DNA of 64,000 bases, from assembly GCA_944327085.1 (NCBI GenBank), contig CALVGG010000002.1, positions 1 through 64,000 of the forward strand, read 5' to 3'. The notes under the pieces are model-generated. The model was not told where the DNA came from, did not search any database, and worked only from the letters and a program-made list of their open reading frames with translations. This document shows, one piece after another, positions 1 to 64,000 of this stretch (positions within the stretch are counted from its first letter, which is position 1; each line of letters opens with the position of its first letter). The translations under genes and the position numbers were made by a program. This stretch comes from an uncultured Elusimicrobiales bacterium (GTDB lineage: Bacteria; Elusimicrobiota; Elusimicrobia; Elusimicrobiales; Elusimicrobiaceae).

Positions 1-107
1 AAATGGTCTTGGCGGGCTTGTTGGCGCTCTAAATATTCTATTTGTTTTAAGCGCGTTTCCAGTAAGTGCTTGCGCAGAGGATGAAGATTGGTGTTTTTGT
101 TAGGCAT
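1..107 (-). CDS. Partial CDS, N-terminus of an unknown basic protein
   Basis: An open frame enters from the left edge and starts with ATG at 107. AAGGAG sits seven bases upstream (115-120), so the start is convincing. The 35 visible codons begin MPNKNTNLHPLRKHLL and are rich in Arg, Lys, Gln and Glu, as in a helical basic peptide. The rest of the gene is outside the window and no family can be named. It lies on the chromosome side of the element boundary at 588. Confidence 0.6.
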   Translation of the reverse strand, partial: MPNKNTNLHPLRKHLLETRLKQIEYLERQQARQDH

Positions 108-278
108 AAGGCTACTCCTTAGGTGAGATGACACATCAAAACGGGACGCGGGGAGACAGAGGAAACAGAACGCCCCTTGGGCAGAAGAAGGGACGGCGCC
201 AAACGGCCCGCCTGAAAGCGGATTATGCTGTAAAGAAAAATAACAAAGGATTGTACGGCAGGAAATATCTACAAATAT

Positions 279-308
279 ATTATAGTATAAAATGATTATA
301 AAAGTCAA
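279..308 (-). promoter_or_regulatory. Sigma70-like promoter for the leftmost gene
   Basis: On the minus strand TTGACT (303-308) and TATAAT (279-284) are separated by 18 bases. This points at the gene starting at 107, with a leader of about 165 bases. The stretch 108-554 otherwise shows no gene; it is AT-rich from about 230 onward. Confidence 0.5.
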
Positions 309-554
309 ATTTTTATAAAGGTAAGGGATGAAGTAGACAATAGAAAAAATGAGTTGGTATGATATAGACAAATATAAAATAATAGTAGAATTCTGAATAA
401 TTTTTTTTAATAGTTGAGAAGGCGATTAGGGCTATTTGGCGGCTAAAGAAAAAGGCCTAGTTTGGGGCTTTTTTCTGTATCTCTAAAAGCTCTCTAGGAC
501 GGCGATGTATAAAAACGGCAGGCAGATACCGACGAGAGCCGGGCCATAAGGACA

Positions 555-586
555 ACAAAAAAGACACTTTGTAAGAAGTGCCTTTT
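555..586 (-). terminator. Original tRNA-Pro terminator, stranded by integration
   Basis: Arms 560-569 and 576-585 pair over ten positions with one G-U in RNA. On the minus strand they are followed by TTTTTTGTT. The hairpin begins two bases beyond the AAATGGTCG repeat. Before integration it would have followed the CCA end of tRNA-Pro(CGG), now 10.2 kb away. Confidence 0.6.
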
Positions 587-587
587 T

Positions 588-596
588 AAATGGTCG
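588..596. repeat. attL, left copy of the 9-bp core
   Basis: AAATGGTCG, identical to 10774-10782. Left of it lies the old tRNA terminator; right of it lies the stranded recombinase tail. Confidence 0.7.
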
Positions 597-749
597 CAGT
601 TAGTTGTCTCCAAGCGAACTGAAATACGCCAAGACATCATAGAGCATCTGGATACATGGAAAGCCATTTTAGATGACCTTGACCGACTGTATGATCTCTA
701 TCCAAACCCATACTACCCTAAGATTGCTGATATGATTATCAAGCACTAG
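597..749 (+). pseudogene. Stranded C-terminal tail of the serine recombinase
   Basis: Fifty codons without a start run from the att core to TAG at 747-749, beginning QLVVSKRTEIRQDII and ending YYPKIADMIIKH. Read through the core (AAA TGG TCG = KWS) the frame equals the one in which the recombinase enters the core at 10774-10782. Joining the two ends gives a recombinase of about 564 residues once the A9 frameshift is corrected. The peptide is acidic and helix-forming (DTWKAILDDLDRLYDLY), plausible for a recombinase C-terminus. In the integrated state it has no start codon of its own. Frame agreement has a one-in-three chance of being accidental, so homology of this tail to other recombinases is the missing proof. 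Confidence 0.65.
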
Positions 750-1203
750 ACTGCCAATTTTTGCCACTTAGAGTTCAAACGTGGCATGATAGTGCCTGAT
801 AAACGTTTAATACATTTCCCGCAAATATAAGGTCAAATTTTAGGGATTTTCTAGATATGCAGGGGAAAATAGAGGGAAAATCGTTTTTATTTTGCTTTTC
901 TACTGTTCTCAGCCGATTTCTACATGTTACTCTATACAACTAACATTATAGACTGCCCCTTTGTTAATGCTTGGAGAATTGTGTTTTTACACCAGCCAAC
1001 ACTTGTTTTGGTACGGCAAGGCTATGGAACAGTTTTTCACTATGAATCAGTTTGTTTCATCACTTTATATCTATAATAGCCAAGACCAGACCTTTGCCAA
1101 ACTACTTGGCACATGTCTTTCTGCTATGATTTATGATGGTTCTATACTTACTAGGAAATGTAGAATGCTGCTATTAGCTACTTAATCGGTTAATTTAATT
1201 CAC
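750..1203. other. AT-rich non-coding stretch inside the element
   Basis: No convincing gene is visible. A 74-codon open frame at 961-1185 has no ribosome site and no recognisable features. The only structure seen is a small inverted repeat, TGCCAC at 762-767 and GTGGCA at 781-786. Confidence 0.4.
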
Positions 1204-1233
1204 TTGAGAATAGAAGCCTTAAATTATTAAAAT
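1204..1233 (+). promoter_or_regulatory. Possible promoter of the restriction-modification operon
   Basis: TTGAGA (1204-1209), an 18-base spacer and TAAAAT (1228-1233) lie 53 bases before the nuclease start codon. Confidence 0.4.
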
Positions 1234-1286
1234 ATGAACATACATGAGGAAAAACATCTATTGGATAATAGAGGGATAAACGAATT

Positions 1287-3512
1287 ATGGGAACATATGA
1301 ACAATTTATTACTTCATTATTGCCTGGTAACTATGCCCTCACCAAATCGATGGAGTTGACTAAACGGCAGGATTCAGGGACTTTATGGTATACAAAAAAG
1401 TTCTTGACCTTGTATTATTATATATTTTTATCTAACGATATAATGACTAAACAATATCAGCTAGATATTATTAGAATTTTTGATTCCTTTATTAATAGTT
1501 TAGATAAAAAAGTTCAAACTGATGCGATTAATTTCTTTTATCCACAAGATCCATCTATCAATCTAAAGTCAGAACATTTTAACTTTTTTTCAAATTTTGC
1601 TAGTTTCAATAGTTTTGAAAATCAAAAAGAACGCCTTGAATATTATCAGAGAGCAAAGAAATACTATTTCTCTTTATTAATGGGATCTGGTGGACAAACA
1701 GGTGTAAAACATAGGCTGAAAGAGTCTGTTCGGCAACCTGGGTTTATATATTCGACACAAAACATTGATCATGCTATTCTTAATGCGGCTGTTGAAAGCT
1801 GTATATATGACGTCAATAATGATCGACAGATACATGATAATTCAATTAAATATATTTTGTCTGCAGAAACAATGGCACGAGCTTGTAAAATTGCCCAAAA
1901 AAGAAAAGTACTACCCTCTGATATCCTTGAGCTAAACTCAAAATATCCACATCATAAACCGGGTTATCGTAGTATCGAAAATGACATGGTAGCGTTTATT
2001 AGAAATGAACGTCAGATTCTTTACTACTATGGTTTCTTCCATTCTAAATCGTCTGGGGCTACTGATTTTGAATTTAGTAGTTTAACTCCAATTGGAGAAT
2101 TAGCTTTAACTGCTAATTTTTATGAGTTTCTATCAATTTGGGAACATCAAAAGATAAAAATGATTTCCCAACCAGCAACAGCTGATATTAATAACATTAC
2201 ATTAACTTCACATGATCCTCGTCTTTTTGGTGTAAGCTTTACGCCATACACAGATATATTAGGCTACCTTATACGAAACGGCCGCCTAACATTGGAAGAA
2301 TATAAGTTTATCGTTTCCAGAAAGAAAAACACAATATCTGAAGAAGATTGGATACAGAATGAAGAAAGCATTTGCGCTCATATTGATGCCATTAAAGATA
2401 TAGTCCAGGGGTTTGCACGCAAAAGGGATATAGAAGATGAAGATGGAAGAAAAGAATTGTTGAAATATATTCTTGGTCTAAGAGATGATTTGCCTGTGGA
2501 CAAAGGGACCAATCCATTACAATCAGTTTCTTTTAGCGATTCCAGTCTGACTATAAGTAATGCTGCTACATTAGAGCATCTCTATGCCATGTATATCAAG
2601 ATGGAGAAATATAAACAACTAAAGTATCATGAGGTATTAAAAAGCGCAGAACAGGACTTAAGAAAAAGATATGTAGCCGGGTGCCATTCTCAAAATATTC
2701 CTATTAATGAGATGATAAAGATTCATTGGGATCTTTATAATATTCATGCGGATAAATTTATTTTACTTGGTGTCATGCTTGCTATGTCTTCCATAAAACT
2801 AAGAGTTTCTCTTGGTGATAATTTACAAAAGGATCAAAAAGAAAGACTTGTGTCGTACTTGTTTGGAACATTCAATGAACTATTAAAGCATATAGGGTTA
2901 CATAGCCTTTCATCTGTTAAAACAGCAATCCAACGAGTTATAGCTGCTATTAATTCTGAAGATTATTCCTTTTATTTGATCTCTGATGATAAACGATCTA
3001 AACAAGTGCTAGCAGAATATCAAGCCGTTGGAGCGTCCGATTTGTACACTAAAATTCAACAAATATCCAATACAGCTTTGGATAGATTTGCTGAAGATCG
3101 AAAAAGAAATACGCAGCTAATCGGAATGATGAAATCATATTATATGCTTGTTTACTCAAAAAACAATATGTTGCCCTGTGAGTGTTGTGGCCAGGAGACA
3201 TTTATGACTGATGCAAAAGAGCCTTATATTGAATTTCATCATTTGATTCCATTTAATATTGCGTATGGACCTGATCATTATTTAAATTTATTTGCTTTAT
3301 GTCCGAATTGTCATAGGAAAATGCACTTCTTAAATATGGAAGAAAGGAAAGGTCAATATAAGGCCTTAGAACGGAATAATTACGCTCACCTAAAGCTTAC
3401 TCAAAGGTTACAAGAATTACGTGAACATAATTTACTTAGATCTTATCACCTTGAGTATTTATTTGCAGAGAATGCTATTACTGAAGATGAATATAATATG
3501 ATTGCGGGATGA
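1287..3512 (+). CDS. HNH-family restriction endonuclease (putative)
   Basis: This 741-residue protein probably cuts unmethylated DNA. The only recognisable domain is a C-terminal HNH zinc-finger nuclease at about residues 631-680: C631 and C634, the FHHLIPF core near 650-656, then NLFALCPNCHRKMH with the second CxxC pair and a histidine. About 600 residues precede it without a motif I can name and may hold target recognition. The downstream partner starts inside its stop (ATGA overlap at 3509), and two DNA methyltransferases follow. HNH enzymes such as MnlI pair with two methyltransferases when the recognition site is asymmetric, so a type IIS-like system is a reasonable inference. The start has only a weak GAGGGA ten bases upstream. 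Confidence 0.75.
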   Translation: MGTYEQFITSLLPGNYALTKSMELTKRQDSGTLWYTKKFLTLYYYIFLSNDIMTKQYQLDIIRIFDSFINSLDKKVQTDAINFFYPQDPSINLKSEHFNFFSNFASFNSFENQKERLEYYQRAKKYYFSLLMGSGGQTGVKHRLKESVRQPGFIYSTQNIDHAILNAAVESCIYDVNNDRQIHDNSIKYILSAETMARACKIAQKRKVLPSDILELNSKYPHHKPGYRSIENDMVAFIRNERQILYYYGFFHSKSSGATDFEFSSLTPIGELALTANFYEFLSIWEHQKIKMISQPATADINNITLTSHDPRLFGVSFTPYTDILGYLIRNGRLTLEEYKFIVSRKKNTISEEDWIQNEESICAHIDAIKDIVQGFARKRDIEDEDGRKELLKYILGLRDDLPVDKGTNPLQSVSFSDSSLTISNAATLEHLYAMYIKMEKYKQLKYHEVLKSAEQDLRKRYVAGCHSQNIPINEMIKIHWDLYNIHADKFILLGVMLAMSSIKLRVSLGDNLQKDQKERLVSYLFGTFNELLKHIGLHSLSSVKTAIQRVIAAINSEDYSFYLISDDKRSKQVLAEYQAVGASDLYTKIQQISNTALDRFAEDRKRNTQLIGMMKSYYMLVYSKNNMLPCECCGQETFMTDAKEPYIEFHHLIPFNIAYGPDHYLNLFALCPNCHRKMHFLNMEERKGQYKALERNNYAHLKLTQRLQELREHNLLRSYHLEYLFAENAITEDEYNMIAG

Positions 3513-4342
3513 TAGCAACTATGATCGATATTACAAAAGTGATAAATAAAATATTGAATAAAGATTCTGGCAAAATACTAAAACAATTTCCTGCAGAATG
3601 TATTGATCTTGTTGTCACAAGTCCTCCTTATGATGATTTAAGAGATTATGAAGGTAAAATTTCTTGGGATTTCAGTACATTTAAGGATATAGCTTGTGAA
3701 TTATATCGCATAGTAAAAAAAGGCGGTGTGGTCGTGTGGGTCGTTGGAGACAAAACAAGTAAGGGCGGCAAGTCTCTGACTAGCTTTAAACAGGCCCTGT
3801 TTTTCCAAGAGCTTGGTTTTACAATGTATGATGTAATTATCTATGAAAAAGCAGGATCTGGACCTCCACATCCTAATAGATATTTTAATACGTTTGAGTA
3901 TATGTTTGTTTTGAGTAAGGGCAAGCCAAAAACGATCCATATCCTCCATGATAAGCCCAATAAGTGGGCCGGTCATTCTACATATGGAGAAATTACCCGA
4001 CGAGAGAAGGACGGTAGGTTGACAGTGAAAGGGAAAAAACTCATTAATAGATTTGGGGCAAGAACTAATATTTGGAGATATGCAAATGGGAAAGGTTTTG
4101 CCACCAAAGATTCGATAGCATATCAACATCCGGCTATTTTCCCTGAGAAGCTTGTGGCAGACCATATTTCGTCTTGGAGTGACCCTGGCGATCTACTGTT
4201 AGATCCTTTTGGTGGCAGTGGAACAACTGCAAAAGTGGCTCAAGAAATGAAACGAAAATGGATACTGATAGAAGCTGTTCCTACTTATTGCGAAATTGCT
4301 AAGGAACGATTGGAAAGAGGAAAAACGTGCAAACGGTCATAA
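3509..4342 (+). CDS. DNA methyltransferase, beta class, SPPY type
   Basis: A 277-residue S-adenosylmethionine-dependent DNA methyltransferase that would protect one strand of the site cut by the upstream nuclease. Catalytic motif IV is TSPPY at residues 37-41. The SAM-binding motif DPFGGSGTT lies near the C-terminus (about 228-238), so the order IV before I marks the beta class. A serine before PPY is typical of N4-cytosine enzymes, although some N6-adenine enzymes share it, so the modified base is not certain. The gene overlaps the nuclease by four bases (ATGA) and the next methyltransferase by 16 bases, which implies tight translational coupling. Confidence 0.88.
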   Translation: MIATMIDITKVINKILNKDSGKILKQFPAECIDLVVTSPPYDDLRDYEGKISWDFSTFKDIACELYRIVKKGGVVVWVVGDKTSKGGKSLTSFKQALFFQELGFTMYDVIIYEKAGSGPPHPNRYFNTFEYMFVLSKGKPKTIHILHDKPNKWAGHSTYGEITRREKDGRLTVKGKKLINRFGARTNIWRYANGKGFATKDSIAYQHPAIFPEKLVADHISSWSDPGDLLLDPFGGSGTTAKVAQEMKRKWILIEAVPTYCEIAKERLERGKTCKRS

Positions 4343-5661
4343 CGAATTTAACTGTAAAAAATACTTGCAAAAAATTATGGGAACTTTATCCTTTTCTTAG
4401 TCAAGATGGGACATTTTTTGCAATCATTTCAACAGAATACGATACTCACGGAAACGTAACAGCAGATTTCCTTGATGTGATATCTTATGCCTCTAAACTT
4501 GGATATGAATACGTAAATACTATTGTTTATCCAACAGTTTACAAACAACATGTTGCTTTTCTCGATAACGTTCGTTACATTGTCTGGATGTGCAAATCAC
4601 TTTCTAAAATGAAATTTAATAAAGATTCTATCCGTGAGAAACATATATGGAAGGATGTGGAGTGGGGCAAAAGAGCTAAAAATTATAATCCAAAAGGGAA
4701 GGACCCCGGAAATGTTTGGATTCCTACTGAGGATGATGGAAAAGCACATATTACCAAACATGTTCTATTGAGCGATAATGATGTTATTGCAAGATTAAAA
4801 AACATGGTCGGGTGTGGACGCAGTTGTGCTGTATATACTGAAAATCGAAATTTAATTGATTTAGATCAATCCTTTGCTCCCTTACCTGAGTGCAACCAAT
4901 CTTTACAAAAACGACCAGAAGTTATTTTTAAAACTTCTGAAAAGATGGATACTATCAAGGCAAAAACCCTAAATCTGATTGTTACTTCTCCACCATATTG
5001 GAATTTAAAAGATTACTATAAAAAAGGTCAGATTGGCCAAGAATCCTATGGAACATACCTCCAAAGGATGACTGTTGTGTGGAATCAATGTTATCATAAG
5101 CTTGCTGATAATGGCAGTATTTGGATTAATATTAATATACGTCGACAAGAAGGAAAAATTATTCCATTACCTAATGATTTTGTAAAGATATGTAAAAAGA
5201 TAGGCTTTTTTTATAAAGGTATTTTTATCTGGCACAAATCTTCTGGGATCCCTACGGGTGATAAGAATATTGTTGATAGACATGAATATGTACTTCTTTT
5301 TTCTAAAAGCAGAGATTTTTCGGTTGATTTCACTGAATTATCACACATTGCTGACTATAAAAACCCATTTATAAATGGTGGGGCTTTTTGGAATATTAAT
5401 AGAAAAGCAGGTAGTGTGGGGAAGAAATTTATTCATCCTGCTATTTATCCTAATGAGTTAGCTAAAAGAATTATACGTATTTCAACCCATGTAGGGGATT
5501 TAGTTTGTGATCCATTTTTAGGAAGTGGAACTTCTTTGATTGCTGCCATATGTTGTCATCGTAATTTTATCGGATATGAATACAACGAAGGATTTAAACA
5601 GCTTATCCAATATCGAGTTTCACTTGAAATCCCGGATACAGCGGTTATATATAAAAACTAA
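4327..5661 (+). CDS. DNA methyltransferase with an extra degenerate N-terminal half
   Basis: A 444-residue protein starting at GTG inside the end of the previous gene. The C-terminal half is a complete beta-class methyltransferase: TSPPYW near residue 220 and DPFLGSGTS near 392. The first 180 residues look like the middle and end of a second methyltransferase fold: a DGTFFAIIS strand, the LGYEYVNTIVYP stretch and VRYIVWMCK match in order the corresponding parts of the upstream enzyme. This half lacks both SPPY and the glycine-rich SAM loop. The N-terminal part may serve in DNA recognition or be a relic of a fused enzyme. With its neighbour it would methylate both strands of an asymmetric site. 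Confidence 0.82.
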   Translation: MQTVITNLTVKNTCKKLWELYPFLSQDGTFFAIISTEYDTHGNVTADFLDVISYASKLGYEYVNTIVYPTVYKQHVAFLDNVRYIVWMCKSLSKMKFNKDSIREKHIWKDVEWGKRAKNYNPKGKDPGNVWIPTEDDGKAHITKHVLLSDNDVIARLKNMVGCGRSCAVYTENRNLIDLDQSFAPLPECNQSLQKRPEVIFKTSEKMDTIKAKTLNLIVTSPPYWNLKDYYKKGQIGQESYGTYLQRMTVVWNQCYHKLADNGSIWININIRRQEGKIIPLPNDFVKICKKIGFFYKGIFIWHKSSGIPTGDKNIVDRHEYVLLFSKSRDFSVDFTELSHIADYKNPFINGGAFWNINRKAGSVGKKFIHPAIYPNELAKRIIRISTHVGDLVCDPFLGSGTSLIAAICCHRNFIGYEYNEGFKQLIQYRVSLEIPDTAVIYKN

Positions 5662-6066
5662 AACTGCATTTACCTAATACAATCTATCAATTCTTTCTCT
5701 TGAGCTTCTTTTTGCTACAATATACTCCCCAAGGAGTCCAGAATGTCTGTCAACAAGACATATGTATGCATGGGTTTCAAGTCTTTTTTTCCTCGGTAGC
5801 AGCAAACCGCGGTCTGAAACCCTTTACGGCTAATTTGGTGGTTTGGCAGCCCCGGTAGGAGGTTGTGGGGCTTAGTAACTAATATAGATGAAGTAAACCG
5901 AATTTTGACCATAGTAAAAACAAAGATCTATTTTTGATAATATTTTAGATGTCGAACAGACTTTAAAATGAATTTTAATGGCTCAAATTGCCTTTGGACG
6001 GGGTTTTTGAAGCCGCTGGGTCCTCCTTATCTTAATGTAAATGCATATATATGAGATTCTTTATTA
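5662..6066 (+). other. Structured non-coding region of the element
   Basis: No gene of convincing length. A possible 18-codon leader peptide starts at ATG 5743 behind AAGGAG (MSVNKTYVCMGFKSFFPR). Two perfect stems follow: GGGTTTCA 5772-5779 with TGAAACCC 5815-5822, and AGCCCC 5848-5853 with GGGGCT 5867-5872. Beyond 5890 the sequence is AT-rich. Candidates are a structured RNA, an attenuator, or the replication origin used by the Rep protein at 7742; sequence alone does not decide. Confidence 0.4.
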
Positions 6067-6095
6067 TTGACGAGAAACAGAAAATCAGATATGCT
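6067..6095 (+). promoter_or_regulatory. Sigma70-like promoter
   Basis: TTGACG (6067-6072), 17-base spacer, TATGCT (6090-6095). It faces the HTH gene at 6270, with the palindrome 6164-6186 in the leader. Confidence 0.45.
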
Positions 6096-6163
6096 AGATT
6101 GAATTTCATAAAAGTTCAGTGTCTTTAATACACTTTCGACTTCTTACTAAAATGTTGCCGCCC

Positions 6164-6186
6164 ATACATATACTACGTATATGTAT
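6164..6186. promoter_or_regulatory. Perfect 9-bp inverted repeat, candidate operator
   Basis: ATACATATA (6164-6172) and TATATGTAT (6178-6186) flank CTACG. It lies between two promoter-like sequences and about 85 bases before the HTH gene, the usual place for an autoregulator or excisionase site. No U-tract follows, so it is not a terminator. Confidence 0.45.
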
Positions 6187-6230
6187 CCTCGGAGACAAAG
6201 ACCTATGAAATTTACGCCAAAACAGGTACT

Positions 6231-6258
6231 TTGGTGCTCGGTTGCTGATAAATATAGT
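6231..6258 (+). promoter_or_regulatory. Second promoter abutting the HTH gene
   Basis: TTGGTG (6231-6236), 16-base spacer, TATAGT (6253-6258). The HTH start codon at 6270 is only 11 bases beyond and has no Shine-Dalgarno sequence, so a nearly leaderless mRNA is likely. Confidence 0.4.
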
Positions 6259-6269
6259 ACACTAAACGT

Positions 6270-6491
6270 ATGAAAAGAAAAGTAAGCAGTAAAACTAAAG
6301 ACACACCAGTAGACACCAATAGTTCTTTTTTGTTGGTAGAGGAAATAGTCAAGCAACTTCGTGTACAGCCACTGACTATTTATCGTTATATTAAAAACAA
6401 AAAATTGATCGCTTATAAACTTGGGAAAGAATACCGTGTCAAAAAAGAAGATTTCGAAAACTTCCTTTCTAAGTGCAAAACAGACAAGTAA
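6270..6491 (+). CDS. Excisionase-like helix-turn-helix DNA-binding protein
   Basis: A 73-residue protein of the excisionase/MerR-like HTH_17 type. After about 20 polar residues comes LLVEEIVKQLRVQPLTIYRYIKNK, then KLIAYKLGKEYRVKKEDFENFL: a helix-turn-helix followed by the beta wing with the invariant-looking YRV-K-DFE pattern. Such small proteins control recombination direction or transcription in mobile elements. It has no ribosome site and sits just behind a promoter. The next gene overlaps its last 71 bases in another frame. The palindrome at 6164-6186 is a candidate binding site; that link is inference. Confidence 0.7.
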   Translation: MKRKVSSKTKDTPVDTNSSFLLVEEIVKQLRVQPLTIYRYIKNKKLIAYKLGKEYRVKKEDFENFLSKCKTDK

Positions 6492-7404
6492 TTCTGTTTC
6501 ACCCTCAACCGCTGTTCCCCTAACTAAGGCATACCCCGATTGGGTGTCTGTGTTGGTGTGGTTGTGTATTAACAGTAAAGAGGGAATAGCGTTATTATGT
6601 AAAGAACTTCCAGCTAAACATAGTATACCTTCAATTCTTACGGTTTGCAGTATGGGACATCCTTGTGTATGGAATGGCGATGTCGATCCCATTGAGGCCC
6701 AGTATCCTATACATCTGGGATGCTGTGTGAAGGACGGGAAAATAGCAGCAGCTAAAAAGTGGTTGGCTGATTATATAACAGCGTACGAGGAGGATAACTT
6801 GCAGGACCCACAGCATTATAAATGGGAAGCAAGTGTTAAAAGAACATTGAAGCAAGTGCAAGAATTATATGACGAATATGGCAAATGTATTTCTTTACAG
6901 CAAATGCCTATTCCAAAGGTACGATTTTATACAATATTGATGAAATGTGCCTTGCTGGGAGATGTTCAACTTTCTGTTCCAGAGGGAAAAGCCATTTATA
7001 TTAACCAAGTGATAGAAAATTTACAGCTGACTTTAATTAAGGACTTACCCGAAATAGAAAAGAACTTGATACCACCTTCAGCTGATTATGAATACATGGG
7101 CTTACGCTTATATGCCCAAGAGGGAATTATTCGATACGGAAGCAGACAAGTTCAAAGGTTTCGGGTTACTAATAACAATGCGTTTACATTATTAGTCCGG
7201 ATGATGAATAAAAGGAGAGGCTCTCCTTCTTTGGCAGAATTGCGGAAGTTATTTCAGGTCGATACTTGGCTAAATGATGATGCTTTCCGGCATCGAGTAG
7301 AATCCTACATCAACACAGTAAATAAACGTATGGAAGAAGTCGGTTTCCCAAAGGAACTGCATATTATGGCTAAAACCGTTGAGTGGCAAAAACGCCTAAA
7401 ATAA
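6421..7404 (+). CDS. Unknown element protein, up to 327 residues
   Basis: I do not recognise this protein. The open frame begins at TTG 6421, overlapping the HTH gene; GTG at 6436 is an equally possible start, and translation may depend on coupling. The basic, serine-rich first 30 residues may not be translated. Several Cys residues (CSMGHPCVW, LGCCVKDG) occur around 75-105. The C-terminal third is basic and helical, with a segment SPSLAELRKLF then YINTVNKRMEEVG that would suit a winged helix. It is followed at once by a strong terminator, so it ends an operon starting with the HTH gene. Position next to Rep suggests a role in replication or control. Confidence 0.55.
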   Translation: MGKNTVSKKKISKTSFLSAKQTSNSVSPSTAVPLTKAYPDWVSVLVWLCINSKEGIALLCKELPAKHSIPSILTVCSMGHPCVWNGDVDPIEAQYPIHLGCCVKDGKIAAAKKWLADYITAYEEDNLQDPQHYKWEASVKRTLKQVQELYDEYGKCISLQQMPIPKVRFYTILMKCALLGDVQLSVPEGKAIYINQVIENLQLTLIKDLPEIEKNLIPPSADYEYMGLRLYAQEGIIRYGSRQVQRFRVTNNNAFTLLVRMMNKRRGSPSLAELRKLFQVDTWLNDDAFRHRVESYINTVNKRMEEVGFPKELHIMAKTVEWQKRLK

Positions 7405-7428
7405 ACAAAACAGTAACTGTTTTCTTCT

Positions 7429-7458
7429 GAGCTTTCAATTCCTGAAAGCTCTTTTTTT
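7429..7458 (+). terminator. Rho-independent terminator
   Basis: GAGCTTTC (7429-7436) pairs perfectly with GAAAGCTC (7444-7451), followed by seven T. It separates the HTH operon from the Rep operon. Confidence 0.85.
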
Positions 7459-7494
7459 ATGTTTACTTAGGCTAAGTCTGGGATAAAGTATGGG

Positions 7495-7749
7495 ATGTTT
7501 CGACGATCCATAAGCAATAAGACTGGGATTGCTGACAGGCATTCTGTGAGCATGACAAAAGAAATTAACTATGCTCCAGATGAACAAAACAAGCCTTCAT
7601 ACCGAGAAGTGCTTGAAGAAGTTTTCGGCCAGACCTTTACTGAACAAGAAGCTCAGGATGCTCTGTTTACACAAACCGAATTTATCCGACTGTTGGCTCA
7701 GATTGAACAAGAACAGATAGACCAAGAACAAGGGGAAAAGTATGATTGA
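7495..7749 (+). CDS. Small acidic protein upstream of Rep
   Basis: Up to 84 residues, unknown. The N-terminus is basic; from the internal ATG at 7552 the protein is very acidic, with VLEEVFGQTFTEQEAQDAL and IEQEQIDQEQGEK, probably helical. Neither start has a strong ribosome site. Its last eight bases overlap the Rep start codon, so it is likely a translational leader or accessory factor of replication. Confidence 0.5.
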   Translation: MFRRSISNKTGIADRHSVSMTKEINYAPDEQNKPSYREVLEEVFGQTFTEQEAQDALFTQTEFIRLLAQIEQEQIDQEQGEKYD

Positions 7750-9046
7750 CCGCTTAATTCTGCGTTTTTGGCATCCGCATGTTTATCAGATAACCAATCC
7801 ACAAGCATTTGCTAATCCGTTGTATGGCTATGGTATTAACTGGAATGTGTCTTATACAAAAGATGTGGCTGCTGGGTATTATCCTACTGTAGTGTTAAAT
7901 AAATACAAACAGGATTATCCGCCTTATTTAACACAAAAAGTGCTTAAAGTCAGTTGCTCCTTACCCAAAATAGTATATGGCAATAATCTGTTTGAGCTGG
8001 AAGATTTGGACTTAACAACGGTTTGCAGTGTCCTTTCCGATAAACTCAACCAAATGGGTGTGTCCTTGTCACCTAACTATATAAGTACTGTGACGGATAT
8101 TGCCAGTATAGAGTATGGAAAAAACTTTTACACAGGTCATATCCCAGTGAACTTCATATTACAGGAACTATACAGGGCTCATCCCTTAAATAGCTATATG
8201 GATGTCAGCCGTATTAAGTTTTGTAATGGCGGTGAGGAATTGGTGTTCTATTCCCCGGGGTATGAGGTGGTGTTTTATGATAAGGCAAAAGAGTTAAAAA
8301 AAGAACTGGCATATAGGAAATGTGTATTGCCCGATAAATTGGCGGATGAAATCAGACAGGACAAGTTCAATGTTTTCCGTATGGAGGTTCGTTTCCATAA
8401 TTCTACGGTGAGGACGGCTGCTTTTAAAGAGATAGGAATCAGTGAAGAATACAATGCTTCTCTTCAACAACTTTTTAGTAGAACAGTTTCAAGAAAAGTA
8501 TTGAACTATTACTGGCAACGAATCAGCAGAACTGCTCGGTTAGTGCCTTTATCTTGTTTTACCCCAGCTTATGAGCTTCAAGGTATGTATCATGGAGCAG
8601 GAAAGCGACTCAAACCTCAGCAGTTATTAGCCCGGTTAGGTATGCACTGCTTGCTTAGGGAATGTGGATATAAAGCAACTAGAGAGACTTTACAACGTAT
8701 AGGAAGCAGTAATCCTGCCGGGTTCATTAAGCAAAACGTAGGGCCAACATGGAAACTAACAAACAAACTTGATATATGGAGATTCTTTGACCGTGCTTTG
8801 TCCAGATTTAAGTGTATGAAAGAGAAATGTTGGAAACGTGCTAACAGAAGACTGTCTGCTCCCTATTTTAAACACACAGAGCCAATGCTATCAATTTCAG
8901 TAGTGGCAAAAATTTTAAATGTAGAGAACAAAGTTGTGAGATCTGAAATCAAAAGAGGTGTATTGAGAGCTAAGAAAATTGGAATAAGGAGGTGTCGAGT
9001 AAGTCGCCAAGCATTAGCTGAATATTTGCAAGACAGCGAGCCATAA
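7742..9046 (+). CDS. Replication initiation protein, phage gene II/X type, with C-terminal HTH
   Basis: A 434-residue protein resembling phage/plasmid replication proteins of the gene II/X group (rolling-circle type). Supporting features are the MIDRLILRF start, the ISTVTDIASIEYGKNFYT segment, FYDKAKELKK followed by FRMEVRFHN, and RKVLNYYWQRI, the usual order in this family. Residues from about 385 form a separate domain, ISVVAKILNVENKVVRSEIKRG then RVSRQALAEYL, an excisionase-type HTH that would give DNA specificity. Its start overlaps the small upstream gene by eight bases. It implies that the excised element can replicate as a plasmid or phage-like circle. The family call rests on remembered motif order, not an alignment. 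Confidence 0.68.
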   Translation: MIDRLILRFWHPHVYQITNPQAFANPLYGYGINWNVSYTKDVAAGYYPTVVLNKYKQDYPPYLTQKVLKVSCSLPKIVYGNNLFELEDLDLTTVCSVLSDKLNQMGVSLSPNYISTVTDIASIEYGKNFYTGHIPVNFILQELYRAHPLNSYMDVSRIKFCNGGEELVFYSPGYEVVFYDKAKELKKELAYRKCVLPDKLADEIRQDKFNVFRMEVRFHNSTVRTAAFKEIGISEEYNASLQQLFSRTVSRKVLNYYWQRISRTARLVPLSCFTPAYELQGMYHGAGKRLKPQQLLARLGMHCLLRECGYKATRETLQRIGSSNPAGFIKQNVGPTWKLTNKLDIWRFFDRALSRFKCMKEKCWKRANRRLSAPYFKHTEPMLSISVVAKILNVENKVVRSEIKRGVLRAKKIGIRRCRVSRQALAEYLQDSEP

Positions 9047-9082
9047 AGTACTACTTATTAAAAGCAAAATAAAAGATAATTA

Positions 9083-9111
9083 TTGATAAGAAAAGATAAA
9101 TAAAATAAAAT
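9083..9111 (+). promoter_or_regulatory. Candidate recombinase promoter
   Basis: TTGATA (9083-9088), 17-base spacer, TAAAAT (9106-9111). A perfect 7-bp inverted repeat, AACACTT 9142-9148 and AAGTGTT 9155-9161, lies downstream and could be an operator or a recombinase arm site. Confidence 0.4.
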
Positions 9112-10731
9112 TAAAAGAATCAACCTATGAAAGACAAATTCAACACTTATATCAAAGTGTTCGTTATAAGAAAAATATAAATTTATGTGCAGAAACTTTA
9201 AATACTATATATTAGTTTCCGCAAGGAGGAAAGAAGCCAATGCCAGGTCCTTTATTACGTGCCATTATTCCTAATCAAGTATCAAGAGCACAGCATGCTG
9301 TTATTCTAGCCAGGGTATCTTCTGCAGAACAAAGGGAAGGCAAGTCTTTGCCAGCCCAGTTGGCGAGTTGTAGGAATTACTGTATACGTAAACAATTGAT
9401 AGTTGATAAAGAATTTTCGTTTACAGAATCTTCTACTCGAGGAGACAGGAAAAAATTTCAAGAAATGATGAGTTTTGTAGTGCAACGGCCATATTCTGTA
9501 GCGATTGTTGCTGATACGTTAGACCGTTTCCAACGTAGTTTCAAGGAGTGCTTAGATTGGCAAGGTCAGATTGAAAGTGGAAAGATAGAACTGCATTTCT
9601 TGGCTTCAGGGCAGGTCATTACTCAAAATTCACGTTGCGCAGAAATCATGGGTTATAAATCAGGCGTTATGAATGCTGAAATCTATATCTTGCAGATGAA
9701 AGAAAACATACTTCGTGGTCTTGCCCAGAAGGTAAAAGACCAAGAGTATCCAGGTAAGGCTCCGGTTGGGTATAAGAATGTAATAATCAAAAAAAAATAC
9801 TATTGTAAAAGATGAAAAAACTGCCCCTTTCGTACAGAAATTATTTGAAAGATACGCTACAGGTAATTACACTATAGAACAAGCAGCCAAGGATTTTGTG
9901 TCTGCTGGTGTTATGAGTTGTCATAAAACCCCGTTTTCTCGTTCAAGTGTTGGGCGTGTATTGGATAATCCGTTTTACTACGGACAAATGCGAATAGGTG
10001 GTACGCTATTCCCGCACTGTTATGAACCCTTAATCAGCAAAGAATTGTTTGACAGGTGCAAACGTGTAAGAGCTCATTATCGGACCCAGCCTTTTGAATA
10101 TGCGGCTAAACCCTTTGTTTTTAGGGGCATTCTTCGTTGTAAACACTGCGGAGCCGTTATTACCAGTTATACCAAAGTGAAAAAGATTAAAGGGACTGGA
10201 GAGGTACACAAGTACACCTACTTAAGATGCAGTGATAAAGCTAACCGACGTACAGACTGCACATGTCCACAAGTGAATGAAACGATGGTTGAGAAACAAG
10301 CTTTGCAGTTTTTAAGACTTTTATCTATTGATCCGCGTTTGCTTCAGTTTACTTTAGATCAGATGCAACAGTTGGATGAAGCCGAAATCAAAGCCCAAAA
10401 AACTCAGATTGCCAATCTGCGTGAGCGTTTAGGTCAAATTGACAAAGTACGTTATACTTTTATTGAAAGAGAAAGCAGAGGTGATGTTGATTCTGAGTGG
10501 GTAAGTGGAAAGTTAAAGGATTTAAAAAAAGAAGAGGAACGTATCCAAGTTCAGTTACAGCAGACAACAGACCATGTACCAGAAGTAGAATGGACTATGG
10601 AACGTTTACTCCGAATTATGTCAAATGCTGCTAAGCTCTTCGAGAGTTCGCACACTCTGCAGAAGAATGCTTTACTTCGGTGCTTTTGTGCGAACTCCAC
10701 TTTTGATGGGAAAAATCTTGAAATTATAATG

Positions 10732-10762
10732 AAAAAACCCTTCCAAAAATGTTTGGAAGGGT
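10732..10762 (-). terminator. Element-supplied terminator for tRNA-Pro(CGG)
   Basis: An 11-bp perfect stem (10737-10747 with 10752-10762) with a 4-base loop is followed on the minus strand by six T. It lies inside the recombinase coding sequence, 14 bases past the tRNA CCA end. It replaces the host terminator now at 555-586. Confidence 0.75.
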
Positions 10763-10773
10763 CTTCATGTATC

Positions 10774-10782
10774 AAATGGTCG
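10774..10782. repeat. attR, right copy of the 9-bp core
   Basis: AAATGGTCG; its last six bases are the CGACCA end of tRNA-Pro(CGG) on the minus strand, so integration leaves the tRNA intact. Confidence 0.7.
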
Positions 10783-10852
10783 GGGCGGCGGGATTCGAAC
10801 CCACGACCTCACGGTCCCGAACCGTGCGCGCTACCATCTGCGCTACGCCCCG
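10777..10852 (-). tRNA. tRNA-Pro (anticodon CGG)
   Basis: A 76-base cloverleaf: acceptor CGGGGCG/CGCCCCG, anticodon stem CACGG/CCGTG around TTCGGGA, T arm GTGGGTTCGAATCCCGC. Discriminator A and CCA are encoded. It is the integration target of the element. Confidence 0.95.
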
Positions 10853-10867
10853 TATAATAATTTTAAA

Positions 10868-10942
10868 TGGTCGGGAAGGCGGGACTCGAACCCGCGATCT
10901 CTCGCACCCCAAGCGAGCGCTCTACCTCTGAGCCACTCCCCG
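10868..10942 (-). tRNA. tRNA-Pro (anticodon GGG)
   Basis: A 75-base cloverleaf: acceptor CGGGGAG/CTTCCCG with one G-U pair, anticodon stem CTCGC/GCGAG around TTGGGGT, T loop TTCGAGT. CCA is encoded. It also ends CGACCATTT, so it is a second possible attachment site. Confidence 0.95.
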
Positions 10943-10981
10943 AAATAACAAGCGGTTTATTTCAACCACCCATATATTTTA

Positions 10982-11326
10982 TCATTCTTTTATTAAATCT
11001 TCCAGCGTTTCTTTAATTTCCGTCAGAAATTTAATATCCGTGCGGGGCTGATTAGTTTTTGCCCCTGCAACCGGTAAGTGATATTTAGACAGTTGCTTTT
11101 TGGCCCCTTCCAACGTAAGTTTATGCTTATAAATTAAATCTTTAATTTTAAGTATGGTGTATACGTCTTCTTTGGTATAGCGGCGGTGGCCGCTTTCTTT
11201 GCGTATGGGTTTAATAAGGCCAAATTCCGCTTCCCAGTAGCGCACGGAATATTCCGGCACGCCGGTAATGCGTTTTACGTCCCCTATGGAAAAATAGTCT
11301 TTTTGTTCAATTTCCTCTAGTCCCAT
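10982..11326 (-). CDS. MerR-family transcriptional regulator
   Basis: A 114-residue regulator with the MerR DNA-binding domain at residues 9-80: YFSIGDVKRITGVPEYSVRYWEAEFGLIKPIR, then RRYTKEDVYTILKIKDLI. The remaining 35 residues form a short helical dimerisation segment, too short for a drug or metal domain, so the inducer is unknown. TATAAT at 11333-11338 on the minus strand ends six bases before the start codon and no ribosome site is present, so the mRNA is probably leaderless. Its target may be the divergent pilin gene or a distant operon; nothing in the sequence decides. Confidence 0.9.
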   Translation of the reverse strand: MGLEEIEQKDYFSIGDVKRITGVPEYSVRYWEAEFGLIKPIRKESGHRRYTKEDVYTILKIKDLIYKHKLTLEGAKKQLSKYHLPVAGAKTNQPRTDIKFLTEIKETLEDLIKE

Positions 11327-11388
11327 ATTTTTATTATATCAATTTGTGTTATTGTTTGCCGTTGTGTGCCGGCTGTTTTGTAAGGGGC

Positions 11389-11416
11389 TTGTATTGTTTT
11401 TTTTTTTTGATAAATT
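11389..11416 (+). promoter_or_regulatory. Pilin promoter with T12 spacer tract
   Basis: TTGTAT (11389-11394), 16-base spacer, TAAATT (11411-11416). Twelve T fill 11397-11408. The block GGGGCTTG-NN-TTG-T12-GATAAATT recurs before the second pilin gene. Confidence 0.5.
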
Positions 11417-11454
11417 GGGAGAAAAGAAATTTTTAATATTTTTGGGAGGAAAGA

Positions 11455-11991
11455 ATGAAAAATGCAATAGCGGGGCGTTTGGCGGGCTTTACGCTCATAG
11501 AACTTTTGGTTGTGGTATTAATTATTGGTATTTTGGCTTCGGTTGCCTTGCCGCAGTATCAGGTGGCGGTAGCCAAAAGCCGTTTGGGCGCCTTAATGCC
11601 CACCACAAAGGCTTTGGCAGATGCGTCTGAGGTGGCCTTTTTGGCTAACGGCAGTTTTGACGGGGATATATCCAAATTGGATGTAGATATTCCCTCCGGC
11701 TGCAGTTTAGGCACCACCGTAAGCGTTGCCACCTGCTCAAACGGGGTTATATTTGATGTTTTTGATAACGCCACCCCCAATATAACGGGCATTAACAAAC
11801 AGGTTAAATTGGGCTACGTTATTTGGCTGAACCGTTCCGACCATCCCGGTGCACGCCGCTGTTTGGCTTTAAATACCGATAAAGTAGCCAATCAGGTTTG
11901 CAAAAGTATGGGTGGCACCCAAATTACGGGGGAAAGCTATAATTATTTTAAAAATGTGGTGGGAACGGCCACCGTGTATGCCTTGGAATAG
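11455..11991 (+). CDS. Type IV pilin-like protein
   Basis: A 178-residue prepilin. A short basic leader ends in AG, followed by FTLIELLVVVLIIGILASVALP, the classical class III signal: prepilin peptidase cuts after Gly11 and Phe is methylated, with Glu at mature position 5. The hydrophobic helix runs to about residue 32. The globular part is small, with Cys residues at CSLGT, ATCSNG, RRCLA and QVCKS that could pair in two disulphides. GGAGG five bases ahead fixes the ATG. It is monocistronic, with its own promoter and terminator. It could be a major pilin or a minor pseudopilin of a type II-like secretion system; assembly genes are not in the window. Confidence 0.9.
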   Translation: MKNAIAGRLAGFTLIELLVVVLIIGILASVALPQYQVAVAKSRLGALMPTTKALADASEVAFLANGSFDGDISKLDVDIPSGCSLGTTVSVATCSNGVIFDVFDNATPNITGINKQVKLGYVIWLNRSDHPGARRCLALNTDKVANQVCKSMGGTQITGESYNYFKNVVGTATVYALE

Positions 11992-12013
11992 TTTGTTGAT
12001 TTTGTTTTACCAT

Positions 12014-12045
12014 AAAAACCCCTCTGTTTAGGCAGAGGGGTTTTT
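12014..12045 (+). terminator. Pilin terminator
   Basis: Perfect 13-bp arms 12014-12026 and 12033-12045 with a TTTAGG loop and T5. Runs of A on the left make it functional in both directions. Confidence 0.88.
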
Positions 12046-12131
12046 GTTTCCGGTACCGGTGATGTTCCAAAATAAAGCAAATAACACCCGTTTTACGCGG
12101 GCCCGGCGCCGGCTGTATTTTATCCGGTAAC

Positions 12132-12159
12132 AAAAACCCCCGGGGTTGCCGGGGGTTTT
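12132..12159 (-). terminator. adhE terminator
   Basis: Eleven-bp arms 12133-12143 and 12149-12159 end in TTTT on the minus strand, eight bases beyond the adhE stop. Confidence 0.85.
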
Positions 12160-12166
12160 ATAAAGC

Positions 12167-14809
12167 TTATTTAGCTTTGTGTTTTACGGGTTCACCGTAA
12201 TAGGCTTTCAGGTAGAGATCCTTAATCTCGCTGATAAGCGGATAGCGGGCGTTGCCGCCGGTGCATTGGTCGTCAAAGGCCAATTCGGAAAGTTTATCCA
12301 GGTTGTCCAAGAATTCCTTTTCCGGAATGCCGTATTCTTTGATAGAGCGGGGGATGTTGAGTTTGTGTTTCAAATCTTCCACCATATCAATCAGCTTTTG
12401 CACTTTGGCGTCTTTATCGTCGCCCAGGTTGTTGTGGGGGAGCAGGAAGTCCACAATCTTGCCGTAGCGGCCCTTTACAAACGGGTATTTATACTGCGGG
12501 AATAAACCCTGTTTGGTGGGTTTGTCCGTCGCGTTGAACTCGATAATGTAAGAGAGCAACAGCGCGTTGGCCAATCCGTGCGGTACGTGGTACATAGCCC
12601 CCAGTTTATGCGCCATAGAGTGGGAAAGCCCCAAGAACGCGTTTGCAAACGCCATACCGGCAATGGTGGCGGCATAGTGCATTTTTTCGCGCGCGTTAAT
12701 GTCTTTGGCGCCCAAGGTGTAGGATTTTTCCAAGTACTTAAATACCAGGCGCATGGCTTCCAGGGCTTGGCCGTCCGTAAAGTTGGTGGCATATACGGAG
12801 GTGTAGGCCTCAATGGCGTGGGTCAGCACGTCCAAACCGGAATAAGCCGTTAAGGATTTGGGCATATTGAGCACAAATTCCGGGTCAATAATGGCCATAT
12901 CGGGGGTTAAGGCATAGTCCGTAATGGCGTATTTGGTGCCGGTTTTTTCATCGGTGATGATGGTGAACGGCGTTACTTCAGACCCGGTACCGGAAGTGGT
13001 GGGGATAGCCACCATAACGGCTTTTTTGCCCAAAGGCGGTGCTGCATAAATGCGTTTGCGGATATCCATAAAGCGCATGGCAATATCTTCAAAGCTGGTG
13101 TCCGGGTTTTCGTACATCAGCCAAACCATTTTGCCTTCGTCGATGGCGCTGCCGCCGCCCAAAGCAATAATCATATCCGGCTGCCAGGAATTGGCAATGT
13201 TTAATGCTTCCTGTACGTTGGAAATATTCGGGTCCGGCAACACGTTGGAAAACACGCGGAATTTGATGTTTAAGCTTTCCAACACGTCCGCCACGGCACG
13301 CACATGGCCCAGCTGTTCCATGGTTTTATCGGTAATGATATAGGCGCGCTGTTTGTCTTTCAACTCCGCCAAAGCCTGTGGCAAGGCGCCGCGTTTGAAG
13401 TAGATTTTGGAAGGTACTTTGTACCAATACATATTTTCGCGGCGTTCCGCCACGGATTTTACGTTCATAAGATGTTTTACCCCAATGTTTTCACTGACGG
13501 AGTTGCCGCCCCAAGAGCCGCAGCCCAACGTAAGGGACGGGGCCAGTTTAAAGTTGTACACATCGCCGATGGCGCCCTGAGAAGACGGAATATTGATAAG
13601 CGTGCGTGCGGTGGGCATATCTTTAAACAAATCAATATGTTCTTCGTTGGCTTCATCGGTATACAGCACGGAGGTGTGCCCCGCTCCGCCGTAAAGGATT
13701 AAATCGCGCGCCAGGTCTACCGCGTGTTTAAAATCTTTGGCGCGGTAGAAGGCCAGCACGGGGGATAATTTTTCCCGGGCGAAGACTTCTTCGTCATTTA
13801 CTGCGGACGCTTCCGCAATTAAAATTTTGGTGCCGGCGGGCACTTTAATGCCGGCCATTTGGGCAATTTTTTCTGCACTCTGCCCCACAATGGCGGAGTT
13901 TAATTTCCCGTTAATTACAATGGTTTCGGCCAGTTTTTTGCGGTCTTTACCGGTTACAAAATGGCAGCCGCGGGTGATGAATTCTGCTTTTACTTTATCG
14001 TAAACGGCGTCTTCCACCACTACAGACTGTTCACTGGCGCAAATCATACCGTTATCAAAGGTTTTGCTCATGATAATGGAGCTGACGGCCATTTTAATAT
14101 TGGCGGTAGCGTCAATTACGGCCGGGGTGTTGCCCGCGCCCACGCCAATGGCCGGCTTGCCGGAAGAGTAAGCCGCTTTTACCATACCGGGGCCGCCGGT
14201 GGCCAAAATTAAGTTAATGTGCGGGTGATGCATTAAAGCGTTGGAAAGCGGCATGGTGGGGTTGTCAATCCAGCCGATAATGCCTTCCGGCGCGCCGGCT
14301 TCCACGGCCGCGTCGCGCACGATGCGGGCCGCTTCAATGGTGCATTTTTTGGCGCGCGGATGGGGGGAAAACACAATCCCGTTGCGGGTTTTTAAAGCCA
14401 GCAAGCTTTTAAAAATAGCCGTAGAAGTAGGGTTTGTGGTGGGCACAATGCCGGCAATCACGCCGATAGGCTCCGCCACTTGGCGGTAACCGAAGGCATC
14501 GTCGTCAGACAGGGTGCCGCAGGTTTTGGTGTCTTTATATTGGTTGTAAATGTATTCAGAGGCAAACTGGTTTTTAATTACTTTATCTTCCATTACCCCC
14601 ATGCCGGTTTCTTCCACGGCCATTTTAGACAGCGGAATACGGTTCTGCGCCGCGGCAATAGCCGCCGCACGGAAAATTTTGTCTACTTGTTCTTGCGTGT
14701 ACGTTGCATAAATGCGCTGGGCTGCTTTCACTTTGTCTACGATGCTGTCCAACATGGACATTTCTTCGGCAGTGGCTTGCACCGGCGCGGTTTGTTTTTT
14801 GTCCGCCAT
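12167..14809 (-). CDS. adhE: Bifunctional acetaldehyde-CoA/alcohol dehydrogenase
   Basis: At 880 residues this has the normal AdhE length and both domains. It reduces acetyl-CoA to acetaldehyde and then to ethanol, oxidising two NADH, in the cytoplasm. Residues 1 to about 440 are the CoA-acylating aldehyde dehydrogenase, with catalytic Cys257 in MICASEQS and the GAGNTPA loop near 224-230. Residues from about 460 are the iron alcohol dehydrogenase, with GGGSAIDEGK and the metal-binding HSMAHKLGAMYHVPHG at 730-745. AAGGAG precedes the ATG. It is transcribed alone, divergently from rex, whose product probably represses it when NADH is low. Confidence 0.97.
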   Translation of the reverse strand: MADKKQTAPVQATAEEMSMLDSIVDKVKAAQRIYATYTQEQVDKIFRAAAIAAAQNRIPLSKMAVEETGMGVMEDKVIKNQFASEYIYNQYKDTKTCGTLSDDDAFGYRQVAEPIGVIAGIVPTTNPTSTAIFKSLLALKTRNGIVFSPHPRAKKCTIEAARIVRDAAVEAGAPEGIIGWIDNPTMPLSNALMHHPHINLILATGGPGMVKAAYSSGKPAIGVGAGNTPAVIDATANIKMAVSSIIMSKTFDNGMICASEQSVVVEDAVYDKVKAEFITRGCHFVTGKDRKKLAETIVINGKLNSAIVGQSAEKIAQMAGIKVPAGTKILIAEASAVNDEEVFAREKLSPVLAFYRAKDFKHAVDLARDLILYGGAGHTSVLYTDEANEEHIDLFKDMPTARTLINIPSSQGAIGDVYNFKLAPSLTLGCGSWGGNSVSENIGVKHLMNVKSVAERRENMYWYKVPSKIYFKRGALPQALAELKDKQRAYIITDKTMEQLGHVRAVADVLESLNIKFRVFSNVLPDPNISNVQEALNIANSWQPDMIIALGGGSAIDEGKMVWLMYENPDTSFEDIAMRFMDIRKRIYAAPPLGKKAVMVAIPTTSGTGSEVTPFTIITDEKTGTKYAITDYALTPDMAIIDPEFVLNMPKSLTAYSGLDVLTHAIEAYTSVYATNFTDGQALEAMRLVFKYLEKSYTLGAKDINAREKMHYAATIAGMAFANAFLGLSHSMAHKLGAMYHVPHGLANALLLSYIIEFNATDKPTKQGLFPQYKYPFVKGRYGKIVDFLLPHNNLGDDKDAKVQKLIDMVEDLKHKLNIPRSIKEYGIPEKEFLDNLDKLSELAFDDQCTGGNARYPLISEIKDLYLKAYYGEPVKHKAK

Positions 14810-14853
14810 AGTTTGGTTTCTCCTTGTAAAATATCCTAAAAAAATCTGCTGTG

Positions 14854-14867
14854 GATATTTTTATATC
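14854..14867. promoter_or_regulatory. Operator of adhE (candidate Rex site)
   Basis: GATAT-N4-ATATC, three bases (ATA) downstream of the adhE -10 box, over the expected transcription start. The same motif at the same distance follows the rex -10 box. Confidence 0.6.
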
Positions 14868-14870
14868 TAT

Positions 14871-14899
14871 ATTTTATATATTGCTATAATTATTGTCAA
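14871..14899 (-). promoter_or_regulatory. adhE promoter
   Basis: Minus strand TTGACA (14894-14899), 17-base spacer, TAAAAT (14871-14876). Confidence 0.75.
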
Positions 14900-14901
14900 C
14901 A

Positions 14902-14913
14902 TTGTATATACAA
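14902..14913. promoter_or_regulatory. Central palindrome between the divergent promoters
   Basis: TTGTATATACAA, a perfect 12-bp palindrome between the two -35 boxes. Its TTGT/ACAA ends recall classical Rex half sites; a second regulator is also possible. Confidence 0.45.
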
Positions 14914-14929
14914 ATTTATTTTGCAATGC

Positions 14930-14958
14930 TTGACAAATACGGGGGTAAAAAATATATT
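14930..14958 (+). promoter_or_regulatory. rex promoter
   Basis: TTGACA (14930-14935), 17-base spacer, TATATT (14953-14958). Confidence 0.75.
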
Positions 14959-14959
14959 A

Positions 14960-14977
14960 TAGATATTGTAATATCTA
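14960..14977. promoter_or_regulatory. Operator of rex (candidate autoregulatory site)
   Basis: TAGATATTGTAATATCTA: perfect 8-bp arms around GT, containing GATAT-N4-ATATC, at the rex transcription start. Confidence 0.6.
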
Positions 14978-15003
14978 CATAATGCTGTTTTTTAAGAGGA
15001 AAT

Positions 15004-15639
15004 ATGGGCTTTTTTCATCATAAAAAAGAAATCAGCGTGCAAACCATCCGCCGCCTGCCGCAGTATTTGCGTATTTTTTATAATTTGCACGGCTACGGGC
15101 GGGAGCTGGTATCTTCCACCTTTTTAGCGCAAGAAACGCAGCTTTTGCCTATTGTAATTAAAAAAGATTTGCAGGCCGTTGGCGCCCCCAGCAAACTGCG
15201 CGCCGGGTTTAAAGTGGCGGGAACCATTGCCGCTATTGAAAAATTTTTGGGGTGGGATAATTTAAACAAAGCTTTTATGGTGGGGGTTGGGCATTTGGGC
15301 TCGGCATTGCTTGGGTTTCAGGGGTTTAAAAACCACGGGCTTGAAATTGTAGCCGCGTTTGACACCCACCCGGAGAAAGTCTCTTCTGAAATAAACGGCG
15401 TGCATGTATACCACACGGCGCAGCTGGCCACGGTAATAGAAAAATTAAATTTAAAAATTGCCATTCTTACCGTGCCCGCCTCTGCCGCGCAGGGCATAAC
15501 GGACACACTGGTAAACGCGGGCATAAAAGCCATTTGGAATTTTGCCCCCGTTAATTTAACCGTCCCGCCGGACGTGGTGGTGCAGAAGGAAGATATTTCC
15601 GCCGGCCTGGCCGAGCTTTGCGCCAAATTAAAAAGATAA
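15004..15639 (+). CDS. rex: Rex-type NADH-sensing transcriptional repressor
   Basis: A 211-residue Rex protein. The N-terminal winged helix (residues 11-75) has IRRLPQYLRIFYNL and IVIKKDLQAVGAPSK; the Rossmann domain begins at the GVGHLGS loop (94-100) that binds NAD(H). A domain-swap helix closes the C-terminus. Rex releases DNA when NADH/NAD+ rises, derepressing fermentative genes; divergent adhE fits this exactly. The recognition helix differs from the usual RKDLSYFGEFG, in line with an operator unlike the textbook TTGTGA palindrome. AGAGGA ahead of the ATG is the ribosome site. Monocistronic, with its own terminator. Confidence 0.92.
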   Translation: MGFFHHKKEISVQTIRRLPQYLRIFYNLHGYGRELVSSTFLAQETQLLPIVIKKDLQAVGAPSKLRAGFKVAGTIAAIEKFLGWDNLNKAFMVGVGHLGSALLGFQGFKNHGLEIVAAFDTHPEKVSSEINGVHVYHTAQLATVIEKLNLKIAILTVPASAAQGITDTLVNAGIKAIWNFAPVNLTVPPDVVVQKEDISAGLAELCAKLKR

Positions 15640-15663
15640 AATAAAAAAATGACCGCTTTGAAT

Positions 15664-15688
15664 ACCCCGCTTTATGGCGGGGTTTTTT
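15664..15688 (+). terminator. rex terminator
   Basis: ACCCCGC (15664-15670) and GCGGGGT (15677-15683), then five more T. Confidence 0.85.
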
Positions 15689-15797
15689 ATGTAGAACTTT
15701 CGCGAATATTTTTTACATATCTGGATTAACTCAACCCCAAAGCACCCCAAAATAAAATTATTTTTAGAAAACTTCCTTTCCTGATTTGCAGGGGGGC

Positions 15798-15825
15798 TTG
15801 CTTTGTTTTTTTTTTTTGATAAATT
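15798..15825 (+). promoter_or_regulatory. Second pilin promoter with T12 spacer tract
   Basis: TTGCTT (15798-15803), 16-base spacer, TAAATT (15820-15825), with T12 at 15806-15817. Apart from two bases the block equals the one before the first pilin. Confidence 0.5.
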
Positions 15826-15863
15826 TGATTAGAATGAAATTTCAATAAAAAAAGAGGTAAATT

Positions 15864-16367
15864 ATGAAAAACCTTTCTGCACGGCATTTTAGGGGCTTTA
15901 CACTCATTGAACTTTTGGTAGTCGTTTTGATTATTGGAATATTGGCCGCAGTGGCATTACCCCAGTATGAAAAAGCAGTGGGGAAGGCCCGGGTGGTGGA
16001 AGCCATTACTACGCTAAAAGCCATTACAGACGCCCAAGAAGTATTTTATATGGCCACCGGCCAGTATACCGATGATTTAACCCTGTTGGATATTGACGTA
16101 AATCAGAACGGGAAATATTTTTTCTATTATTGTACCGCTTACGAGAGCGCAATGGTTCGTGCCTGTCTGGCAAGGCCTAATTATCCTCAGAATTACCCTA
16201 TTATTGAATTTCACTTATTAAATTATGGTGCCGAACAAAGCAAAGGCAAGCACTGGTGCCAGGTAAACGGCAACCCCACGTTAGAAAAACCCAGAGGTTT
16301 ATGTAAAGCGGTGGGACGGTTAGACCCTGATCAGACCAGTGGTAATTATTATTTAATTGCACAGTAA
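15864..16367 (+). CDS. Type IV pilin-like protein
   Basis: A 167-residue prepilin with leader MKNLSARHFRG cut before FTLIELLVVVLIIGILAAVALP. The first 55 residues are very close to the pilin at 11455; after that the globular part diverges: YEKAVGKARVVEAITTLKAITDAQEVFYMATGQYTDDLTLLDI is a typical pilin stretch that precedes a Cys-containing C-terminus. GAGGT five bases before ATG is the ribosome site. It stands alone between promoter and terminator. Whether it builds pili or a pseudopilus cannot be told here. Confidence 0.9.
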   Translation: MKNLSARHFRGFTLIELLVVVLIIGILAAVALPQYEKAVGKARVVEAITTLKAITDAQEVFYMATGQYTDDLTLLDIDVNQNGKYFFYYCTAYESAMVRACLARPNYPQNYPIIEFHLLNYGAEQSKGKHWCQVNGNPTLEKPRGLCKAVGRLDPDQTSGNYYLIAQ

Positions 16368-16392
16368 TTGATTAAACGCTTAACCCAAGCAT

Positions 16393-16423
16393 AAAAACCC
16401 CCGGTTTTGTGCCGGGGGTTTTT
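16393..16423. terminator. Bidirectional terminator of pilin and nagA
   Basis: Twelve-bp arms 16393-16404 and 16412-16423, with runs of A and T on both sides, between convergent genes. Confidence 0.88.
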
Positions 16424-16440
16424 GTATATTTAAAACGGGT

Positions 16441-17607
16441 TTAATACTGCGCGGGCGGGAAAACCTGCCCGTGCAACAGGGTGGCAATAAGTTTAAACTG
16501 CTTATCAAAAAGCACAATATCCCCCACGGCGCCGGGGGTTAATGTGCCGCGCCCTGTAAGGCCCAATAAACGCGCCGGCACGGCCGAGGCACACGCCACC
16601 GCCTGCGGCAGGGTAAAGCCAAAACGGGTTAAATTTTCCACTCCTTTTAACATAGTAAGGGCAGAGCCCGCAATTACTTTATCGGTTTTTCTTCTCCATA
16701 CGCCGCCTTCCAAAACCACTGTTTCCCCGTTGGCAATAAAAGGGCCTTGGGCCTGTGCGGTGGGTTTTAATGCGTCCGTTACCAGGGCAATGTTTTGGGG
16801 CGGTTTTACGCGGCCCAAAAAGGACACCACATCCGGGTGTACGTGTACGCCGTCTGCAATAATTTCGCAGGAAATTTCCGGGTGCATCAGCACCGCGCCT
16901 GCCGCACCGGGGGCGCGGTGGGTAAAGGGGCTCATGGCGTTAAACATATGGGTGGCATGGGTAACGCCTTGGCGGGCGGCGGCCATAAACTCTTCATACG
17001 TGGCGTTGGTGTGCCCGGCCTGTATAAGAATGTGATGTTCTTTACAAAACGATATAATCCCTTCCAGCCCGGCCAGTTCCGGCGCCAGGGTGATATTGGT
17101 AATGTGCCCGCGGGCGGCTTCGTACAATTGGGGCAGAAGGGCCGCGTCCGGCGGGAGGATATCCTGTGGTTTCATCACGCCCGGTTTGGCGGGGGATATA
17201 AAAGGCCCTTCTAAATGAAATCCCAGCAGTTTGGCGCCCCTTTCTTTGCCAAACGCGCCGGAGGTGGCACGCAAAATGTGCAGCATTTGCTGCGGGGTTG
17301 CACAATAAAGCGTGGGGCAGAACGCACCCACCCCCAGCCCGGCCAAAGCCAGGGACATTTGCAGTAAATCTTCCTCGCTGGCGTTTTCCGGCCCGTGTCC
17401 GGCCAGGCCGTGGATGTGTAAATCAATAAAAGCGGGTGCCGCGTAGGCGCCGTTGGCGTCTATCATTTGCGCTTGAGGGGGGAGCTCCTGCACCGCGTCA
17501 TTAGGCAAAAGGGCGGTTATTTTGCCGTCCTCCGCCACCAGGGTATGGCGGGGTTTAATTTCCCCGTCGGTAATGGCAGAAGTATTAAGAATGTAAATGG
17601 GGTTCAT
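16441..17607 (-). CDS. nagA: N-acetylglucosamine-6-phosphate deacetylase
   Basis: A 388-residue amidohydrolase that removes acetate from GlcNAc-6-phosphate made by the PTS. Visible motifs are HIHGLAGHGPENA near residues 63-75 (metal ligands), the EGPF loop (HLEGPFISP), HTNATYEEF, HMFNAMSPFTHRAPG and the catalytic Asp in LVTDALKP. Length is normal. It is the last gene of the amino-sugar operon, two bases after nagB. ATG was chosen because it starts with the conserved N-terminal strand region. Confidence 0.96.
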   Translation of the reverse strand: MNPIYILNTSAITDGEIKPRHTLVAEDGKITALLPNDAVQELPPQAQMIDANGAYAAPAFIDLHIHGLAGHGPENASEEDLLQMSLALAGLGVGAFCPTLYCATPQQMLHILRATSGAFGKERGAKLLGFHLEGPFISPAKPGVMKPQDILPPDAALLPQLYEAARGHITNITLAPELAGLEGIISFCKEHHILIQAGHTNATYEEFMAAARQGVTHATHMFNAMSPFTHRAPGAAGAVLMHPEISCEIIADGVHVHPDVVSFLGRVKPPQNIALVTDALKPTAQAQGPFIANGETVVLEGGVWRRKTDKVIAGSALTMLKGVENLTRFGFTLPQAVACASAVPARLLGLTGRGTLTPGAVGDIVLFDKQFKLIATLLHGQVFPPAQY

Positions 17608-17609
17608 AG

Positions 17610-18425
17610 TTATAATTCCAGGCAGTAGATGGCGGCCTCGGGGTTTTTGGTTTGCAGGTCTGTAAAGTATTGTTTTAAGTCCTGCGGCAGTAAAGAGGCG
17701 GCCTCTTTATCTATTAACAGCATGGCGTTGGGGTGCAGTTTTAAGGCGGTAATCGGGCAGGATTCAGTCGGCTTGCTTTGGGCAAAAGTGCTTACGGCCT
17801 GTGCCTTTTTGCTGCCGCTTGCCAAAATAAGTATTTCCTGCGCGTCCAGCAGGGTGCCAATGCCCACGGTAAGGGCGTGGGTGGGTACTTTCTCCAGCTG
17901 GTGGCCAAAAAAGCGGGCGTTGGCTTCCCGCGTGCCGGGGGTTAGTTCCACCATGCGCGTGCGGGAGGTGAAAGAGGAACCCGGCTCATTAAATGCCAAG
18001 TGGCCGTTTCTCCCCACTCCGCCCACAAAAAGTTGAATGCCGCCCGCCTGGCGGATGGCGGCTTCGTAAGCGGCGCATTCGGCCTGAGGGTCTTTCGCCA
18101 TACCGTTTAAAATATGGCGGTTTTGCGGGGCGATATTCACGCCGGAAAATAAATTTCTTTGCATATAGCTGTGGTAGCTTTGCGGGTGTTCCGGCAGGAG
18201 GTGGACGTACTCGTCCATATTAAACGTAACAAAGGGGGAAAAATCCAACTGGCCCGTTTGGTAAAACAGCCGCAAATTGGCGTACATATCTATTACGGTT
18301 CCCCCGGTGGGAAGGCCTAAAGTAAACAGCTCTTGCGGGTGGGCAGACAAAAAACTTTGCGCCGTTTGTTTAATGTAAGCGGCGGCCCATAAACCCAAAT
18401 TGATGTTTGCAAGAGCCAGTTTCAT
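17610..18425 (-). CDS. nagB: Glucosamine-6-phosphate deaminase
   Basis: A 271-residue NagB that isomerises and deaminates glucosamine-6-phosphate to fructose-6-phosphate and ammonia, feeding glycolysis. GLPTGGTVIDMY binds phosphate, FNMDEYV carries the catalytic Asp, and GGVGRNGHLAFNEPGSSF carries the catalytic His. It is placed between the PTS permease and nagA with gaps of only a few bases, so all are co-translated from one mRNA. Confidence 0.96.
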   Translation of the reverse strand: MKLALANINLGLWAAAYIKQTAQSFLSAHPQELFTLGLPTGGTVIDMYANLRLFYQTGQLDFSPFVTFNMDEYVHLLPEHPQSYHSYMQRNLFSGVNIAPQNRHILNGMAKDPQAECAAYEAAIRQAGGIQLFVGGVGRNGHLAFNEPGSSFTSRTRMVELTPGTREANARFFGHQLEKVPTHALTVGIGTLLDAQEILILASGSKKAQAVSTFAQSKPTESCPITALKLHPNAMLLIDKEAASLLPQDLKQYFTDLQTKNPEAAIYCLEL

Positions 18426-18428
18426 AGT

Positions 18429-19877
18429 TTAACCCCGTTTGATAAGTTGTCTTATTTCATCGGCTATTAAATCGGCTTCCGGGCCGATGACTACCTGCAC
18501 GCTTCCTCCCGCGGCTTTTACCACGCCGCGCGCGCCCAATTGTTTTAAGGCGGTTTCATCGGCCAGGGCCGGGGCGGCCAGTTCCAGGCGCAGGCGGGTG
18601 GCGCAGGCGTCTATGGTTTTTAAATTGTCTTTACCGCCCAGGGCCGCCACATAACCGGCCGCGCGGGAGGCGGCAGGTTCGGGCGTTGCTTGCGGGGCGG
18701 TTTGCTCAGCCGGCTGCGTGGCGGGTTGCTGTGCAGGGGTGTCTTCACGCCCGGGGGTTTTTAAATCCCACTTGCGTATGGCCCACACAAACAGCAGGTA
18801 ATAGATAACGCCGTAAACCAAACCCACCGGCAGTAAATACCAGCCGTTAGTGCCCAGGCCGTAGCCTAAAATATAGTCAAACAATCCGGCCGAGAACGTA
18901 AACCCCAGCTTAACATTAAGCATATTCATTACGACGAGCGACACGCCCGTCAGCACCGCATGCAGTGCATACAGCGGAAACGCCAAAAACATAAAGGAAA
19001 ATTCAATCGGCTCTGTGATACCCGTTAAAAATGAGGTAAGCGCCATGGAAAGCAGCAACCCCGCAATGGCTTTTTTGCGGGCGGTATCGGCGGTGCGTAT
19101 CATGGCCAAACACGCGGCCGGCAGGCCAAACATCATGATGGGAAAGAACCCCGCCATAAAGGCGCCGGCGGTAGGGTCCCCGGCAAAGAAGCGGGTTAAA
19201 TCCCCCTGCACTACGCTTTGCACGCCGTTTTGCAGGGCGGTAAATTCCCCAAATTGAAACCAAACCAAATTATTAATGATGTGGTGCAGCCCCAGCGGGA
19301 TAAGCAGGCGGTTAGCCGTGCCGTAAAAGAAGAGGCCGATATTGCCGGACTGTATGGTCCAGTCCCCAAAGGCGGAAATAGCCTTGCCGATAGGCGGCCA
19401 AATAAAATACGCTGCGCAGGCAATTAACAAACAGGCTGTGCCGGTAATGATGGGCACAAAACGCCGCCCGCCAAAAAACGCCAGGTAAGAGGGCAACTGG
19501 ATGTTTTTGTATTTGTTATACAAGACCCCTGCCGTAACACCGGCAATAATGCCGCCCAGCACGCCCATATCGCAGGACGGGTCCAACGCTTTTAGGGCGG
19601 CTGTTTGTATCACGTAGCCCACATAGGCGGCCAAGGCGGCGGCGCCGTGGTTTTCTTGCGCAAAACCAATGGCTACGCCCAGTGCAAAAATAACGGGCAA
19701 ATTGCTAAATACGGCGTTGCCTGCGGCAGCTAAAAAGGCAATATTAAGCAAATCCGGCTGGCCCAGGCGCAGCAGCAACCCGGCCACGGGCAGCACGGCA
19801 ATGGGCAGCATAAGGGCTTTGCCCAGTTTTACCAGCCCGCTGCCAAGGGGGGCTAAAAAGCGTTTGATGGCGGTCAT
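18429..19877 (-). CDS. nagE: N-acetylglucosamine-specific PTS permease, EIIC-EIIB
   Basis: A 482-residue membrane permease that imports and phosphorylates an amino sugar. About ten hydrophobic segments form EIIC (residues 1-375), with the NNLVWFQFGEF and GITEPIEFSFMF signatures of the glucose/GlcNAc family. A Pro/Gln/Thr-rich linker follows, then EIIB with phosphorylated Cys425 in CATRLRLEL. There is no EIIA domain; the fused protein encoded directly upstream supplies it. Substrate assignment rests on the linked nagA and nagB. Confidence 0.93.
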   Translation of the reverse strand: MTAIKRFLAPLGSGLVKLGKALMLPIAVLPVAGLLLRLGQPDLLNIAFLAAAGNAVFSNLPVIFALGVAIGFAQENHGAAALAAYVGYVIQTAALKALDPSCDMGVLGGIIAGVTAGVLYNKYKNIQLPSYLAFFGGRRFVPIITGTACLLIACAAYFIWPPIGKAISAFGDWTIQSGNIGLFFYGTANRLLIPLGLHHIINNLVWFQFGEFTALQNGVQSVVQGDLTRFFAGDPTAGAFMAGFFPIMMFGLPAACLAMIRTADTARKKAIAGLLLSMALTSFLTGITEPIEFSFMFLAFPLYALHAVLTGVSLVVMNMLNVKLGFTFSAGLFDYILGYGLGTNGWYLLPVGLVYGVIYYLLFVWAIRKWDLKTPGREDTPAQQPATQPAEQTAPQATPEPAASRAAGYVAALGGKDNLKTIDACATRLRLELAAPALADETALKQLGARGVVKAAGGSVQVVIGPEADLIADEIRQLIKRG

Positions 19878-19888
19878 ATCAAGTTCTC

Positions 19889-22399
19889 CTAAATATCAAA
19901 AGTTTTATGCACAAAAGCGCGCACTTGTTTGGCGTTTTTTAAAGCCATGGCCTGTTGGGCCGCCTGCGCGCAGAAATTTTCGTCCAGCGTGCGCACAATG
20001 GCTTTTATTTTGCCTATGGCCTGGGCCGATACGGCCAGCTCCGTTACGCCCAAACCGATGAGTAACGGCACGGCTTGGCTGTCCCCCGCCATGGCGCCGC
20101 ATACGGCCACGGGTTTATTATATTTTTTACCCGCGCGGCAGGTGGCGGCTATTAAGTGCAGTACGGCGGGGTTTAAATGGTCCGCCCGGGCCGCCAAGGA
20201 GGGGTGCCCGCGGTCTATAGCCAGGGTGTATTGGGTCAGGTCGTTGGTGCCGATGGAGAAAAAGTCCACCTCCTGCGCAAATTGCTCTGCCAGCAGGGCG
20301 GCGGAAGGAACTTCCACCATAATGCCCACCTCTACCTTGGCCTCAATGCCCAGCGCTTTCTGTTCCTGGGCGATAAATTGGCGAACTTCGGCCGCTTCTT
20401 CAATAAAAGAAATCATAGGCAGCATAATGCGCACCACCCCGGCAGGTTTTACCTGCAGCATGGCGCGTATTTGGGCGCGGAAAAGAGCTTCGTTTAGCTG
20501 ATAGGTGCGCACGCCGCGCAGGCCCAGCACGGGGTTTTGCTCTTTAGGCATGCGTACAAATTCCACCGGTTTGTCCCCGCCGATATCCAGCGTGCGCAGG
20601 GTAACCGGGCGGCCGTGCATGGCGTCCACTATCTGCTGATAACAGGCCAGCTGCGCGGCCTGCGAAGGCGGGGTGGCACTGCCTTGCAAGAATAAAAATT
20701 CCGTGCGTACCAATCCCAATGTGTCCGCCCCGTTTTGGTAAGCAAAGAGGGCTTCTTTTTCGTTGCTTACATTGCCGCCCACCAAAATGCGCAGCCCGTT
20801 TTTGGTAAGGGCCGGCTGTTGGGCGGATTGTTTAAATTGCTGTTCTTGGCGGGTGTTCTCGGCCAGTTTGGCGTTTAGGCGTTCTTCTTCCTTGGGGGAA
20901 GGGTTAATGTAGAGCATGCCGGCGGCCGCGTCTATATAGGTTTTGCTGCCGGCGGGCACGTTTAGCACGGCCTGCCCGGCGGCGGCCAAAGTGGGTATGC
21001 CCATATTGCGCAGCATAATGGCGCTGTGCGCCGTGGGGGAACCCTGGGCCAGCACTACGCCGCGCACATGGGCGTCAAAAAAGTTCAGGTCCGACGGGAG
21101 CAAATCTTCCGCAAATACAATGCACCCGTCCGGGAAAGCGGGGGCCGCTTCCTGCTTGCCGTTTATTTTTAATAATACGCGTTTGCGTAAATCTTTTAAG
21201 TCTGCAATGCGTTCCATTAAAAAGCGGTTTTGGGTTTTTTTAAGTAAATCAATACTGGCGCGTATGGCTTCGTTAAATGCAAAGGAAGCGGTTTTGCCTT
21301 GGGTAATTACTTCCTGCGTGCGGGCCAGAAGGAAAGGATCCTTTAATAAAAACAAATGGGCGGACAAAATATCTTTTGCGGCGTTGCTGGCGGCGTGGGA
21401 GGATTCGTCTTGCAGTTCTTTTTCCAGCGCCGTCAGCGTGGTATGGAAAATATCCTGCTGTTCTTGAATATCGGCCGCGTTTTCTTCAAACGGGATTTCG
21501 CCCGCAGTAAACTTCCAGGCGGTTCCGTGCGCCAGCCCCGCACAGGCGCACAATGCCTGAACGGTAACCGGGGCCGAAAAATCCAGTGCGCCTGCTTCTT
21601 TAGGTTGTTGGGCAGGCTGTGCGGCCGTTTCCCCCAGGCCTTCTTTAAGGGCGTTGCCTAATTTTTCCAAGGCGTGTTGTGCGCGGGCTTGGTCCTGCGT
21701 GCAAACCTGAAGGTGCACCACCGCGCCCTGTTCCAGCGCCAGGGCCATAATTTCTACAATACTTTTGGCGTTTGCTTTTTCGGTTCCTTTTACAAGATAA
21801 ACCGGAAAATCAAACTGGGCGGCCAGTTTGGCCAGCACGGCTGCCGGCCGGGCGTGCAGGCCGTTGGCATTGGTGATGCAAATGTTTTCACTTTCCAAAA
21901 CCGGTGCTTGCTCTTCCTGGGCGCGGGCCTGGGGCGCGGGCACCTGTTCCCCGGCGCGGGCCAGCGGTTGGCCTTGTTTTATGGTGCCGGAGGTTAATAG
22001 CTGTACGGGTGCGTCCGGCGGGGTGGTTACTGTGCAAATAACCCAGGGGCAGGGCGCCGCCTGCTGTAGAAATTTTAAATCAAAGCGCAAAATGGGCTGG
22101 CCCGGCTGCACCTGCTGGCCTTGTTTAACCAGTACGTCAAAGCCTTTGCCTTTTAAAGAAACGGTTTCCACCCCTATGTGAATTAATACTTCAAAACCGT
22201 TTTGGCTGATAACCAGGGCGTGTTTGTTTTGGTTGATGTTGGTAATAGTCCCGCCGCAGGGGGAAGAAACCTCCCCGTTTTGGGGGTTTACGGCAAAGCC
22301 GTTGCCCAGCATGTGTTGGCTAAATACCGGGTCCGGCACTTGTTCCAGCGGCATAAGCGTTCCCGCCGCTGGGGAAAAAAATTCCAAAGTGGATGACAT
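19889..22399 (-). CDS. EIIA-HPr-EI fused multiphosphoryl transfer protein
   Basis: An 836-residue protein holding the whole soluble PTS chain. EIIA of the glucose/GlcNAc type occupies residues 1-145, with His60 and active His74 (LIHIGVETV). HPr occupies about 170-258, with His182 in NGLHARPAA and a Ser at 213 in the place of the regulatory Ser46. EI follows to the end, with His458 in GSPTAHSAIMLRNMGIP and the PEP-binding TLDIGGDKPV, IGTNDLTQY and CGAMAGD motifs. Phosphate would pass from PEP through His458, His182 and His74 to the permeases. It heads the operon. Comparable fusions are known as NagF, though domain order varies, so no symbol is given. Confidence 0.95.
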   Translation of the reverse strand: MSSTLEFFSPAAGTLMPLEQVPDPVFSQHMLGNGFAVNPQNGEVSSPCGGTITNINQNKHALVISQNGFEVLIHIGVETVSLKGKGFDVLVKQGQQVQPGQPILRFDLKFLQQAAPCPWVICTVTTPPDAPVQLLTSGTIKQGQPLARAGEQVPAPQARAQEEQAPVLESENICITNANGLHARPAAVLAKLAAQFDFPVYLVKGTEKANAKSIVEIMALALEQGAVVHLQVCTQDQARAQHALEKLGNALKEGLGETAAQPAQQPKEAGALDFSAPVTVQALCACAGLAHGTAWKFTAGEIPFEENAADIQEQQDIFHTTLTALEKELQDESSHAASNAAKDILSAHLFLLKDPFLLARTQEVITQGKTASFAFNEAIRASIDLLKKTQNRFLMERIADLKDLRKRVLLKINGKQEAAPAFPDGCIVFAEDLLPSDLNFFDAHVRGVVLAQGSPTAHSAIMLRNMGIPTLAAAGQAVLNVPAGSKTYIDAAAGMLYINPSPKEEERLNAKLAENTRQEQQFKQSAQQPALTKNGLRILVGGNVSNEKEALFAYQNGADTLGLVRTEFLFLQGSATPPSQAAQLACYQQIVDAMHGRPVTLRTLDIGGDKPVEFVRMPKEQNPVLGLRGVRTYQLNEALFRAQIRAMLQVKPAGVVRIMLPMISFIEEAAEVRQFIAQEQKALGIEAKVEVGIMVEVPSAALLAEQFAQEVDFFSIGTNDLTQYTLAIDRGHPSLAARADHLNPAVLHLIAATCRAGKKYNKPVAVCGAMAGDSQAVPLLIGLGVTELAVSAQAIGKIKAIVRTLDENFCAQAAQQAMALKNAKQVRAFVHKTFDI

Positions 22400-22424
22400 G
22401 CAAACTCCTTAAACAGTTTACTTT

Positions 22425-22452
22425 ATTATAGTATATTCTGCGCCCCTTGCAA
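22425..22452 (-). promoter_or_regulatory. Promoter of the amino-sugar PTS operon
   Basis: Minus strand TTGCAA (22447-22452), 16-base spacer, TATAAT (22425-22430); AAGGAG precedes the start codon. No operator palindrome is evident. Confidence 0.55.
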
Positions 22453-22465
22453 GGAGGGGAAAAAT

Positions 22466-22493
22466 AAAAAACCCCGCCGTTAAGCGGGGTTTT
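22466..22493 (-). terminator. Terminator of the macroglobulin-like gene
   Basis: Ten-bp arms 22468-22477 and 22484-22493, with T-rich sequence beyond on the minus strand. Confidence 0.88.
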
Positions 22494-22504
22494 AAAACAG
22501 GGGG

Positions 22505-25500
22505 TTAATCCACCCGTAACAGTTCCGAGCGGCTGTTAGCGCCAAACTGCGGCGCATACATGGATTGTATTTTAGCCGCCGGCACGTGATATTCCCCGCC
22601 GGTTGCCGGGCGCAGTGTGTAGGAGAGGGTTACCGTCCCCGCCGGCAGCCAATTGATGTAGAAATTGGTGGCCGCGTCTTTATACTCCTGATACATGGTA
22701 AGCGGGGTACCCGTCCAGCCGGAAAGCAGGGCGTCATTTTCAAAGCCGGTGGGTTTCGGGTCGGATAATAAAACATATTCAAATGCGCTGTCCGTGGTTA
22801 CGGTCAGGCGCACTTCCACTTCATCCCCGGGTTTAACGGGGGTGAGGTCTTCCAGCCGGCGCAGTTTGGCCACGCCGTCCTGCGTGTATTTTAAGAAGTA
22901 CTCTCTGCTTACGTTAATGACCCCTTTGGGGGACTGCTTTGCCCGCGCCGTGGTGTACACCACGGAAAGGGAAGCAAAATCTTCCGCGCCGCCTTGTTTG
23001 GTGATATCGGCCTGATAGAAAGAACTGTCCACATCCGCCCGGCGCACATAACGCGGGTCTTCCGTCCAGTCAAACGGTTTAAAGGAGAAGTTCTCTTCCA
23101 CCGGGCCCCATTTTACGCTGTAGGCGGTGTCTTGATTCATTAAACCTTTTTTAGACATATAGTTTAACAGCGTAAACACCGCCTGAGAGGCCGCACGGGG
23201 GGAGCTCCACTCGTTAGCCTGGCGGTTAAACAACAGCCAGCGCACCATGGGGGCAATTTGTTCGGCTTCCGGGCGCATTTCCAGCAAGGTTTGCAGGGTT
23301 ACGGTTTGGGTGGATAAAGTATCGTTATACCAAATCCAGCTTTGGGCTTCGGGCGCAAAATAGGCGCCGGTCAGCTCGTTTTCCTGCAGGCGGTCCAAAA
23401 CCATATTTAAATATTTATTGGCGGTGGTGTCATCGTTTAAACGATGGAAAATATTGGCCGCGTAAATTTGGCCCAGAGGTGTCATAAAGCGGGAGTATTC
23501 TTCCGCGTATTGCGCCCAGGAGCGTATGTCTTTTTGAGCGGCCTGCACCTCGTTCCACTGCGCTGGGAAAGCGCTTAATACATAGGCGGCGTAGAGCGTG
23601 TAGGCAATATCGGTTGTGGAAGGGGTTTTGATGCTGCCCAGCCGGCGCGCCACGGCCGTTTGCGCAAAAGCATAGGCTTTTTTAGCCATATCCTGCGGAA
23701 TTTCGGCCCCGTAGGAAAGCGCCTGGGCAAACATATCCAATGCAACCAGGGTTAAATATTCATCATCCCGTCCGCCGGGCAGCCAGGAAAAAGCCCCGTT
23801 GGCGTTTTGATATTTTTTTAACGCTGTTAAGGTTTTGGTTTGCTGGCGGCGAAGGGTTTCGGGCTCAAAAAGGCTTACCAGTTCCCCTTCCTGCGCTTTT
23901 CTGCCTTGGGAAATGTTTAGCCACGGCGTTTGGCTTAAAAGCTCTTGGCGAAGGGGGTCCTGCGCGTCCCATGCCGGGGTAACGGTGCTGCGCGCCGGCA
24001 GGCGGGAGACGGCTTGCTTCATTTCCGGGTATTGTGCGTAGAAACGGTTGATAACCGCCAGCGGCACATATTGGTTAAGCAGGCTGATTAAATCTTCCTG
24101 TTTGGTTACCAGCAAGTTGGGCACACTGTTAAATACGGACAGGGCTAAACTGGGGTTAATTTGCAAGACGGCCGTTTCCGGCAGGGCGTCTTCTATCTCT
24201 TTCATTTGGGTTAACTGCAGGGTGTTTTTGCCCTCTTTTAACGTTTTGTTTACGCTGGCCAGCAGGCGTTCTCTCCCGGGCAGAACGGCGACGGATTTGC
24301 TCTCTCCGTCCGCCTCTTTTGCGCAGCGGGCGGTGGCGGTAATATCGGTAATTTCCGGGCCTGCGGGCACGGTAATTTCCCAGGATACAAATACGGTTTC
24401 CCCTGCGCGGGCCGTAACGGTTTTTTGCGCTTTTTTAATGCCAAAGGCTTTGTTTGCATCTAACCCGTTTTGGCGCAGGGAGAGTTCCACTTCGGCCGTT
24501 ATTTTTTTGGAAGACAAATTGGTTACCGCGGCCTGCAGGGTGGTTTGGTCTCCCTCGCGCAAGAAGCGCGGCAGCTGCAGGCGGACCATAAAGTCTTTAC
24601 GGGTAACGGCTTGGGCGGTGAAAGTGCCCAAATCGGCCGAGCGGGTAAGCACAAAGCCCAAAATATTCCACTCGCTTAATGCTTGGGGCATGGTAAATGA
24701 AATATTGGCCTTACCGTCTTTTACGGGGATAACGGGGCTGAAAAAGGCCGTTTCTCTAAAGTCTGAGCGTATGGCAGATGTATCGGCAGAGGAAGAGCCG
24801 GCTTCTTCGGTAGTGGATTGCGCCTCCGCCACCACGGCGCTGTCTTGCTGGGCAAAGGATACATTTGCCTCAGCCGCCATCATGGGCACTGCGCCTCCCA
24901 CAGCGCGGCTGGTGTTGGCGGCCGCATATTTATACATTCTAAATACGGGGTTTAAGTTCAGCTGCGGCAGGGGCAGCGGGTAGTTATCCTCAAAGGGCGG
25001 CGTAAAGCGTGCCGCCGGGCCGGAGGCCGCCGTTACGGAAGCATTAAATAAGCTGTCTGCAAAATTGCCCATGGGGCGCAATTCCGGGAATAAATTGTCC
25101 AGCGTCAGGCGGCTTTCCGGCTTGGCGTAATAATCCAAGGATTTATCATATACCGTTATGCTGGCCTGACCTTGCACGGGGGCGCCGGTAACGTCTTTGG
25201 CGCTTAAGTTCCAGTTTACGCGTTCCCCCGGCTGCACGGAAGGATCCCCCTGCCATTGAATATTTAGTTTTTTGTTGTCGTAGGGGACTTCGGCAAAGGC
25301 GCTGTTTTGAAATACCTGATAATTTGAAGCGCCAAACCAGCGTACTCCCACGCCGCCGCGGTATTCGTTTTCCACCGGTACGGTAAGGATATTCACCCCC
25401 GCGGGTGCGGTTTGCTTATTTACCAAAAAGTCTTTCCCGGCGTAAATTTCCACTTGTTTGGGGCCGGTAAGCCGGCCGGCGCCTATTAAAAATTTGGCGT

Positions 25501-28429
25501 ATGCGCCGGGGTAATATTGCGCATGCTGGCTGATGGCCACGGGCGGCAGCTGCAGGGAAGAATTTTCCTGCGCGACCAAAAACACCAAGCTTAAATCTTT
25601 TGCCTTGGGGCTGGAGAGCGTAAGGCGGTAAATGCCTTCCGGCAGGGCCGGCATATGCAGGGTGGCCTGGTCCTGCTGGCGCAGGTCCAACTCTTGCGTG
25701 AAGGCTTGTTCTTCGGCTTTGTTGTTGGCGTATACGCGGTCCAGCAGGCTGCCGTCGTCCGGGCGGATGGAAGAGGCAAGAGCTTCTTCGTCCAGCTTGT
25801 TTTCCAAGCGGTAAACTTTGGCCGTTACTTTGCCGGAAACGGGGTTGGCGTTGATATCGGTTAATTTAATTTGCGCCAGTGCCGCCTGGGAGGAAGCGTC
25901 ATAAAACCCTTGGGTGAATTGCACGTCAAAAAAGTGGGGTTTTTCGGCCGCTTGATAAGTTTCCTGCGCTTCTATTACGCGGCCGCTTTCGTCAAACACT
26001 TGGGTTTTAACGGTGTAGCGGGCCGGTTGGGAAGCGTCTTTCCCGGCCTGGGGGGTAAAGGTGATTTTAAAGGAGCCTTTATCGTCCGTTTGAGTGGTGC
26101 CGGAGGAGACGAATTCTTCCTGCGCAAAGAAATAGGTGCGCGGCATCCACCAGAAAAACGGCGGGATAAATTCCGTGCGGTAAATAGTGTATTTTACCTG
26201 CGCTTTTTGCAGCGGCGCGCCAAAATAGTATTGCGCGTCGGCCGTTATTTCGGCCGTTTTGCCGTATTCAAAAGCGTTGGCTGCTTTGTCAAACGTAACC
26301 TGATAATCGGGGCGTTTATAATCTTCCACCTTAAAATACGCATAGGTGCGGTAGGTGCGCCCGCCCGCGTCCACCAGGGCTTGCAGGGTAAAATTGCCCA
26401 GCAGCGTCTGCTGCGGCAGGCTGAATGCGCCTGCGGCGGTGCCCATATCGTTTAAATCCAGGGTGGAAGAGTAAATTTTGGCGTAGTTGGCGTCGCGTAT
26501 TTCCACGCGCACGCTACGGCCCGTAAGCGTGCGCAAACCGCGCACTACGTTTTCAAACGCATTGACGGAAAACTGCACTTTTTGGCCGGGGCGGTAGATG
26601 GCGCGGTCCGTCTGGGCAAAAAGGCGGACGGGGTCCTCCTGATTAAAATGGAAATATACGGCCGAAGAGGTAAAGGCCGTGTCTTTGCCTTTTACCGCCA
26701 AGGGGTTTACAAAATAAGAATTATTGGCCCGCTGGGCGTTTACGGTTATTTTTTGGGCCATTTCAAACAGGCCGTTTTCATCGGTTTTGCCTTGTTTGCG
26801 GGTGCCTTTCCATTCCGTAAACATATCCAGCTCGGCCCCTTCCACGGGCTGGCCGGTTTTTAAGTTTACCGCATAAATGCGGAAAATATTGGGCGTGTAA
26901 GTGTTGGCCTTGGCATTAAGCAGGGAGGTGTATTTATCCGGGTTGTCTTCTATGGCGGCGCTTACAAAAAGGGCCAAGTCCGTTACGTTTAAAACCGTGG
27001 CGGCAACGGGGGCCGTGTCCGGGTCAAAAGATTCTTCCCGTGCGGCGGCTATGACGTAAAATCCGGATTCTAACTCAGGCGGTTTTAAGTCTATTTGTTT
27101 AAAAGCGTGTTTGGCGGGATATTCCACCTGGCCGGATAAGCTTTTAAGCGGGGTTTGCCGGCTTAAAATATCGCGCAGGGCGGTATCGTTCACTACGGTT
27201 AAATGGTTCCAGGAATTAAAGGTTTTGTTCCAGCGGTTTTGGCTGTATTTTTGCAATTGGGAGCGGGTAATGGGATATATGCGCAGGTAAACGCGGCCGA
27301 TATTGCGCGCGGTTACTTTAAGGGTTAAATCCTGCGGGTTTTGGTTCATAACGGGCGCAGTAACGGTTAAAGAAGGGGCCTGTATGTCCGCCGCCAGGTT
27401 GGCGCAGGCTTTGGCGTAGTAATTGCCGTCTAATTTTTTTGCGGCAAAGTTGCACACGGCCACGGATTGTTCAAACTGTTCTGCCTGTTCATACAATTGG
27501 GCGGAGCGATACGCCGCATAGGCTTTGCCGTAAGTGGCTTTTTCGGGCGCTACAAAGCCTTTTATACGCCCGAACCAGCCGCGTTTGGCCGGTGTAAAGC
27601 CGGAAATTTCATCCAGCTTTTTGGCGGCGGTAACGGCGGCCTGTTTTTGGTCTTTAAAAGAGAAATTTTGCGGATAATCAAACGGGAGAAGGATTAAATC
27701 CGTCCGCCAAAATAATTTGGCGTTTTGGCGGTTTTTGCCGTCTAGCTCCGCCCCGGTTTTTAATAAAGCGGCTATTTGGTTTACGGCAGAGGAATCTTCC
27801 TGCTGCTGGGCAAAAGGCTGGGCCAGGAAATCTTCTGCCTTGGCCAAAGGGGCCGGGCGTGCGTGGGAAGCCAAATAATTCTTCCATTGGTTTAATACAA
27901 AATCAAACAGGGTGGGGATGCGTTTTTCGTCGGTATCTTTAACGGATAAAATAAGCGTTTCCTGGGCAATGGGGGCCTGGGCCAGTGTTTCTTTTAAGGA
28001 CCAAAGGGTTTGATAGTCCTGGGTGATTTGTTGCTGCCATTGGGCGGCGGTCCATTTTTCCAAATTGCCAGAGGCGTTTTCTTCTTGCGCTTGGGGAAGC
28101 AAGGGCGCGTAAATGTTTTTTACGCGTTCGCCGGTTTGTATACGGTAGAGCAAAAAGCGGGCCTTCCATAACGGGTCAGAGGGAAGGGAATAGCCGTATA
28201 TGGTTTTGGCGGCCTGTGCATATTGCCCCAGCATATATTGGCACGCCGTAATGCGAAGCTGCACTTTATAGCGCGCCGCGTCTGAGGCGGCCTGGGGCAG
28301 TTCTTCCTGATATATTTTTAGGGCTTGGGCAAAGTTGCCGGCGTCAAAGGCGGCGTCCGCCTGGGACGGGGCCGCATAACCTGAAACGGCAAATAAAAAA
28401 GCAGAAAATAACAGTCCTAATTTTTTCAT
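22505..28429 (-). CDS. Alpha-2-macroglobulin-like secreted protein
   Basis: A 1974-residue periplasmic or surface protein with a cleavable signal peptide (KKLGLLFSAFLFAVSGYAA) and no lipobox Cys. Residues to about 350 are helical, TPR-like. Then come macroglobulin (MG) domains: DRAIYRPGQKVQFSV is the MG2 signature and SEWNILGFVLTRSADLG marks the central A2M domain. The segment TKQEDLISLLNQYVPL stands where the thioester region CxEQ should be, but Cys and Glu-Gln are absent, so the covalent protease trap is lost. The C-terminal helical toroid and receptor-like domain remain. Bacterial homologues are thought to inhibit proteases or protect the envelope. It is monocistronic, with GAGAGGAG before ATG. 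Confidence 0.85.
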   Translation of the reverse strand: MKKLGLLFSAFLFAVSGYAAPSQADAAFDAGNFAQALKIYQEELPQAASDAARYKVQLRITACQYMLGQYAQAAKTIYGYSLPSDPLWKARFLLYRIQTGERVKNIYAPLLPQAQEENASGNLEKWTAAQWQQQITQDYQTLWSLKETLAQAPIAQETLILSVKDTDEKRIPTLFDFVLNQWKNYLASHARPAPLAKAEDFLAQPFAQQQEDSSAVNQIAALLKTGAELDGKNRQNAKLFWRTDLILLPFDYPQNFSFKDQKQAAVTAAKKLDEISGFTPAKRGWFGRIKGFVAPEKATYGKAYAAYRSAQLYEQAEQFEQSVAVCNFAAKKLDGNYYAKACANLAADIQAPSLTVTAPVMNQNPQDLTLKVTARNIGRVYLRIYPITRSQLQKYSQNRWNKTFNSWNHLTVVNDTALRDILSRQTPLKSLSGQVEYPAKHAFKQIDLKPPELESGFYVIAAAREESFDPDTAPVAATVLNVTDLALFVSAAIEDNPDKYTSLLNAKANTYTPNIFRIYAVNLKTGQPVEGAELDMFTEWKGTRKQGKTDENGLFEMAQKITVNAQRANNSYFVNPLAVKGKDTAFTSSAVYFHFNQEDPVRLFAQTDRAIYRPGQKVQFSVNAFENVVRGLRTLTGRSVRVEIRDANYAKIYSSTLDLNDMGTAAGAFSLPQQTLLGNFTLQALVDAGGRTYRTYAYFKVEDYKRPDYQVTFDKAANAFEYGKTAEITADAQYYFGAPLQKAQVKYTIYRTEFIPPFFWWMPRTYFFAQEEFVSSGTTQTDDKGSFKITFTPQAGKDASQPARYTVKTQVFDESGRVIEAQETYQAAEKPHFFDVQFTQGFYDASSQAALAQIKLTDINANPVSGKVTAKVYRLENKLDEEALASSIRPDDGSLLDRVYANNKAEEQAFTQELDLRQQDQATLHMPALPEGIYRLTLSSPKAKDLSLVFLVAQENSSLQLPPVAISQHAQYYPGAYAKFLIGAGRLTGPKQVEIYAGKDFLVNKQTAPAGVNILTVPVENEYRGGVGVRWFGASNYQVFQNSAFAEVPYDNKKLNIQWQGDPSVQPGERVNWNLSAKDVTGAPVQGQASITVYDKSLDYYAKPESRLTLDNLFPELRPMGNFADSLFNASVTAASGPAARFTPPFEDNYPLPLPQLNLNPVFRMYKYAAANTSRAVGGAVPMMAAEANVSFAQQDSAVVAEAQSTTEEAGSSSADTSAIRSDFRETAFFSPVIPVKDGKANISFTMPQALSEWNILGFVLTRSADLGTFTAQAVTRKDFMVRLQLPRFLREGDQTTLQAAVTNLSSKKITAEVELSLRQNGLDANKAFGIKKAQKTVTARAGETVFVSWEITVPAGPEITDITATARCAKEADGESKSVAVLPGRERLLASVNKTLKEGKNTLQLTQMKEIEDALPETAVLQINPSLALSVFNSVPNLLVTKQEDLISLLNQYVPLAVINRFYAQYPEMKQAVSRLPARSTVTPAWDAQDPLRQELLSQTPWLNISQGRKAQEGELVSLFEPETLRRQQTKTLTALKKYQNANGAFSWLPGGRDDEYLTLVALDMFAQALSYGAEIPQDMAKKAYAFAQTAVARRLGSIKTPSTTDIAYTLYAAYVLSAFPAQWNEVQAAQKDIRSWAQYAEEYSRFMTPLGQIYAANIFHRLNDDTTANKYLNMVLDRLQENELTGAYFAPEAQSWIWYNDTLSTQTVTLQTLLEMRPEAEQIAPMVRWLLFNRQANEWSSPRAASQAVFTLLNYMSKKGLMNQDTAYSVKWGPVEENFSFKPFDWTEDPRYVRRADVDSSFYQADITKQGGAEDFASLSVVYTTARAKQSPKGVINVSREYFLKYTQDGVAKLRRLEDLTPVKPGDEVEVRLTVTTDSAFEYVLLSDPKPTGFENDALLSGWTGTPLTMYQEYKDAATNFYINWLPAGTVTLSYTLRPATGGEYHVPAAKIQSMYAPQFGANSRSELLRVD

Positions 28430-28468
28430 TCGGGGCTCCTCTCTTACACGTTAAAAATACATAGACAG

Positions 28469-28507
28469 AAAAATCTCTTTTCCCGATAGGAATAAAAAGA
28501 GATTTTT
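28469..28507 (-). terminator. argS operon terminator
   Basis: Thirteen-bp perfect arms 28469-28481 and 28495-28507 (AAAAATCTCTTTT type) with terminal T on the minus strand. Confidence 0.8.
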
Positions 28508-28541
28508 CCGTAAAAACTTTTAATAATCAGCGTGCCCGGGG

Positions 28542-30131
28542 TTACATTTTTTCCGGTGCGCTTACGCCAATAAATTCCAGTCCTTTTTTAATGCGTTCCG
28601 CCACGCGCTGGCAAATAAACAGGCGGGAACCGGTTTCCTGCGGGTTATTTTCGTCCAATACGCGGCACGTATCATAAAAGGCGTGAAATAAGCCCGCCAA
28701 TTCCGTTAAATAAGTGGTTAAATGGTGGGGGCTTAAATCCCGTATGCAGTTGCGCAGCACTTCTTTAAACCAGATTAGTTTAAGAAGCAGGGCCCGCTCC
28801 TGCGGGGCCAGCGGCGTGCGGATTTGCGTCATGGTTAAATGTTTTTCCTCCGCCGCGCGGAAAATGGAATGTATGCGCGCGTGCACATACTGCACATAAA
28901 AAACGGGGTTTTCGTTAGATTGGGTTTTGGCTAAATCCAAGTCAAACAACATATGGGCATTGGGGGTGCGGCTGGCAAAAAAGAAGCGGCATACATCTGT
29001 GCCCACGTCGTTCATCAGTTCGCGCAGGGTTACAAAGTGCCCCGCCCGTTTGGACATTTTAACCTGTTCGCCTTTTTCGGTCAAATGTACCAGTTGGTGG
29101 ATAATCGGCACGAAGGAACTTTCTTCATGGCCCAGGGCGTGCACGGCCGCTTTCATGCGGGGTACGTAGCCGTGGTGGTCTGCGCCTAAAATGTCGATAA
29201 GTTCGTCGTAGCCGCGGTCATACTTGTTTTTATGATAGGCAATGTCTGCCATAAAATAGGTGGGGCGCCCGTCCTTGCGTACCAGTACGCGGTCTTTATC
29301 GTCCTGCGCTTCGGCGTCTTTGGTGGAACCGAACCAAATGGCGCCGTCTTTTTCGTAGGTGTAGCCTTTTTCGGTCAGGTAAGCCAGGGCTTTTTGGGGG
29401 GCATGTTCGGCATGCAGGTCAGACTCGCGGAACCAGCGGGTAAAATCTACATGAAAGTCTTTCATATCCTGCTGCTGGGTTTTAATTAAAGTTTCCATAG
29501 CCCAGCGGCCGTAATCTTCTTCTTTCAAATCGGCAGGCATTTGTTTTACCAGGTCCATAATATAGGAGCCGTGGTAGCCGTTTTCCGGCGGTTCTTTGCC
29601 TTCTTTGCGCGCTTTGACGGACGCGGCCAGCAGTTCGGCCTGGTTCCCGGCGTCATTTACGTAATATTCGCTGTCGCAGCAATAGCCCAGGGCGCGGTGT
29701 ATTTTTACCAGGCTGTCCCCCAGGCTGGCGCCGCGCCCGCTGGCCACGTGAAGGGGGCCCGTGGGGTTGGCGGAAACAAATTCAATTAAAATACGGTGTT
29801 TGCAGTCTTCCGCCTCGCGTGATTTAATGCGCCGGTCAGCAGCGGATTTAATGATAAAATCGTCATCCAGCGTGATGTTGATAAAGCCCGGTGCCACAGC
29901 TTGTGCGTCCGTTACGGCGTTGGCCTCACGGATGACTTTGCAGGCTTCTTTGGCAATTTCCAGCGGGCTTTTGCGCAAAATTTTAGCGCAGGACATAGCC
30001 CACGATAAGGAAATATCCGCCCCGGTATGGGCGGGAGCCGGCGCAAATTCTACGCTGGGTAAATCGTGCCCTTGAAAGAAAGGCGCGTTGGTTAATTTTA
30101 AATTAATCTCGTTTTTTAAATTATCTAGCAT
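28542..30131 (-). CDS. argS: Arginyl-tRNA synthetase
   Basis: A 529-residue class I synthetase charging tRNA-Arg. SANPTGPLHVASGRGASLGD carries the HIGH-like motif, here HVAS, and EQVKMSKRAGHFVTL carries KMSKS. The DALR anticodon-binding domain forms the C-terminus (YVHARIHSIFRAAEE onward). Length is at the short end of the family because the N-terminal additional domain is compact. It is the last gene of the operon after rsfS, ten bases away. Confidence 0.96.
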   Translation of the reverse strand: MLDNLKNEINLKLTNAPFFQGHDLPSVEFAPAPAHTGADISLSWAMSCAKILRKSPLEIAKEACKVIREANAVTDAQAVAPGFINITLDDDFIIKSAADRRIKSREAEDCKHRILIEFVSANPTGPLHVASGRGASLGDSLVKIHRALGYCCDSEYYVNDAGNQAELLAASVKARKEGKEPPENGYHGSYIMDLVKQMPADLKEEDYGRWAMETLIKTQQQDMKDFHVDFTRWFRESDLHAEHAPQKALAYLTEKGYTYEKDGAIWFGSTKDAEAQDDKDRVLVRKDGRPTYFMADIAYHKNKYDRGYDELIDILGADHHGYVPRMKAAVHALGHEESSFVPIIHQLVHLTEKGEQVKMSKRAGHFVTLRELMNDVGTDVCRFFFASRTPNAHMLFDLDLAKTQSNENPVFYVQYVHARIHSIFRAAEEKHLTMTQIRTPLAPQERALLLKLIWFKEVLRNCIRDLSPHHLTTYLTELAGLFHAFYDTCRVLDENNPQETGSRLFICQRVAERIKKGLEFIGVSAPEKM

Positions 30132-30140
30132 GGTTTTAAA

Positions 30141-30656
30141 TTATTTTTTAGAAGTTTTTGTTGCCGTTTTCTTGGCAGCGGTTTTTTTAGCGGCCGGTTT
30201 TTTTGCGGTTGCTTTTTTTGCTGTTGTTTTTTTGGCGGCAGCCTTTTTTGCGGTTGCTTTTTTTGCCGTTGTTTTCTTAGCGGCGGTCTTTTTGGCGGCT
30301 GCTTTTTTGGGCTTGGCGGAGAAATCTACTTCTTTGCCAAAGCTGAAAATTTTGTCCAGCGCGTAAAAATCCCGTGCTTCGGGGGTCATGATATGCACTA
30401 AGAAAGAGCCGTAATCGCTCACGCGCCAGATGGGGCTGTCTACCCCGTCGCGGTTCATTTTATAAATGCCGTCTTGTTTTAACTTGGTGCTTATTTCTTC
30501 TTCCACAGCTTCCAAGTGCGGCTTTGAGGTGGCAGTGGCGATTAAAATGTAATCGCACAGAGAAGACAAACCTCCCAAATCAATCACTTTGATGTTTTCC
30601 GCTTTTTTGCTGTCGGCATAACGCGCCGCCAGGCATACTATTTCTTTTGAGTTCAT
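30141..30656 (-). CDS. rsfS: Ribosomal silencing factor RsfS with histone H1-like tail
   Basis: A 171-residue RsfS/Iojap protein, which binds ribosomal protein L14 and keeps ribosomal subunits apart in starvation. Residues 1-114 are the normal domain: VIDLGGLSSLCDYILIATATS and GVDSPIWRVSDYGSFLVHIM. From about 115 the chain consists of 57 residues made of AAKK, TAKK and ATAKK units, like eukaryotic H1 or bacterial Hc/AlgP-type tails. This is about half again the usual length. The tail could bind RNA or DNA. It lies between the LytR_C gene and argS, in the usual nadD-yqeK-lytR-rsfS order. Confidence 0.95.
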   Translation of the reverse strand: MNSKEIVCLAARYADSKKAENIKVIDLGGLSSLCDYILIATATSKPHLEAVEEEISTKLKQDGIYKMNRDGVDSPIWRVSDYGSFLVHIMTPEARDFYALDKIFSFGKEVDFSAKPKKAAAKKTAAKKTTAKKATAKKAAAKKTTAKKATAKKPAAKKTAAKKTATKTSKK

Positions 30657-30714
30657 TTTCCACCTCTGTCTATATATAAGAGTAGTCTAGCATTTTTTAC
30701 TTTGTTATTGGCAA

Positions 30715-31602
30715 TTAAGGCATTTCAAAATCTTTGCCCAGTATGATGCGTGTATCGCAAATGGCGTTGCCGCGCGGCTCGGAGCGGATTTCCTGCCGGC
30801 AGCCTATAGCCGTGCTTAACTGCTTTACCTGCATTAAACGCCCGCTGTAATCCACCACGCGGGTTTGTTCCAAATAGCCGCCGGGATAATTGTCATACTG
30901 TAATACGTCTACGCGCAGGAGGCCTTTGGCATTTTGTTCTCTTAGATATTGGGTTAAAGCCAAAGCCAGCCCCCTTTTGCCGGATGCGTTTAACACTTCC
31001 ACCACGATGGGGCGGTCCTCCACGGCCAGGGGGGCGCGGTCTTCCACCTGGGGCATGGTTTCCGGTGCGGGGGTATGGGTGCGTTTTGTGCGGGCGGCAG
31101 CTGCCTGTAAAGTAAAATCATTCATTTCCAGTTTGGAGAGTTCCACCGCCAGCAGCATTGCGTCGGCCGTGTTTAAATTGGTGCGCTTGCTAAAGCGCGC
31201 GCGTATATAATCCGCCGGCAGTTTGGCCAGAGGAAGCGGATTGTAACGCCAGGTTTCCAGCAGGGTTTTGAACTTTTCCCACACATTTTGCGGGTCTGTT
31301 TGCTGCGGAATATAATACCTGAAAGGGGTGTCTTCTTCCAACCCAAAGGTTTGCGGAACGGGGGTTTTGCAATTTTTGCAGGGGATTTCCCTTACCCAGG
31401 CTTTTTCCCGGTAGGGGTTGTATCTAATTAAAGTAGCGGGGGAAGTGATGACGGCAAAGTATACGTCTTCATCGGCTTGGGAGGCCAGATCTTTGGCAAA
31501 AGGGGAGGAAAACTGGCTCCATGCCGCCAGCCCTGTTACCGCCAAAAGAACCGCCAACAGCCAGCGCGGGGCTATTTTTCTTGTTTGATAAGATGGTTCC
31601 AT
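30715..31602 (-). CDS. Membrane-anchored LytR_C-domain protein
   Basis: A 295-residue protein with a short basic cytoplasmic start, one transmembrane segment at about residues 13-28 (WLLAVLLAVTGLAAW), a long extracytoplasmic part and a C-terminal LytR_C domain (VEVLNASGKRGLA, then VVDYSG and ILGKDF). The catalytic LytR-CpsA-Psr domain is missing. Family function is unclear; cell-envelope work is likely. Its start overlaps the end of nadD-yqeK by 31 bases. Confidence 0.75.
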   Translation of the reverse strand: MEPSYQTRKIAPRWLLAVLLAVTGLAAWSQFSSPFAKDLASQADEDVYFAVITSPATLIRYNPYREKAWVREIPCKNCKTPVPQTFGLEEDTPFRYYIPQQTDPQNVWEKFKTLLETWRYNPLPLAKLPADYIRARFSKRTNLNTADAMLLAVELSKLEMNDFTLQAAAARTKRTHTPAPETMPQVEDRAPLAVEDRPIVVEVLNASGKRGLALALTQYLREQNAKGLLRVDVLQYDNYPGGYLEQTRVVDYSGRLMQVKQLSTAIGCRQEIRSEPRGNAICDTRIILGKDFEMP

Positions 31603-32702
31603 AGGTCAATCCCCAACGGGCAAAGCCATTTTTGGGAATCTATTGTAAACAATAGTTTCCGGTTGGCCGCGTACAAGAGGGCTTTGTCCAAATCCTGCAG
31701 GGCCATGTTGCGTATTACAAAGGCGTCTTTATATTTACGGTCCTTAGAGGATATATCCGCCACAAATAAAATTTTGGAAAGCGTACTCATATGCAGGCTG
31801 CCCAGGGTGTGTTCCGCCACGGCGTTTAAGATGTCTTTATCTTTCACGCCAAACTGGTGGCGGGCCAGCCATTTGGAAACATAACTGTGTAGCAGGCTGG
31901 GTTCCAGCTTGCAAATGTCCTCAAAAAACGGGGTTTTGATATGGTTTTCTTTACAAAAACGGATTAATTCCTGCGCGCCCATGCCTTTGCCGGCGTCGTG
32001 CATGATGCCGGCTTTTACGGCGCTTTCTACATTTACATTATAAATATCGCTCAGTACGGCGGCCAGCTCGGCCACGCTTTTGGAGTGTATGTAGCGGTTG
32101 GTTTTTAAATGTGCTTTTAACCAGTCGTGTATTTTCAGGCCGTAGAGGCGGTGTTTTTCAATCAGCGGGTGGACGGCCGCCGGCACCGTGGGGGGAATTT
32201 CCCCGCTGGCCAAAATATGTGCCCGCACCCGGCTGGAAGAGAGCTTGGGGAAAAACCCCGGCAGAAAAATGTGTTTAAACTGGGCAGGGTTTTCGTTGTA
32301 ACCCTTGCGTTTTCCGGCCACTACGGTAGCATTGTTAAAAATGATTTGGGGGTTCTTCCAGTTATGAACGTCGTTTAAGCAGTCCGTACCCACCAGCAGG
32401 TAAATTTCCGGGTTTTTATAGCGTTTTTTTAAATATTCAATTAATTGGCAGGTGTAGGTTTTGCCGCCGCGTTTTAGTTCGTAATCGTCAAAAATGACGT
32501 TTTTGGTAATGCCCGCAAACGCTTTTTTAAGCATTTGCATGCGCAGGTTAAACGGCGTGGGGGATTTGGCTTTAAAAGGGGAGTGATACGCCGGAACAAT
32601 GTGCGAAACATCCGGCCGGATAATTTTTACGGCTTTTTTAAACAGGGCCACATGCCCTTGGTGAACCGGGTCAAAACTTCCCCCAAAAACAAGTACTTTC
32701 AT
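31572..32702 (-). CDS. nadD: NadD-YqeK fusion: nicotinate-nucleotide adenylyltransferase and HD hydrolase
   Basis: A 376-residue two-domain protein. Residues 1-190 are NadD, which makes nicotinate adenine dinucleotide in NAD synthesis: VFGGSFDPVHQGH at 5-17 is the nucleotidyltransferase signature and SSSRVRAHI the second motif. Residues from about 195 are YqeK, an HD-domain Ap4A hydrolase (YIHSKSVAELA, then GIMHDAGKGM and AEHTLGSLHMS). The genes are usually adjacent but separate. ATG 32702 is used because it begins the nucleotidyltransferase strand and overlaps the previous stop as ATGA; the open frame upstream is shadow. Confidence 0.93.
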   Translation of the reverse strand: MKVLVFGGSFDPVHQGHVALFKKAVKIIRPDVSHIVPAYHSPFKAKSPTPFNLRMQMLKKAFAGITKNVIFDDYELKRGGKTYTCQLIEYLKKRYKNPEIYLLVGTDCLNDVHNWKNPQIIFNNATVVAGKRKGYNENPAQFKHIFLPGFFPKLSSSRVRAHILASGEIPPTVPAAVHPLIEKHRLYGLKIHDWLKAHLKTNRYIHSKSVAELAAVLSDIYNVNVESAVKAGIMHDAGKGMGAQELIRFCKENHIKTPFFEDICKLEPSLLHSYVSKWLARHQFGVKDKDILNAVAEHTLGSLHMSTLSKILFVADISSKDRKYKDAFVIRNMALQDLDKALLYAANRKLLFTIDSQKWLCPLGIDLWNHLIKQEK

Positions 32703-33967
32703 GCTAAATCCTTTGTTAAAGCGAGGGCACAGACCCTTCCTTGCAGAAATCCCCGCTCTATAAACGAATATTCCCACCGCCCGTACCTGCCGGCCAGATA
32801 AACGCCGTTTTCCTGCAACAGCCGGGTGGCTTGGGCCACGGTTTGGGCGCGGTTTGGGCGGTAAATAACGTAAGCGTACGGCAAGGTTTGCCAAAAGGAA
32901 AACAAAACGTCCTTTTCCTCTATTATACCTTTTTGGGCAAGGCGGCTCAAAACCCGGCTTAGGCCTTGCGGGGTTTGCGGATATTGGGGGGGAAGCTCCA
33001 CATAAAAAGAGGACGAGCCCTCCGGCGCCGCATGGGGGGAAAAAGCGCTTTGCACCCCTACGCGAAAGAAGGGGTCTTCTTCATCCGGGCAGTAAGCCCA
33101 GTGAAATGCGTCAAAAGGTTTTTTGGCAGCAATATTCAGCACGGTAATCCCCCGGCACTCAAGCTGCCCGGCCAGGTTTTCCAGCGCGGGGTTGCCGGTC
33201 ATTTTAAGCAGTTTAGCCAGGGGCACGGTGCTTATTAGACGGCGGTAAGAAACAGGGGTATTATCTGCCCAAACGGTGCGGTTTTGTAAATCCACGCGGG
33301 TAACGGGCGCGTTTAAGCGCAGGTTGGACACTTGGGCGGCCAGCGCGTCCGTTAATGCTTGGCAGCCGCCTTTTAACGGGTAATAAAAATAAGCATTATA
33401 GCCCAGGCCGGGTTGTTCCGTTTGGGCGGCCTCCATTTGGGCCAGGTTGGGGCGGGGGATAAATTGACCGCACCAGTCCGCCGTCATTTCGGCAGGGTCC
33501 ACCCCCCATAACTTAGTGTTGTAAGGGCGCAAAAAGTATTGGTATATGCCTTCGCCAAAGGCGGTAAGGCACCAGTCTTTAAAAGTTTTGGGGTGGGCAA
33601 TAAGCGGTGCGGTGCGGGCTTTTTGCAAACACTCCTGGCGTATGGCGGGGGGTAAATAGGCCAGGTGTGCCTGAAAAGGAAAAGGCATTTGCACCCCTTG
33701 GGTAAAAATTACCGCGCGGCGCGGCAGGCGGTGCAGGTTGGCACCTAAAAGTTGTTTGAAAGTTTGCAGGGTATAGTCTTCGTGCAGGTGGAGGAGGTGG
33801 CCGCTTTGGTCAAAGGTAAAGCCCTTTATGTGGCGGCTTTTGCATAAACCGCCGGGGGCGGAGGATTTTTCCAGCACCAAATAGTCCGTATCCCCTTTTT
33901 GCTGTAAGTGGAATGCGGCGCTAAGCCCGGTTACCCCTGCCCCTAAAATAAGCGTGTTTACGCGCAC
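32699..33967 (-). CDS. FAD-dependent oxidoreductase, UDP-galactopyranose mutase-like
   Basis: A 422-residue flavoprotein. The Rossmann motif LILGAGVTGLSAAFHL and VLEKSSAPGGLCKS bind FAD, and LAGRYGRWEYSF near the end closes the FAD site as in NAD(P)-binding amine oxidase-like proteins. Position after a WecA-like gene suggests surface-sugar work. Start GTG 33967 is preferred: GGGAGG precedes it and it shares one base with the stop of the upstream gene (TAGTG). The reaction is not known. Confidence 0.8.
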   Translation of the reverse strand: MRVNTLILGAGVTGLSAAFHLQQKGDTDYLVLEKSSAPGGLCKSRHIKGFTFDQSGHLLHLHEDYTLQTFKQLLGANLHRLPRRAVIFTQGVQMPFPFQAHLAYLPPAIRQECLQKARTAPLIAHPKTFKDWCLTAFGEGIYQYFLRPYNTKLWGVDPAEMTADWCGQFIPRPNLAQMEAAQTEQPGLGYNAYFYYPLKGGCQALTDALAAQVSNLRLNAPVTRVDLQNRTVWADNTPVSYRRLISTVPLAKLLKMTGNPALENLAGQLECRGITVLNIAAKKPFDAFHWAYCPDEEDPFFRVGVQSAFSPHAAPEGSSSFYVELPPQYPQTPQGLSRVLSRLAQKGIIEEKDVLFSFWQTLPYAYVIYRPNRAQTVAQATRLLQENGVYLAGRYGRWEYSFIERGFLQGRVCALALTKDLA

Positions 33968-34995
33968 TATTTCCTCCCGATATGCAGTAAAAATACCGTG
34001 GCGGAACAAAAATAAACTACACTGAATACCACCACCGCAACGGCCGCCTTGGCGTGGGAGTGGGTAAGCGCAAAGGCCAGCAAATTATTAAATACCGCCA
34101 GTGCAATATATATGGCCAGGATATGGCGTTGAGACATTTTAAATTCCCGTTTTAGGCGCAGAACAATATGGTCGTCGCTCCCTTTTAACGGGTTTTTGCC
34201 TTTTAATATGCGGGCAAACATAACAAACAGCGTGTCAAAAAGCGGTATGGCTAAAATAAAAAACGGGGCCAAAAAACCGGCCGTGGTGCGTTGGGTATAC
34301 TCCGTGCCCATGCACAGGGCGGCCAACATAAAACCAAGCAGCATGCTGCCGCTGTCCCCCAGGAAGGTTTTTTCCTTGTGGGAAAAATTATACGGCCAAA
34401 AGCCTGCGCAGGCCCCCAGCAAAGCCACGGCGGCAAAATTTACGTATATCCATTCCGAAGGCAAAGAAATTACCGCCAACCCCGCCGCGCTTACGGCCGC
34501 CTGGCTTACGCAAAGCCCGTCGGAAATATCCAGCAAATTAAACGCATTGGTAATACCTATTACCCAAAAAAAGCTAAGCACGCCGTTTAGCCAGGGGCAG
34601 TCAAACAAATAAATTTGCACGCCATAGCACATCAGTATCAAAGCGGCCGCGGCCTGGGCCAGCAATTTTACGCCGGCCCGAATGCCTTGCGGTTTGTGTA
34701 AATCATCGGCTACGCCGGCCAAAAACACAAGCCCCGCGCCCAGTAATACCCCGCGCAGGGCGTGCAGGGTTCCTGTGGGAAAAGCGGTAGTAAAACGGAT
34801 AAACAGCAAACTGGCCGAAAGCCCCAGCATAATGGCTATACCGCCCAACACCGGCACGGCCGAAGCGTGTTTTTTAAGCCCGCCGGGTTTATCCATAAAA
34901 TACGGGGCCAGCAGGCGGCGCAGCAGAGGCAGGCTGGCGGCGGTTACCGCTAAAGAAATGAGAGCACATAAGGTGTATAGGACAAAAGAATTCAT
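33967..34995 (-). CDS. WecA/MraY-family undecaprenyl-phosphate sugar-1-phosphate transferase
   Basis: A 342-residue membrane enzyme with about ten transmembrane helices that would load a GlcNAc-1-phosphate-like group on undecaprenyl phosphate, the first step of surface polysaccharide assembly. Motifs are VPVLGGIAI, GVADDL, NAFNLLDISDGL, FLGDSGSML and SDDHIVLRL. MraY proper would carry a different final loop, so WecA/TagO type is preferred. ATG 34995 starts the first membrane helix; no Shine-Dalgarno is visible before it. Confidence 0.88.
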   Translation of the reverse strand: MNSFVLYTLCALISLAVTAASLPLLRRLLAPYFMDKPGGLKKHASAVPVLGGIAIMLGLSASLLFIRFTTAFPTGTLHALRGVLLGAGLVFLAGVADDLHKPQGIRAGVKLLAQAAAALILMCYGVQIYLFDCPWLNGVLSFFWVIGITNAFNLLDISDGLCVSQAAVSAAGLAVISLPSEWIYVNFAAVALLGACAGFWPYNFSHKEKTFLGDSGSMLLGFMLAALCMGTEYTQRTTAGFLAPFFILAIPLFDTLFVMFARILKGKNPLKGSDDHIVLRLKREFKMSQRHILAIYIALAVFNNLLAFALTHSHAKAAVAVVVFSVVYFCSATVFLLHIGRK

Positions 34996-35031
34996 AATAT
35001 TTATAATATCATTATAAGGGGGACCTTGTGT

Positions 35032-35661
35032 ATGAGAAAACAAATTGTCATTTTACTGTCTTTGTGTTTATTGGGGGCGTGTGCCTCTTTTGGCGTTAAA
35101 CAAATTCCGGCGCAGGCCCGCGGCCATAAACGGGTGGATTATTTTTCTGCCGGGCAGGAGAGGGTGGCTTTTAAAGCCATCGCCCAGCTGGACGACGGCT
35201 ACTTAAGCGGGGTGCTGCGCATTAAAAAAATAGGCCCGCAGGATTATGACGTGCTGTTAATGGGGGACGGCGCCTATAAATATTTGGAAGCCGTGGTGTC
35301 CCCTTCCGGCGTGGCGTATAAATACATTTTTAAAGATGCCGATACTTCTTTGGCGCGTTCTCGCGTGGAACAATTTTTGCGCTTGCTTTTGGACGAGCCC
35401 GGCACTTTTGCCTCTTACCGCGTAAAAGACGGTATGGAAGTGCTTACCTATAAAAACCAAAACGGCAAAACCCGCCTTACCTATCCGCAGGGGGCGCAGT
35501 TCCCGTCTGAGGCCAGCTCTTCCACCCTGCTTAATACGGCAGATATCACTTATGAACAGTATACCCCGTACGGCGCGGAGGGAGATTTGGAAATCCCGCA
35601 TTTGCTGATTTATAAAGACGGCAATATCACACTGGATTTGGAACTGATTAGTATTAAATAA
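35032..35661 (+). CDS. Outer-membrane-type lipoprotein, unknown
   Basis: A 209-residue lipoprotein. ATG 35032 with AAGGGGG upstream starts a signal peptide ending in lipobox LLGAC, so Cys18 becomes the lipidated N-terminus. The mature part is beta-rich (FKAIAQLDDGYLSGVLRIKKIG, DYDVLLMGDG), similar in feel to LolB or DUF3261-type lipoproteins, but I cannot assign a family. It is transcribed alone, divergent from the WecA operon. Confidence 0.75.
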   Translation: MRKQIVILLSLCLLGACASFGVKQIPAQARGHKRVDYFSAGQERVAFKAIAQLDDGYLSGVLRIKKIGPQDYDVLLMGDGAYKYLEAVVSPSGVAYKYIFKDADTSLARSRVEQFLRLLLDEPGTFASYRVKDGMEVLTYKNQNGKTRLTYPQGAQFPSEASSSTLLNTADITYEQYTPYGAEGDLEIPHLLIYKDGNITLDLELISIK

Positions 35662-35674
35662 AAGTTGCCCATTA

Positions 35675-35709
35675 AAAAACCGCCGCTTCTGTTTAGAGCG
35701 GCGGTTTTT
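35675..35709. terminator. Bidirectional terminator
   Basis: Thirteen-bp arms 35675-35687 and 35697-35709 between convergent lipoprotein and flippase genes. Confidence 0.88.
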
Positions 35710-35720
35710 GTTTGGTTAAA

Positions 35721-37145
35721 TTATTTTACAATGGCCCACATAAGCCCGGGGTAAACCGTCAGCAGGGCTATTTTTAGCCCGATTAACGCCCCGTAACTTA
35801 AATGTCCCTGCGCACAGTATACGCCCGCCGCCACCGCCACACAGCAAAGCGCAATGGCCGCCAGTTTTTTATATTCGTAGCGTATGGGGTATACTTTTTG
35901 CGTAAACGTAAACAAGGCCGCCGCCATGGCCGCATAGCTTAATGCCACGGCCCAGCCGGCGCCCGTAATGCCAATGTGCGGCACCAAGGCTAAGTTGGTG
36001 GTAATGCTTACAGCCGCACCCAAAAGGGTAATCCACATCAGTACCCGGGTTTTTTTGGTAATTACCGGGCCTACCATAAAGTTAATGTACATACCGTAAA
36101 AGAAATACCCCGTAAGCACCAGGGGGATAATGTTTAGCCCGTCCCAATAGGCGGGGCTTATGAGGTGGAAAGAGCCGAACAAATTGCTTTGTATAATATC
36201 CGGCATTAACAGGGATAAGCCCAGCCAAAACCAGGTGCCCAGCGCGCAAAAATAACTAAGCACGCGGGAGAAAGTGTCCTTGGCGTCATCGTCCTTGGCG
36301 TGGGCCAAAAAGAAGGGCCGCCAGGCTTGGTCAAACATAGACACCAAAAGCATCATAAACACGCCTATTTTAAAATTGGCCTGATAAATACCCACCTGCT
36401 CCGTACCTGCCAGGTGGATTAAGATGGGTTTGTCTATCACGCTTACCAAAATGCTGGCCAGCCCGGCCGGCACAAACGGCCAGGCAAAGCGGATTAACTG
36501 GGCGCGCAGGGGTTTATCCACCGTTAAAAAGGGGCCTTGTTTAAGCTCGCTGTATACCACGGGGGATAAGAGAAGCAAAGACGCCAAAGAACCAAAAATA
36601 TTGGCCCATAAAATGGAGGCTATCCCCTTTTGCAAAACGGCAATAAACACCACATTGCCCAGTACGTTTACTATAATGGAAGCCGTCCTCACCCCGGCAA
36701 AATACCAGGCGCGGCGCTCCAGGCGCAGCTTGGTAAAGGGGATCATATTCAGCACGTCCAAATACAGCACCCAAACGGACAGGCGCACAATATAGGCGTG
36801 TTCTTCCCCAATGCCAATCAAACGGGCCAGCGGCTGGGCAAACAGCCACATGAGAGCCGCCAAAAACAGCCCGTTTACCGCAACCCCGTAAAAACAATGC
36901 AAAAAAACTTTGTGCTTGTCTTTCTGTTCGCTGGCAAAGCGCAGGTAGCTTTGGTCCAACCCGAAGAGGAAAATGACGTTTAACAGGGCAATGACCGCAA
37001 ACAGGGTGGCAATAATACCGTATTGCCCGGGAACCAGGTAATAAGTGTAGAACGGAACTAAACAGAAATTAAGAAGCCTGGCCAGCACGGTGGACGTGCC
37101 GTATACCAGGGTTTCTTTTCCTAAACGTTTAATGTCTTTAGCCAT
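35721..37145 (-). CDS. Polysaccharide flippase, MOP superfamily
   Basis: A 474-residue integral membrane protein with about 12-14 hydrophobic helices, opening with KRLGKETLVYGTSTVLARLLNFCLVPFYTYYL, which is typical of Wzx/RfbX-type flippases that turn lipid-linked sugars across the inner membrane. It probably uses the product made by the WecA-like enzyme. The likely ATG is 37145; a TTG two codons earlier is less likely. The start sits directly behind a terminator hairpin and has no ribosome site. Confidence 0.85.
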   Translation of the reverse strand: MAKDIKRLGKETLVYGTSTVLARLLNFCLVPFYTYYLVPGQYGIIATLFAVIALLNVIFLFGLDQSYLRFASEQKDKHKVFLHCFYGVAVNGLFLAALMWLFAQPLARLIGIGEEHAYIVRLSVWVLYLDVLNMIPFTKLRLERRAWYFAGVRTASIIVNVLGNVVFIAVLQKGIASILWANIFGSLASLLLLSPVVYSELKQGPFLTVDKPLRAQLIRFAWPFVPAGLASILVSVIDKPILIHLAGTEQVGIYQANFKIGVFMMLLVSMFDQAWRPFFLAHAKDDDAKDTFSRVLSYFCALGTWFWLGLSLLMPDIIQSNLFGSFHLISPAYWDGLNIIPLVLTGYFFYGMYINFMVGPVITKKTRVLMWITLLGAAVSITTNLALVPHIGITGAGWAVALSYAAMAAALFTFTQKVYPIRYEYKKLAAIALCCVAVAAGVYCAQGHLSYGALIGLKIALLTVYPGLMWAIVK

Positions 37146-37149
37146 ACGC

Positions 37150-37185
37150 AAAAAAGCCCGCCCCGGCCGCAGCCAAGGCGGGCTT
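37150..37185 (-). terminator. Purine nucleoside phosphorylase terminator
   Basis: Nine-bp arms 37154-37162 and 37177-37185 with T6 on the minus strand; it ends five bases before the flippase ATG. Confidence 0.78.
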
Positions 37186-37193
37186 AAGCAAAG

Positions 37194-38015
37194 TTAGATT
37201 TTTGCCAGTAAAATCTCCAGCAGTTTTTTAAATTTGCCTTCAATTTTTTTGGTTTCGGTCAGCGTCTCTTCGTGGGAGAGCGGGTGCTTGGCAATGCCGC
37301 AGCCCAGGTTGCTCACCCAAGCCAGGCCCAATACTTCAATGCCGCACTGGCGGGCGGTAAGCACTTCCGGCACGACGGACATGCCCACCACGTCGGCCCC
37401 CCATTTTTTGAACATTTGTATTTCGGCCGGGGTTTCAAAATTGGGGCCCGTGGCGGCCAGGTAAACGCCTTCTGCCGCGTTAATTTTTAATTTTTTGGCG
37501 GCGGCCAGCGCAATTTTGCGAAGCGGCTGGGCGTAGGCGTAGGTTAAGTCAAAAAACATGGGGCCGAAGGCCGGGTCGTGATTGCCGATGAGGGGGTTAT
37601 TGCACATAAAGTTGATGTGGTCTTTCAGTACGCACAAAGAGCCCGGTTTTAGTTTCAGGTTTAAAGAACCCACCGCGGCGGATACAATCAGTTTTTCAAC
37701 GCCCAGCATTTTCATGGCGCGGATGGAGAGGGCCAGGTCTTTCATCGGGTGGCCTTCATAATAGTGAAAGCGGCCCTGCATAATCATAATATTTTTGCCT
37801 TTGTATACGCCAAAAATCAAGTTGCCGCTGTGGCCGGGTACGGTGCTTTTTAAGAAGCCCGGTATGGTGGAATATTTGATGGTAACGGTCTTTTCCATTT
37901 GCGGAATGGACCCCGCCAAGCCCGAACCTGTAATAAGGGCTATTTGCGGTTTAAAGTTTTTGGTTTTGCGGTTTACGAACGTAACGATTTTTTTTACCTG
38001 TTCCAATTGAGTCAT
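37194..38015 (-). CDS. Purine nucleoside phosphorylase
   Basis: A 273-residue trimeric-type phosphorylase releasing purine base and ribose-1-phosphate in nucleoside salvage. ALITGSGLAGSI forms the phosphate loop, VPGHSGNLIFG and MQGRFHYYEGHPM are the strongest family signatures, and FETPAEIQMFKKWGADVVGMS the purine/ribose site. It follows yraN by 12 bases in the same operon. Confidence 0.93.
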   Translation of the reverse strand: MTQLEQVKKIVTFVNRKTKNFKPQIALITGSGLAGSIPQMEKTVTIKYSTIPGFLKSTVPGHSGNLIFGVYKGKNIMIMQGRFHYYEGHPMKDLALSIRAMKMLGVEKLIVSAAVGSLNLKLKPGSLCVLKDHINFMCNNPLIGNHDPAFGPMFFDLTYAYAQPLRKIALAAAKKLKINAAEGVYLAATGPNFETPAEIQMFKKWGADVVGMSVVPEVLTARQCGIEVLGLAWVSNLGCGIAKHPLSHEETLTETKKIEGKFKKLLEILLAKI

Positions 38016-38027
38016 ACGGGCCTCCGT

Positions 38028-38381
38028 TTATACAGTCATGCGCGGGGGGAAGAACGCGTTTTGCAAATGGGTCAGCTCCCCGCCGGTAATACAGATTACG
38101 TCAAATCTAATACTATCAAATTTTAAGGCTTTTTCCTTAATAAACTCAGCCGCGGTTAAAGAAATTTTGTGTTGTTTGCTTTTGGTTACCGCCGCCATCG
38201 GGCCGCCAAAAGCCGCGGTGGCGCGTTGTTTTACCTCTACAAATACCAGTAAATCCCCACGGGTGGCAATTAAGTCAATCTCGCCGTATTTGGAGGCGAA
38301 GTTTTGGGCTATTATGCGGTAGCCTTTATTTTGCAGATATTGGCGGGCTTGCTCTTCCCCCGCGCGGCCCAGGTTGTTCAT
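38028..38381 (-). CDS. YraN family protein (UPF0102)
   Basis: A 117-residue nuclease-fold protein: LGRAGEEQARQYL, then YGEIDLIATRGDLLVFVEVKQR with the D-EVK residues of restriction-like nucleases. Role is unsettled; it is often linked to rnhB. ATG 38381 makes a four-base ATGA overlap with the rnhB stop, and the extra upstream codons of the open frame lie inside rnhB. Confidence 0.9.
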   Translation of the reverse strand: MNNLGRAGEEQARQYLQNKGYRIIAQNFASKYGEIDLIATRGDLLVFVEVKQRATAAFGGPMAAVTKSKQHKISLTAAEFIKEKALKFDSIRFDVICITGGELTHLQNAFFPPRMTV

Positions 38382-39022
38382 GGGAAAAGCACCGGTTTGC
38401 ACAGCTTTTGCACGGGGCCGAAAGAGCGGCGGTGCTGCGGGCAAGGCCCCTTTTGCCTAAGCGCCGCCAAATGCTGGGCGGTGCCGTAGCCTTTGTGCCC
38501 GTCAAAACCGTAACCGGGGTAAAGTTTGTCCAGCACAGACATATACTTATCGCGCGTTTCCTTGGCAATAATGCTGGCCGCCGCAATGCTGAGGGATTTT
38601 GCGTCCCCGTCCACCACCGGCATTTGTTTCAGGGTAAGTTCTTTGGCGGGGTAGGGGCCGTCTATCAAAGCAAACGCGTTGGGAATAGACAAAAATTTAA
38701 TACACGCGCGGCGCATGGCCAAAAAGGTAGCCTGCAAAATATTCAGGCGGTCAATTTCCTTTGCGGAAGCAAAACCGATGCCGTACAAAACCCCCAAGCG
38801 GTTAAAACGCTGCATAATTTCTTCGCGCTTTTTATGGGTTAATTTTTTGCTGTCGTTTACGTCTTCAAAATAAGAAGCCACCGCCGAGGGAATATAACAC
38901 GCGCAAGCCACCACCGGGCCGGCCAGGGGGCCGCGGCCGGCTTCATCAATGCCGATTAAAGCGTCCGTCCCTTTTTGGATGGAAATTTCCTGGTCAAAGG
39001 CTTGCAAATAGCTCTTTTTCAT
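38378..39022 (-). CDS. rnhB: Ribonuclease HII
   Basis: A 214-residue RNase HII removing ribonucleotides from DNA. IGIDEAGRGPLAGPVV with D26 and E27 carries the first acidic ligands, DGPYPAK the next and KSLSIAAASIIAKETRD the typical helix. ATG is preceded by the end of the third secreted paralogue, six bases away. Confidence 0.95.
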   Translation of the reverse strand: MKKSYLQAFDQEISIQKGTDALIGIDEAGRGPLAGPVVACACYIPSAVASYFEDVNDSKKLTHKKREEIMQRFNRLGVLYGIGFASAKEIDRLNILQATFLAMRRACIKFLSIPNAFALIDGPYPAKELTLKQMPVVDGDAKSLSIAAASIIAKETRDKYMSVLDKLYPGYGFDGHKGYGTAQHLAALRQKGPCPQHRRSFGPVQKLCKPVLFP

Positions 39023-39027
39023 AGGCG

Positions 39028-40263
39028 TTAAAAGATGTTGCCGCGGTGCACGGTGGCGGCAGGGTCTTTATCTAAATTATACACGGGGGTTAAAATCATT
39101 TTTTCGTATAAGTCATAGGTTTTTCCGCCCCAGCTTTCTTTGGCCGCTTTCGGAAAAATGGGGATCGATACGTTAAAGAGTACCCGGTCATGAAAGCGGG
39201 TGCCGTCGGATAAAGTAAATCCCAGGCGGCGCACTTCGTTTAAGTGAATGTGCAGGCGGTTGACGGAGGCGTACTCGTGCGGGGTTATACGCAGCCAAAC
39301 CTGCTTGTCTTTATTATAAATGGCCAAGTTGCGGGTTTTTTGGTCAAATACCACTGTTAAGTCCTGGGCGGAGCCGTCTTTATTAAGCAGTTGCTTGTAA
39401 AGTTCGGTAATGCGGGCCAGGTCATAATCGTACTGGATAAGGGGGATTCTTTCTTTTCCAATGTAAATTTTGGTGTTTGCGTTTATGTGGCGGATGGAAA
39501 AGTTGGGGTCTAAGGCGGATATTTTTTGCTCGTAGGCAAAAATAAGGTCATCCGGGTTAAAGTTTAAATCGTTCAATTTGCCGACGTTTTTTAAATAGCG
39601 CAGGCGCAGATGGTCCACCTTGGCATTGTGCAGGCCTTTGGTTAACAGGGCGCTTTTTTGGGCAAACAAATCTTTCATGCGCAAAATAACTTCTTTTTCC
39701 AAGGAATTGGCATGCGTTTTGGCAATGCGGCCAAAAAATTCATACATGTGTGGGGTAAGCGTTTTTAAATGCTTTTTGTAATAGATGGTGGCAAAAAGTT
39801 GGAAATAGTCCGGGTTGGCATCGTCTCCGCGTTTGCGGCGCATTTTGCGCATATCGTACAGGGCGGCTATAATGTCGTCCGGTTGGCGTTCTATAATGTT
39901 GGTAAGGGCTTCTTTTAACTTAAAATCTTTGTTTTGTAAAAGCTGTTCTTGCTGTAATTGGCGGCGCAGTTCTTTGCGGCGAAGGCGGTTTTCTTTACTG
40001 TTTTTTTTGATAATGCGCTCTTGCACCCGCAGGCCAAATTGTTCGGAAAGTTGATTAAGTTCCAGCGCTTCCTGCCGTTTTGCCAGGCTTTCGGCACGCC
40101 GTTGCTGTAAAAGGACGGCCTCTTTGGCGGCGCGTGCCTGGGCGCGGGTGGAAAGGGTTTGCTTGCCCATGCGCTGCAAGGCTCGTTTGGCTTTGGGTTG
40201 GGCAAAAGCCAAACAAGGGTTTAAAATAAGAGCAGTAATAAGCAGCGCGAAGAGTTTTTTCAT
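39028..40263 (-). CDS. Secreted paralogue C, unknown family
   Basis: A 411-residue exported protein: signal peptide ends at AFAQ, then comes a highly charged Ala/Arg/Lys/Gln coiled-coil region to about residue 100. The C-terminal half shares with the two neighbours the pattern Y-leader strand, L(P/T)ELY..L, VVFDQKTRNLAIYN, LRITPHEYA, LHIHLN, LFNVSIPIFP, ending in P-A-V-RGNIF. A TAGGATAT ribosome site is visible. Function unknown; localisation is periplasm or surface. No catalytic motif seen. Confidence 0.7.
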   Translation of the reverse strand: MKKLFALLITALILNPCLAFAQPKAKRALQRMGKQTLSTRAQARAAKEAVLLQQRRAESLAKRQEALELNQLSEQFGLRVQERIIKKNSKENRLRRKELRRQLQQEQLLQNKDFKLKEALTNIIERQPDDIIAALYDMRKMRRKRGDDANPDYFQLFATIYYKKHLKTLTPHMYEFFGRIAKTHANSLEKEVILRMKDLFAQKSALLTKGLHNAKVDHLRLRYLKNVGKLNDLNFNPDDLIFAYEQKISALDPNFSIRHINANTKIYIGKERIPLIQYDYDLARITELYKQLLNKDGSAQDLTVVFDQKTRNLAIYNKDKQVWLRITPHEYASVNRLHIHLNEVRRLGFTLSDGTRFHDRVLFNVSIPIFPKAAKESWGGKTYDLYEKMILTPVYNLDKDPAATVHRGNIF

Positions 40264-40359
40264 AATAATATCCTAAAAGTTTTTAGTTGTTGTTTCCTGG
40301 GCCAAAAGGCCTAATTAAAAATCTATGTATTACATTATACCAATGGTATTTATAAATAG

Positions 40360-41430
40360 TTAGAAAATCTTTCCGTGTATTACATGGGCGTTAGGGTCTT
40401 TTAAAAATTTTTTTACCGGGAAGGTTATAAACCAATCTTTTAGCGGTACCCGGGGGTTTAAAGTTTCATTTTCAATGGGAAAAGAAATATTTAAAAGGGT
40501 TGTTTCCTGCACGAGGCCCCCTTGGGCATTGGTAAATTGCGTGGGGACTAGGCGGTAAATGTGCAAATGCAGCCGGTGCGCCACATTGTATTCGTGCCGG
40601 GCAATACGAAGCTGTAAGCTGTTATCTAAAGAAGTTAAAAGCAAGGAGTGGGAGGATTTATCCCAAATTACATTAAAAGGGGTGTTGTAGGCACCGTCCG
40701 TTATTAAAAAGCGGTACAGCTCGGGCAGGTAGTCCAGCCCGGCGGAAAAACCCGCTATGTGCCAGGGGGTACCTTCCAGCATGATGGTGGAGGCTTCCCG
40801 CCCGTCTCCCAGGGGGATAAACTCTCCGGGGGCGATGTTCATTTCGCAATTATATACCAAATCCTGCGGGTGGAAGGACTGGGGGGTTAAGGTGGCCAGT
40901 TCCGGCAGATAAATAATACGCACAAAGGGCGGGTTTTCCATCTCCCCCAAATGTGCCAGATAGAGGTTTTTGTTCAGTATCAGCTCTTGCATACGCAAGG
41001 CCACCTTGCGTTGAAGTGCGGGGGAGTTTAATTCATTTACCTTTTCAAAAAAGGCGTTTATAACGGGGGTGGGGCGGCCGAAGTGGCGTTCATAATACAG
41101 GGTAAAGAAGCGTGCCGCAAAATCCCAGGGGCCGTATTGATGCTGGTATGCCTGCAGAGAGACCAATGCCGTTGGCAGGGCGGCGGGGTTTGCGGCAAAT
41201 AAATCGTTAATCAGCGATTGGCGTTTTTCCGGGGATAAATGTTGCTTGCGGGCGGCTTTTTGTAAGGCTTTTTGCACTTGGCCGGCTGCTTGCACAGCCC
41301 GGGTGGAAGCTTGTTTGCTTTGTTTGGCGGCGGTGGAGGCTGCCGCCCGAATGGCACGCTTTGGCTGGGCGTGCACGGCGGGCAATGTGCCTACCAATAA
41401 ACAAAAAAGCAGTGCAAGGGTGCGTTTCAT
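40360..41430 (-). CDS. Secreted paralogue B, unknown family
   Basis: A 356-residue protein with signal peptide MKRTLALLFCLLVGTLPAVHA and a basic, Ala-rich mature start. C-terminal features match paralogue C: VIWDKSSHSLLLTS, LRIARHEYN, LHLHIY, LLNISFPIE and HVIHGKIF. ATG 41430 is chosen from the signal peptide. The nearest GGAGG lies 22 bases upstream, with a GACGC/GCGTC stem in between that could bring it near the start codon. Confidence 0.68.
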   Translation of the reverse strand: MKRTLALLFCLLVGTLPAVHAQPKRAIRAAASTAAKQSKQASTRAVQAAGQVQKALQKAARKQHLSPEKRQSLINDLFAANPAALPTALVSLQAYQHQYGPWDFAARFFTLYYERHFGRPTPVINAFFEKVNELNSPALQRKVALRMQELILNKNLYLAHLGEMENPPFVRIIYLPELATLTPQSFHPQDLVYNCEMNIAPGEFIPLGDGREASTIMLEGTPWHIAGFSAGLDYLPELYRFLITDGAYNTPFNVIWDKSSHSLLLTSLDNSLQLRIARHEYNVAHRLHLHIYRLVPTQFTNAQGGLVQETTLLNISFPIENETLNPRVPLKDWFITFPVKKFLKDPNAHVIHGKIF

Positions 41431-41476
41431 AAATGATTGACGCGTGAAGCGTCCTCCACTTTTCAGTATATCAAAA

Positions 41477-42643
41477 TTAATATAAGGACTGGTAAGAAAT
41501 ATATACATTCGGCATAGTTTCAAATTGGCGAATGGTTTGATTAAAAAATATATCTTCCAGTTCTTGCGGCGTTAAATAAGGCCGGGACTCTATGGGAATA
41601 CGCAAATTAATTAACATTTTATCGGCATGAACTTTGTTTTTCCCCGTTTTAAAATGAATATTTTTTACACGGTTTAGGTGTATATGCAAACCTTCCGGGT
41701 TGGCAAATTCATGCTTGGAAATGCGCACCCATTTATTTTTTGCTTCGTTAAAAACAATCATCAGGCGGTTGGGCCTGTCTACCGCCACAAACAGCGGCTT
41801 GCCTTCCGGCTTTTTATAAAGCAGCTGCTGGTAAAATTGGGGCAGGTATTTTAAATCTTCCTGAAAGTGCACCACTCTCACGGGCTTGCCGTTTATTTGT
41901 ATTTTAGAGTCTGCGCGGATGTGCTCCATAGAAATATCCGTTTTATCCGGGTAGAGGGTGCGCTCGTAAGACAAAATAATGCGCTGTGGGGTAAAAGGCG
42001 CCTTGCCGGTGGGCTGAAAGACGGGCAGCCAATATAAGCTCCATTTTCCGTTTTCTTGAAAGGAGTCCTGCAAAATATTTTTAAAATTATTTTGATGGCT
42101 AAATAAAAACTGCATGCGCGCCACGACGGACGTTTGTATCTGTTTATCCCCTAATAAAGAAATTTGCTGTAAGAAATCATAAAAAGAAGGGGTCAGCCCG
42201 TGCAACACTTTACGGTAATAATTGACCGCAAAGAGATGGAAGAAATCCTGCTCTCCATATCGGTTTTCCAGGCGGCGCAAGTCCATCAAAGCGGAGTTCA
42301 TGTTATTGTGGCGCTGGACAATTTTGTCTACTAACGCCCCTTTATTTAATCCGCGCCCCGTCATATGCCCGGTTTTTAATTTGGCCCACAAGTCTACTTC
42401 TTCTAAATTGGGGCGGAATTTGGTAACCGGTTTTTTTGCGTTTTGGCGGTTTGAGTGACGCAGAGCCGCCGGGAACTTGTCCTGCATATGTATGAGCTCT
42501 TTGGCGGCTTTTCTACCGGCGGTAGCGTTTGCGTTTTCCTTGCCGGCGGCCCGCACGGCAGCAGGCAGCCACTTGGCCCCTTGCGCTTGGGCCAGCGGTG
42601 TGAAGGTTAATAAAGAAATAAATAAAAATATAAATTTCCTCAT
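41477..42643 (-). CDS. Secreted paralogue A, unknown family
   Basis: A 388-residue protein with signal peptide RKFIFLFISLLTFTPLAQA and a basic Ala-rich mature start. The shared C-terminal core reads VAVDRPNRLMIVFN, VRISKHEFA, LHIHLN and LINLRIPIE; the end, VYISYQSLY, differs from B and C. It lies 46 bases before B, so the three genes and perhaps rnhB may share one mRNA. Confidence 0.68.
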   Translation of the reverse strand: MRKFIFLFISLLTFTPLAQAQGAKWLPAAVRAAGKENANATAGRKAAKELIHMQDKFPAALRHSNRQNAKKPVTKFRPNLEEVDLWAKLKTGHMTGRGLNKGALVDKIVQRHNNMNSALMDLRRLENRYGEQDFFHLFAVNYYRKVLHGLTPSFYDFLQQISLLGDKQIQTSVVARMQFLFSHQNNFKNILQDSFQENGKWSLYWLPVFQPTGKAPFTPQRIILSYERTLYPDKTDISMEHIRADSKIQINGKPVRVVHFQEDLKYLPQFYQQLLYKKPEGKPLFVAVDRPNRLMIVFNEAKNKWVRISKHEFANPEGLHIHLNRVKNIHFKTGKNKVHADKMLINLRIPIESRPYLTPQELEDIFFNQTIRQFETMPNVYISYQSLY

Positions 42644-42813
42644 ACTTACAGCATAGCGCAATTAAAAGAGGGATAAAAGGGCCCTTGGTCCTAAACGAAA
42701 ATGGGCCTTTGTACCTATCTTTAAATCCGTCTTTACAGGCAAGGGAAAGCGGGCGGTTTTTGGGGAGGGGGAAAAGTGAGCCCTTAAATTTTTTAAGCAG
42801 GCTTACAAATAAT

Positions 42814-42853
42814 AAAAACCCCCGGCGTTTTACTAGTATTCGCCGGGGGTTTT
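42814..42853 (-). terminator. rplS operon terminator
   Basis: Thirteen-bp perfect arms 42815-42827 and 42841-42853, T-rich on the minus side. It closes the fmt-to-rplS operon. Confidence 0.88.
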
Positions 42854-42884
42854 GAATCGGAGAAGGTGAAACCTTTTGGGTTAC

Positions 42885-43271
42885 CTATTTAGCCTCTTCC
42901 GTAGCTGCGGCGGCAGTTTCAGCCGTAGCAGTGGGTTTTTTAAGCTCTTGCAAGCGGGCCGCTTTGCCAGAGAGTTTCTTTAAGTAGTTCAATTTGGCTC
43001 TTCTTACTTTGCCAATTTTGAGTACTTCAATGCTGTCCACGCGGGGGGAATGAATCGGGAAAATGCGTTCCACGCCCACGCCAAAGGAGATTTTGCGCAC
43101 GGTGAAAGTTTCGCTGATGCCGCTGCCTTTGCGGGCAACCACGACGCCGTCAAAAGCCTGCAGTCTTTCGTTGTCGCCTTCTACTACTTTCACTTTTACT
43201 CTCACGGTATCACCCGCTTTGAAGACCGGTACATTGGTCTTGAGATTGTGTTTAATTTGATTAATGTTCAT
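42885..43271 (-). CDS. rplS: 50S ribosomal protein L19
   Basis: A 128-residue L19, which bridges the ribosomal subunits. [35 protein letters not shown] and [21 protein letters not shown] are diagnostic. The last 18 residues are an Ala/Thr/Glu extension beyond the usual end. Last gene of the operon. Confidence 0.97.
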
Positions 43272-43294
43272 AAAACAACTTCCTCCGAATTCGG

Positions 43295-44017
43295 TTATTT
43301 CTTAGTTGACGTCTTTTTCTTTTTGACCGTACCCTGCTTTGGAGAGGCTTTGCAAAGCAAATCCGGTCTTAATTTTTTGGTTAAAGCCAATGCCTGTTCG
43401 TGCTTCCACTTTTCAATTTCTTTGTGGTTGCCGCCTAACAGCACCGCCGGTACCCGCTTGCCGCGCCATACTTCCGGCCGCGTATATTGCGGGGCTTCCA
43501 GCAAATTTTCTTCAAACGACTCTGACGACGTTACGCCGTCTTTTTTAAATGTTCCGGGCCGCAAGCGGGTTACAGCGTCTATCATTGCGCATGTGGCCAG
43601 TTCTCCGCCGGTTAAAATAAAATCTCCCAGCGATACTTCCAAATCCACCTCGGGGTAAATACGGGCGTCTATCCCTTCATAATGCCCGCACACAAAAATC
43701 AGGTGGCGTTTTTTGGCCAATTTTTTTGCCAGTTCCTGGCTAAATGTCTGGCCCCGCGGGCTGGTTAATATAACCACAGATGTTTTTTTACGTACTTTTT
43801 GTATGGCCTGGTGGAGCGGCTCTGCCATCATCAGCATGCCCGGCCCTCCTCCGTAAGGCCTGTCGTCTATGGTTTTGTGTTTGTCAGTGGCAAAATCCCG
43901 GGGGTTTACAAACCCGAGCTTTAAGATACCCGCTTTTCTGGCACGCCCCACAATGCTTGCGCCGAGGGCTTGGTCGATCATCTCCGGAAATGCGGTTATC
44001 ACGTCCACTTTCAACAT
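43295..44017 (-). CDS. trmD: tRNA (guanine-N1)-methyltransferase
   Basis: A 240-residue TrmD, the knotted SPOUT enzyme that methylates G37 of tRNAs and prevents frameshifting. Motifs: [36 protein letters not shown] and [11 protein letters not shown]. The end is a Lys/Thr-rich tail. It shares one base with khpA. The gene rimM, normally just upstream, is absent here. Confidence 0.97.
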
Positions 44018-44247
44018 TAGTCTTCCAGTTTCAAGGTGACTTTTTTGTTCTGCTTCGCGGCGGCGGCACTAAGTACGGTGCGTACGGCTTTAATAATGCA
44101 GCCGTCTTTGCCGATTACTTTGCCTTTGTCTGCCGCGTCCACCTTGGTTGTCAGGTAGATTTTGTTGTCTTCCTCGGTTTCTTCCACTACTACATTTTCA
44201 GGAGTGGAAGAAAGGGATTTTAGAAGAAGAGTCGCCAATTCTTTCAT
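44017..44247 (-). CDS. khpA: KH-domain RNA-binding protein KhpA
   Basis: A 76-residue single KH domain protein with the GKVIGKDGCIIKAVRTVL loop and helix. Partners and targets vary; it acts in RNA chaperoning and division control in some Firmicutes. Usual place between rpsP and trmD. Confidence 0.9.
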   Translation of the reverse strand: MKELATLLLKSLSSTPENVVVEETEEDNKIYLTTKVDAADKGKVIGKDGCIIKAVRTVLSAAAAKQNKKVTLKLED

Positions 44248-44259
44248 ACGGTTTCCCCG

Positions 44260-44514
44260 TTATTTGGCGGCCGTGTTGCTTTTCTTAATTAAGTTGGCTA
44301 CGGTTTTGGACGGAATGGCGCCTACTTTCATCCAATATTCCACACGGGGCATATTGAGCTTTATTTGGGCGTTGGCATCCGGGTTGCAAGGGTGATATTG
44401 ACCCAACACTTCTTTGGCTTCGCTGCCTACGGCCGATTTCTTTTCGATAGCAACAACTCTGTACTGAGGTTGGGATTTTTTACCCACCCGCTGTAATCTA
44501 ATCACTACTGCCAT
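44260..44514 (-). CDS. rpsP: 30S ribosomal protein S16
   Basis: An 84-residue S16 with VVIRLQRVGKKSQPQYRVV at the start and RVEYWMKVGAIPSKTVANL, a diagnostic segment. First of the ribosomal part of the operon, with GGAGAAG ahead of the ATG. Confidence 0.97.
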   Translation of the reverse strand: MAVVIRLQRVGKKSQPQYRVVAIEKKSAVGSEAKEVLGQYHPCNPDANAQIKLNMPRVEYWMKVGAIPSKTVANLIKKSNTAAK

Positions 44515-44557
44515 TATGACTTCTCCTTTGTTTTTACCCCTTAAATACGGGGTGATG

Positions 44558-45250
44558 TTAAATGTCCGCTGCCGCCTGTCTGATTTGCTTGAGGGCCAAT
44601 ACAGGGTCCGCGGCTTTAAAAATTGCGTTGCCGGCCACCAGGGCGTCCGCCCCGGCTTGCGCGGCTATGGCGGCGGTGTCTTTATTTATTCCGCCGTCCA
44701 CTTCCAGCCAGATGTTCCGGCCGCTTTGGCGGATAAGCTCCCGCACGCCTTTTATTTGCGCCGGGCTTTGCGGCAGAAAAGCCTGCCCGCCAAACCCCGG
44801 GTACACCGTCATTACAAGTATCAAATCCAACAAATCCATATAAGGGGCCAATGCTTCGGGTTTGGTATCCGGTTTAATGGATATGCCCGTTTTTACCCCT
44901 AAGGCTTTTATGCGCTGCAATGCCGCGCGTATATCTTCGGACGCTTCCAAATGCACGGTAAGCAAATCCGCCCCCGCTTTGGCAAACGCCTCTATAAAAC
45001 GGCCCGGATACTGCACCATTAAATGCACGTCTAAAGGAAGGGTGGTCCTCCCGTTTAAACAGCCCACTAAGGACGGGCCAAAACTTAAATTGGGTACAAA
45101 ATGCCCGTCCATAATATCTACGTGCAGCCAGTCTGCTCCGGCGGCTTCCACCGTGCGTACGTCTTGTTCCAAACGGAATAAGTCCGCCGATAGTATGGAA
45201 GGCGCAATAGATATTTTACCATTTGCACAGGGCATTTTGGAAGAGGTCAT
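44558..45250 (-). CDS. rpe: Ribulose-phosphate 3-epimerase
   Basis: A 230-residue TIM-barrel epimerase of the pentose phosphate pathway. ISIAPSILSADLFRL, WLHVDIMDGHFVPNLSFGP, MTVYPGFGGQAF and EVDGGINKDTA carry the metal ligands and phosphate site. It lies one base after the PASTA gene. Confidence 0.96.
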   Translation of the reverse strand: MTSSKMPCANGKISIAPSILSADLFRLEQDVRTVEAAGADWLHVDIMDGHFVPNLSFGPSLVGCLNGRTTLPLDVHLMVQYPGRFIEAFAKAGADLLTVHLEASEDIRAALQRIKALGVKTGISIKPDTKPEALAPYMDLLDLILVMTVYPGFGGQAFLPQSPAQIKGVRELIRQSGRNIWLEVDGGINKDTAAIAAQAGADALVAGNAIFKAADPVLALKQIRQAAADI

Positions 45251-45251
45251 T

Positions 45252-46253
45252 TTATTGTATTTCTCTTTCTCTTACTAAAATTCCGTCTACGTTAATGCGA
45301 ACCGTAGCCTTGCCGGAGTACGGCAATTCCAAATCTATTTTGCTGCCGGGCTGCTGCATTTCGTTCATCATTTCGCGTTCGCCCAAGTCGTCAATAAGCA
45401 ATACGCGCACGTGGCTGGCGTTTTTGCCTTGGGGCATTTCGTAATGCAGGTGGTATATTTTTTCGTCATCCTGTACCTGGCGGCGGCTGACGGTAATTTC
45501 CAGCGAAGACCCGGGAGAAATTTGGCTGTCCCCTTCCGGCGTTTGGCTGGCAATGGTGCCGTTGGGGAAGAGGGAGTCCTCGTCTTCTTTAATAATTAAA
45601 TCAATATTTTGTGCACTGGCCCACAGGGTGGCTTCGGCCAGTTTTTTGTTTTTAAAGTTAGGCACCAAAATCACGCTGGCGGGCGGCTCCCCGTTGGAGA
45701 TGACCAAATCAATTTTTTGGCCTTTTTCCACCATGCTGTCCGCCTTTAAGGATTGGGAGATAATAAGCCCTTTGTCATGTGTGAGGGAGTAGGCATTTTC
45801 CACCTTGTTTACCACAAGCCCCGCCTGGCGCACGGCCAGCTGCGCGGCGCGCAAATTGCTGCCTATTACATTGGGCACAAAGGCCATTTCGTCCCCTTGG
45901 CTTACCCATACGCGTATGACGCGGCCTTCGCGCACGGTGGTGCCGGCTTCGGGCAGTTGGCGCAGCACGGAGCCGGAAGGCACGTCCTGCGCAAATTCCA
46001 CCCCGGCCTGTTTTAAGGCCAGGTTGCTGGCGGCCAGCGTGTTTAACGCGGCAGAAACGGTTTTTTTGGTAATATCCGGCACGGGTACTTCTTTGCGGGT
46101 GTGCACCAGGGCGCCAAATACCCAGTCTATAGAAATAAAAATAAGTACCAGGAAGAATAATACAATAACGCCGGCAATGACCCACACTTTGCGGTTTAAG
46201 CGGCGGGGAGATTTAAAAAAGTCTTCAAAAGATTGTTCTTTAGAGGTTGCCAT
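45252..46253 (-). CDS. Membrane-anchored PASTA-domain protein without kinase
   Basis: A 333-residue protein: 20 cytoplasmic residues, one membrane helix (about 24-45), then three PASTA repeats (about 55-120, 121-190, 191-260; each with VP(D/N)... and a ...G..I..Q.P..G pattern) and a C-terminal domain. PASTA repeats bind peptidoglycan or muropeptides. The usual Ser/Thr kinase domain is missing, so it is either an adapter or a partner of a kinase elsewhere. It is placed between fmt and rpe, where kinase genes stand in Firmicutes. Confidence 0.9.
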   Translation of the reverse strand: MATSKEQSFEDFFKSPRRLNRKVWVIAGVIVLFFLVLIFISIDWVFGALVHTRKEVPVPDITKKTVSAALNTLAASNLALKQAGVEFAQDVPSGSVLRQLPEAGTTVREGRVIRVWVSQGDEMAFVPNVIGSNLRAAQLAVRQAGLVVNKVENAYSLTHDKGLIISQSLKADSMVEKGQKIDLVISNGEPPASVILVPNFKNKKLAEATLWASAQNIDLIIKEDEDSLFPNGTIASQTPEGDSQISPGSSLEITVSRRQVQDDEKIYHLHYEMPQGKNASHVRVLLIDDLGEREMMNEMQQPGSKIDLELPYSGKATVRINVDGILVREREIQ

Positions 46254-47201
46254 TTAATTAAATACCTTGTCTCCCGCTTTTAATGCATGCCCCATGGCGT
46301 AATCGTACGCGGGCATGGCTTTTTTACCGGCGGGAAGCACCGTGGTCAGCCATAAACTGCCTTCTTTACATTGTACTAAAATCCCTTTTTGCTTTTCAAT
46401 GCAAAGCACCGTGCCGGCGGGGCCGGAACCGGCCGCCTGTTCCAAAGCGGTTTGGATAAGCTGCAGCGGCTCCTGCTTGCCTTTTAGGTTAATTGTAGCC
46501 TTGGGTTTGGGGCCGCAGGCCAGGCCGCGCACTTTGTTGTTAAAATCCACGGCGTTTAAAGAGGCAAAAGAAAGCTGCGCCTCTTCTTTGCTTATCATCG
46601 GGGCCAAAGTAGGCTCGCCCGTTTGCGGGGTACGGGTGAGCCGGCCGGCTTGTATGCCCTGCAGGGTTTCGTTAAGGGCTTCTACCCCTAAGGGAATTAA
46701 TTTTTCAAAAAGGGTTTTGGCGTTATCCTGCGGGTTGATGGAGCAGGGTTTTTGCAGGTAGAGGGGGCCGTCGTCCATTCCTTCCTGTATCCAGAATGTG
46801 CTTACGCCGGTTTGGGTATAGCCTTGTATTAAAGCTTGTTGCACGGGTGCCGCCCCGCGCAAATGCGGCAAAAGCGAAAAATGCACGTTAATGAACCCGT
46901 ATTTGGGCAAGGCCAAAAAATTGGGGCGGAATATTTTGCCGTACGCCACCACGACGCCCACATCAAAGGGGATTTTGGCCAAATCGTCATAATGTACTTT
47001 TAAAATTTCCGGGGAAAGCACGGGCAGGTTTAGTTCCAACGCACGCTTTTTAACGGGGCAGGGGGTAATTTCCATCCCGCGCCCGCGGGGTTTATCGGCC
47101 TGGGTTACCACCAGCTGCACATCGGTCACTTGTTGGAGTAAATCCAAATACGGCACGGCCAGCTCCGGCGTGCCAAAAAAAACGGTTTTTAACTTTTGCA
47201 T
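46254..47201 (-). CDS. fmt: Methionyl-tRNA formyltransferase
   Basis: A 315-residue Fmt formylating initiator Met-tRNA. VFFGTPELAVPYLDLL starts it; NVHFSLLPHLRGAAPVQQALIQG contains the catalytic His and the folate site, and GMDDGPLY follows. The C-terminal OB domain starts near 205. First gene of the operon that runs to rplS. Confidence 0.97.
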   Translation of the reverse strand: MQKLKTVFFGTPELAVPYLDLLQQVTDVQLVVTQADKPRGRGMEITPCPVKKRALELNLPVLSPEILKVHYDDLAKIPFDVGVVVAYGKIFRPNFLALPKYGFINVHFSLLPHLRGAAPVQQALIQGYTQTGVSTFWIQEGMDDGPLYLQKPCSINPQDNAKTLFEKLIPLGVEALNETLQGIQAGRLTRTPQTGEPTLAPMISKEEAQLSFASLNAVDFNNKVRGLACGPKPKATINLKGKQEPLQLIQTALEQAAGSGPAGTVLCIEKQKGILVQCKEGSLWLTTVLPAGKKAMPAYDYAMGHALKAGDKVFN

Positions 47202-47283
47202 ATTACTTTTATTTTATCAAATTGAGAAATGGCTATAAAAACAGCCCGGCCGGTTTGCCGACGCAAGCGGGGGAAAAGGATAT

Positions 47284-48747
47284 TTATTTTTGGTAGGGCT
47301 CCGTCCAGTGGTTTAATTTACGCGCTAATTTAAGGTAAATCAGGCGCAAATGGCGTTTTGCCCCCAAAGGCCGGCGGGCCGTTTGGTATTTGGCAAAAAA
47401 GCGGGTTAAAAAGGGAATAGAAACAAAAAACGTAAGCATATCGGCCGCTGGCTGGGTGGCCTCCACACCGCTTAAGCCAAAATAATGGGGGAGGATAAAC
47501 ACCAGCGGCAGGAACATAATGCCCTGGCGGCAACTGGCCAAAAAAGCTGCGCTTTTTGCTTGGCCTAAAATTTGCAGCAGTTGGTTTACATAGGTGGAAT
47601 AGGCCAAAAACGGCAATGCCGCGCAAAAGAAATACAATGTTTGCACGCCAATGAGGACCACGTCTTCATTACCGGTGCGAAACACCGCTATTACCGGGTG
47701 TGCCCATATGGCCAGCGCAACGGCGGCAACAGTGCAGATAACGGTGCCTGCCCGCGCGGTAACCCAGAAGGATTTTCTTACCCGGTCGTACAGTTTGGCC
47801 CCGTGGTTATACCCGGCCACGGGCTGCATGGCCTGCCCTATGCCAAGCACAATGCCGCGCATAGCCAAATAAATTTTGGTGGCAATGCTTACGGCGGCTA
47901 CGGCGGCGTCTCCAAACAAAGAGGCTTTGATGTTTAAAAGCGCCATTGCCAGCGAGGCAAACCCCTGCCTGAGTGTGGTGGGGGACCCTAAACGCACCAG
48001 ATGCCAGTAATCTCTCCAGTCCCGGCTGATGAGTTTGTAAGACAGGGTGGTTACGCTTTTTTTACGCAGAAAGAAAGAGAGCAAAATGCACAAGCTTAGG
48101 CTTTGGCAAATAAGCACCGCAATGGCGGCCCCCGCAATGCCCATATCCAACACATAAATAAAAACGGGTGCAATGGCAATGTTTATTAAGGCCCCGGTGC
48201 TAAGGCCAATCATGGAAAAAAAGGCTTTGCCTTCCGCTCTCAGGGTGGTATTAAGCACAAATGCCGCGCACATAATGGGCGCCGCTATTAAAATGTAATG
48301 GCCGTAGGCGCAGGCATAGGGAAGGATGGTATCCGTGCTGCCCAGCCAGCGCATAAGCCTGTTTACGTTTACTTCTCCCAACACCAAAATGCACAGCCCG
48401 ATAAACGCCCCAAAGAAAAAAGCCGAAGAAACGTATTTGGACGCAGTTTGCGGGTCACGTTTACCCAGGCAGCGGCTTACCAGGCTGGAAGCCCCCATCC
48501 CCACCCCCATGCCTAAGGCCTGAATTAAAGACATTAAAGAAAACACCACCCCCACCGCGCCGGCGGCGCTTTCGCCCAGGTGGGCCACGTAGAAAGTATC
48601 TGTAATATTATAAATGGCGGAAACCAACATGCTGATAACCGTGGGTACGGAAAGGCGCGCCACCAATTTCCCCACGGAGGTTTGGGTCATAATAATAAAT
48701 TGTTTTTCTTCCCGGGAAAGGGCGGGAGCGGATAGAGTTTCAGCCAT
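47284..48747 (-). CDS. MATE-family multidrug/Na+ antiporter
   Basis: A 487-residue transporter with 12 predicted helices. VGKLVARLSVPTVISMLVSAIYNITDTFYVAHLG is the MATE start, GVGMGASSLVSRCLGKR and GIGQAMQPVAGYNHGAKLYDRV the paired loops. Substrate unknown. ATG 48747 is used; the open frame continues upstream into the antisense of tRNA-Ser, which is not protein. Confidence 0.9.
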   Translation of the reverse strand: MAETLSAPALSREEKQFIIMTQTSVGKLVARLSVPTVISMLVSAIYNITDTFYVAHLGESAAGAVGVVFSLMSLIQALGMGVGMGASSLVSRCLGKRDPQTASKYVSSAFFFGAFIGLCILVLGEVNVNRLMRWLGSTDTILPYACAYGHYILIAAPIMCAAFVLNTTLRAEGKAFFSMIGLSTGALINIAIAPVFIYVLDMGIAGAAIAVLICQSLSLCILLSFFLRKKSVTTLSYKLISRDWRDYWHLVRLGSPTTLRQGFASLAMALLNIKASLFGDAAVAAVSIATKIYLAMRGIVLGIGQAMQPVAGYNHGAKLYDRVRKSFWVTARAGTVICTVAAVALAIWAHPVIAVFRTGNEDVVLIGVQTLYFFCAALPFLAYSTYVNQLLQILGQAKSAAFLASCRQGIMFLPLVFILPHYFGLSGVEATQPAADMLTFFVSIPFLTRFFAKYQTARRPLGAKRHLRLIYLKLARKLNHWTEPYQK

Positions 48748-48875
48748 ATTTATATCATAGCAAAAGGGGTGGATAAAAGGCTCCCCCTGCAGAAGAACAG
48801 CGCGGTTTTTTGCTTTGTGTGCCGGCGTGAAAAACAAAAAATAACCCATTTCTTTTTGAAACGGGTTTAAAAACA

Positions 48876-48960
48876 CGGAGAGGGAGGGATTTGAACCCTC
48901 GAAACCTTGCGGTTTACAGGTTTTCGAGACCTGCTGTTTCAACCACTCACACACCTCTCC
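48876..48960 (-). tRNA. tRNA-Ser (anticodon CGA)
   Basis: An 85-base cloverleaf with long variable arm: acceptor GGAGAGG/CCTCTCC, anticodon stem CAGGT/ACCTG around CTCGAAA, T loop TTCAAAT. CCA is not encoded, unlike the two tRNA-Pro genes. Confidence 0.95.
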
Positions 48961-49004
48961 AAAAGCGGTTTATTTAATTATAGCAAAAATTGCTGTGCCC
49001 CCAA

Positions 49005-49031
49005 ATAAAAACCCCCTTTAAAAAAGGGGGT
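49005..49031 (-). terminator. Terminator of the hydrolase pair
   Basis: ACCCCCTTT (49011-49019) and AAAGGGGGT (49023-49031), then TTTTATT on the minus strand. Confidence 0.82.
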
Positions 49032-49055
49032 AAAAAATGCTTGCGGGTGCAAGAA

Positions 49056-49916
49056 TTATTTTTCTAATTCTTCGGCCATGCGGTCTTGCTCCTGCAAAAA
49101 TTTTACGGCTTCCGGCTCAAACCATTCCATATTTTTATGCCCGCCGGTTTGTCCTAAATAGCTGCGGGCGTTGGCGGGGGCAAAGTTGGTCAGGCGCTGG
49201 CTCATGCGCCAGGGAACGGTGCGGTCTTCCAAGTTAAAGCCTATTAACATAGGCGGGCGGATTTGACCTATTTTGCGGGTATTGTCAAAGCGTTTGTTAA
49301 TCAGTGCGGGGGACAATACGGCCGAGGTGAATTTTAAAGCAAACAGTTCCGGCCGGTAATTGCGCGATAAAATATAATAAGCCATTTCCGGCGTGTTGGT
49401 AAACGGGCTTTGCAGCACAATGGCGCGGAAGTTCATTTCCGGGTGATTATCCGCCACTTGCAAGGCTACCGCACAACCCAAAGAGTATCCCCATAAAATA
49501 ATTTCCCTTGCGGAAACATCTTTATTAATCAGCAAATAGCGCAGTGCGCTTTCGCCGTCCTCATACATTTTTTGTTCGGAAGGGGACCCCGGCGTTTTGC
49601 CGTAGCCGCGGTAATCAAACAGTAAAATGCCGTAGCCGTATTTGGAGTATATTTTTGCAAAATCCTGAAAGTGGGTAACATTATAGCTGTTGCCGTGGAA
49701 AAACAAAATAACCGGCATACCCGCTTTGGGCGGCATATACAAACCGTTTAATGCGTGGCCGAACTGCACGGGGATGTTCACTTCCCTCAGGGCAGGGTCC
49801 ACCGGTTGAATATCGCGGGAAGGGGCAAAAATAAACTGGTTACTCAGGCTGTTTATAAACACAGCCCAGCCCAGCAAAATAACCGCCAGTATAATTAAGG
49901 GAAGGTGTTTCTTCAT
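49056..49916 (-). CDS. Membrane-anchored alpha/beta hydrolase
   Basis: A 286-residue BEM46/ABHD13-like hydrolase with an N-terminal membrane helix (LIILAVILLGWAVFI). FFHGNSYN forms the oxyanion loop, LLFDYRGYGKTPG is family-typical, the nucleophile Ser is in WGYSLGCA, and a late His is in GGHKNMEWF. Substrate is unknown, probably an ester or acyl group. It follows its own paralogue by 41 bases. Confidence 0.85.
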   Translation of the reverse strand: MKKHLPLIILAVILLGWAVFINSLSNQFIFAPSRDIQPVDPALREVNIPVQFGHALNGLYMPPKAGMPVILFFHGNSYNVTHFQDFAKIYSKYGYGILLFDYRGYGKTPGSPSEQKMYEDGESALRYLLINKDVSAREIILWGYSLGCAVALQVADNHPEMNFRAIVLQSPFTNTPEMAYYILSRNYRPELFALKFTSAVLSPALINKRFDNTRKIGQIRPPMLIGFNLEDRTVPWRMSQRLTNFAPANARSYLGQTGGHKNMEWFEPEAVKFLQEQDRMAEELEK

Positions 49917-49957
49917 AACCCTTTTATTATACTGTAAATATTGGCAGGAAAGTCAAA

Positions 49958-50836
49958 TTATTTCTGTCGGGCGGAATATTTTTGGTTTTTGCCGTTGCCC
50001 GCGCGGGCGGGAAATGTGCCGGGGGAAAGGAAGTTAACGGCGGCTTTTTCCAGCCAGCGGAACTGCTCGTGTTCCCCGCGGGGGGAAAAATAACGCCGGG
50101 TGCCGCGGGGGGCCTTGTCGGCCAGGGCGCAGCTCATCTGCCAGGGGATAACCACATCCTGGCGGGAATAGGCAATGAGCATAGGGGCTTTTATGCGGCG
50201 TATTTTGGCCAGGTTATCAAATTTTTTATTAAAAAACAGGGGGGAAAACACGGCCGATACCCACTTTTGCAGCCAGTTGCCGTGGCGGTAGCGCCTGAGC
50301 AAAATGTAAGAGGCCATATGCGCCGTATTGGTAAACGGGCTTTGCAAAATAACGGCTTTTAAGGGCAAAATATTAAAATCAGCCGCGGTTTGCACGGCCG
50401 GGCCGTTGCCTAAAGAGTAGCCCCACACCACAATCTTTTGGGCGGGAATCATTTTTTCTTTTAACAAATAACCCAGCGCGGCGGCCCCGTCCTGATACAT
50501 ATGCGCTTCCGTCAGGCGGCCTTTGCTTTTGCCGTAGCCGCGGTAATCAAACAGCAACATGCCGTAGCCGTATTTGGCGTAGGTTTTGGCAAAATCTTCA
50601 AAATACGTTACATTGCCTGCTTTGCCGTGAAAGAAAAGCAAAGTTTCTTTATTTTCTTTAGCGGGTAAATACAAAGCGTGCAGAGGGGTTCCGTCCTGCG
50701 TGCGGAAAAACACCTGTTCCCAGGGAAGTTGCAGGGGCCATTCTTTGCGTACGGGGCGGAAGATAAAACGGTTGGCCGTCCAATTAATTATGACGGCTGC
50801 GAATAATAGGATAAAAACGGCAAGAATAAACATCAT
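49958..50836 (-). CDS. Membrane-anchored alpha/beta hydrolase, tandem paralogue
   Basis: A 292-residue close relative of the following gene: FFHGKAGNVTYFEDFAKTYAKYGYG, DYRGYGKSKG, nucleophile in WGYSLGNG and late His in GEHEQFRWL. One membrane helix opens it (MMFILAVFILLFAAVII). ATG 50836 is preferred because AAAGGTG lies about six bases upstream; TATAAT lies just before that. The pair probably arose by duplication. Confidence 0.82.
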   Translation of the reverse strand: MMFILAVFILLFAAVIINWTANRFIFRPVRKEWPLQLPWEQVFFRTQDGTPLHALYLPAKENKETLLFFHGKAGNVTYFEDFAKTYAKYGYGMLLFDYRGYGKSKGRLTEAHMYQDGAAALGYLLKEKMIPAQKIVVWGYSLGNGPAVQTAADFNILPLKAVILQSPFTNTAHMASYILLRRYRHGNWLQKWVSAVFSPLFFNKKFDNLAKIRRIKAPMLIAYSRQDVVIPWQMSCALADKAPRGTRRYFSPRGEHEQFRWLEKAAVNFLSPGTFPARAGNGKNQKYSARQK

Positions 50837-50899
50837 GTAAAGCACCTTTATATACATATTATACCAGTTTTGGGCGGAGGAGGGGCGGGGGTAATTTAG

Positions 50900-50905
50900 T
50901 ATAAT
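50900..50905 (+). promoter_or_regulatory. -10 box six bases from a start codon
   Basis: TATAAT at 50900-50905 with ATG at 50912 and no ribosome site, so transcription would start at the ATG itself. No good -35 is visible. Confidence 0.4.
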
Positions 50906-50911
50906 CAAAGC

Positions 50912-51814
50912 ATGAATACAAAACACGTGCTGAACGGACTTTTGCAAAATAAATTTTTAACTTTGCCTGCTTACGAACGCCTGCTGGGCGAGCTTTACCC
51001 GCTAAACGCGGGGAAGTGGCTTTCTGCCCGTTTGCTGTGGGCTGGGGCAGGGTTTGTGTTGGCGGGGGTTATTTGCTTTTTTGCCGCCAACTGGCAGCAT
51101 TTGGGCCAAATGCTTAAACTGGGCCTGCCGCTGGCCGGGCTGTTGGCGTGCGGACTGGGCGCGTGGCATAAAGGCGTGCAAAACGCCGCCGGGCAGGCGT
51201 TTGGTTTTGGCGCGGGGGTTTTTATAGGCGTGTTTTTAGCCGTGTTTGGGCAGGTGTACCAAACGGGGGCGTTTGTTTACCAGCTGTTTGGGCCGTGGTG
51301 TTTGTTATTGGTGCCATTGGCGGTTTTGCTTCGTAATAAATGGTTTTGGCTGATGACGGTTTATGTGGGGGCCGTGTATTGGATAAGTAAAAGTTTTTCT
51401 TGGAATCCTACCTGGCCGCTGTGGTATGGCATAAACGGGTTGTTTATAGCGGCGTGGGCGCTGGCGGAAGTATTGGTACGCCAGAACGGACGTGTTTTCT
51501 GCCGGTTTTTATGGGTGCCGTTTAGTGTGTTTAATTTGTATTTTGCTTTGATGGAAAGAGTGTATTTTGCTAAAGAGTGGACTTTTTTGATTTTTGCCCT
51601 GGTATTTGCTGCTGCGGCTTTGGTGTATGCCTGGTACAGTAAAGACCTAGTGCTTTGGGCTTGGAACGCTTTTATGCTGGCCGGGCTTGGCAGTATGTGG
51701 GCAGCGGAAGTATTACCCTTCTATTTCTTTATTAGTGCCGGTTTTTTTGCCGTAGCCGGCGGGGCGGTGGCGTGGGCCTGGCCGCGCCTGCGGGAGGATA
51801 AACACCATGAATAA
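50912..51814 (+). CDS. DUF2157 membrane protein
   Basis: A 300-residue protein. A short cytoplasmic start (LLQNKFLTLPAYERLLGELYPLNAG) is followed by about ten hydrophobic helices, WLSARLLWAGAGFVLAGVI being typical of DUF2157. Function unknown. It overlaps the DUF4401 gene by eight bases and is the first gene of a known three-gene set that ends with a GDYXXLXY protein. Confidence 0.8.
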   Translation: MNTKHVLNGLLQNKFLTLPAYERLLGELYPLNAGKWLSARLLWAGAGFVLAGVICFFAANWQHLGQMLKLGLPLAGLLACGLGAWHKGVQNAAGQAFGFGAGVFIGVFLAVFGQVYQTGAFVYQLFGPWCLLLVPLAVLLRNKWFWLMTVYVGAVYWISKSFSWNPTWPLWYGINGLFIAAWALAEVLVRQNGRVFCRFLWVPFSVFNLYFALMERVYFAKEWTFLIFALVFAAAALVYAWYSKDLVLWAWNAFMLAGLGSMWAAEVLPFYFFISAGFFAVAGGAVAWAWPRLREDKHHE

Positions 51815-52778
51815 CGAGCAAATTTTACAGCAAGTGGAACCTGCCCTTCGCCAGCAGGCAAAGGCTTTTTTGCTGGAACAACAAAAAACATCTCCGCTTT
51901 CTTTTTTACTAAAAGCCCTTTTGTTTGTGGGGGCTTTGTGCGGGGCCGGTTTATTGGTGTCGGGATTTTTTAGTCTGTTTAGCGCTCGGCATTTTTGGGT
52001 GCAGGGGGTTTTGTTTACCGGTGCCGGTTGGTTTTTCTTGTATAAGTGGCAAGCAGATCAAACTGCTTTGGGGTTATTTTTGCGCCAGCTGGGTGGTTTG
52101 TTTGTGTTGGGGGGACAAATACTGTTTATGTCGGAGCTGGATACCTGGCTGGGTTACCAATATTGGTGGCTGGCGGCGTTGATAATAGCTGCGGTGTCTT
52201 ATCCGCTGTTTCGGTCTTCTTTCAACCGGTTTTTTTGGTGTGCCCTGGCGGTTAGTTTGTGTTGTGATAAATTAATTGACGATTTGAGCCTGGGGGCAAC
52301 CGCCTGTGGACTGATTGGCCTTGTATTGTTTGCGGCGGGCGCGTGGATATTTATTAAACGCCGGTTTACTTTTTATCCGCTGGCATATGCCCTGTTGTGG
52401 GGCTGTGCCTGGGTGGGCGGAGTGGATGCTTTCTCCCACGCGCCGGCTTGTTTTAACGGGGTAAACTGGCTGCTGGCGGTGCTGGCAGGCGTTTATTTAT
52501 ACAAAGCTTTAGCGGGCCATAAAAAGCGTGGGCTGGGGGTAGCGGTTGGAGCGGTGTGCGCGCTTGTACTTAATTGGCCCAGTGTGCTGGCTTTGGCCGG
52601 GATGTATTTGGGCCGCCGCCTGCGGGAAAACGTGCTGGAGTGGCTGGCCTTGGCGGGGCTTGTGTGCGGGCTGGTGGTGTTTTATTTTTCTTTGAACATT
52701 TCTTTAACCTACAAATCCCTATTTTTAATCGGCCCCGGTGTGCTTATGTTATGGGCCAGGAGCGCGTATGCGAAATAA
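51807..52778 (+). CDS. DUF4401 membrane protein
   Basis: A 323-residue protein with about nine hydrophobic helices after a soluble start (QQVEPALRQQAKAFLLEQQ). Fits DUF4401 by size, topology and place between DUF2157 and GDYXXLXY genes. Function unknown. It overlaps the next gene by 11 bases. Confidence 0.75.
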   Translation: MNNEQILQQVEPALRQQAKAFLLEQQKTSPLSFLLKALLFVGALCGAGLLVSGFFSLFSARHFWVQGVLFTGAGWFFLYKWQADQTALGLFLRQLGGLFVLGGQILFMSELDTWLGYQYWWLAALIIAAVSYPLFRSSFNRFFWCALAVSLCCDKLIDDLSLGATACGLIGLVLFAAGAWIFIKRRFTFYPLAYALLWGCAWVGGVDAFSHAPACFNGVNWLLAVLAGVYLYKALAGHKKRGLGVAVGAVCALVLNWPSVLALAGMYLGRRLRENVLEWLALAGLVCGLVVFYFSLNISLTYKSLFLIGPGVLMLWARSAYAK

Positions 52779-53223
52779 AGGGGTGCTTATTTATTGTGTC
52801 TTGTTGTGCGCAGCGTTTGGCGGGTTGATTGTAAAAACCCAGCGGGATATCCGGCAAGCCCCCAGCGTGTATTTTAAGATAGTGCCGGTGGATCCGCGCG
52901 CTTTGCTGAGCGGGGACTATATGGAACTAGCCTTTGATTTTGAAACCATTGCCCGCAACTTAGGGTTTCGCCCGGGGGATGACAGCAAAGATTTGAATTT
53001 GTTTGTGGGGGAGGACGGCGTGGCCGGGGTGGAGCAAACTCCTTCCGCCCAAACGCTCACTTTGCATTTTAACGGTACGCGCTTTAACGTGCCGCATCAG
53101 TTTTATTTTGAAGAAGGCCAGGCGGATAAATATCAAAACGCCGCCTACGCCAAGATGAAGCGGCTTCCCGGCGGGCGGCTGGCCATTGCCGCACTGACGG
53201 ACGAACAATTTAACGAATTATAA
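52768..53223 (+). CDS. GDYXXLXY-domain protein
   Basis: A 151-residue protein with one N-terminal membrane helix and the name-giving motif in the form LLSGDYMELAF near residues 46-56. The C-terminal part is beta-rich and extracytoplasmic. Start ATG 52768 lies within the previous gene. The trio is widely conserved, but its task is not known. Confidence 0.85.
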   Translation: MRNKGVLIYCVLLCAAFGGLIVKTQRDIRQAPSVYFKIVPVDPRALLSGDYMELAFDFETIARNLGFRPGDDSKDLNLFVGEDGVAGVEQTPSAQTLTLHFNGTRFNVPHQFYFEEGQADKYQNAAYAKMKRLPGGRLAIAALTDEQFNEL

Positions 53224-53235
53224 GGAGTTTTTATT

Positions 53236-54075
53236 ATGAGCGAAAGTTGCAACCATGACTGCGCTTCCTGCAGCCAAAACTGCGCAGACAGAAAGCCCGA
53301 AAGTTTCCGCGTGGCCCCGCACCCGATGAGCCGCATTAAGCGTGTTATCGGCGTGATGAGCGGCAAAGGCGGGGTGGGCAAAAGCTTTGTTACCGCACTG
53401 CTGGCCAGCGAAATGAAACGCCGCGGCCACACCGTGGGCGTGCTGGATGCGGACATTACCGGCCCATCTATCCCCAAACTGTTCGGGGTAAAAGGCCCCG
53501 CCCAGGGGGACCAAAACGGCATTTATCCCGTAACGTCAGACAGCGGAATAGACATTATGTCTTTAAACCTCTTGCTTGAAAAAGAGACGGACCCCGTCAT
53601 CTGGCGCGGCGCTTTAATTACGGGTACGGTTACCCAGTTTTGGAAGGACGTCATTTGGGCAGATGAAGACTATTTGTTTATTGATATGCCGCCCGGAACG
53701 GGAGACGTAACTTTAACGGTGTTTCAAAGCCTGCCGCTTAGCGGCATTGTGGTGGTGGCCACCCCGCAGGATTTGGTAAAAATGATTGTTTCCAAAGCCG
53801 TCAAAATGGCGCAAATGATGAATGTGCCCGTTTTGGGGTTTGTGGAAAATATGAGCTATTTAAAATGTCCGGACTGCGGAAAGCAGATTGACTTGTTCGG
53901 CCCTTCCCGCGTAAAAGAAGTGGCGGACGCGTTTAATATAGACACGGCCGTGCGCCTGCCGCTGGACCCGGTACGCGCCTCCGCGTGCGACGAAGGCCGC
54001 GTGGAATGCATACGCGAAGACGCGCTGGACCCGCTTATTAAAAAGCTGGAAGCCCTGCCCGAAAAAAACCGCTAA
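53236..54075 (+). CDS. Mrp/NBP35-family iron-sulfur carrier ATPase
   Basis: A 279-residue P-loop protein that assembles or carries Fe-S clusters. An N-terminal cluster CNHDCASCSQNC (5-16) recalls NBP35; the deviant Walker A GKGGVGKS is at 43-50; DMPPGTGD is Walker B; and the bridging CPDC lies near 215-218. AAGGAG precedes the start. Having both Cys clusters makes it closer to Nbp35 than to plain Mrp. Confidence 0.93.
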   Translation: MSESCNHDCASCSQNCADRKPESFRVAPHPMSRIKRVIGVMSGKGGVGKSFVTALLASEMKRRGHTVGVLDADITGPSIPKLFGVKGPAQGDQNGIYPVTSDSGIDIMSLNLLLEKETDPVIWRGALITGTVTQFWKDVIWADEDYLFIDMPPGTGDVTLTVFQSLPLSGIVVVATPQDLVKMIVSKAVKMAQMMNVPVLGFVENMSYLKCPDCGKQIDLFGPSRVKEVADAFNIDTAVRLPLDPVRASACDEGRVECIREDALDPLIKKLEALPEKNR

Positions 54076-54133
54076 TTGTTTTTTATGGTTTTTTAGCGGT
54101 CAATTAATGATAGAATAAGCGTAGAGGATAAAT

Positions 54134-55342
54134 ATGACCTTGCAATTAAGTAAACTGGCCGGTGTGATTGGGGATTCCCCAACCCTTAAAATAAACGCCC
54201 AGGCGCGCGCGTTAAAAGCCGCGGGCCAGCCGCTTATCCATTTGGGCGGGGGGGAGCCCACTTATCCGGCCCCGCAGGCCGCAGTGGAAGCGATTGAAAA
54301 AAAAGCCGCTTCCCGCAAAATAAAATATTCTCCTTCTTCCGGCACGCCGGAATTAAAAAAAGCCGTTCTGGCTTATACATTTGAGCATTACGGCCGCCAG
54401 TATGAAGCGCCCAACGTGATTATAAGCGCCGGCGCCAAACAGGCTTTGTTTAACTTTTTGCTGGCCGCGGTGGACCCGGGGGACGAAGTAATCTTCCCGG
54501 CCCCGTATTGGGTAAGCTACCCAGATATGGTGCGTTTGGCCGGCGGCACCCCGGTGATTGTGCGCCCGCAGCACGGCATTATGGTAAGCGCGCAGGAAAT
54601 AAAAGCGGCCGTTTCGCCCAAAACCAAGGCCATTATTATTAACAGCCCGTGCAACCCCTCCGGCCAAATCTTCCCGGAAGATTTTGTGCGGGAAATAGTG
54701 GAATTTGCCGAGCGGGAAAATATTTTCCTGGTGATGGACGATATTTACCACCAGCTGGTGTTTGACGGCGCCCGCACGCCCAACCCCTGTGCCTACGCAA
54801 AGAAGGGGGAAAACCTGGTGATTATTAACGGGGTTTCCAAATTATACGGCTTAACGGGGCTTCGGATTGGTTGGGCCGTATGTGCCAACCAAGATTTAAT
54901 TAAGGCTATGGGCAAAATGCAGGCGCAGAGCACGTCTTGCAATAGCGATTTGTCCGAAGCGGCGGCCGCGGCCGCATTAACCGGCCCGCAGGACTGCGTG
55001 CGCGATATGTGCGCCGTATTGCAGGAAAACCGCAACGCCCTGCTGGCCGAATTGGCGGCCATACCGCATGTAACGGTGGAAAAGCCGCAGGGAACATTCT
55101 ACTCTTTTGCAGATTTTAGTTATTATAATGCGGACTCGCAAGCCTTGGCCCAGTACTTGCTGGAAAAAGCGCTTGTGGCCGTTGTGCCCGGCAAAGCCTT
55201 TGGGCTGGACGGGCATCTGCGCATTAGTTTCTGCGCGGACCGCGCCAGCGTGGTGGAGGGTGTACGCCGCATACGCTGGGCGTTGGACAAGACCGCTCCG
55301 AACGAAATTAAAATCGGGGATAAATTAGTAACGAGGGACTAA
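54134..55342 (+). CDS. Pyridoxal-phosphate aminotransferase, aspartate type
   Basis: A 402-residue class I aminotransferase. INSPCNPSGQIF, DDIYHQLVFDG and the PLP lysine in NGVSKLYGLTGLRIGWAV are clear. Aspartate/2-oxoglutarate exchange is most likely, since pckA follows by one base and both use oxaloacetate. Prephenate or other amino donors cannot be excluded. Confidence 0.9.
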   Translation: MTLQLSKLAGVIGDSPTLKINAQARALKAAGQPLIHLGGGEPTYPAPQAAVEAIEKKAASRKIKYSPSSGTPELKKAVLAYTFEHYGRQYEAPNVIISAGAKQALFNFLLAAVDPGDEVIFPAPYWVSYPDMVRLAGGTPVIVRPQHGIMVSAQEIKAAVSPKTKAIIINSPCNPSGQIFPEDFVREIVEFAERENIFLVMDDIYHQLVFDGARTPNPCAYAKKGENLVIINGVSKLYGLTGLRIGWAVCANQDLIKAMGKMQAQSTSCNSDLSEAAAAAALTGPQDCVRDMCAVLQENRNALLAELAAIPHVTVEKPQGTFYSFADFSYYNADSQALAQYLLEKALVAVVPGKAFGLDGHLRISFCADRASVVEGVRRIRWALDKTAPNEIKIGDKLVTRD

Positions 55343-55343
55343 C

Positions 55344-56960
55344 ATGAATAAAAAGAACGCCACGCCGGATTTTTTTAAACCGGATTACGGTTTGGAACAT
55401 GCCGGCATTAAAACCAACAAAACCGTGTATTGGAACTATTCCACCCCGGCTTTGTATCAAGAAGCTGTGGAACGCCAGGAAGCCAACATTGTGGCCGGCG
55501 GCCCGCTGTGCGTAAGCACCGGTAAACATACCGGCCGCAGCCCGAATGACCGTTTTTTTGTGGAAACCAAAGATATTGAGGGGAAACTTTTTTATAATAA
55601 AAGCAACAAAGGCATTAAGCCGGAATTTTACGATAAAATTTTCGCCAAAGTGCAGGCCTATGTGGCGGATAAAGAACTCTTTGTGCGCGATGCATATGTG
55701 GGTTCCAGCGTGGCCTCGCGCTTAAAAGTGCGCGCCATTACGGAATGCGCCTGGACGAACTTGTTTGTAAAAAATATGTTCATTGAACCGGCCAAAGAAG
55801 AATTAAAATCCTTCGTGCCGGAATTTACGCTCATCTGCCTGCCCAGAATGAAGGTGGACCCCGCCACCGACGGCACCAACTCCGAAACCGCCATTTTGAT
55901 TAACTTTGAAAAGAAAATGGTATTGGTCATCGGCAGCGAATACGGCGGCGAAAACAAAAAAGCTTTGTTTACGGTAATGAACTATCTGCTTCCGCAAAAA
56001 GGCATTATGACGATGCACTGCTCCGCCAATGTTGGCTCCAAGAACGACAGCGCCATCTTCTTTGGCTTGTCCGGCACGGGTAAAACCACCCTGTCGGCCG
56101 ATGTGTCCCGCGGCTTAATCGGCGACGATGAACACGGCTGGGACGCCGACGGCGTGTTTAACTTTGAAGGCGGCTGCTACGCCAAAGTAATTAAACTTAG
56201 CCAGGAAGCCGAACCCCAAATTTATTCCACCACCCAGCGCTTTGGCACCGTGTTGGAAAACGTAGTGTTTGACCCGCAAACCGGCAAGCTGGACTTGGAC
56301 GACGACTCCCTGACCGAAAACACCCGCGCCTGCTATCCGCTTAACTTCATCAGCAACGCGGTGGAAAGCGAACGGGCCGACCACCCCAAAAACATCATTT
56401 TCTTAACCTGTGATGCTTTTGGCGTTATGCCGCCTATTTCCAAACTCAGCCCGGACCAGGCCCTTTACCACTTTATCAGCGGTTACACCGCCAAAGTGGC
56501 CGGCACCGAAAAAGGCGTAAAAGAACCCACCAGCACGTTCTCTACCTGCTTTGGCGGGCCGTTTATGCCGTTGCACCCGTCCGTTTATGCGGAACTGTTA
56601 AAGAAGAAAATTAAAGAACATAATGTGGACTGCTGGCTGGTAAACACCGGCTGGACGGGCGGCCCTTACGGCGTGGGCAAGCGTATCAGCATTAAATATA
56701 CGCGTGCGCTCTTAAACGCCGCTTTGGACGGCAAACTGGCCAAAGTGCATTTTATTACGGACCCTGTGTTCGGTTTCCAAATCCCCACGGAATGCGAAGG
56801 CGTACCGTCTGAGATTTTGAACCCCGCCAACCTGTGGGCCGATAAAGCCGCCTATATGGAAAAATATCAGGCGTTGGCCAAATCTTTCATTGAAAACTTT
56901 AAAAAATACGAGGACGGCTGCTCCGCCGAAGTGCTGGCCGCCGCGCCCAAAGTGAAATAA
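55344..56960 (+). CDS. pckA: Phosphoenolpyruvate carboxykinase (ATP)
   Basis: A 538-residue ATP-type PEPCK. FGLSGTGKTTLSAD near 240 is the P-loop, GDDEHGWD the metal site, and CVSTGKHTGRSPNDRF the substrate loop. In fermenters it often runs toward oxaloacetate, fixing CO2 and making ATP; linkage to an aminotransferase and, downstream, a carbonic anhydrase supports this. Direction is inference. Confidence 0.97.
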   Translation: MNKKNATPDFFKPDYGLEHAGIKTNKTVYWNYSTPALYQEAVERQEANIVAGGPLCVSTGKHTGRSPNDRFFVETKDIEGKLFYNKSNKGIKPEFYDKIFAKVQAYVADKELFVRDAYVGSSVASRLKVRAITECAWTNLFVKNMFIEPAKEELKSFVPEFTLICLPRMKVDPATDGTNSETAILINFEKKMVLVIGSEYGGENKKALFTVMNYLLPQKGIMTMHCSANVGSKNDSAIFFGLSGTGKTTLSADVSRGLIGDDEHGWDADGVFNFEGGCYAKVIKLSQEAEPQIYSTTQRFGTVLENVVFDPQTGKLDLDDDSLTENTRACYPLNFISNAVESERADHPKNIIFLTCDAFGVMPPISKLSPDQALYHFISGYTAKVAGTEKGVKEPTSTFSTCFGGPFMPLHPSVYAELLKKKIKEHNVDCWLVNTGWTGGPYGVGKRISIKYTRALLNAALDGKLAKVHFITDPVFGFQIPTECEGVPSEILNPANLWADKAAYMEKYQALAKSFIENFKKYEDGCSAEVLAAAPKVK

Positions 56961-56974
56961 AGTTTTTGATTACG

Positions 56975-57009
56975 GCCCCTTTGTAGGGTAATCCCCCTTA
57001 CAAAGGGGC
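56975..57009 (+). other. Hairpin after pckA
   Basis: GCCCCTTTGTA (56975-56985) pairs with TACAAAGGGGC (56999-57009), plus inner GGG/CCC. There is no T-run, so it is more likely an mRNA-stabilising or processing stem than a terminator. Confidence 0.5.
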
Positions 57010-57047
57010 TCTAAATATACTAGAATTTATAAAACAGATTAAAGCAG

Positions 57048-57066
57048 TACGGTACCCCGTACCGTA
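57048..57066. promoter_or_regulatory. Perfect 8-bp inverted repeat before the SWIB gene
   Basis: TACGGTAC-CCC-GTACCGTA, ending four bases before the AGGAG ribosome site. It could be an operator or an RNA stem controlling access. Confidence 0.5.
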
Positions 57067-57085
57067 AAACAGGAGAATGAATACT

Positions 57086-57343
57086 ATGGCAAAAGCAAAT
57101 GCAAAATTTATGGCACCTTTAACCCCCAGCGCTGAATTGGCCGTTATCGTAGGCTCTGCCGCTCTTCCCCGCACCGAAGTTGTAAAAAAGATGTGGGACT
57201 ATATTAAAAAGAACGGCTTGCAGGACGCCAAAAACAAACGCATGATCAACGCTGATGACAAATTGGCCGCCATTTTTGAAGGCAAAAAACAAATCAGCAT
57301 GTTTGATATGAGCAAATACATTTCCAAACACTTGTCCAAATAA
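57086..57343 (+). CDS. SWIB/MDM2-domain protein
   Basis: An 85-residue protein made of one SWIB domain: FMAPLTPSAELAVIVG, LPRTEVVKKMWDYIKKNGLQD, then NKRMINADDKLAAIF and DMSKYISKHL. In eukaryotes the domain serves chromatin remodelling; bacterial copies (Chlamydiae and some others) are small and may bind DNA or other proteins. ATG 57086 is preferred, with AGGAG ten bases ahead; ATG 57077 is too near to that site. Strong own terminator. Confidence 0.93.
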   Translation: MAKANAKFMAPLTPSAELAVIVGSAALPRTEVVKKMWDYIKKNGLQDAKNKRMINADDKLAAIFEGKKQISMFDMSKYISKHLSK

Positions 57344-57368
57344 GTAAACGGAATACTTGCTTTAAAAG

Positions 57369-57394
57369 AACCCGCCTTTATGGCGGGTTTTTTT
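57369..57394 (+). terminator. SWIB gene terminator
   Basis: AACCCGCC (57369-57376) and GGCGGGTT (57382-57389), then T5. Confidence 0.88.
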
Positions 57395-57497
57395 ATAGGC
57401 CTTTTGTGCGGGTGTATATAGGCCTTATGGCCCTGGCTTTACCGCGCAAAAAACGCTACGCTAATTATAACAGGACATTTTACCCCTTGGAGGACGA

Positions 57498-58244
57498 ATG
57501 AAAAAAGGACTGATTTTTTGTTTACCCGTATTATTGGCCGGTGTGTCTTTTGCGCAAAATAACACGGCCGCGCAAAATGTAAACCGCGCGGTTACGCGTG
57601 CGGTAAAACGCGTTTCCCAGGCAGTATGCAAAACGGAAAAATGCTTTAAAGATGCCGTAGAGAAAGACAATTACCGCCTGGTGGAAAATACTTTAAAACG
57701 TTATGTCGGAACGGAACTAGGGGCTGATTTTATTCATATGCGTTTTGACGTAAACGGCGCCGAAGTATTGTTGCCGGAATATTTGGTGGCCAACGGCAAA
57801 ATTGCCCAGGCCCGCCAGCTGTTTGATTATTATTACCTGCATTGCAGCCGCTATGATTACCACTCCCAGGAAGATGACGGCGTGGATAATTTGCTTGAAA
57901 AACTGGTGTTTGCTAAAGGCAACCCGGCCCGCATGGGCTTTGCCAAGGACTTGTTAAATAAGTATACCACGGTGGCCGTTTCCAACCGCACTTTGCAATA
58001 TGCGGTTACCCAGGCCAAAGATGCCGAAGGGTATGCTTATGTGCAGCTTTTGCTTACCAAAGCCGTGGGCGGGATTAACACCTCCCGGCGCGACCGCCTT
58101 AGCTACCGCACCCCTTATGCTTTGGGCACCCATTGGAATATGCGCGACGTGATGGAAAATGAACTAAAGTTTGAAAAGAACCCAGAAAAAAGAAAATGGC
58201 TTAAAAAAACGCAGCAATTATTGGTTAGACACAATGCTTATTAA
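57498..58244 (+). CDS. Secreted protein with Ala/Arg-rich N-terminus, unknown
   Basis: A 248-residue exported protein: signal peptide ends at GVSFAQ, then TAAQNVNRAVTRAVKRVSQAV, a basic amphipathic helix reminiscent of the mature starts of the three paralogues at 39028-42643. The rest is helical and could be ankyrin- or Sel1-like (VLLPEYLVANGKIAQARQLFDYY, AYVQLLLTKAVGG). No catalytic motif. GGAGG precedes the start; monocistronic. Confidence 0.72.
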   Translation: MKKGLIFCLPVLLAGVSFAQNNTAAQNVNRAVTRAVKRVSQAVCKTEKCFKDAVEKDNYRLVENTLKRYVGTELGADFIHMRFDVNGAEVLLPEYLVANGKIAQARQLFDYYYLHCSRYDYHSQEDDGVDNLLEKLVFAKGNPARMGFAKDLLNKYTTVAVSNRTLQYAVTQAKDAEGYAYVQLLLTKAVGGINTSRRDRLSYRTPYALGTHWNMRDVMENELKFEKNPEKRKWLKKTQQLLVRHNAY

Positions 58245-58261
58245 GCCTTACCGCTGATTTT

Positions 58262-58288
58262 AAAACCCCCGGATACCCCGGGGGTTTT
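58262..58288 (+). terminator. Terminator of the secreted protein gene
   Basis: Eleven-bp arms 58262-58272 and 58278-58288, ending in TTTT. Confidence 0.85.
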
Positions 58289-58301
58289 ATTTGTTTAAAT
58301 G

Positions 58302-58330
58302 TTACAGGCGGCAAATTGTTACAATATAAT
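58302..58330 (+). promoter_or_regulatory. Promoter of carbonic anhydrase-PTS pair
   Basis: TTACAG (58302-58307), 17-base spacer, TATAAT (58325-58330). The first ATG is only two bases after the -10, before the expected transcription start. Confidence 0.6.
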
Positions 58331-58332
58331 TT

Positions 58333-58953
58333 ATGAAACACACGCTTCCCAACGAAGGTATGCGCCGTTTATTAAGCGGATACCGCGATTTTTTTAACGG
58401 CAACCCCGCCCGCAAAGGCTTTTGCGCCATCCACGCGGAGCAGGTTGCCACCAAACAGAATCCTCATTCTATGATTATCAGCTGTTTTGACAGCCGCGTC
58501 TGCCCCGAGGCTATTTTTAACACCAATGACGGGCATGTATGCATACACCGCAATATGCTAAACCAGGTGTGCGAGCGGGACGAATCCATGATCGCCTCCC
58601 TGCGCTTTGCGCTGGATACGTTAAAAGTGCAAAATATCGTTATCCTGGGCCATAGCGATTGCAACGCCGTGCAGAAACTGCGCCATTTGGAGGAACTGCC
58701 CGCGCAAATACGCGCCTGGCTGGAACGCAGCCACACCTGCTACCGCGGCTCCACGGTGGACGAGGCCGTAAAAAACAACGTGCTTGATCAGTTGGCCCAC
58801 CTGCGCCAAATCCCGTTTGTAAGCCAATCCGTGCAGGAAGGAAAAGTGAATTTGGAAGGACTGTTCTTTCGTATACACGACGGCGGGCTGGAACGCTTTG
58901 ACCCGGCCGCGCAAACCTGGTATACCGTAAGCACGGAGGAAGAAAATGCCTGA
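58333..58953 (+). CDS. Beta-class carbonic anhydrase
   Basis: A 206-residue (197 from the second ATG) enzyme equilibrating CO2 and bicarbonate. Zinc ligands are Cys51, His107 and Cys110, with the Asp53-Arg55 dyad, in CFDSRVCPE and GHSDCNAV. The promoter's -10 box ends two bases before ATG 58333, so the mRNA probably begins after it and ATG 58360 is the better start; GAAGG stands just before. It overlaps the next gene by eight bases. Bicarbonate supply for PEP carboxylation is the likely use. Confidence 0.92.
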   Translation: MKHTLPNEGMRRLLSGYRDFFNGNPARKGFCAIHAEQVATKQNPHSMIISCFDSRVCPEAIFNTNDGHVCIHRNMLNQVCERDESMIASLRFALDTLKVQNIVILGHSDCNAVQKLRHLEELPAQIRAWLERSHTCYRGSTVDEAVKNNVLDQLAHLRQIPFVSQSVQEGKVNLEGLFFRIHDGGLERFDPAAQTWYTVSTEEENA

Positions 58954-60307
58954 AGAATATGCTTCCTTTTACGAGGAAGTCACCCGCATTGTGGGCGGGG
59001 CTGACAATATTGCCACCCTGGGCGCGTGTATGACGCGTCTTCGCTTTACCTTAAAAAGCCAGGAAGGCATTTCCTTGCAGGATTTAAAGCAGGTGCCCGG
59101 TGTGCTGGGCTATGTGCAGGCGCAGGGGCAGCACCAGTTGGTGGTGGGGGCCTCTAAAGCGGGTAAACTGCTTGCATATTTCCAATCCCGCCATTCGTTT
59201 GCGCCGTTGGGAGAAGAACCCTCTGCCCCCAGCGCGCAGGAAGTAAAAGCCGCCGTGCGCCAAAAATACGCCAGCCGCTTGGGCCGCGTATGCGCGCGCA
59301 TAGGCAATATATTTGTACCGCTGATACCGGCGTATATCGGCTGTGGGCTTTTGCTGGGCATTGGCAATATTTTAGGGGAAACTTTGTTAAAGGGCAGCCC
59401 CAACGCCGTGGGCCTTATGCAGGCTTTGGGAAACGGCATTTTTTTCTATTTAAACGCCATTGTGGGGTATAATGCCTCGCGCGAGTTTGGCGGCACGCCC
59501 GCCCTGGGGGCCGCGTTGGCGGGAGTATTAAATATCCCGTCTTTGGCGTCTGTTACGCTGTTTGGCCTGCCGTTAATACCGGGCAAAGGCGGGGTGATTG
59601 CCGTGCTGGTTGTGTGTTGGGCGGCCGCATATGTGGAAAAGTTCCTGCGTGCGCGCGTAAAAGGCAGCATGGAGCTTTTTGTAACCCCCACGCTGACTAT
59701 TTTGCTGGTGGGTATTGTGTCTTTAGCCGTCATACAGCCTGCTGCCGGGTGGTTTTCCGATAAGCTGGCGCTGTGGACACAGCACGCCTTAAAAAACGGC
59801 GCTTGGTTTACGGGGGCGGTGCTGGGCGGCGGTTTTTTGCCGTTGGTTATGCTGGGGGTGCACCAAAGTTTGGTGCCTTTGCACCAGCAGTTGGTGGACA
59901 CACTGGGCAATAACCCGCTGTTTCCCGTTTTGTGTATGGCGGGCGCGGGGCAGGTGGGCGCCGGGCTTGCAGTGATTCTAAAAACCCGTAATGAGCGCTT
60001 AAAAACCGTAGCCAAAAACGCTTTGCCCGTGGGCCTTTTGGGCATTGGGGAGCCGCTTATTTACGGCGTTACTTTGCCTTTATTTAAGCCTTTTATAGCC
60101 GCGTGTATAGGCGCGGCGGCGGGCGGCGCCGTGGTGGCGGCTTTGCATGTAACGGCGGCTATACCGTTTGGCGTGTCAGGCGTGGTGATGTTTTTGGCCC
60201 TGTCTAACCTGCACAGTGTCATTTTTTACGGGGTGGGGTTTGTAACCGCCGTTGCGTGCGGGTTTGGCGCCGCCTGGAAAATGGGTTTTGAAGACCCGCA
60301 AAATTAA
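58946..60307 (+). CDS. PTS permease EIIB-EIIC, glucoside/MurNAc group
   Basis: A 453-residue permease in the order EIIB-EIIC: phosphorylated Cys28 in LGACMTRLRF, a linker near 90-110, then about ten helices (IGNIFVPLIPAYIGCGLLLGIGN; GIGEPLIYGVTLPLF). EIIA is lacking, as in MurP, so it must borrow one, most simply from the EIIA-HPr-EI fusion at 19889. Sugar is not known: MurNAc, sucrose or trehalose-type substrates fit this group. Its start is inside the carbonic anhydrase gene, an unexpected pairing. Confidence 0.88.
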   Translation: MPEEYASFYEEVTRIVGGADNIATLGACMTRLRFTLKSQEGISLQDLKQVPGVLGYVQAQGQHQLVVGASKAGKLLAYFQSRHSFAPLGEEPSAPSAQEVKAAVRQKYASRLGRVCARIGNIFVPLIPAYIGCGLLLGIGNILGETLLKGSPNAVGLMQALGNGIFFYLNAIVGYNASREFGGTPALGAALAGVLNIPSLASVTLFGLPLIPGKGGVIAVLVVCWAAAYVEKFLRARVKGSMELFVTPTLTILLVGIVSLAVIQPAAGWFSDKLALWTQHALKNGAWFTGAVLGGGFLPLVMLGVHQSLVPLHQQLVDTLGNNPLFPVLCMAGAGQVGAGLAVILKTRNERLKTVAKNALPVGLLGIGEPLIYGVTLPLFKPFIAACIGAAAGGAVVAALHVTAAIPFGVSGVVMFLALSNLHSVIFYGVGFVTAVACGFGAAWKMGFEDPQN

Positions 60308-60356
60308 GTTTTGGCGCGTAAATATAGCAACGGGCCCGCTTGTGTTTGGGTAAATG

Positions 60357-61184
60357 TTACTCTTCCGGTGTGCGCCTGGCGGAAAACACATGCTTAAAAT
60401 CCGCCTGGCCGGGGATGTGGTTTTGCGTGCAAAAATCGTTAATTTCCTGTTGCAAGTGGCGCCAGTAGGAAATGTATTCCTTTTCGTAAATGGAAGCGTA
60501 CAGGCCCAGCACGTGCGGGAAATGCCTGGCGATAAACTGCATCACCCGTTTTTGATAGGCGGGGCGCATATTCAGGGCGTCGAAGTGGTAGCGGTCCGTA
60601 TAGGGGCGGGTAAGGCGGATAATTTCCTTCCAGTCCGTTATCTGCGGGAAAATGGGCGCAATAACCACCGCGGTGGAAAGGCCGTTTTCCTTTAATGTTT
60701 TAAGCGCGTTTATTTTTTCTTCCACCGTGCCGGCGCCGGGTTCGGCAAGTTGCCGGAAACTTTCCTTTGAGGAGGAAAAAGAAAGCGCCCCCTCAAACGA
60801 GGGTAATTTTTTAAACAAATCCATATCCCGCACAATGAGGGGGGACTTGGTCAGCACCCGCACATGGGCTTGGCAAAATACCAGCTGTTCCATTAACTTG
60901 CGGGTAAGGCGGAAGTCCTTTTCATACGGGTTGTAAGCGTCCGTCACGGAGCTGAGCATAACATGCGTGTGAAACAGCATATACGGCCGCAGCGGCACGG
61001 GGCAGCGGCGCACGTCCAAAAATTCGCCCCAGGGTTCGGGGTGGGCGGTGAATTTTTTCATATATTCGGCATAGCAATACACGCATTTATGCGGGCAGCC
61101 CACATAAGGGTTGATGGTATAGTCCACCCCCGGCAGTTTGGATTTGGATAAATACGTTTTTATATTCACTTCGCCCACTATCAT
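60357..61184 (-). CDS. Radical SAM protein, spore-photolyase-like (SPL) family
   Basis: A 275-residue radical SAM enzyme. YTINPYVGCPHKCVYCYAEYMKKF holds the CxxxCxxC cluster motif; LTKSPLIVRDMDLF and LSFSSSKESFRQLAEPGAGTVEEKINAL follow as in the SPL group. The reaction is unknown in this branch, and a true DNA photolyase role is not implied. It converges with the PTS gene with no terminator between them. Confidence 0.85.
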   Translation of the reverse strand: MIVGEVNIKTYLSKSKLPGVDYTINPYVGCPHKCVYCYAEYMKKFTAHPEPWGEFLDVRRCPVPLRPYMLFHTHVMLSSVTDAYNPYEKDFRLTRKLMEQLVFCQAHVRVLTKSPLIVRDMDLFKKLPSFEGALSFSSSKESFRQLAEPGAGTVEEKINALKTLKENGLSTAVVIAPIFPQITDWKEIIRLTRPYTDRYHFDALNMRPAYQKRVMQFIARHFPHVLGLYASIYEKEYISYWRHLQQEINDFCTQNHIPGQADFKHVFSARRTPEE

Positions 61185-61234
61185 ATGTAGCCAGTATACT
61201 ATATTGGTTTTTGGGGCTAAATAACCATTTTTGT

Positions 61235-61263
61235 TTGTGTCTTAAAATAGTTTTTATTATAAT
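61235..61263 (+). promoter_or_regulatory. Promoter of the Sel1-type gene
   Basis: TTGTGT (61235-61240), 17-base spacer, TATAAT (61258-61263). Confidence 0.6.
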
Positions 61264-61296
61264 TTGTTTTTAAGGGGACTTAAATCAGGAGGGTGT

Positions 61297-61746
61297 ATGC
61301 ATACTTCTTTGGTGGTTTTGTTGGTATTGGTTTTGGCCGGTTTTATTGTTTGGAAAAATACGGACCGCCGCACCCCCGCCCAAAAACAGGCCGATTTGGA
61401 TAAATTGCAAGCCCAGGCAAGCGCGGGTGAGGAGGAAGCCCAATATAAGCTGCTTATGTTGTATTATTCCGATAAAGACGCCAAATACTGGCCGATGGCG
61501 TTTAAATGGGCCTTGGCCGTGGCGCAAAAAGGGGAAGACCCCGGCGTTATGCTGCAACTGGGGGAAATGTATGAAAACGGCCACGGCACCGCCAAAGATT
61601 TACAACAAGCCCTTACCTGGTACGAACGCGCCCTGTCGGCGGATACAGCGTTGGGGGCCAATTCCCCGCTGTCTAAAGACGGGCATTTGTATTTGGAACA
61701 ACGGGTAATTACCCTTCGCCAGGAACTAACCGATTCACACTCCTAA
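61297..61746 (+). CDS. Membrane-anchored Sel1-repeat protein
   Basis: A 149-residue protein with an N-terminal membrane helix (SLVVLLVLVLAGFIVW) and two Sel1-like repeats: AQYKLLMLYY...WPMAFKWALAVAQKG and VMLQLGEMYENGHGTAKDLQQALTWYERAL. Sel1 repeats act as protein-binding scaffolds. AGGAGG sits five bases before ATG 61297; the frame further upstream is not needed. Confidence 0.82.
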   Translation: MHTSLVVLLVLVLAGFIVWKNTDRRTPAQKQADLDKLQAQASAGEEEAQYKLLMLYYSDKDAKYWPMAFKWALAVAQKGEDPGVMLQLGEMYENGHGTAKDLQQALTWYERALSADTALGANSPLSKDGHLYLEQRVITLRQELTDSHS

Positions 61747-61747
61747 C

Positions 61748-61781
61748 ACAAAACCCCCGGGCACTAGCCCGGGGGTTCTTT
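61748..61781. terminator. Bidirectional terminator
   Basis: Eleven-bp arms 61752-61762 and 61767-61777 between convergent genes. Confidence 0.82.
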
Positions 61782-61801
61782 TCAATACGGCAGAGTTTTA
61801 T

Positions 61802-62755
61802 TTAAACAATTTGGTTTTGCGGGGTTTTGTCTTCCCAACGGGTAATATTTTCAAACACAATTTGCGCCCGCTGAGCCAAGGCCTCTTGCGTGTAAAAGCC
61901 AATGTGTGGAGTCAGCACCGTGTGCGGGGCAGAGAGAACGGGCTCTTGTGCCGGAAGCGGAGGCTCTTGGTCAAAAACATCTATCCCCGCGCCGGCCAGG
62001 CGTTCGTTTTGCAGGGCGCTACGTAGGGCGGCGCTGTCCACCAGGGGGCCGCGGGCCGTGTTAATTAGTACAGCCGTGGGTTTCATAAAAGAAAGTTCTT
62101 TTTCGCCAATCATATTCCGGGTGGCGGGGGTAAGCGGCACGTGCAGGGATACAATATCCGCCTCTTTTAATAACTGCTCAAGCGGCATATAACAAACCCC
62201 CTGCCGGGCCAGCTCCGGGCGTTGGGTGCGGCTATAGGCAATTACCCGGCAGCCAAAAGCCGCCGCTAGGTGCGCCGTATGGCGGCCGATGGCCCCCGTA
62301 CCCACCACGCCAAAGGTTTTGCCGTATAATTCCCGCCCCAATAGGCCGGTTTTGTCTTTCCCTGCCCGCAGGGCTTGGTTGGCGGCCGGAATATGGCGCA
62401 GGACGGATAACGCCAAAGAAAGTGCCAGCTCGGCCGCCGCATGGGTGGAATAACCCGCCGCGTTGCACACGGCAATGTGGTGCTCTTTGGCGTAGGCCGT
62501 ATCCACATGGTCCACCCCCGTAAAGGCTACGCTGATGAACTTTAAGCGCGGGCAGGCTTGCAGTACCTCTTTCCCCAAAGGCTGGTTGGCAATAATTAAT
62601 ACGTCCGCCCCTTGGGCGCGGGAAATTTGTTCCTGCACCGTGTTGGCGCGGGTATCATAAAAAGTAATTTGGTGGCCGCGGGCGGTTAACGGCTGGGCCA
62701 GGGTTTGCAATATATCGGCTTTAACGCCTAAAGGTTCCAATACAACAATATTCAT
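61802..62755 (-). CDS. D-2-hydroxyacid dehydrogenase
   Basis: A 317-residue NAD-dependent dehydrogenase. The cofactor loop is VGTGAIGRH; catalytic Arg is in NTARGPLVD, Glu in DVFDQEPPL, and His in LTPHIGFYT. It interconverts a 2-oxoacid and D-2-hydroxyacid; glycerate, phosphoglycerate and lactate all remain possible. Its start overlaps no gene, but lies five bases after the next gene's stop. Confidence 0.93.
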   Translation of the reverse strand: MNIVVLEPLGVKADILQTLAQPLTARGHQITFYDTRANTVQEQISRAQGADVLIIANQPLGKEVLQACPRLKFISVAFTGVDHVDTAYAKEHHIAVCNAAGYSTHAAAELALSLALSVLRHIPAANQALRAGKDKTGLLGRELYGKTFGVVGTGAIGRHTAHLAAAFGCRVIAYSRTQRPELARQGVCYMPLEQLLKEADIVSLHVPLTPATRNMIGEKELSFMKPTAVLINTARGPLVDSAALRSALQNERLAGAGIDVFDQEPPLPAQEPVLSAPHTVLTPHIGFYTQEALAQRAQIVFENITRWEDKTPQNQIV

Positions 62756-62760
62756 AAGTT

Positions 62761-64000
62761 CTATTTATAATACTTCTTTAATATTTTTTGAATGTTTTTT
62801 TGATTGTTTTTAATGCGTATGGCGCTAAAAAATACCGTGCCGGATACATTGGGATATTTTTTAAGGGCTTGTAGTTGCTTATCCAACTCGTTCACATCCT
62901 TCCATTCCGTGCCGTGTTTGTAAGCGGCAATGCCAATGTATAATTTTACGTTGGGGTTGCGTTTTACTTCCTGGCTCCACCATTTTAACAGGGTGCCGTA
63001 CGGCGCGGCGCGGTGGGCAAAGTGCCAATATAACTGGGGGACTATGTAATCTATCCAGCCTTGTTCAATCCACAGGCGGGAATCGGCATACAGTCCGTCA
63101 TCATAGGCGGAAAAAGCACGGGTGGGGGAGCCGGTGGGGTCTTTGCTTTGGTTGCGCCAAACGCCAAAGGGGCTGATGCCTATGGGCATTTCCGGCTTAA
63201 CGGCTTTGATGCTTTGGTGTAAATCCCGCACGAAGGCGTTTACGTTGGCGCGCCGCCAGTCCGCCAGGTTTTTGCCTTTGCCGTATTTTTTATATTGGGC
63301 GGCGTCCGGAAAAGGGACGTTTTTGCCTTTTTGTTTGACGGGGTAAGGGTAGAAGTAATCGTCTAAATGAATGCCGTCCAAATCATATTTTTCGGCCGCT
63401 TGGGTAATAACGGCTATAGCGTGTTTGCGCGCAGCGGGGATGGCGGGGTTATAGTATTTTTTGCCGCCGTAAGTAATAATCCAATCCGGGTGCTTTTTTG
63501 CGGGATGGGTGGCGGATAAGGCCGCTTTTGCATTGTTTTGCACGCGGAAAGGGTTAAACCACGCGTGAATGGCCAGCCCCCGTTTGTGGGCTTCTTTTAC
63601 CATAAAAGCCAAGGGGTCATACCCCGGGTTTTTGCCTTGTTTGCCGGTTAGGTAATAGCTCCAGGGTTCCAGGTTGGAGGGCCAAAATGTGTCCGCCGTG
63701 GGGCGCACCTGTACAATAACGGTATTAAAGTGTAATTTTTTTACCACGTCCAGCATATCGGTAAATTCCTGGCGTTGCTGTTGGGCGCTAAGGCCGGGTT
63801 TGGAGGGCCAGTCCGTATTTTCCACGCTGGCAATCCATATGCCGCGCATTTCTTTGGGAAGAGGCATGGCCTTGTAACGGGCTTCTTCTTCCTCTAAAAC
63901 TGAGGGCGTAAGCGCCGTTTGGTATCGGGAGGACTTCTTGTTAAGGGCCGGTTTTTCTTCCTGCGGCCGGGTGGCCGTTGTTTGTATTTGGTCTGTTAAC
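62761..64000 (-). CDS. GHL10-type glycoside hydrolase-like protein, partial
   Basis: The frame is open to the right edge, so the N-terminus is missing. The 412 visible codons include MRGIWIASVENTDWPS, VIVQVRPTADTFWPSNLEPWS, HAWFNPFRV, LDGIHLDDYFYP with a candidate acid pair, and YIVPQLYWHF: all hallmarks of the glycosyl-hydrolase-like 10 (DUF187, YngK-like) family. Before MPLPKEMRG there is a low-complexity linker rich in Gln, Thr, Pro and Glu, so ATG 63867 is unlikely to be the true start. Members act on cell-wall or storage glycans. Confidence 0.9.
   Translation of the reverse strand, partial: LTDQIQTTATRPQEEKPALNKKSSRYQTALTPSVLEEEEARYKAMPLPKEMRGIWIASVENTDWPSKPGLSAQQQRQEFTDMLDVVKKLHFNTVIVQVRPTADTFWPSNLEPWSYYLTGKQGKNPGYDPLAFMVKEAHKRGLAIHAWFNPFRVQNNAKAALSATHPAKKHPDWIITYGGKKYYNPAIPAARKHAIAVITQAAEKYDLDGIHLDDYFYPYPVKQKGKNVPFPDAAQYKKYGKGKNLADWRRANVNAFVRDLHQSIKAVKPEMPIGISPFGVWRNQSKDPTGSPTRAFSAYDDGLYADSRLWIEQGWIDYIVPQLYWHFAHRAAPYGTLLKWWSQEVKRNPNVKLYIGIAAYKHGTEWKDVNELDKQLQALKKYPNVSGTVFFSAIRIKNNQKNIQKILKKYYK

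Follow-up and report, generated by a model that had tools for sequence, protein, structure and literature searches.

The window, the whole stretch of 64,000 nucleotides that we analysed, comes from an Elusimicrobium-type gut bacterium and carries a mobile element of 10,186 bp that spans positions 588 to 10773 and lies at the 3' end of a tRNA-Pro(cgg) gene. In all probability it is an integrative element in which the gene for a large serine recombinase (LSR) holds the attP site 50 codons before its stop codon, and the version of the enzyme that is encoded reports whether integration has taken place; an effect of losing the tail on the enzyme is what we infer from this arrangement.

Borders of the element and the two ends of the recombinase

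The element is bounded by two copies of a 9-bp core, AAATGGTCG, to which no strand is assigned. One copy forms attL (588-596) and the other attR (10774-10782), where its TGG is the antisense of the CCA end of the tRNA. The integration target, tRNA-Pro(cgg), is still intact (10777-10852, minus strand; ARAGORN and Rfam). A chromosomal rho-independent terminator, which follows tRNA-Pro in the empty site, is located at 557-587 on the minus strand (hairpin of -12.3 kcal/mol, z -4.3). An earlier note on this DNA had proposed to look for empty tRNA-Pro sites in relatives, and an uninterrupted terminator and tRNA-Pro (empty attB), intact and contiguous, is present in 13 species of the same genus (G005, G029, G024, G028, G002, G012, G021, G007, G001, G008, G033, G010 and G016). 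Because the terminator and the tRNA adjoin each other without an insert in these species, the element in the window is an insertion.

The integrated form of the recombinase gene occupies 9240-10857 on the plus strand, with a frame break in a run of nine A (9789-9797), and its product is 54% identical to the recombinase of a related genome, G034. An open reading frame from 9240 to 9815 and the post-A9 frame up to 10857 together hold the N-terminal Resolvase domain, the Recombinase domain and the zinc ribbon (Zn_ribbon_recom), all above the Pfam cut-offs, and profile matches to the A118 and TP901-1 structures support the assignment as an LSR. At attR, the recombinase reads up to CIKWS and then continues for 25 codons antisense to the tRNA, with a stop at 10857. 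At attL, the identical core in the identical frame is followed by 50 further codons and a TAG at 747-749. Joining the ends across the core adds these 50 codons in frame and gives a predicted LSR of 564 residues when the A9 break is allowed for, a qualification that matters because the window copy, as assembled, does not read as one uninterrupted frame. The coordinates and counts that the earlier note had given, with the 564-residue join among them, proved to be correct. Its two central claims also stand: the in-frame continuation across the core, the empty sites and the homologous detached tails described below place attP inside the coding sequence, and both att frames, read directly, have the last 50 residues replaced by tRNA-encoded ones. 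The predicted integration-dependent exchange of the C-terminus of the LSR is thus well supported. The evidence here that the recombinase acts on attP and attB consists of the integrated product and the empty sites.

The A9 run breaks the recombinase frame in the window copy, and the copies of relatives are unbroken. Phase variation, slippage or an error in the consensus might explain the break, which may leave the recombinase of the window itself inactive.

The detached tail and its relatives

The detached C-terminal tail of the recombinase (597-749, plus strand; 50 codons and a stop) has homologues in G034, G011 and G045, also detached. The G034 element occupies the same tRNA-Pro in an identical layout, with the tail at attL. 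In G011, the element is located at tRNA-Glu and uses a different core, ACGTC, across which the ends join in frame (DIKKR followed by QSVFSKRT). G041 and G038, whose recombinases are just 39-42% identical, have a homologous tail with the motif LDDLDRxY at the left ends of their elements, and these also join in frame (YCVWG followed by QKDSEL). Elements with homologous tails occupy tRNA-Pro, tRNA-Glu and tRNA-His-region sites, and all joins are in frame.

The tail is genuine coding sequence. The four close tails have pN values of 0.20-0.43 against pS values of 0.64-0.94; their differences are mainly synonymous, as under purifying selection. In the window, the first 48 of the tail's 53 codons do not include an in-frame ATG, GTG or TTG, and the open frame that leads into attL from the chromosome on the left does not contain a start codon either. 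Since the tail has no usable start when integrated, selection must act via the joined gene of the circular form. We are confident that attP lies within coding sequence and that the tail beyond it is selected. AlphaFold predicts a long helix for tail residues 2-37 (mean pLDDT 84, about 95 at the helix centre); the model of the recombinase has a low-confidence C-terminus and is too poor there to use.

Could the tail instead be an independent small gene, for example for a directionality factor, that lies beside attL and joins in frame by coincidence? Small regulators are often found near att sites, but every delimited element joins in frame, no start is conserved among relatives, and the late position of the first possible start in the window led us to reject the tail as a separate gene; we consider this explanation very improbable. 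Even less credible is an artefact, in the form of a spurious repeat or a meaningless open reading frame through a tRNA. The core is just 9 bp long and open reading frames antisense to tRNAs are a known annotation nuisance, but the contiguous empty sites, the same structure at the same site in G034 and at another site in G011, and the frame census described below all argue against chance.

The earlier note had also named findings that would speak against a split gene. A match of the tail to an unrelated protein was not found in Pfam or PHROG, where the tail family does not have any match, and the homologues do not stop before KWS. As to tails kept without an element, none of the empty-site genomes retains one, but G045 has an orphan tail. 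This tail (locus L047, contig C23, 3331-3462) has an intact frame and no adjacent recombinase in the stretch that was read, and may be a remnant or the product of a broken assembly.

The C-terminal ends of the tails are IIKH, NDHK, SSCL, SGID and ICNK. None is ssrA-like by eye, and we rejected an ssrA-like degron in the tail.

In some relatives (G051, G087 and the f2 family), no T1 tail turned up, in part since the stretches examined were too short. In G051, attL could not be placed from the empty sites, and a repeat in G087 was not used, being the degraded end of a recombinase. Neither the recombinase nor the tail returned relatives in scans of IMG/VR. Plasmid and phage collections gave distant recombinases only; in two records named 'Bacteriophage sp.' the recombinases likewise run into tRNA genes.

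A second LSR family, about 28% identical, is present at tRNA-His with the core TATGGGGT. Single elements of this family have attL tails in the frame of the core, namely WGTVVHAFYNFLITR in G021, WGTVVNAFYNFLITR in G054 and WGTLLHKMYNYLAFEVYSVPFYKNLV in G031, each ending at a stop codon. These tails are conserved as WGTxxxxxYN[FY] and differ from the tail of the first family. As this short tail lies partly within the expected attP arm, its conservation may be partly at the DNA level.

In G041, G038 and G048 (loci L034-L039), we observed arrays of tandem elements that belong to the two recombinase families and have the core TATGGGGT in common. G041 and G038 have one family next to the other, with the upstream recombinase joined in frame to the tail of the next element, and in G048 a remnant of the second family is fused to another tail. 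These fusions indicate that tails have been exchanged between elements. In G041, at about 8850 of locus L034 as oriented, the tail is fused in frame to the 3' end of a putative cinA gene, recognised as such by eye, so that attL there makes a chimeric protein.

Possible consequences of the exchange

That serine integrases do not undo their own integration is usually ascribed to a separate directionality factor. We hypothesize that the exchange of the C-terminus could contribute here. In the circular form, the enzyme would have 564 residues and end in the helical tail. Crossover within the AAATGGTCG core at tRNA-Pro would carry the tail to the element's opposite end and provide the enzyme with a short end encoded antisense to the tRNA, and the version of the enzyme would thereby signal whether the element is integrated. 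The tail-bearing enzyme may be adapted to the free state, in which attP and attB recombine, and loss of the tail upon insertion may lower or alter activity and so stabilise the integrated state. Excision would then await an accessory factor or another complete copy. A candidate for the former is a small HTH_17 protein, excisionase-like, encoded at 6270-6491 on the plus strand (Pfam HTH_17, 5e-10; PHROG 'excisionase and transcriptional regulator', 5.7e-7), whose sequence suggests a directionality or regulatory gene. The directionality of LSRs is governed by their C-terminal domains and coiled coil (PMC3783163), and a change at the C-terminus could therefore matter. We give even chances to a change in activity or direction upon loss of the tail.

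An overlap without regulatory effect, in which attP lies in the gene for compactness only, the tail is mildly useful in the circle and enzymes with or without it behave the same, has a substantial chance of being correct, if somewhat short of even, and as an account of function it is nearly as likely as a switch. It would fit the position of the cut, which falls beyond the recognisable LSR domains (in the joined protein, the Pfam domains reach no further than residue 358), as well as the replacement ends, whose length is unconstrained between a few and about 30 residues, and the open recombinase frames that the integrated copies of relatives retain. It is less easily reconciled with a tail that is strongly conserved at the protein level despite its detachment, or with a layout that recurs in a second recombinase family whose tail is different.

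Outright inactivation of the recombinase by integration, with remobilisation only by a complete copy in trans, is unlikely. Such a mechanism has a precedent in the archaeal SSV-type integrases (PMC8371274), and the tandem arrays, where a recombinase is refitted by the tail of another element, would be compatible with it. However, the loss in the window amounts to about 50 residues that lie beyond all recognised LSR domains and leaves the catalytic serine domain whole, whereas the SSV-type gene is split between domains.

In working principle, the SSV-type integrases come nearest to the window element. Classic SSV-type cases integrate into tRNA genes. In these archaeal, 'suicidal' tyrosine integrases (SSV1, pTN3, pT26-2), the recombination site lies within the integrase gene, which is partitioned by integration (PMC8371274). 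The window element is similar in that its recombination site is inside the integrase gene and integration alters that gene, but its enzyme is a bacterial serine recombinase that loses a C-terminal tail only, keeps its catalytic domain and gains a tRNA-encoded end. With serine rather than tyrosine recombinase domains, it works like the SSV type but is not a member. The earlier note had compared the element with the mycobacteriophages BPs and Brujita, in which immunity depends on integration, attP lies in the repressor gene and integration strips the product of an ssrA-like degradation tag (PMC4557955, PMC9934374). The comparison is apt as an analogy, as attP lies within a gene of the element and integration alters the 3' end of the product in both cases, but here the gene is that of the recombinase and the tail ends are not ssrA-like; the SSV-type integrase is the closer precedent (PMC8371274).

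With A118/LI, phiC31 and Bxb1, the window enzyme shares Resolvase, recombinase and zinc-ribbon domains and a predicted coiled coil, but it differs from them in having attP inside the gene, followed by an extra tail. To our knowledge, standard large serine integrase systems have attP outside the coding region. Our search of the open-access literature did not turn up a serine integrase whose gene contains attP; subscription journals were largely outside this search, and an earlier description is possible. An enzyme that is rewritten by its own reaction would, if confirmed, be a direct alternative or addition to a directionality factor. Gene prediction on an integrated copy yields a protein with a false C-terminus. 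Such recombinases are therefore mis-annotated in genomes, and when LSRs are mined as tools for genome engineering, the wrong protein would be cloned from integrated copies.

Gene ends in other phyla, the antisense terminator and cargo

Among the tRNA-ending LSR loci collected in this analysis, 32 run into a tRNA with an encoded CCA, and for 31 of them the recombinase frame takes the antisense TGG as a Trp codon (binomial p 4e-14 against one third, which is not a true probability as the loci are related). The linker lengths vary, and the loci come from Elusimicrobiota, Alphaproteobacteria, Rickettsiales, Patescibacteria and Dependentiae. For the loci from other phyla, attL was not found within 10 kb. 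At two loci, L138 and L126, mobile-element or restriction genes lie on both sides of the recombinase, which runs past the core into a native tail with DKFRT in common. Judged by their gene content, both look like unintegrated forms. With the layout recurring in relatives and matching gene ends in other phyla, the predicted arrangement holds beyond the window.

In the window recombinase, the codons for KKPFQKCLEG (10732-10761, plus strand) double, on their antisense strand, as a rho-independent terminator that directly follows tRNA-Pro downstream (-20.1 kcal/mol, z -5.6). KKPFxxxxEG codons at the same place in G034, G011, G041, G048, G051 and G087 likewise provide an antisense terminator immediately downstream of the tRNA that is targeted. 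Across the seven recombinases the stem covaries: both partners have changed in 5 of the 10 pairs, and the covariation score is 0.44 against 0.15 after shuffling (0/500). We speculate, tentatively and with some doubt, that there is a widespread class of tRNA-targeting LSRs in which attP lies in the gene, the CCA end serves as a conserved Trp codon, exchange of a C-terminal helix sets activity or direction, and the tRNA is handed an antisense terminator.

A KKPF-type terminator also adjoins tRNA-Leu(caa) at seven loci from several species of the same genus (L094, L095, L097, L101, L103, L105 and L107), where the flanks further upstream look mutually unrelated, as if the terminators were the scar of departed elements.

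The cargo of the window element (1287-5661, plus strand) comprises an HNH-domain protein of 741 aa and two N6/N4 DNA methyltransferases of 277 and 444 aa (Pfam HNH and N6_N4_Mtase; PADLOC mREase_IV, oMTase and MTase_II). The backbone (6421-9046, plus strand) encodes proteins of 327, 84 and 434 aa, recognised as open reading frames, the last with a C-terminal HTH_17 match. The backbone open reading frames of the G034 element are alike in length, in order and visibly in sequence. Its cargo (L032, 13976-17495) consists of an AriA/PtuA-like ATPase and a PDC-S41 candidate defence protein. As the cargo is variable and the backbone apparently common to the window and G034, these may represent a family of defence-carrying elements.
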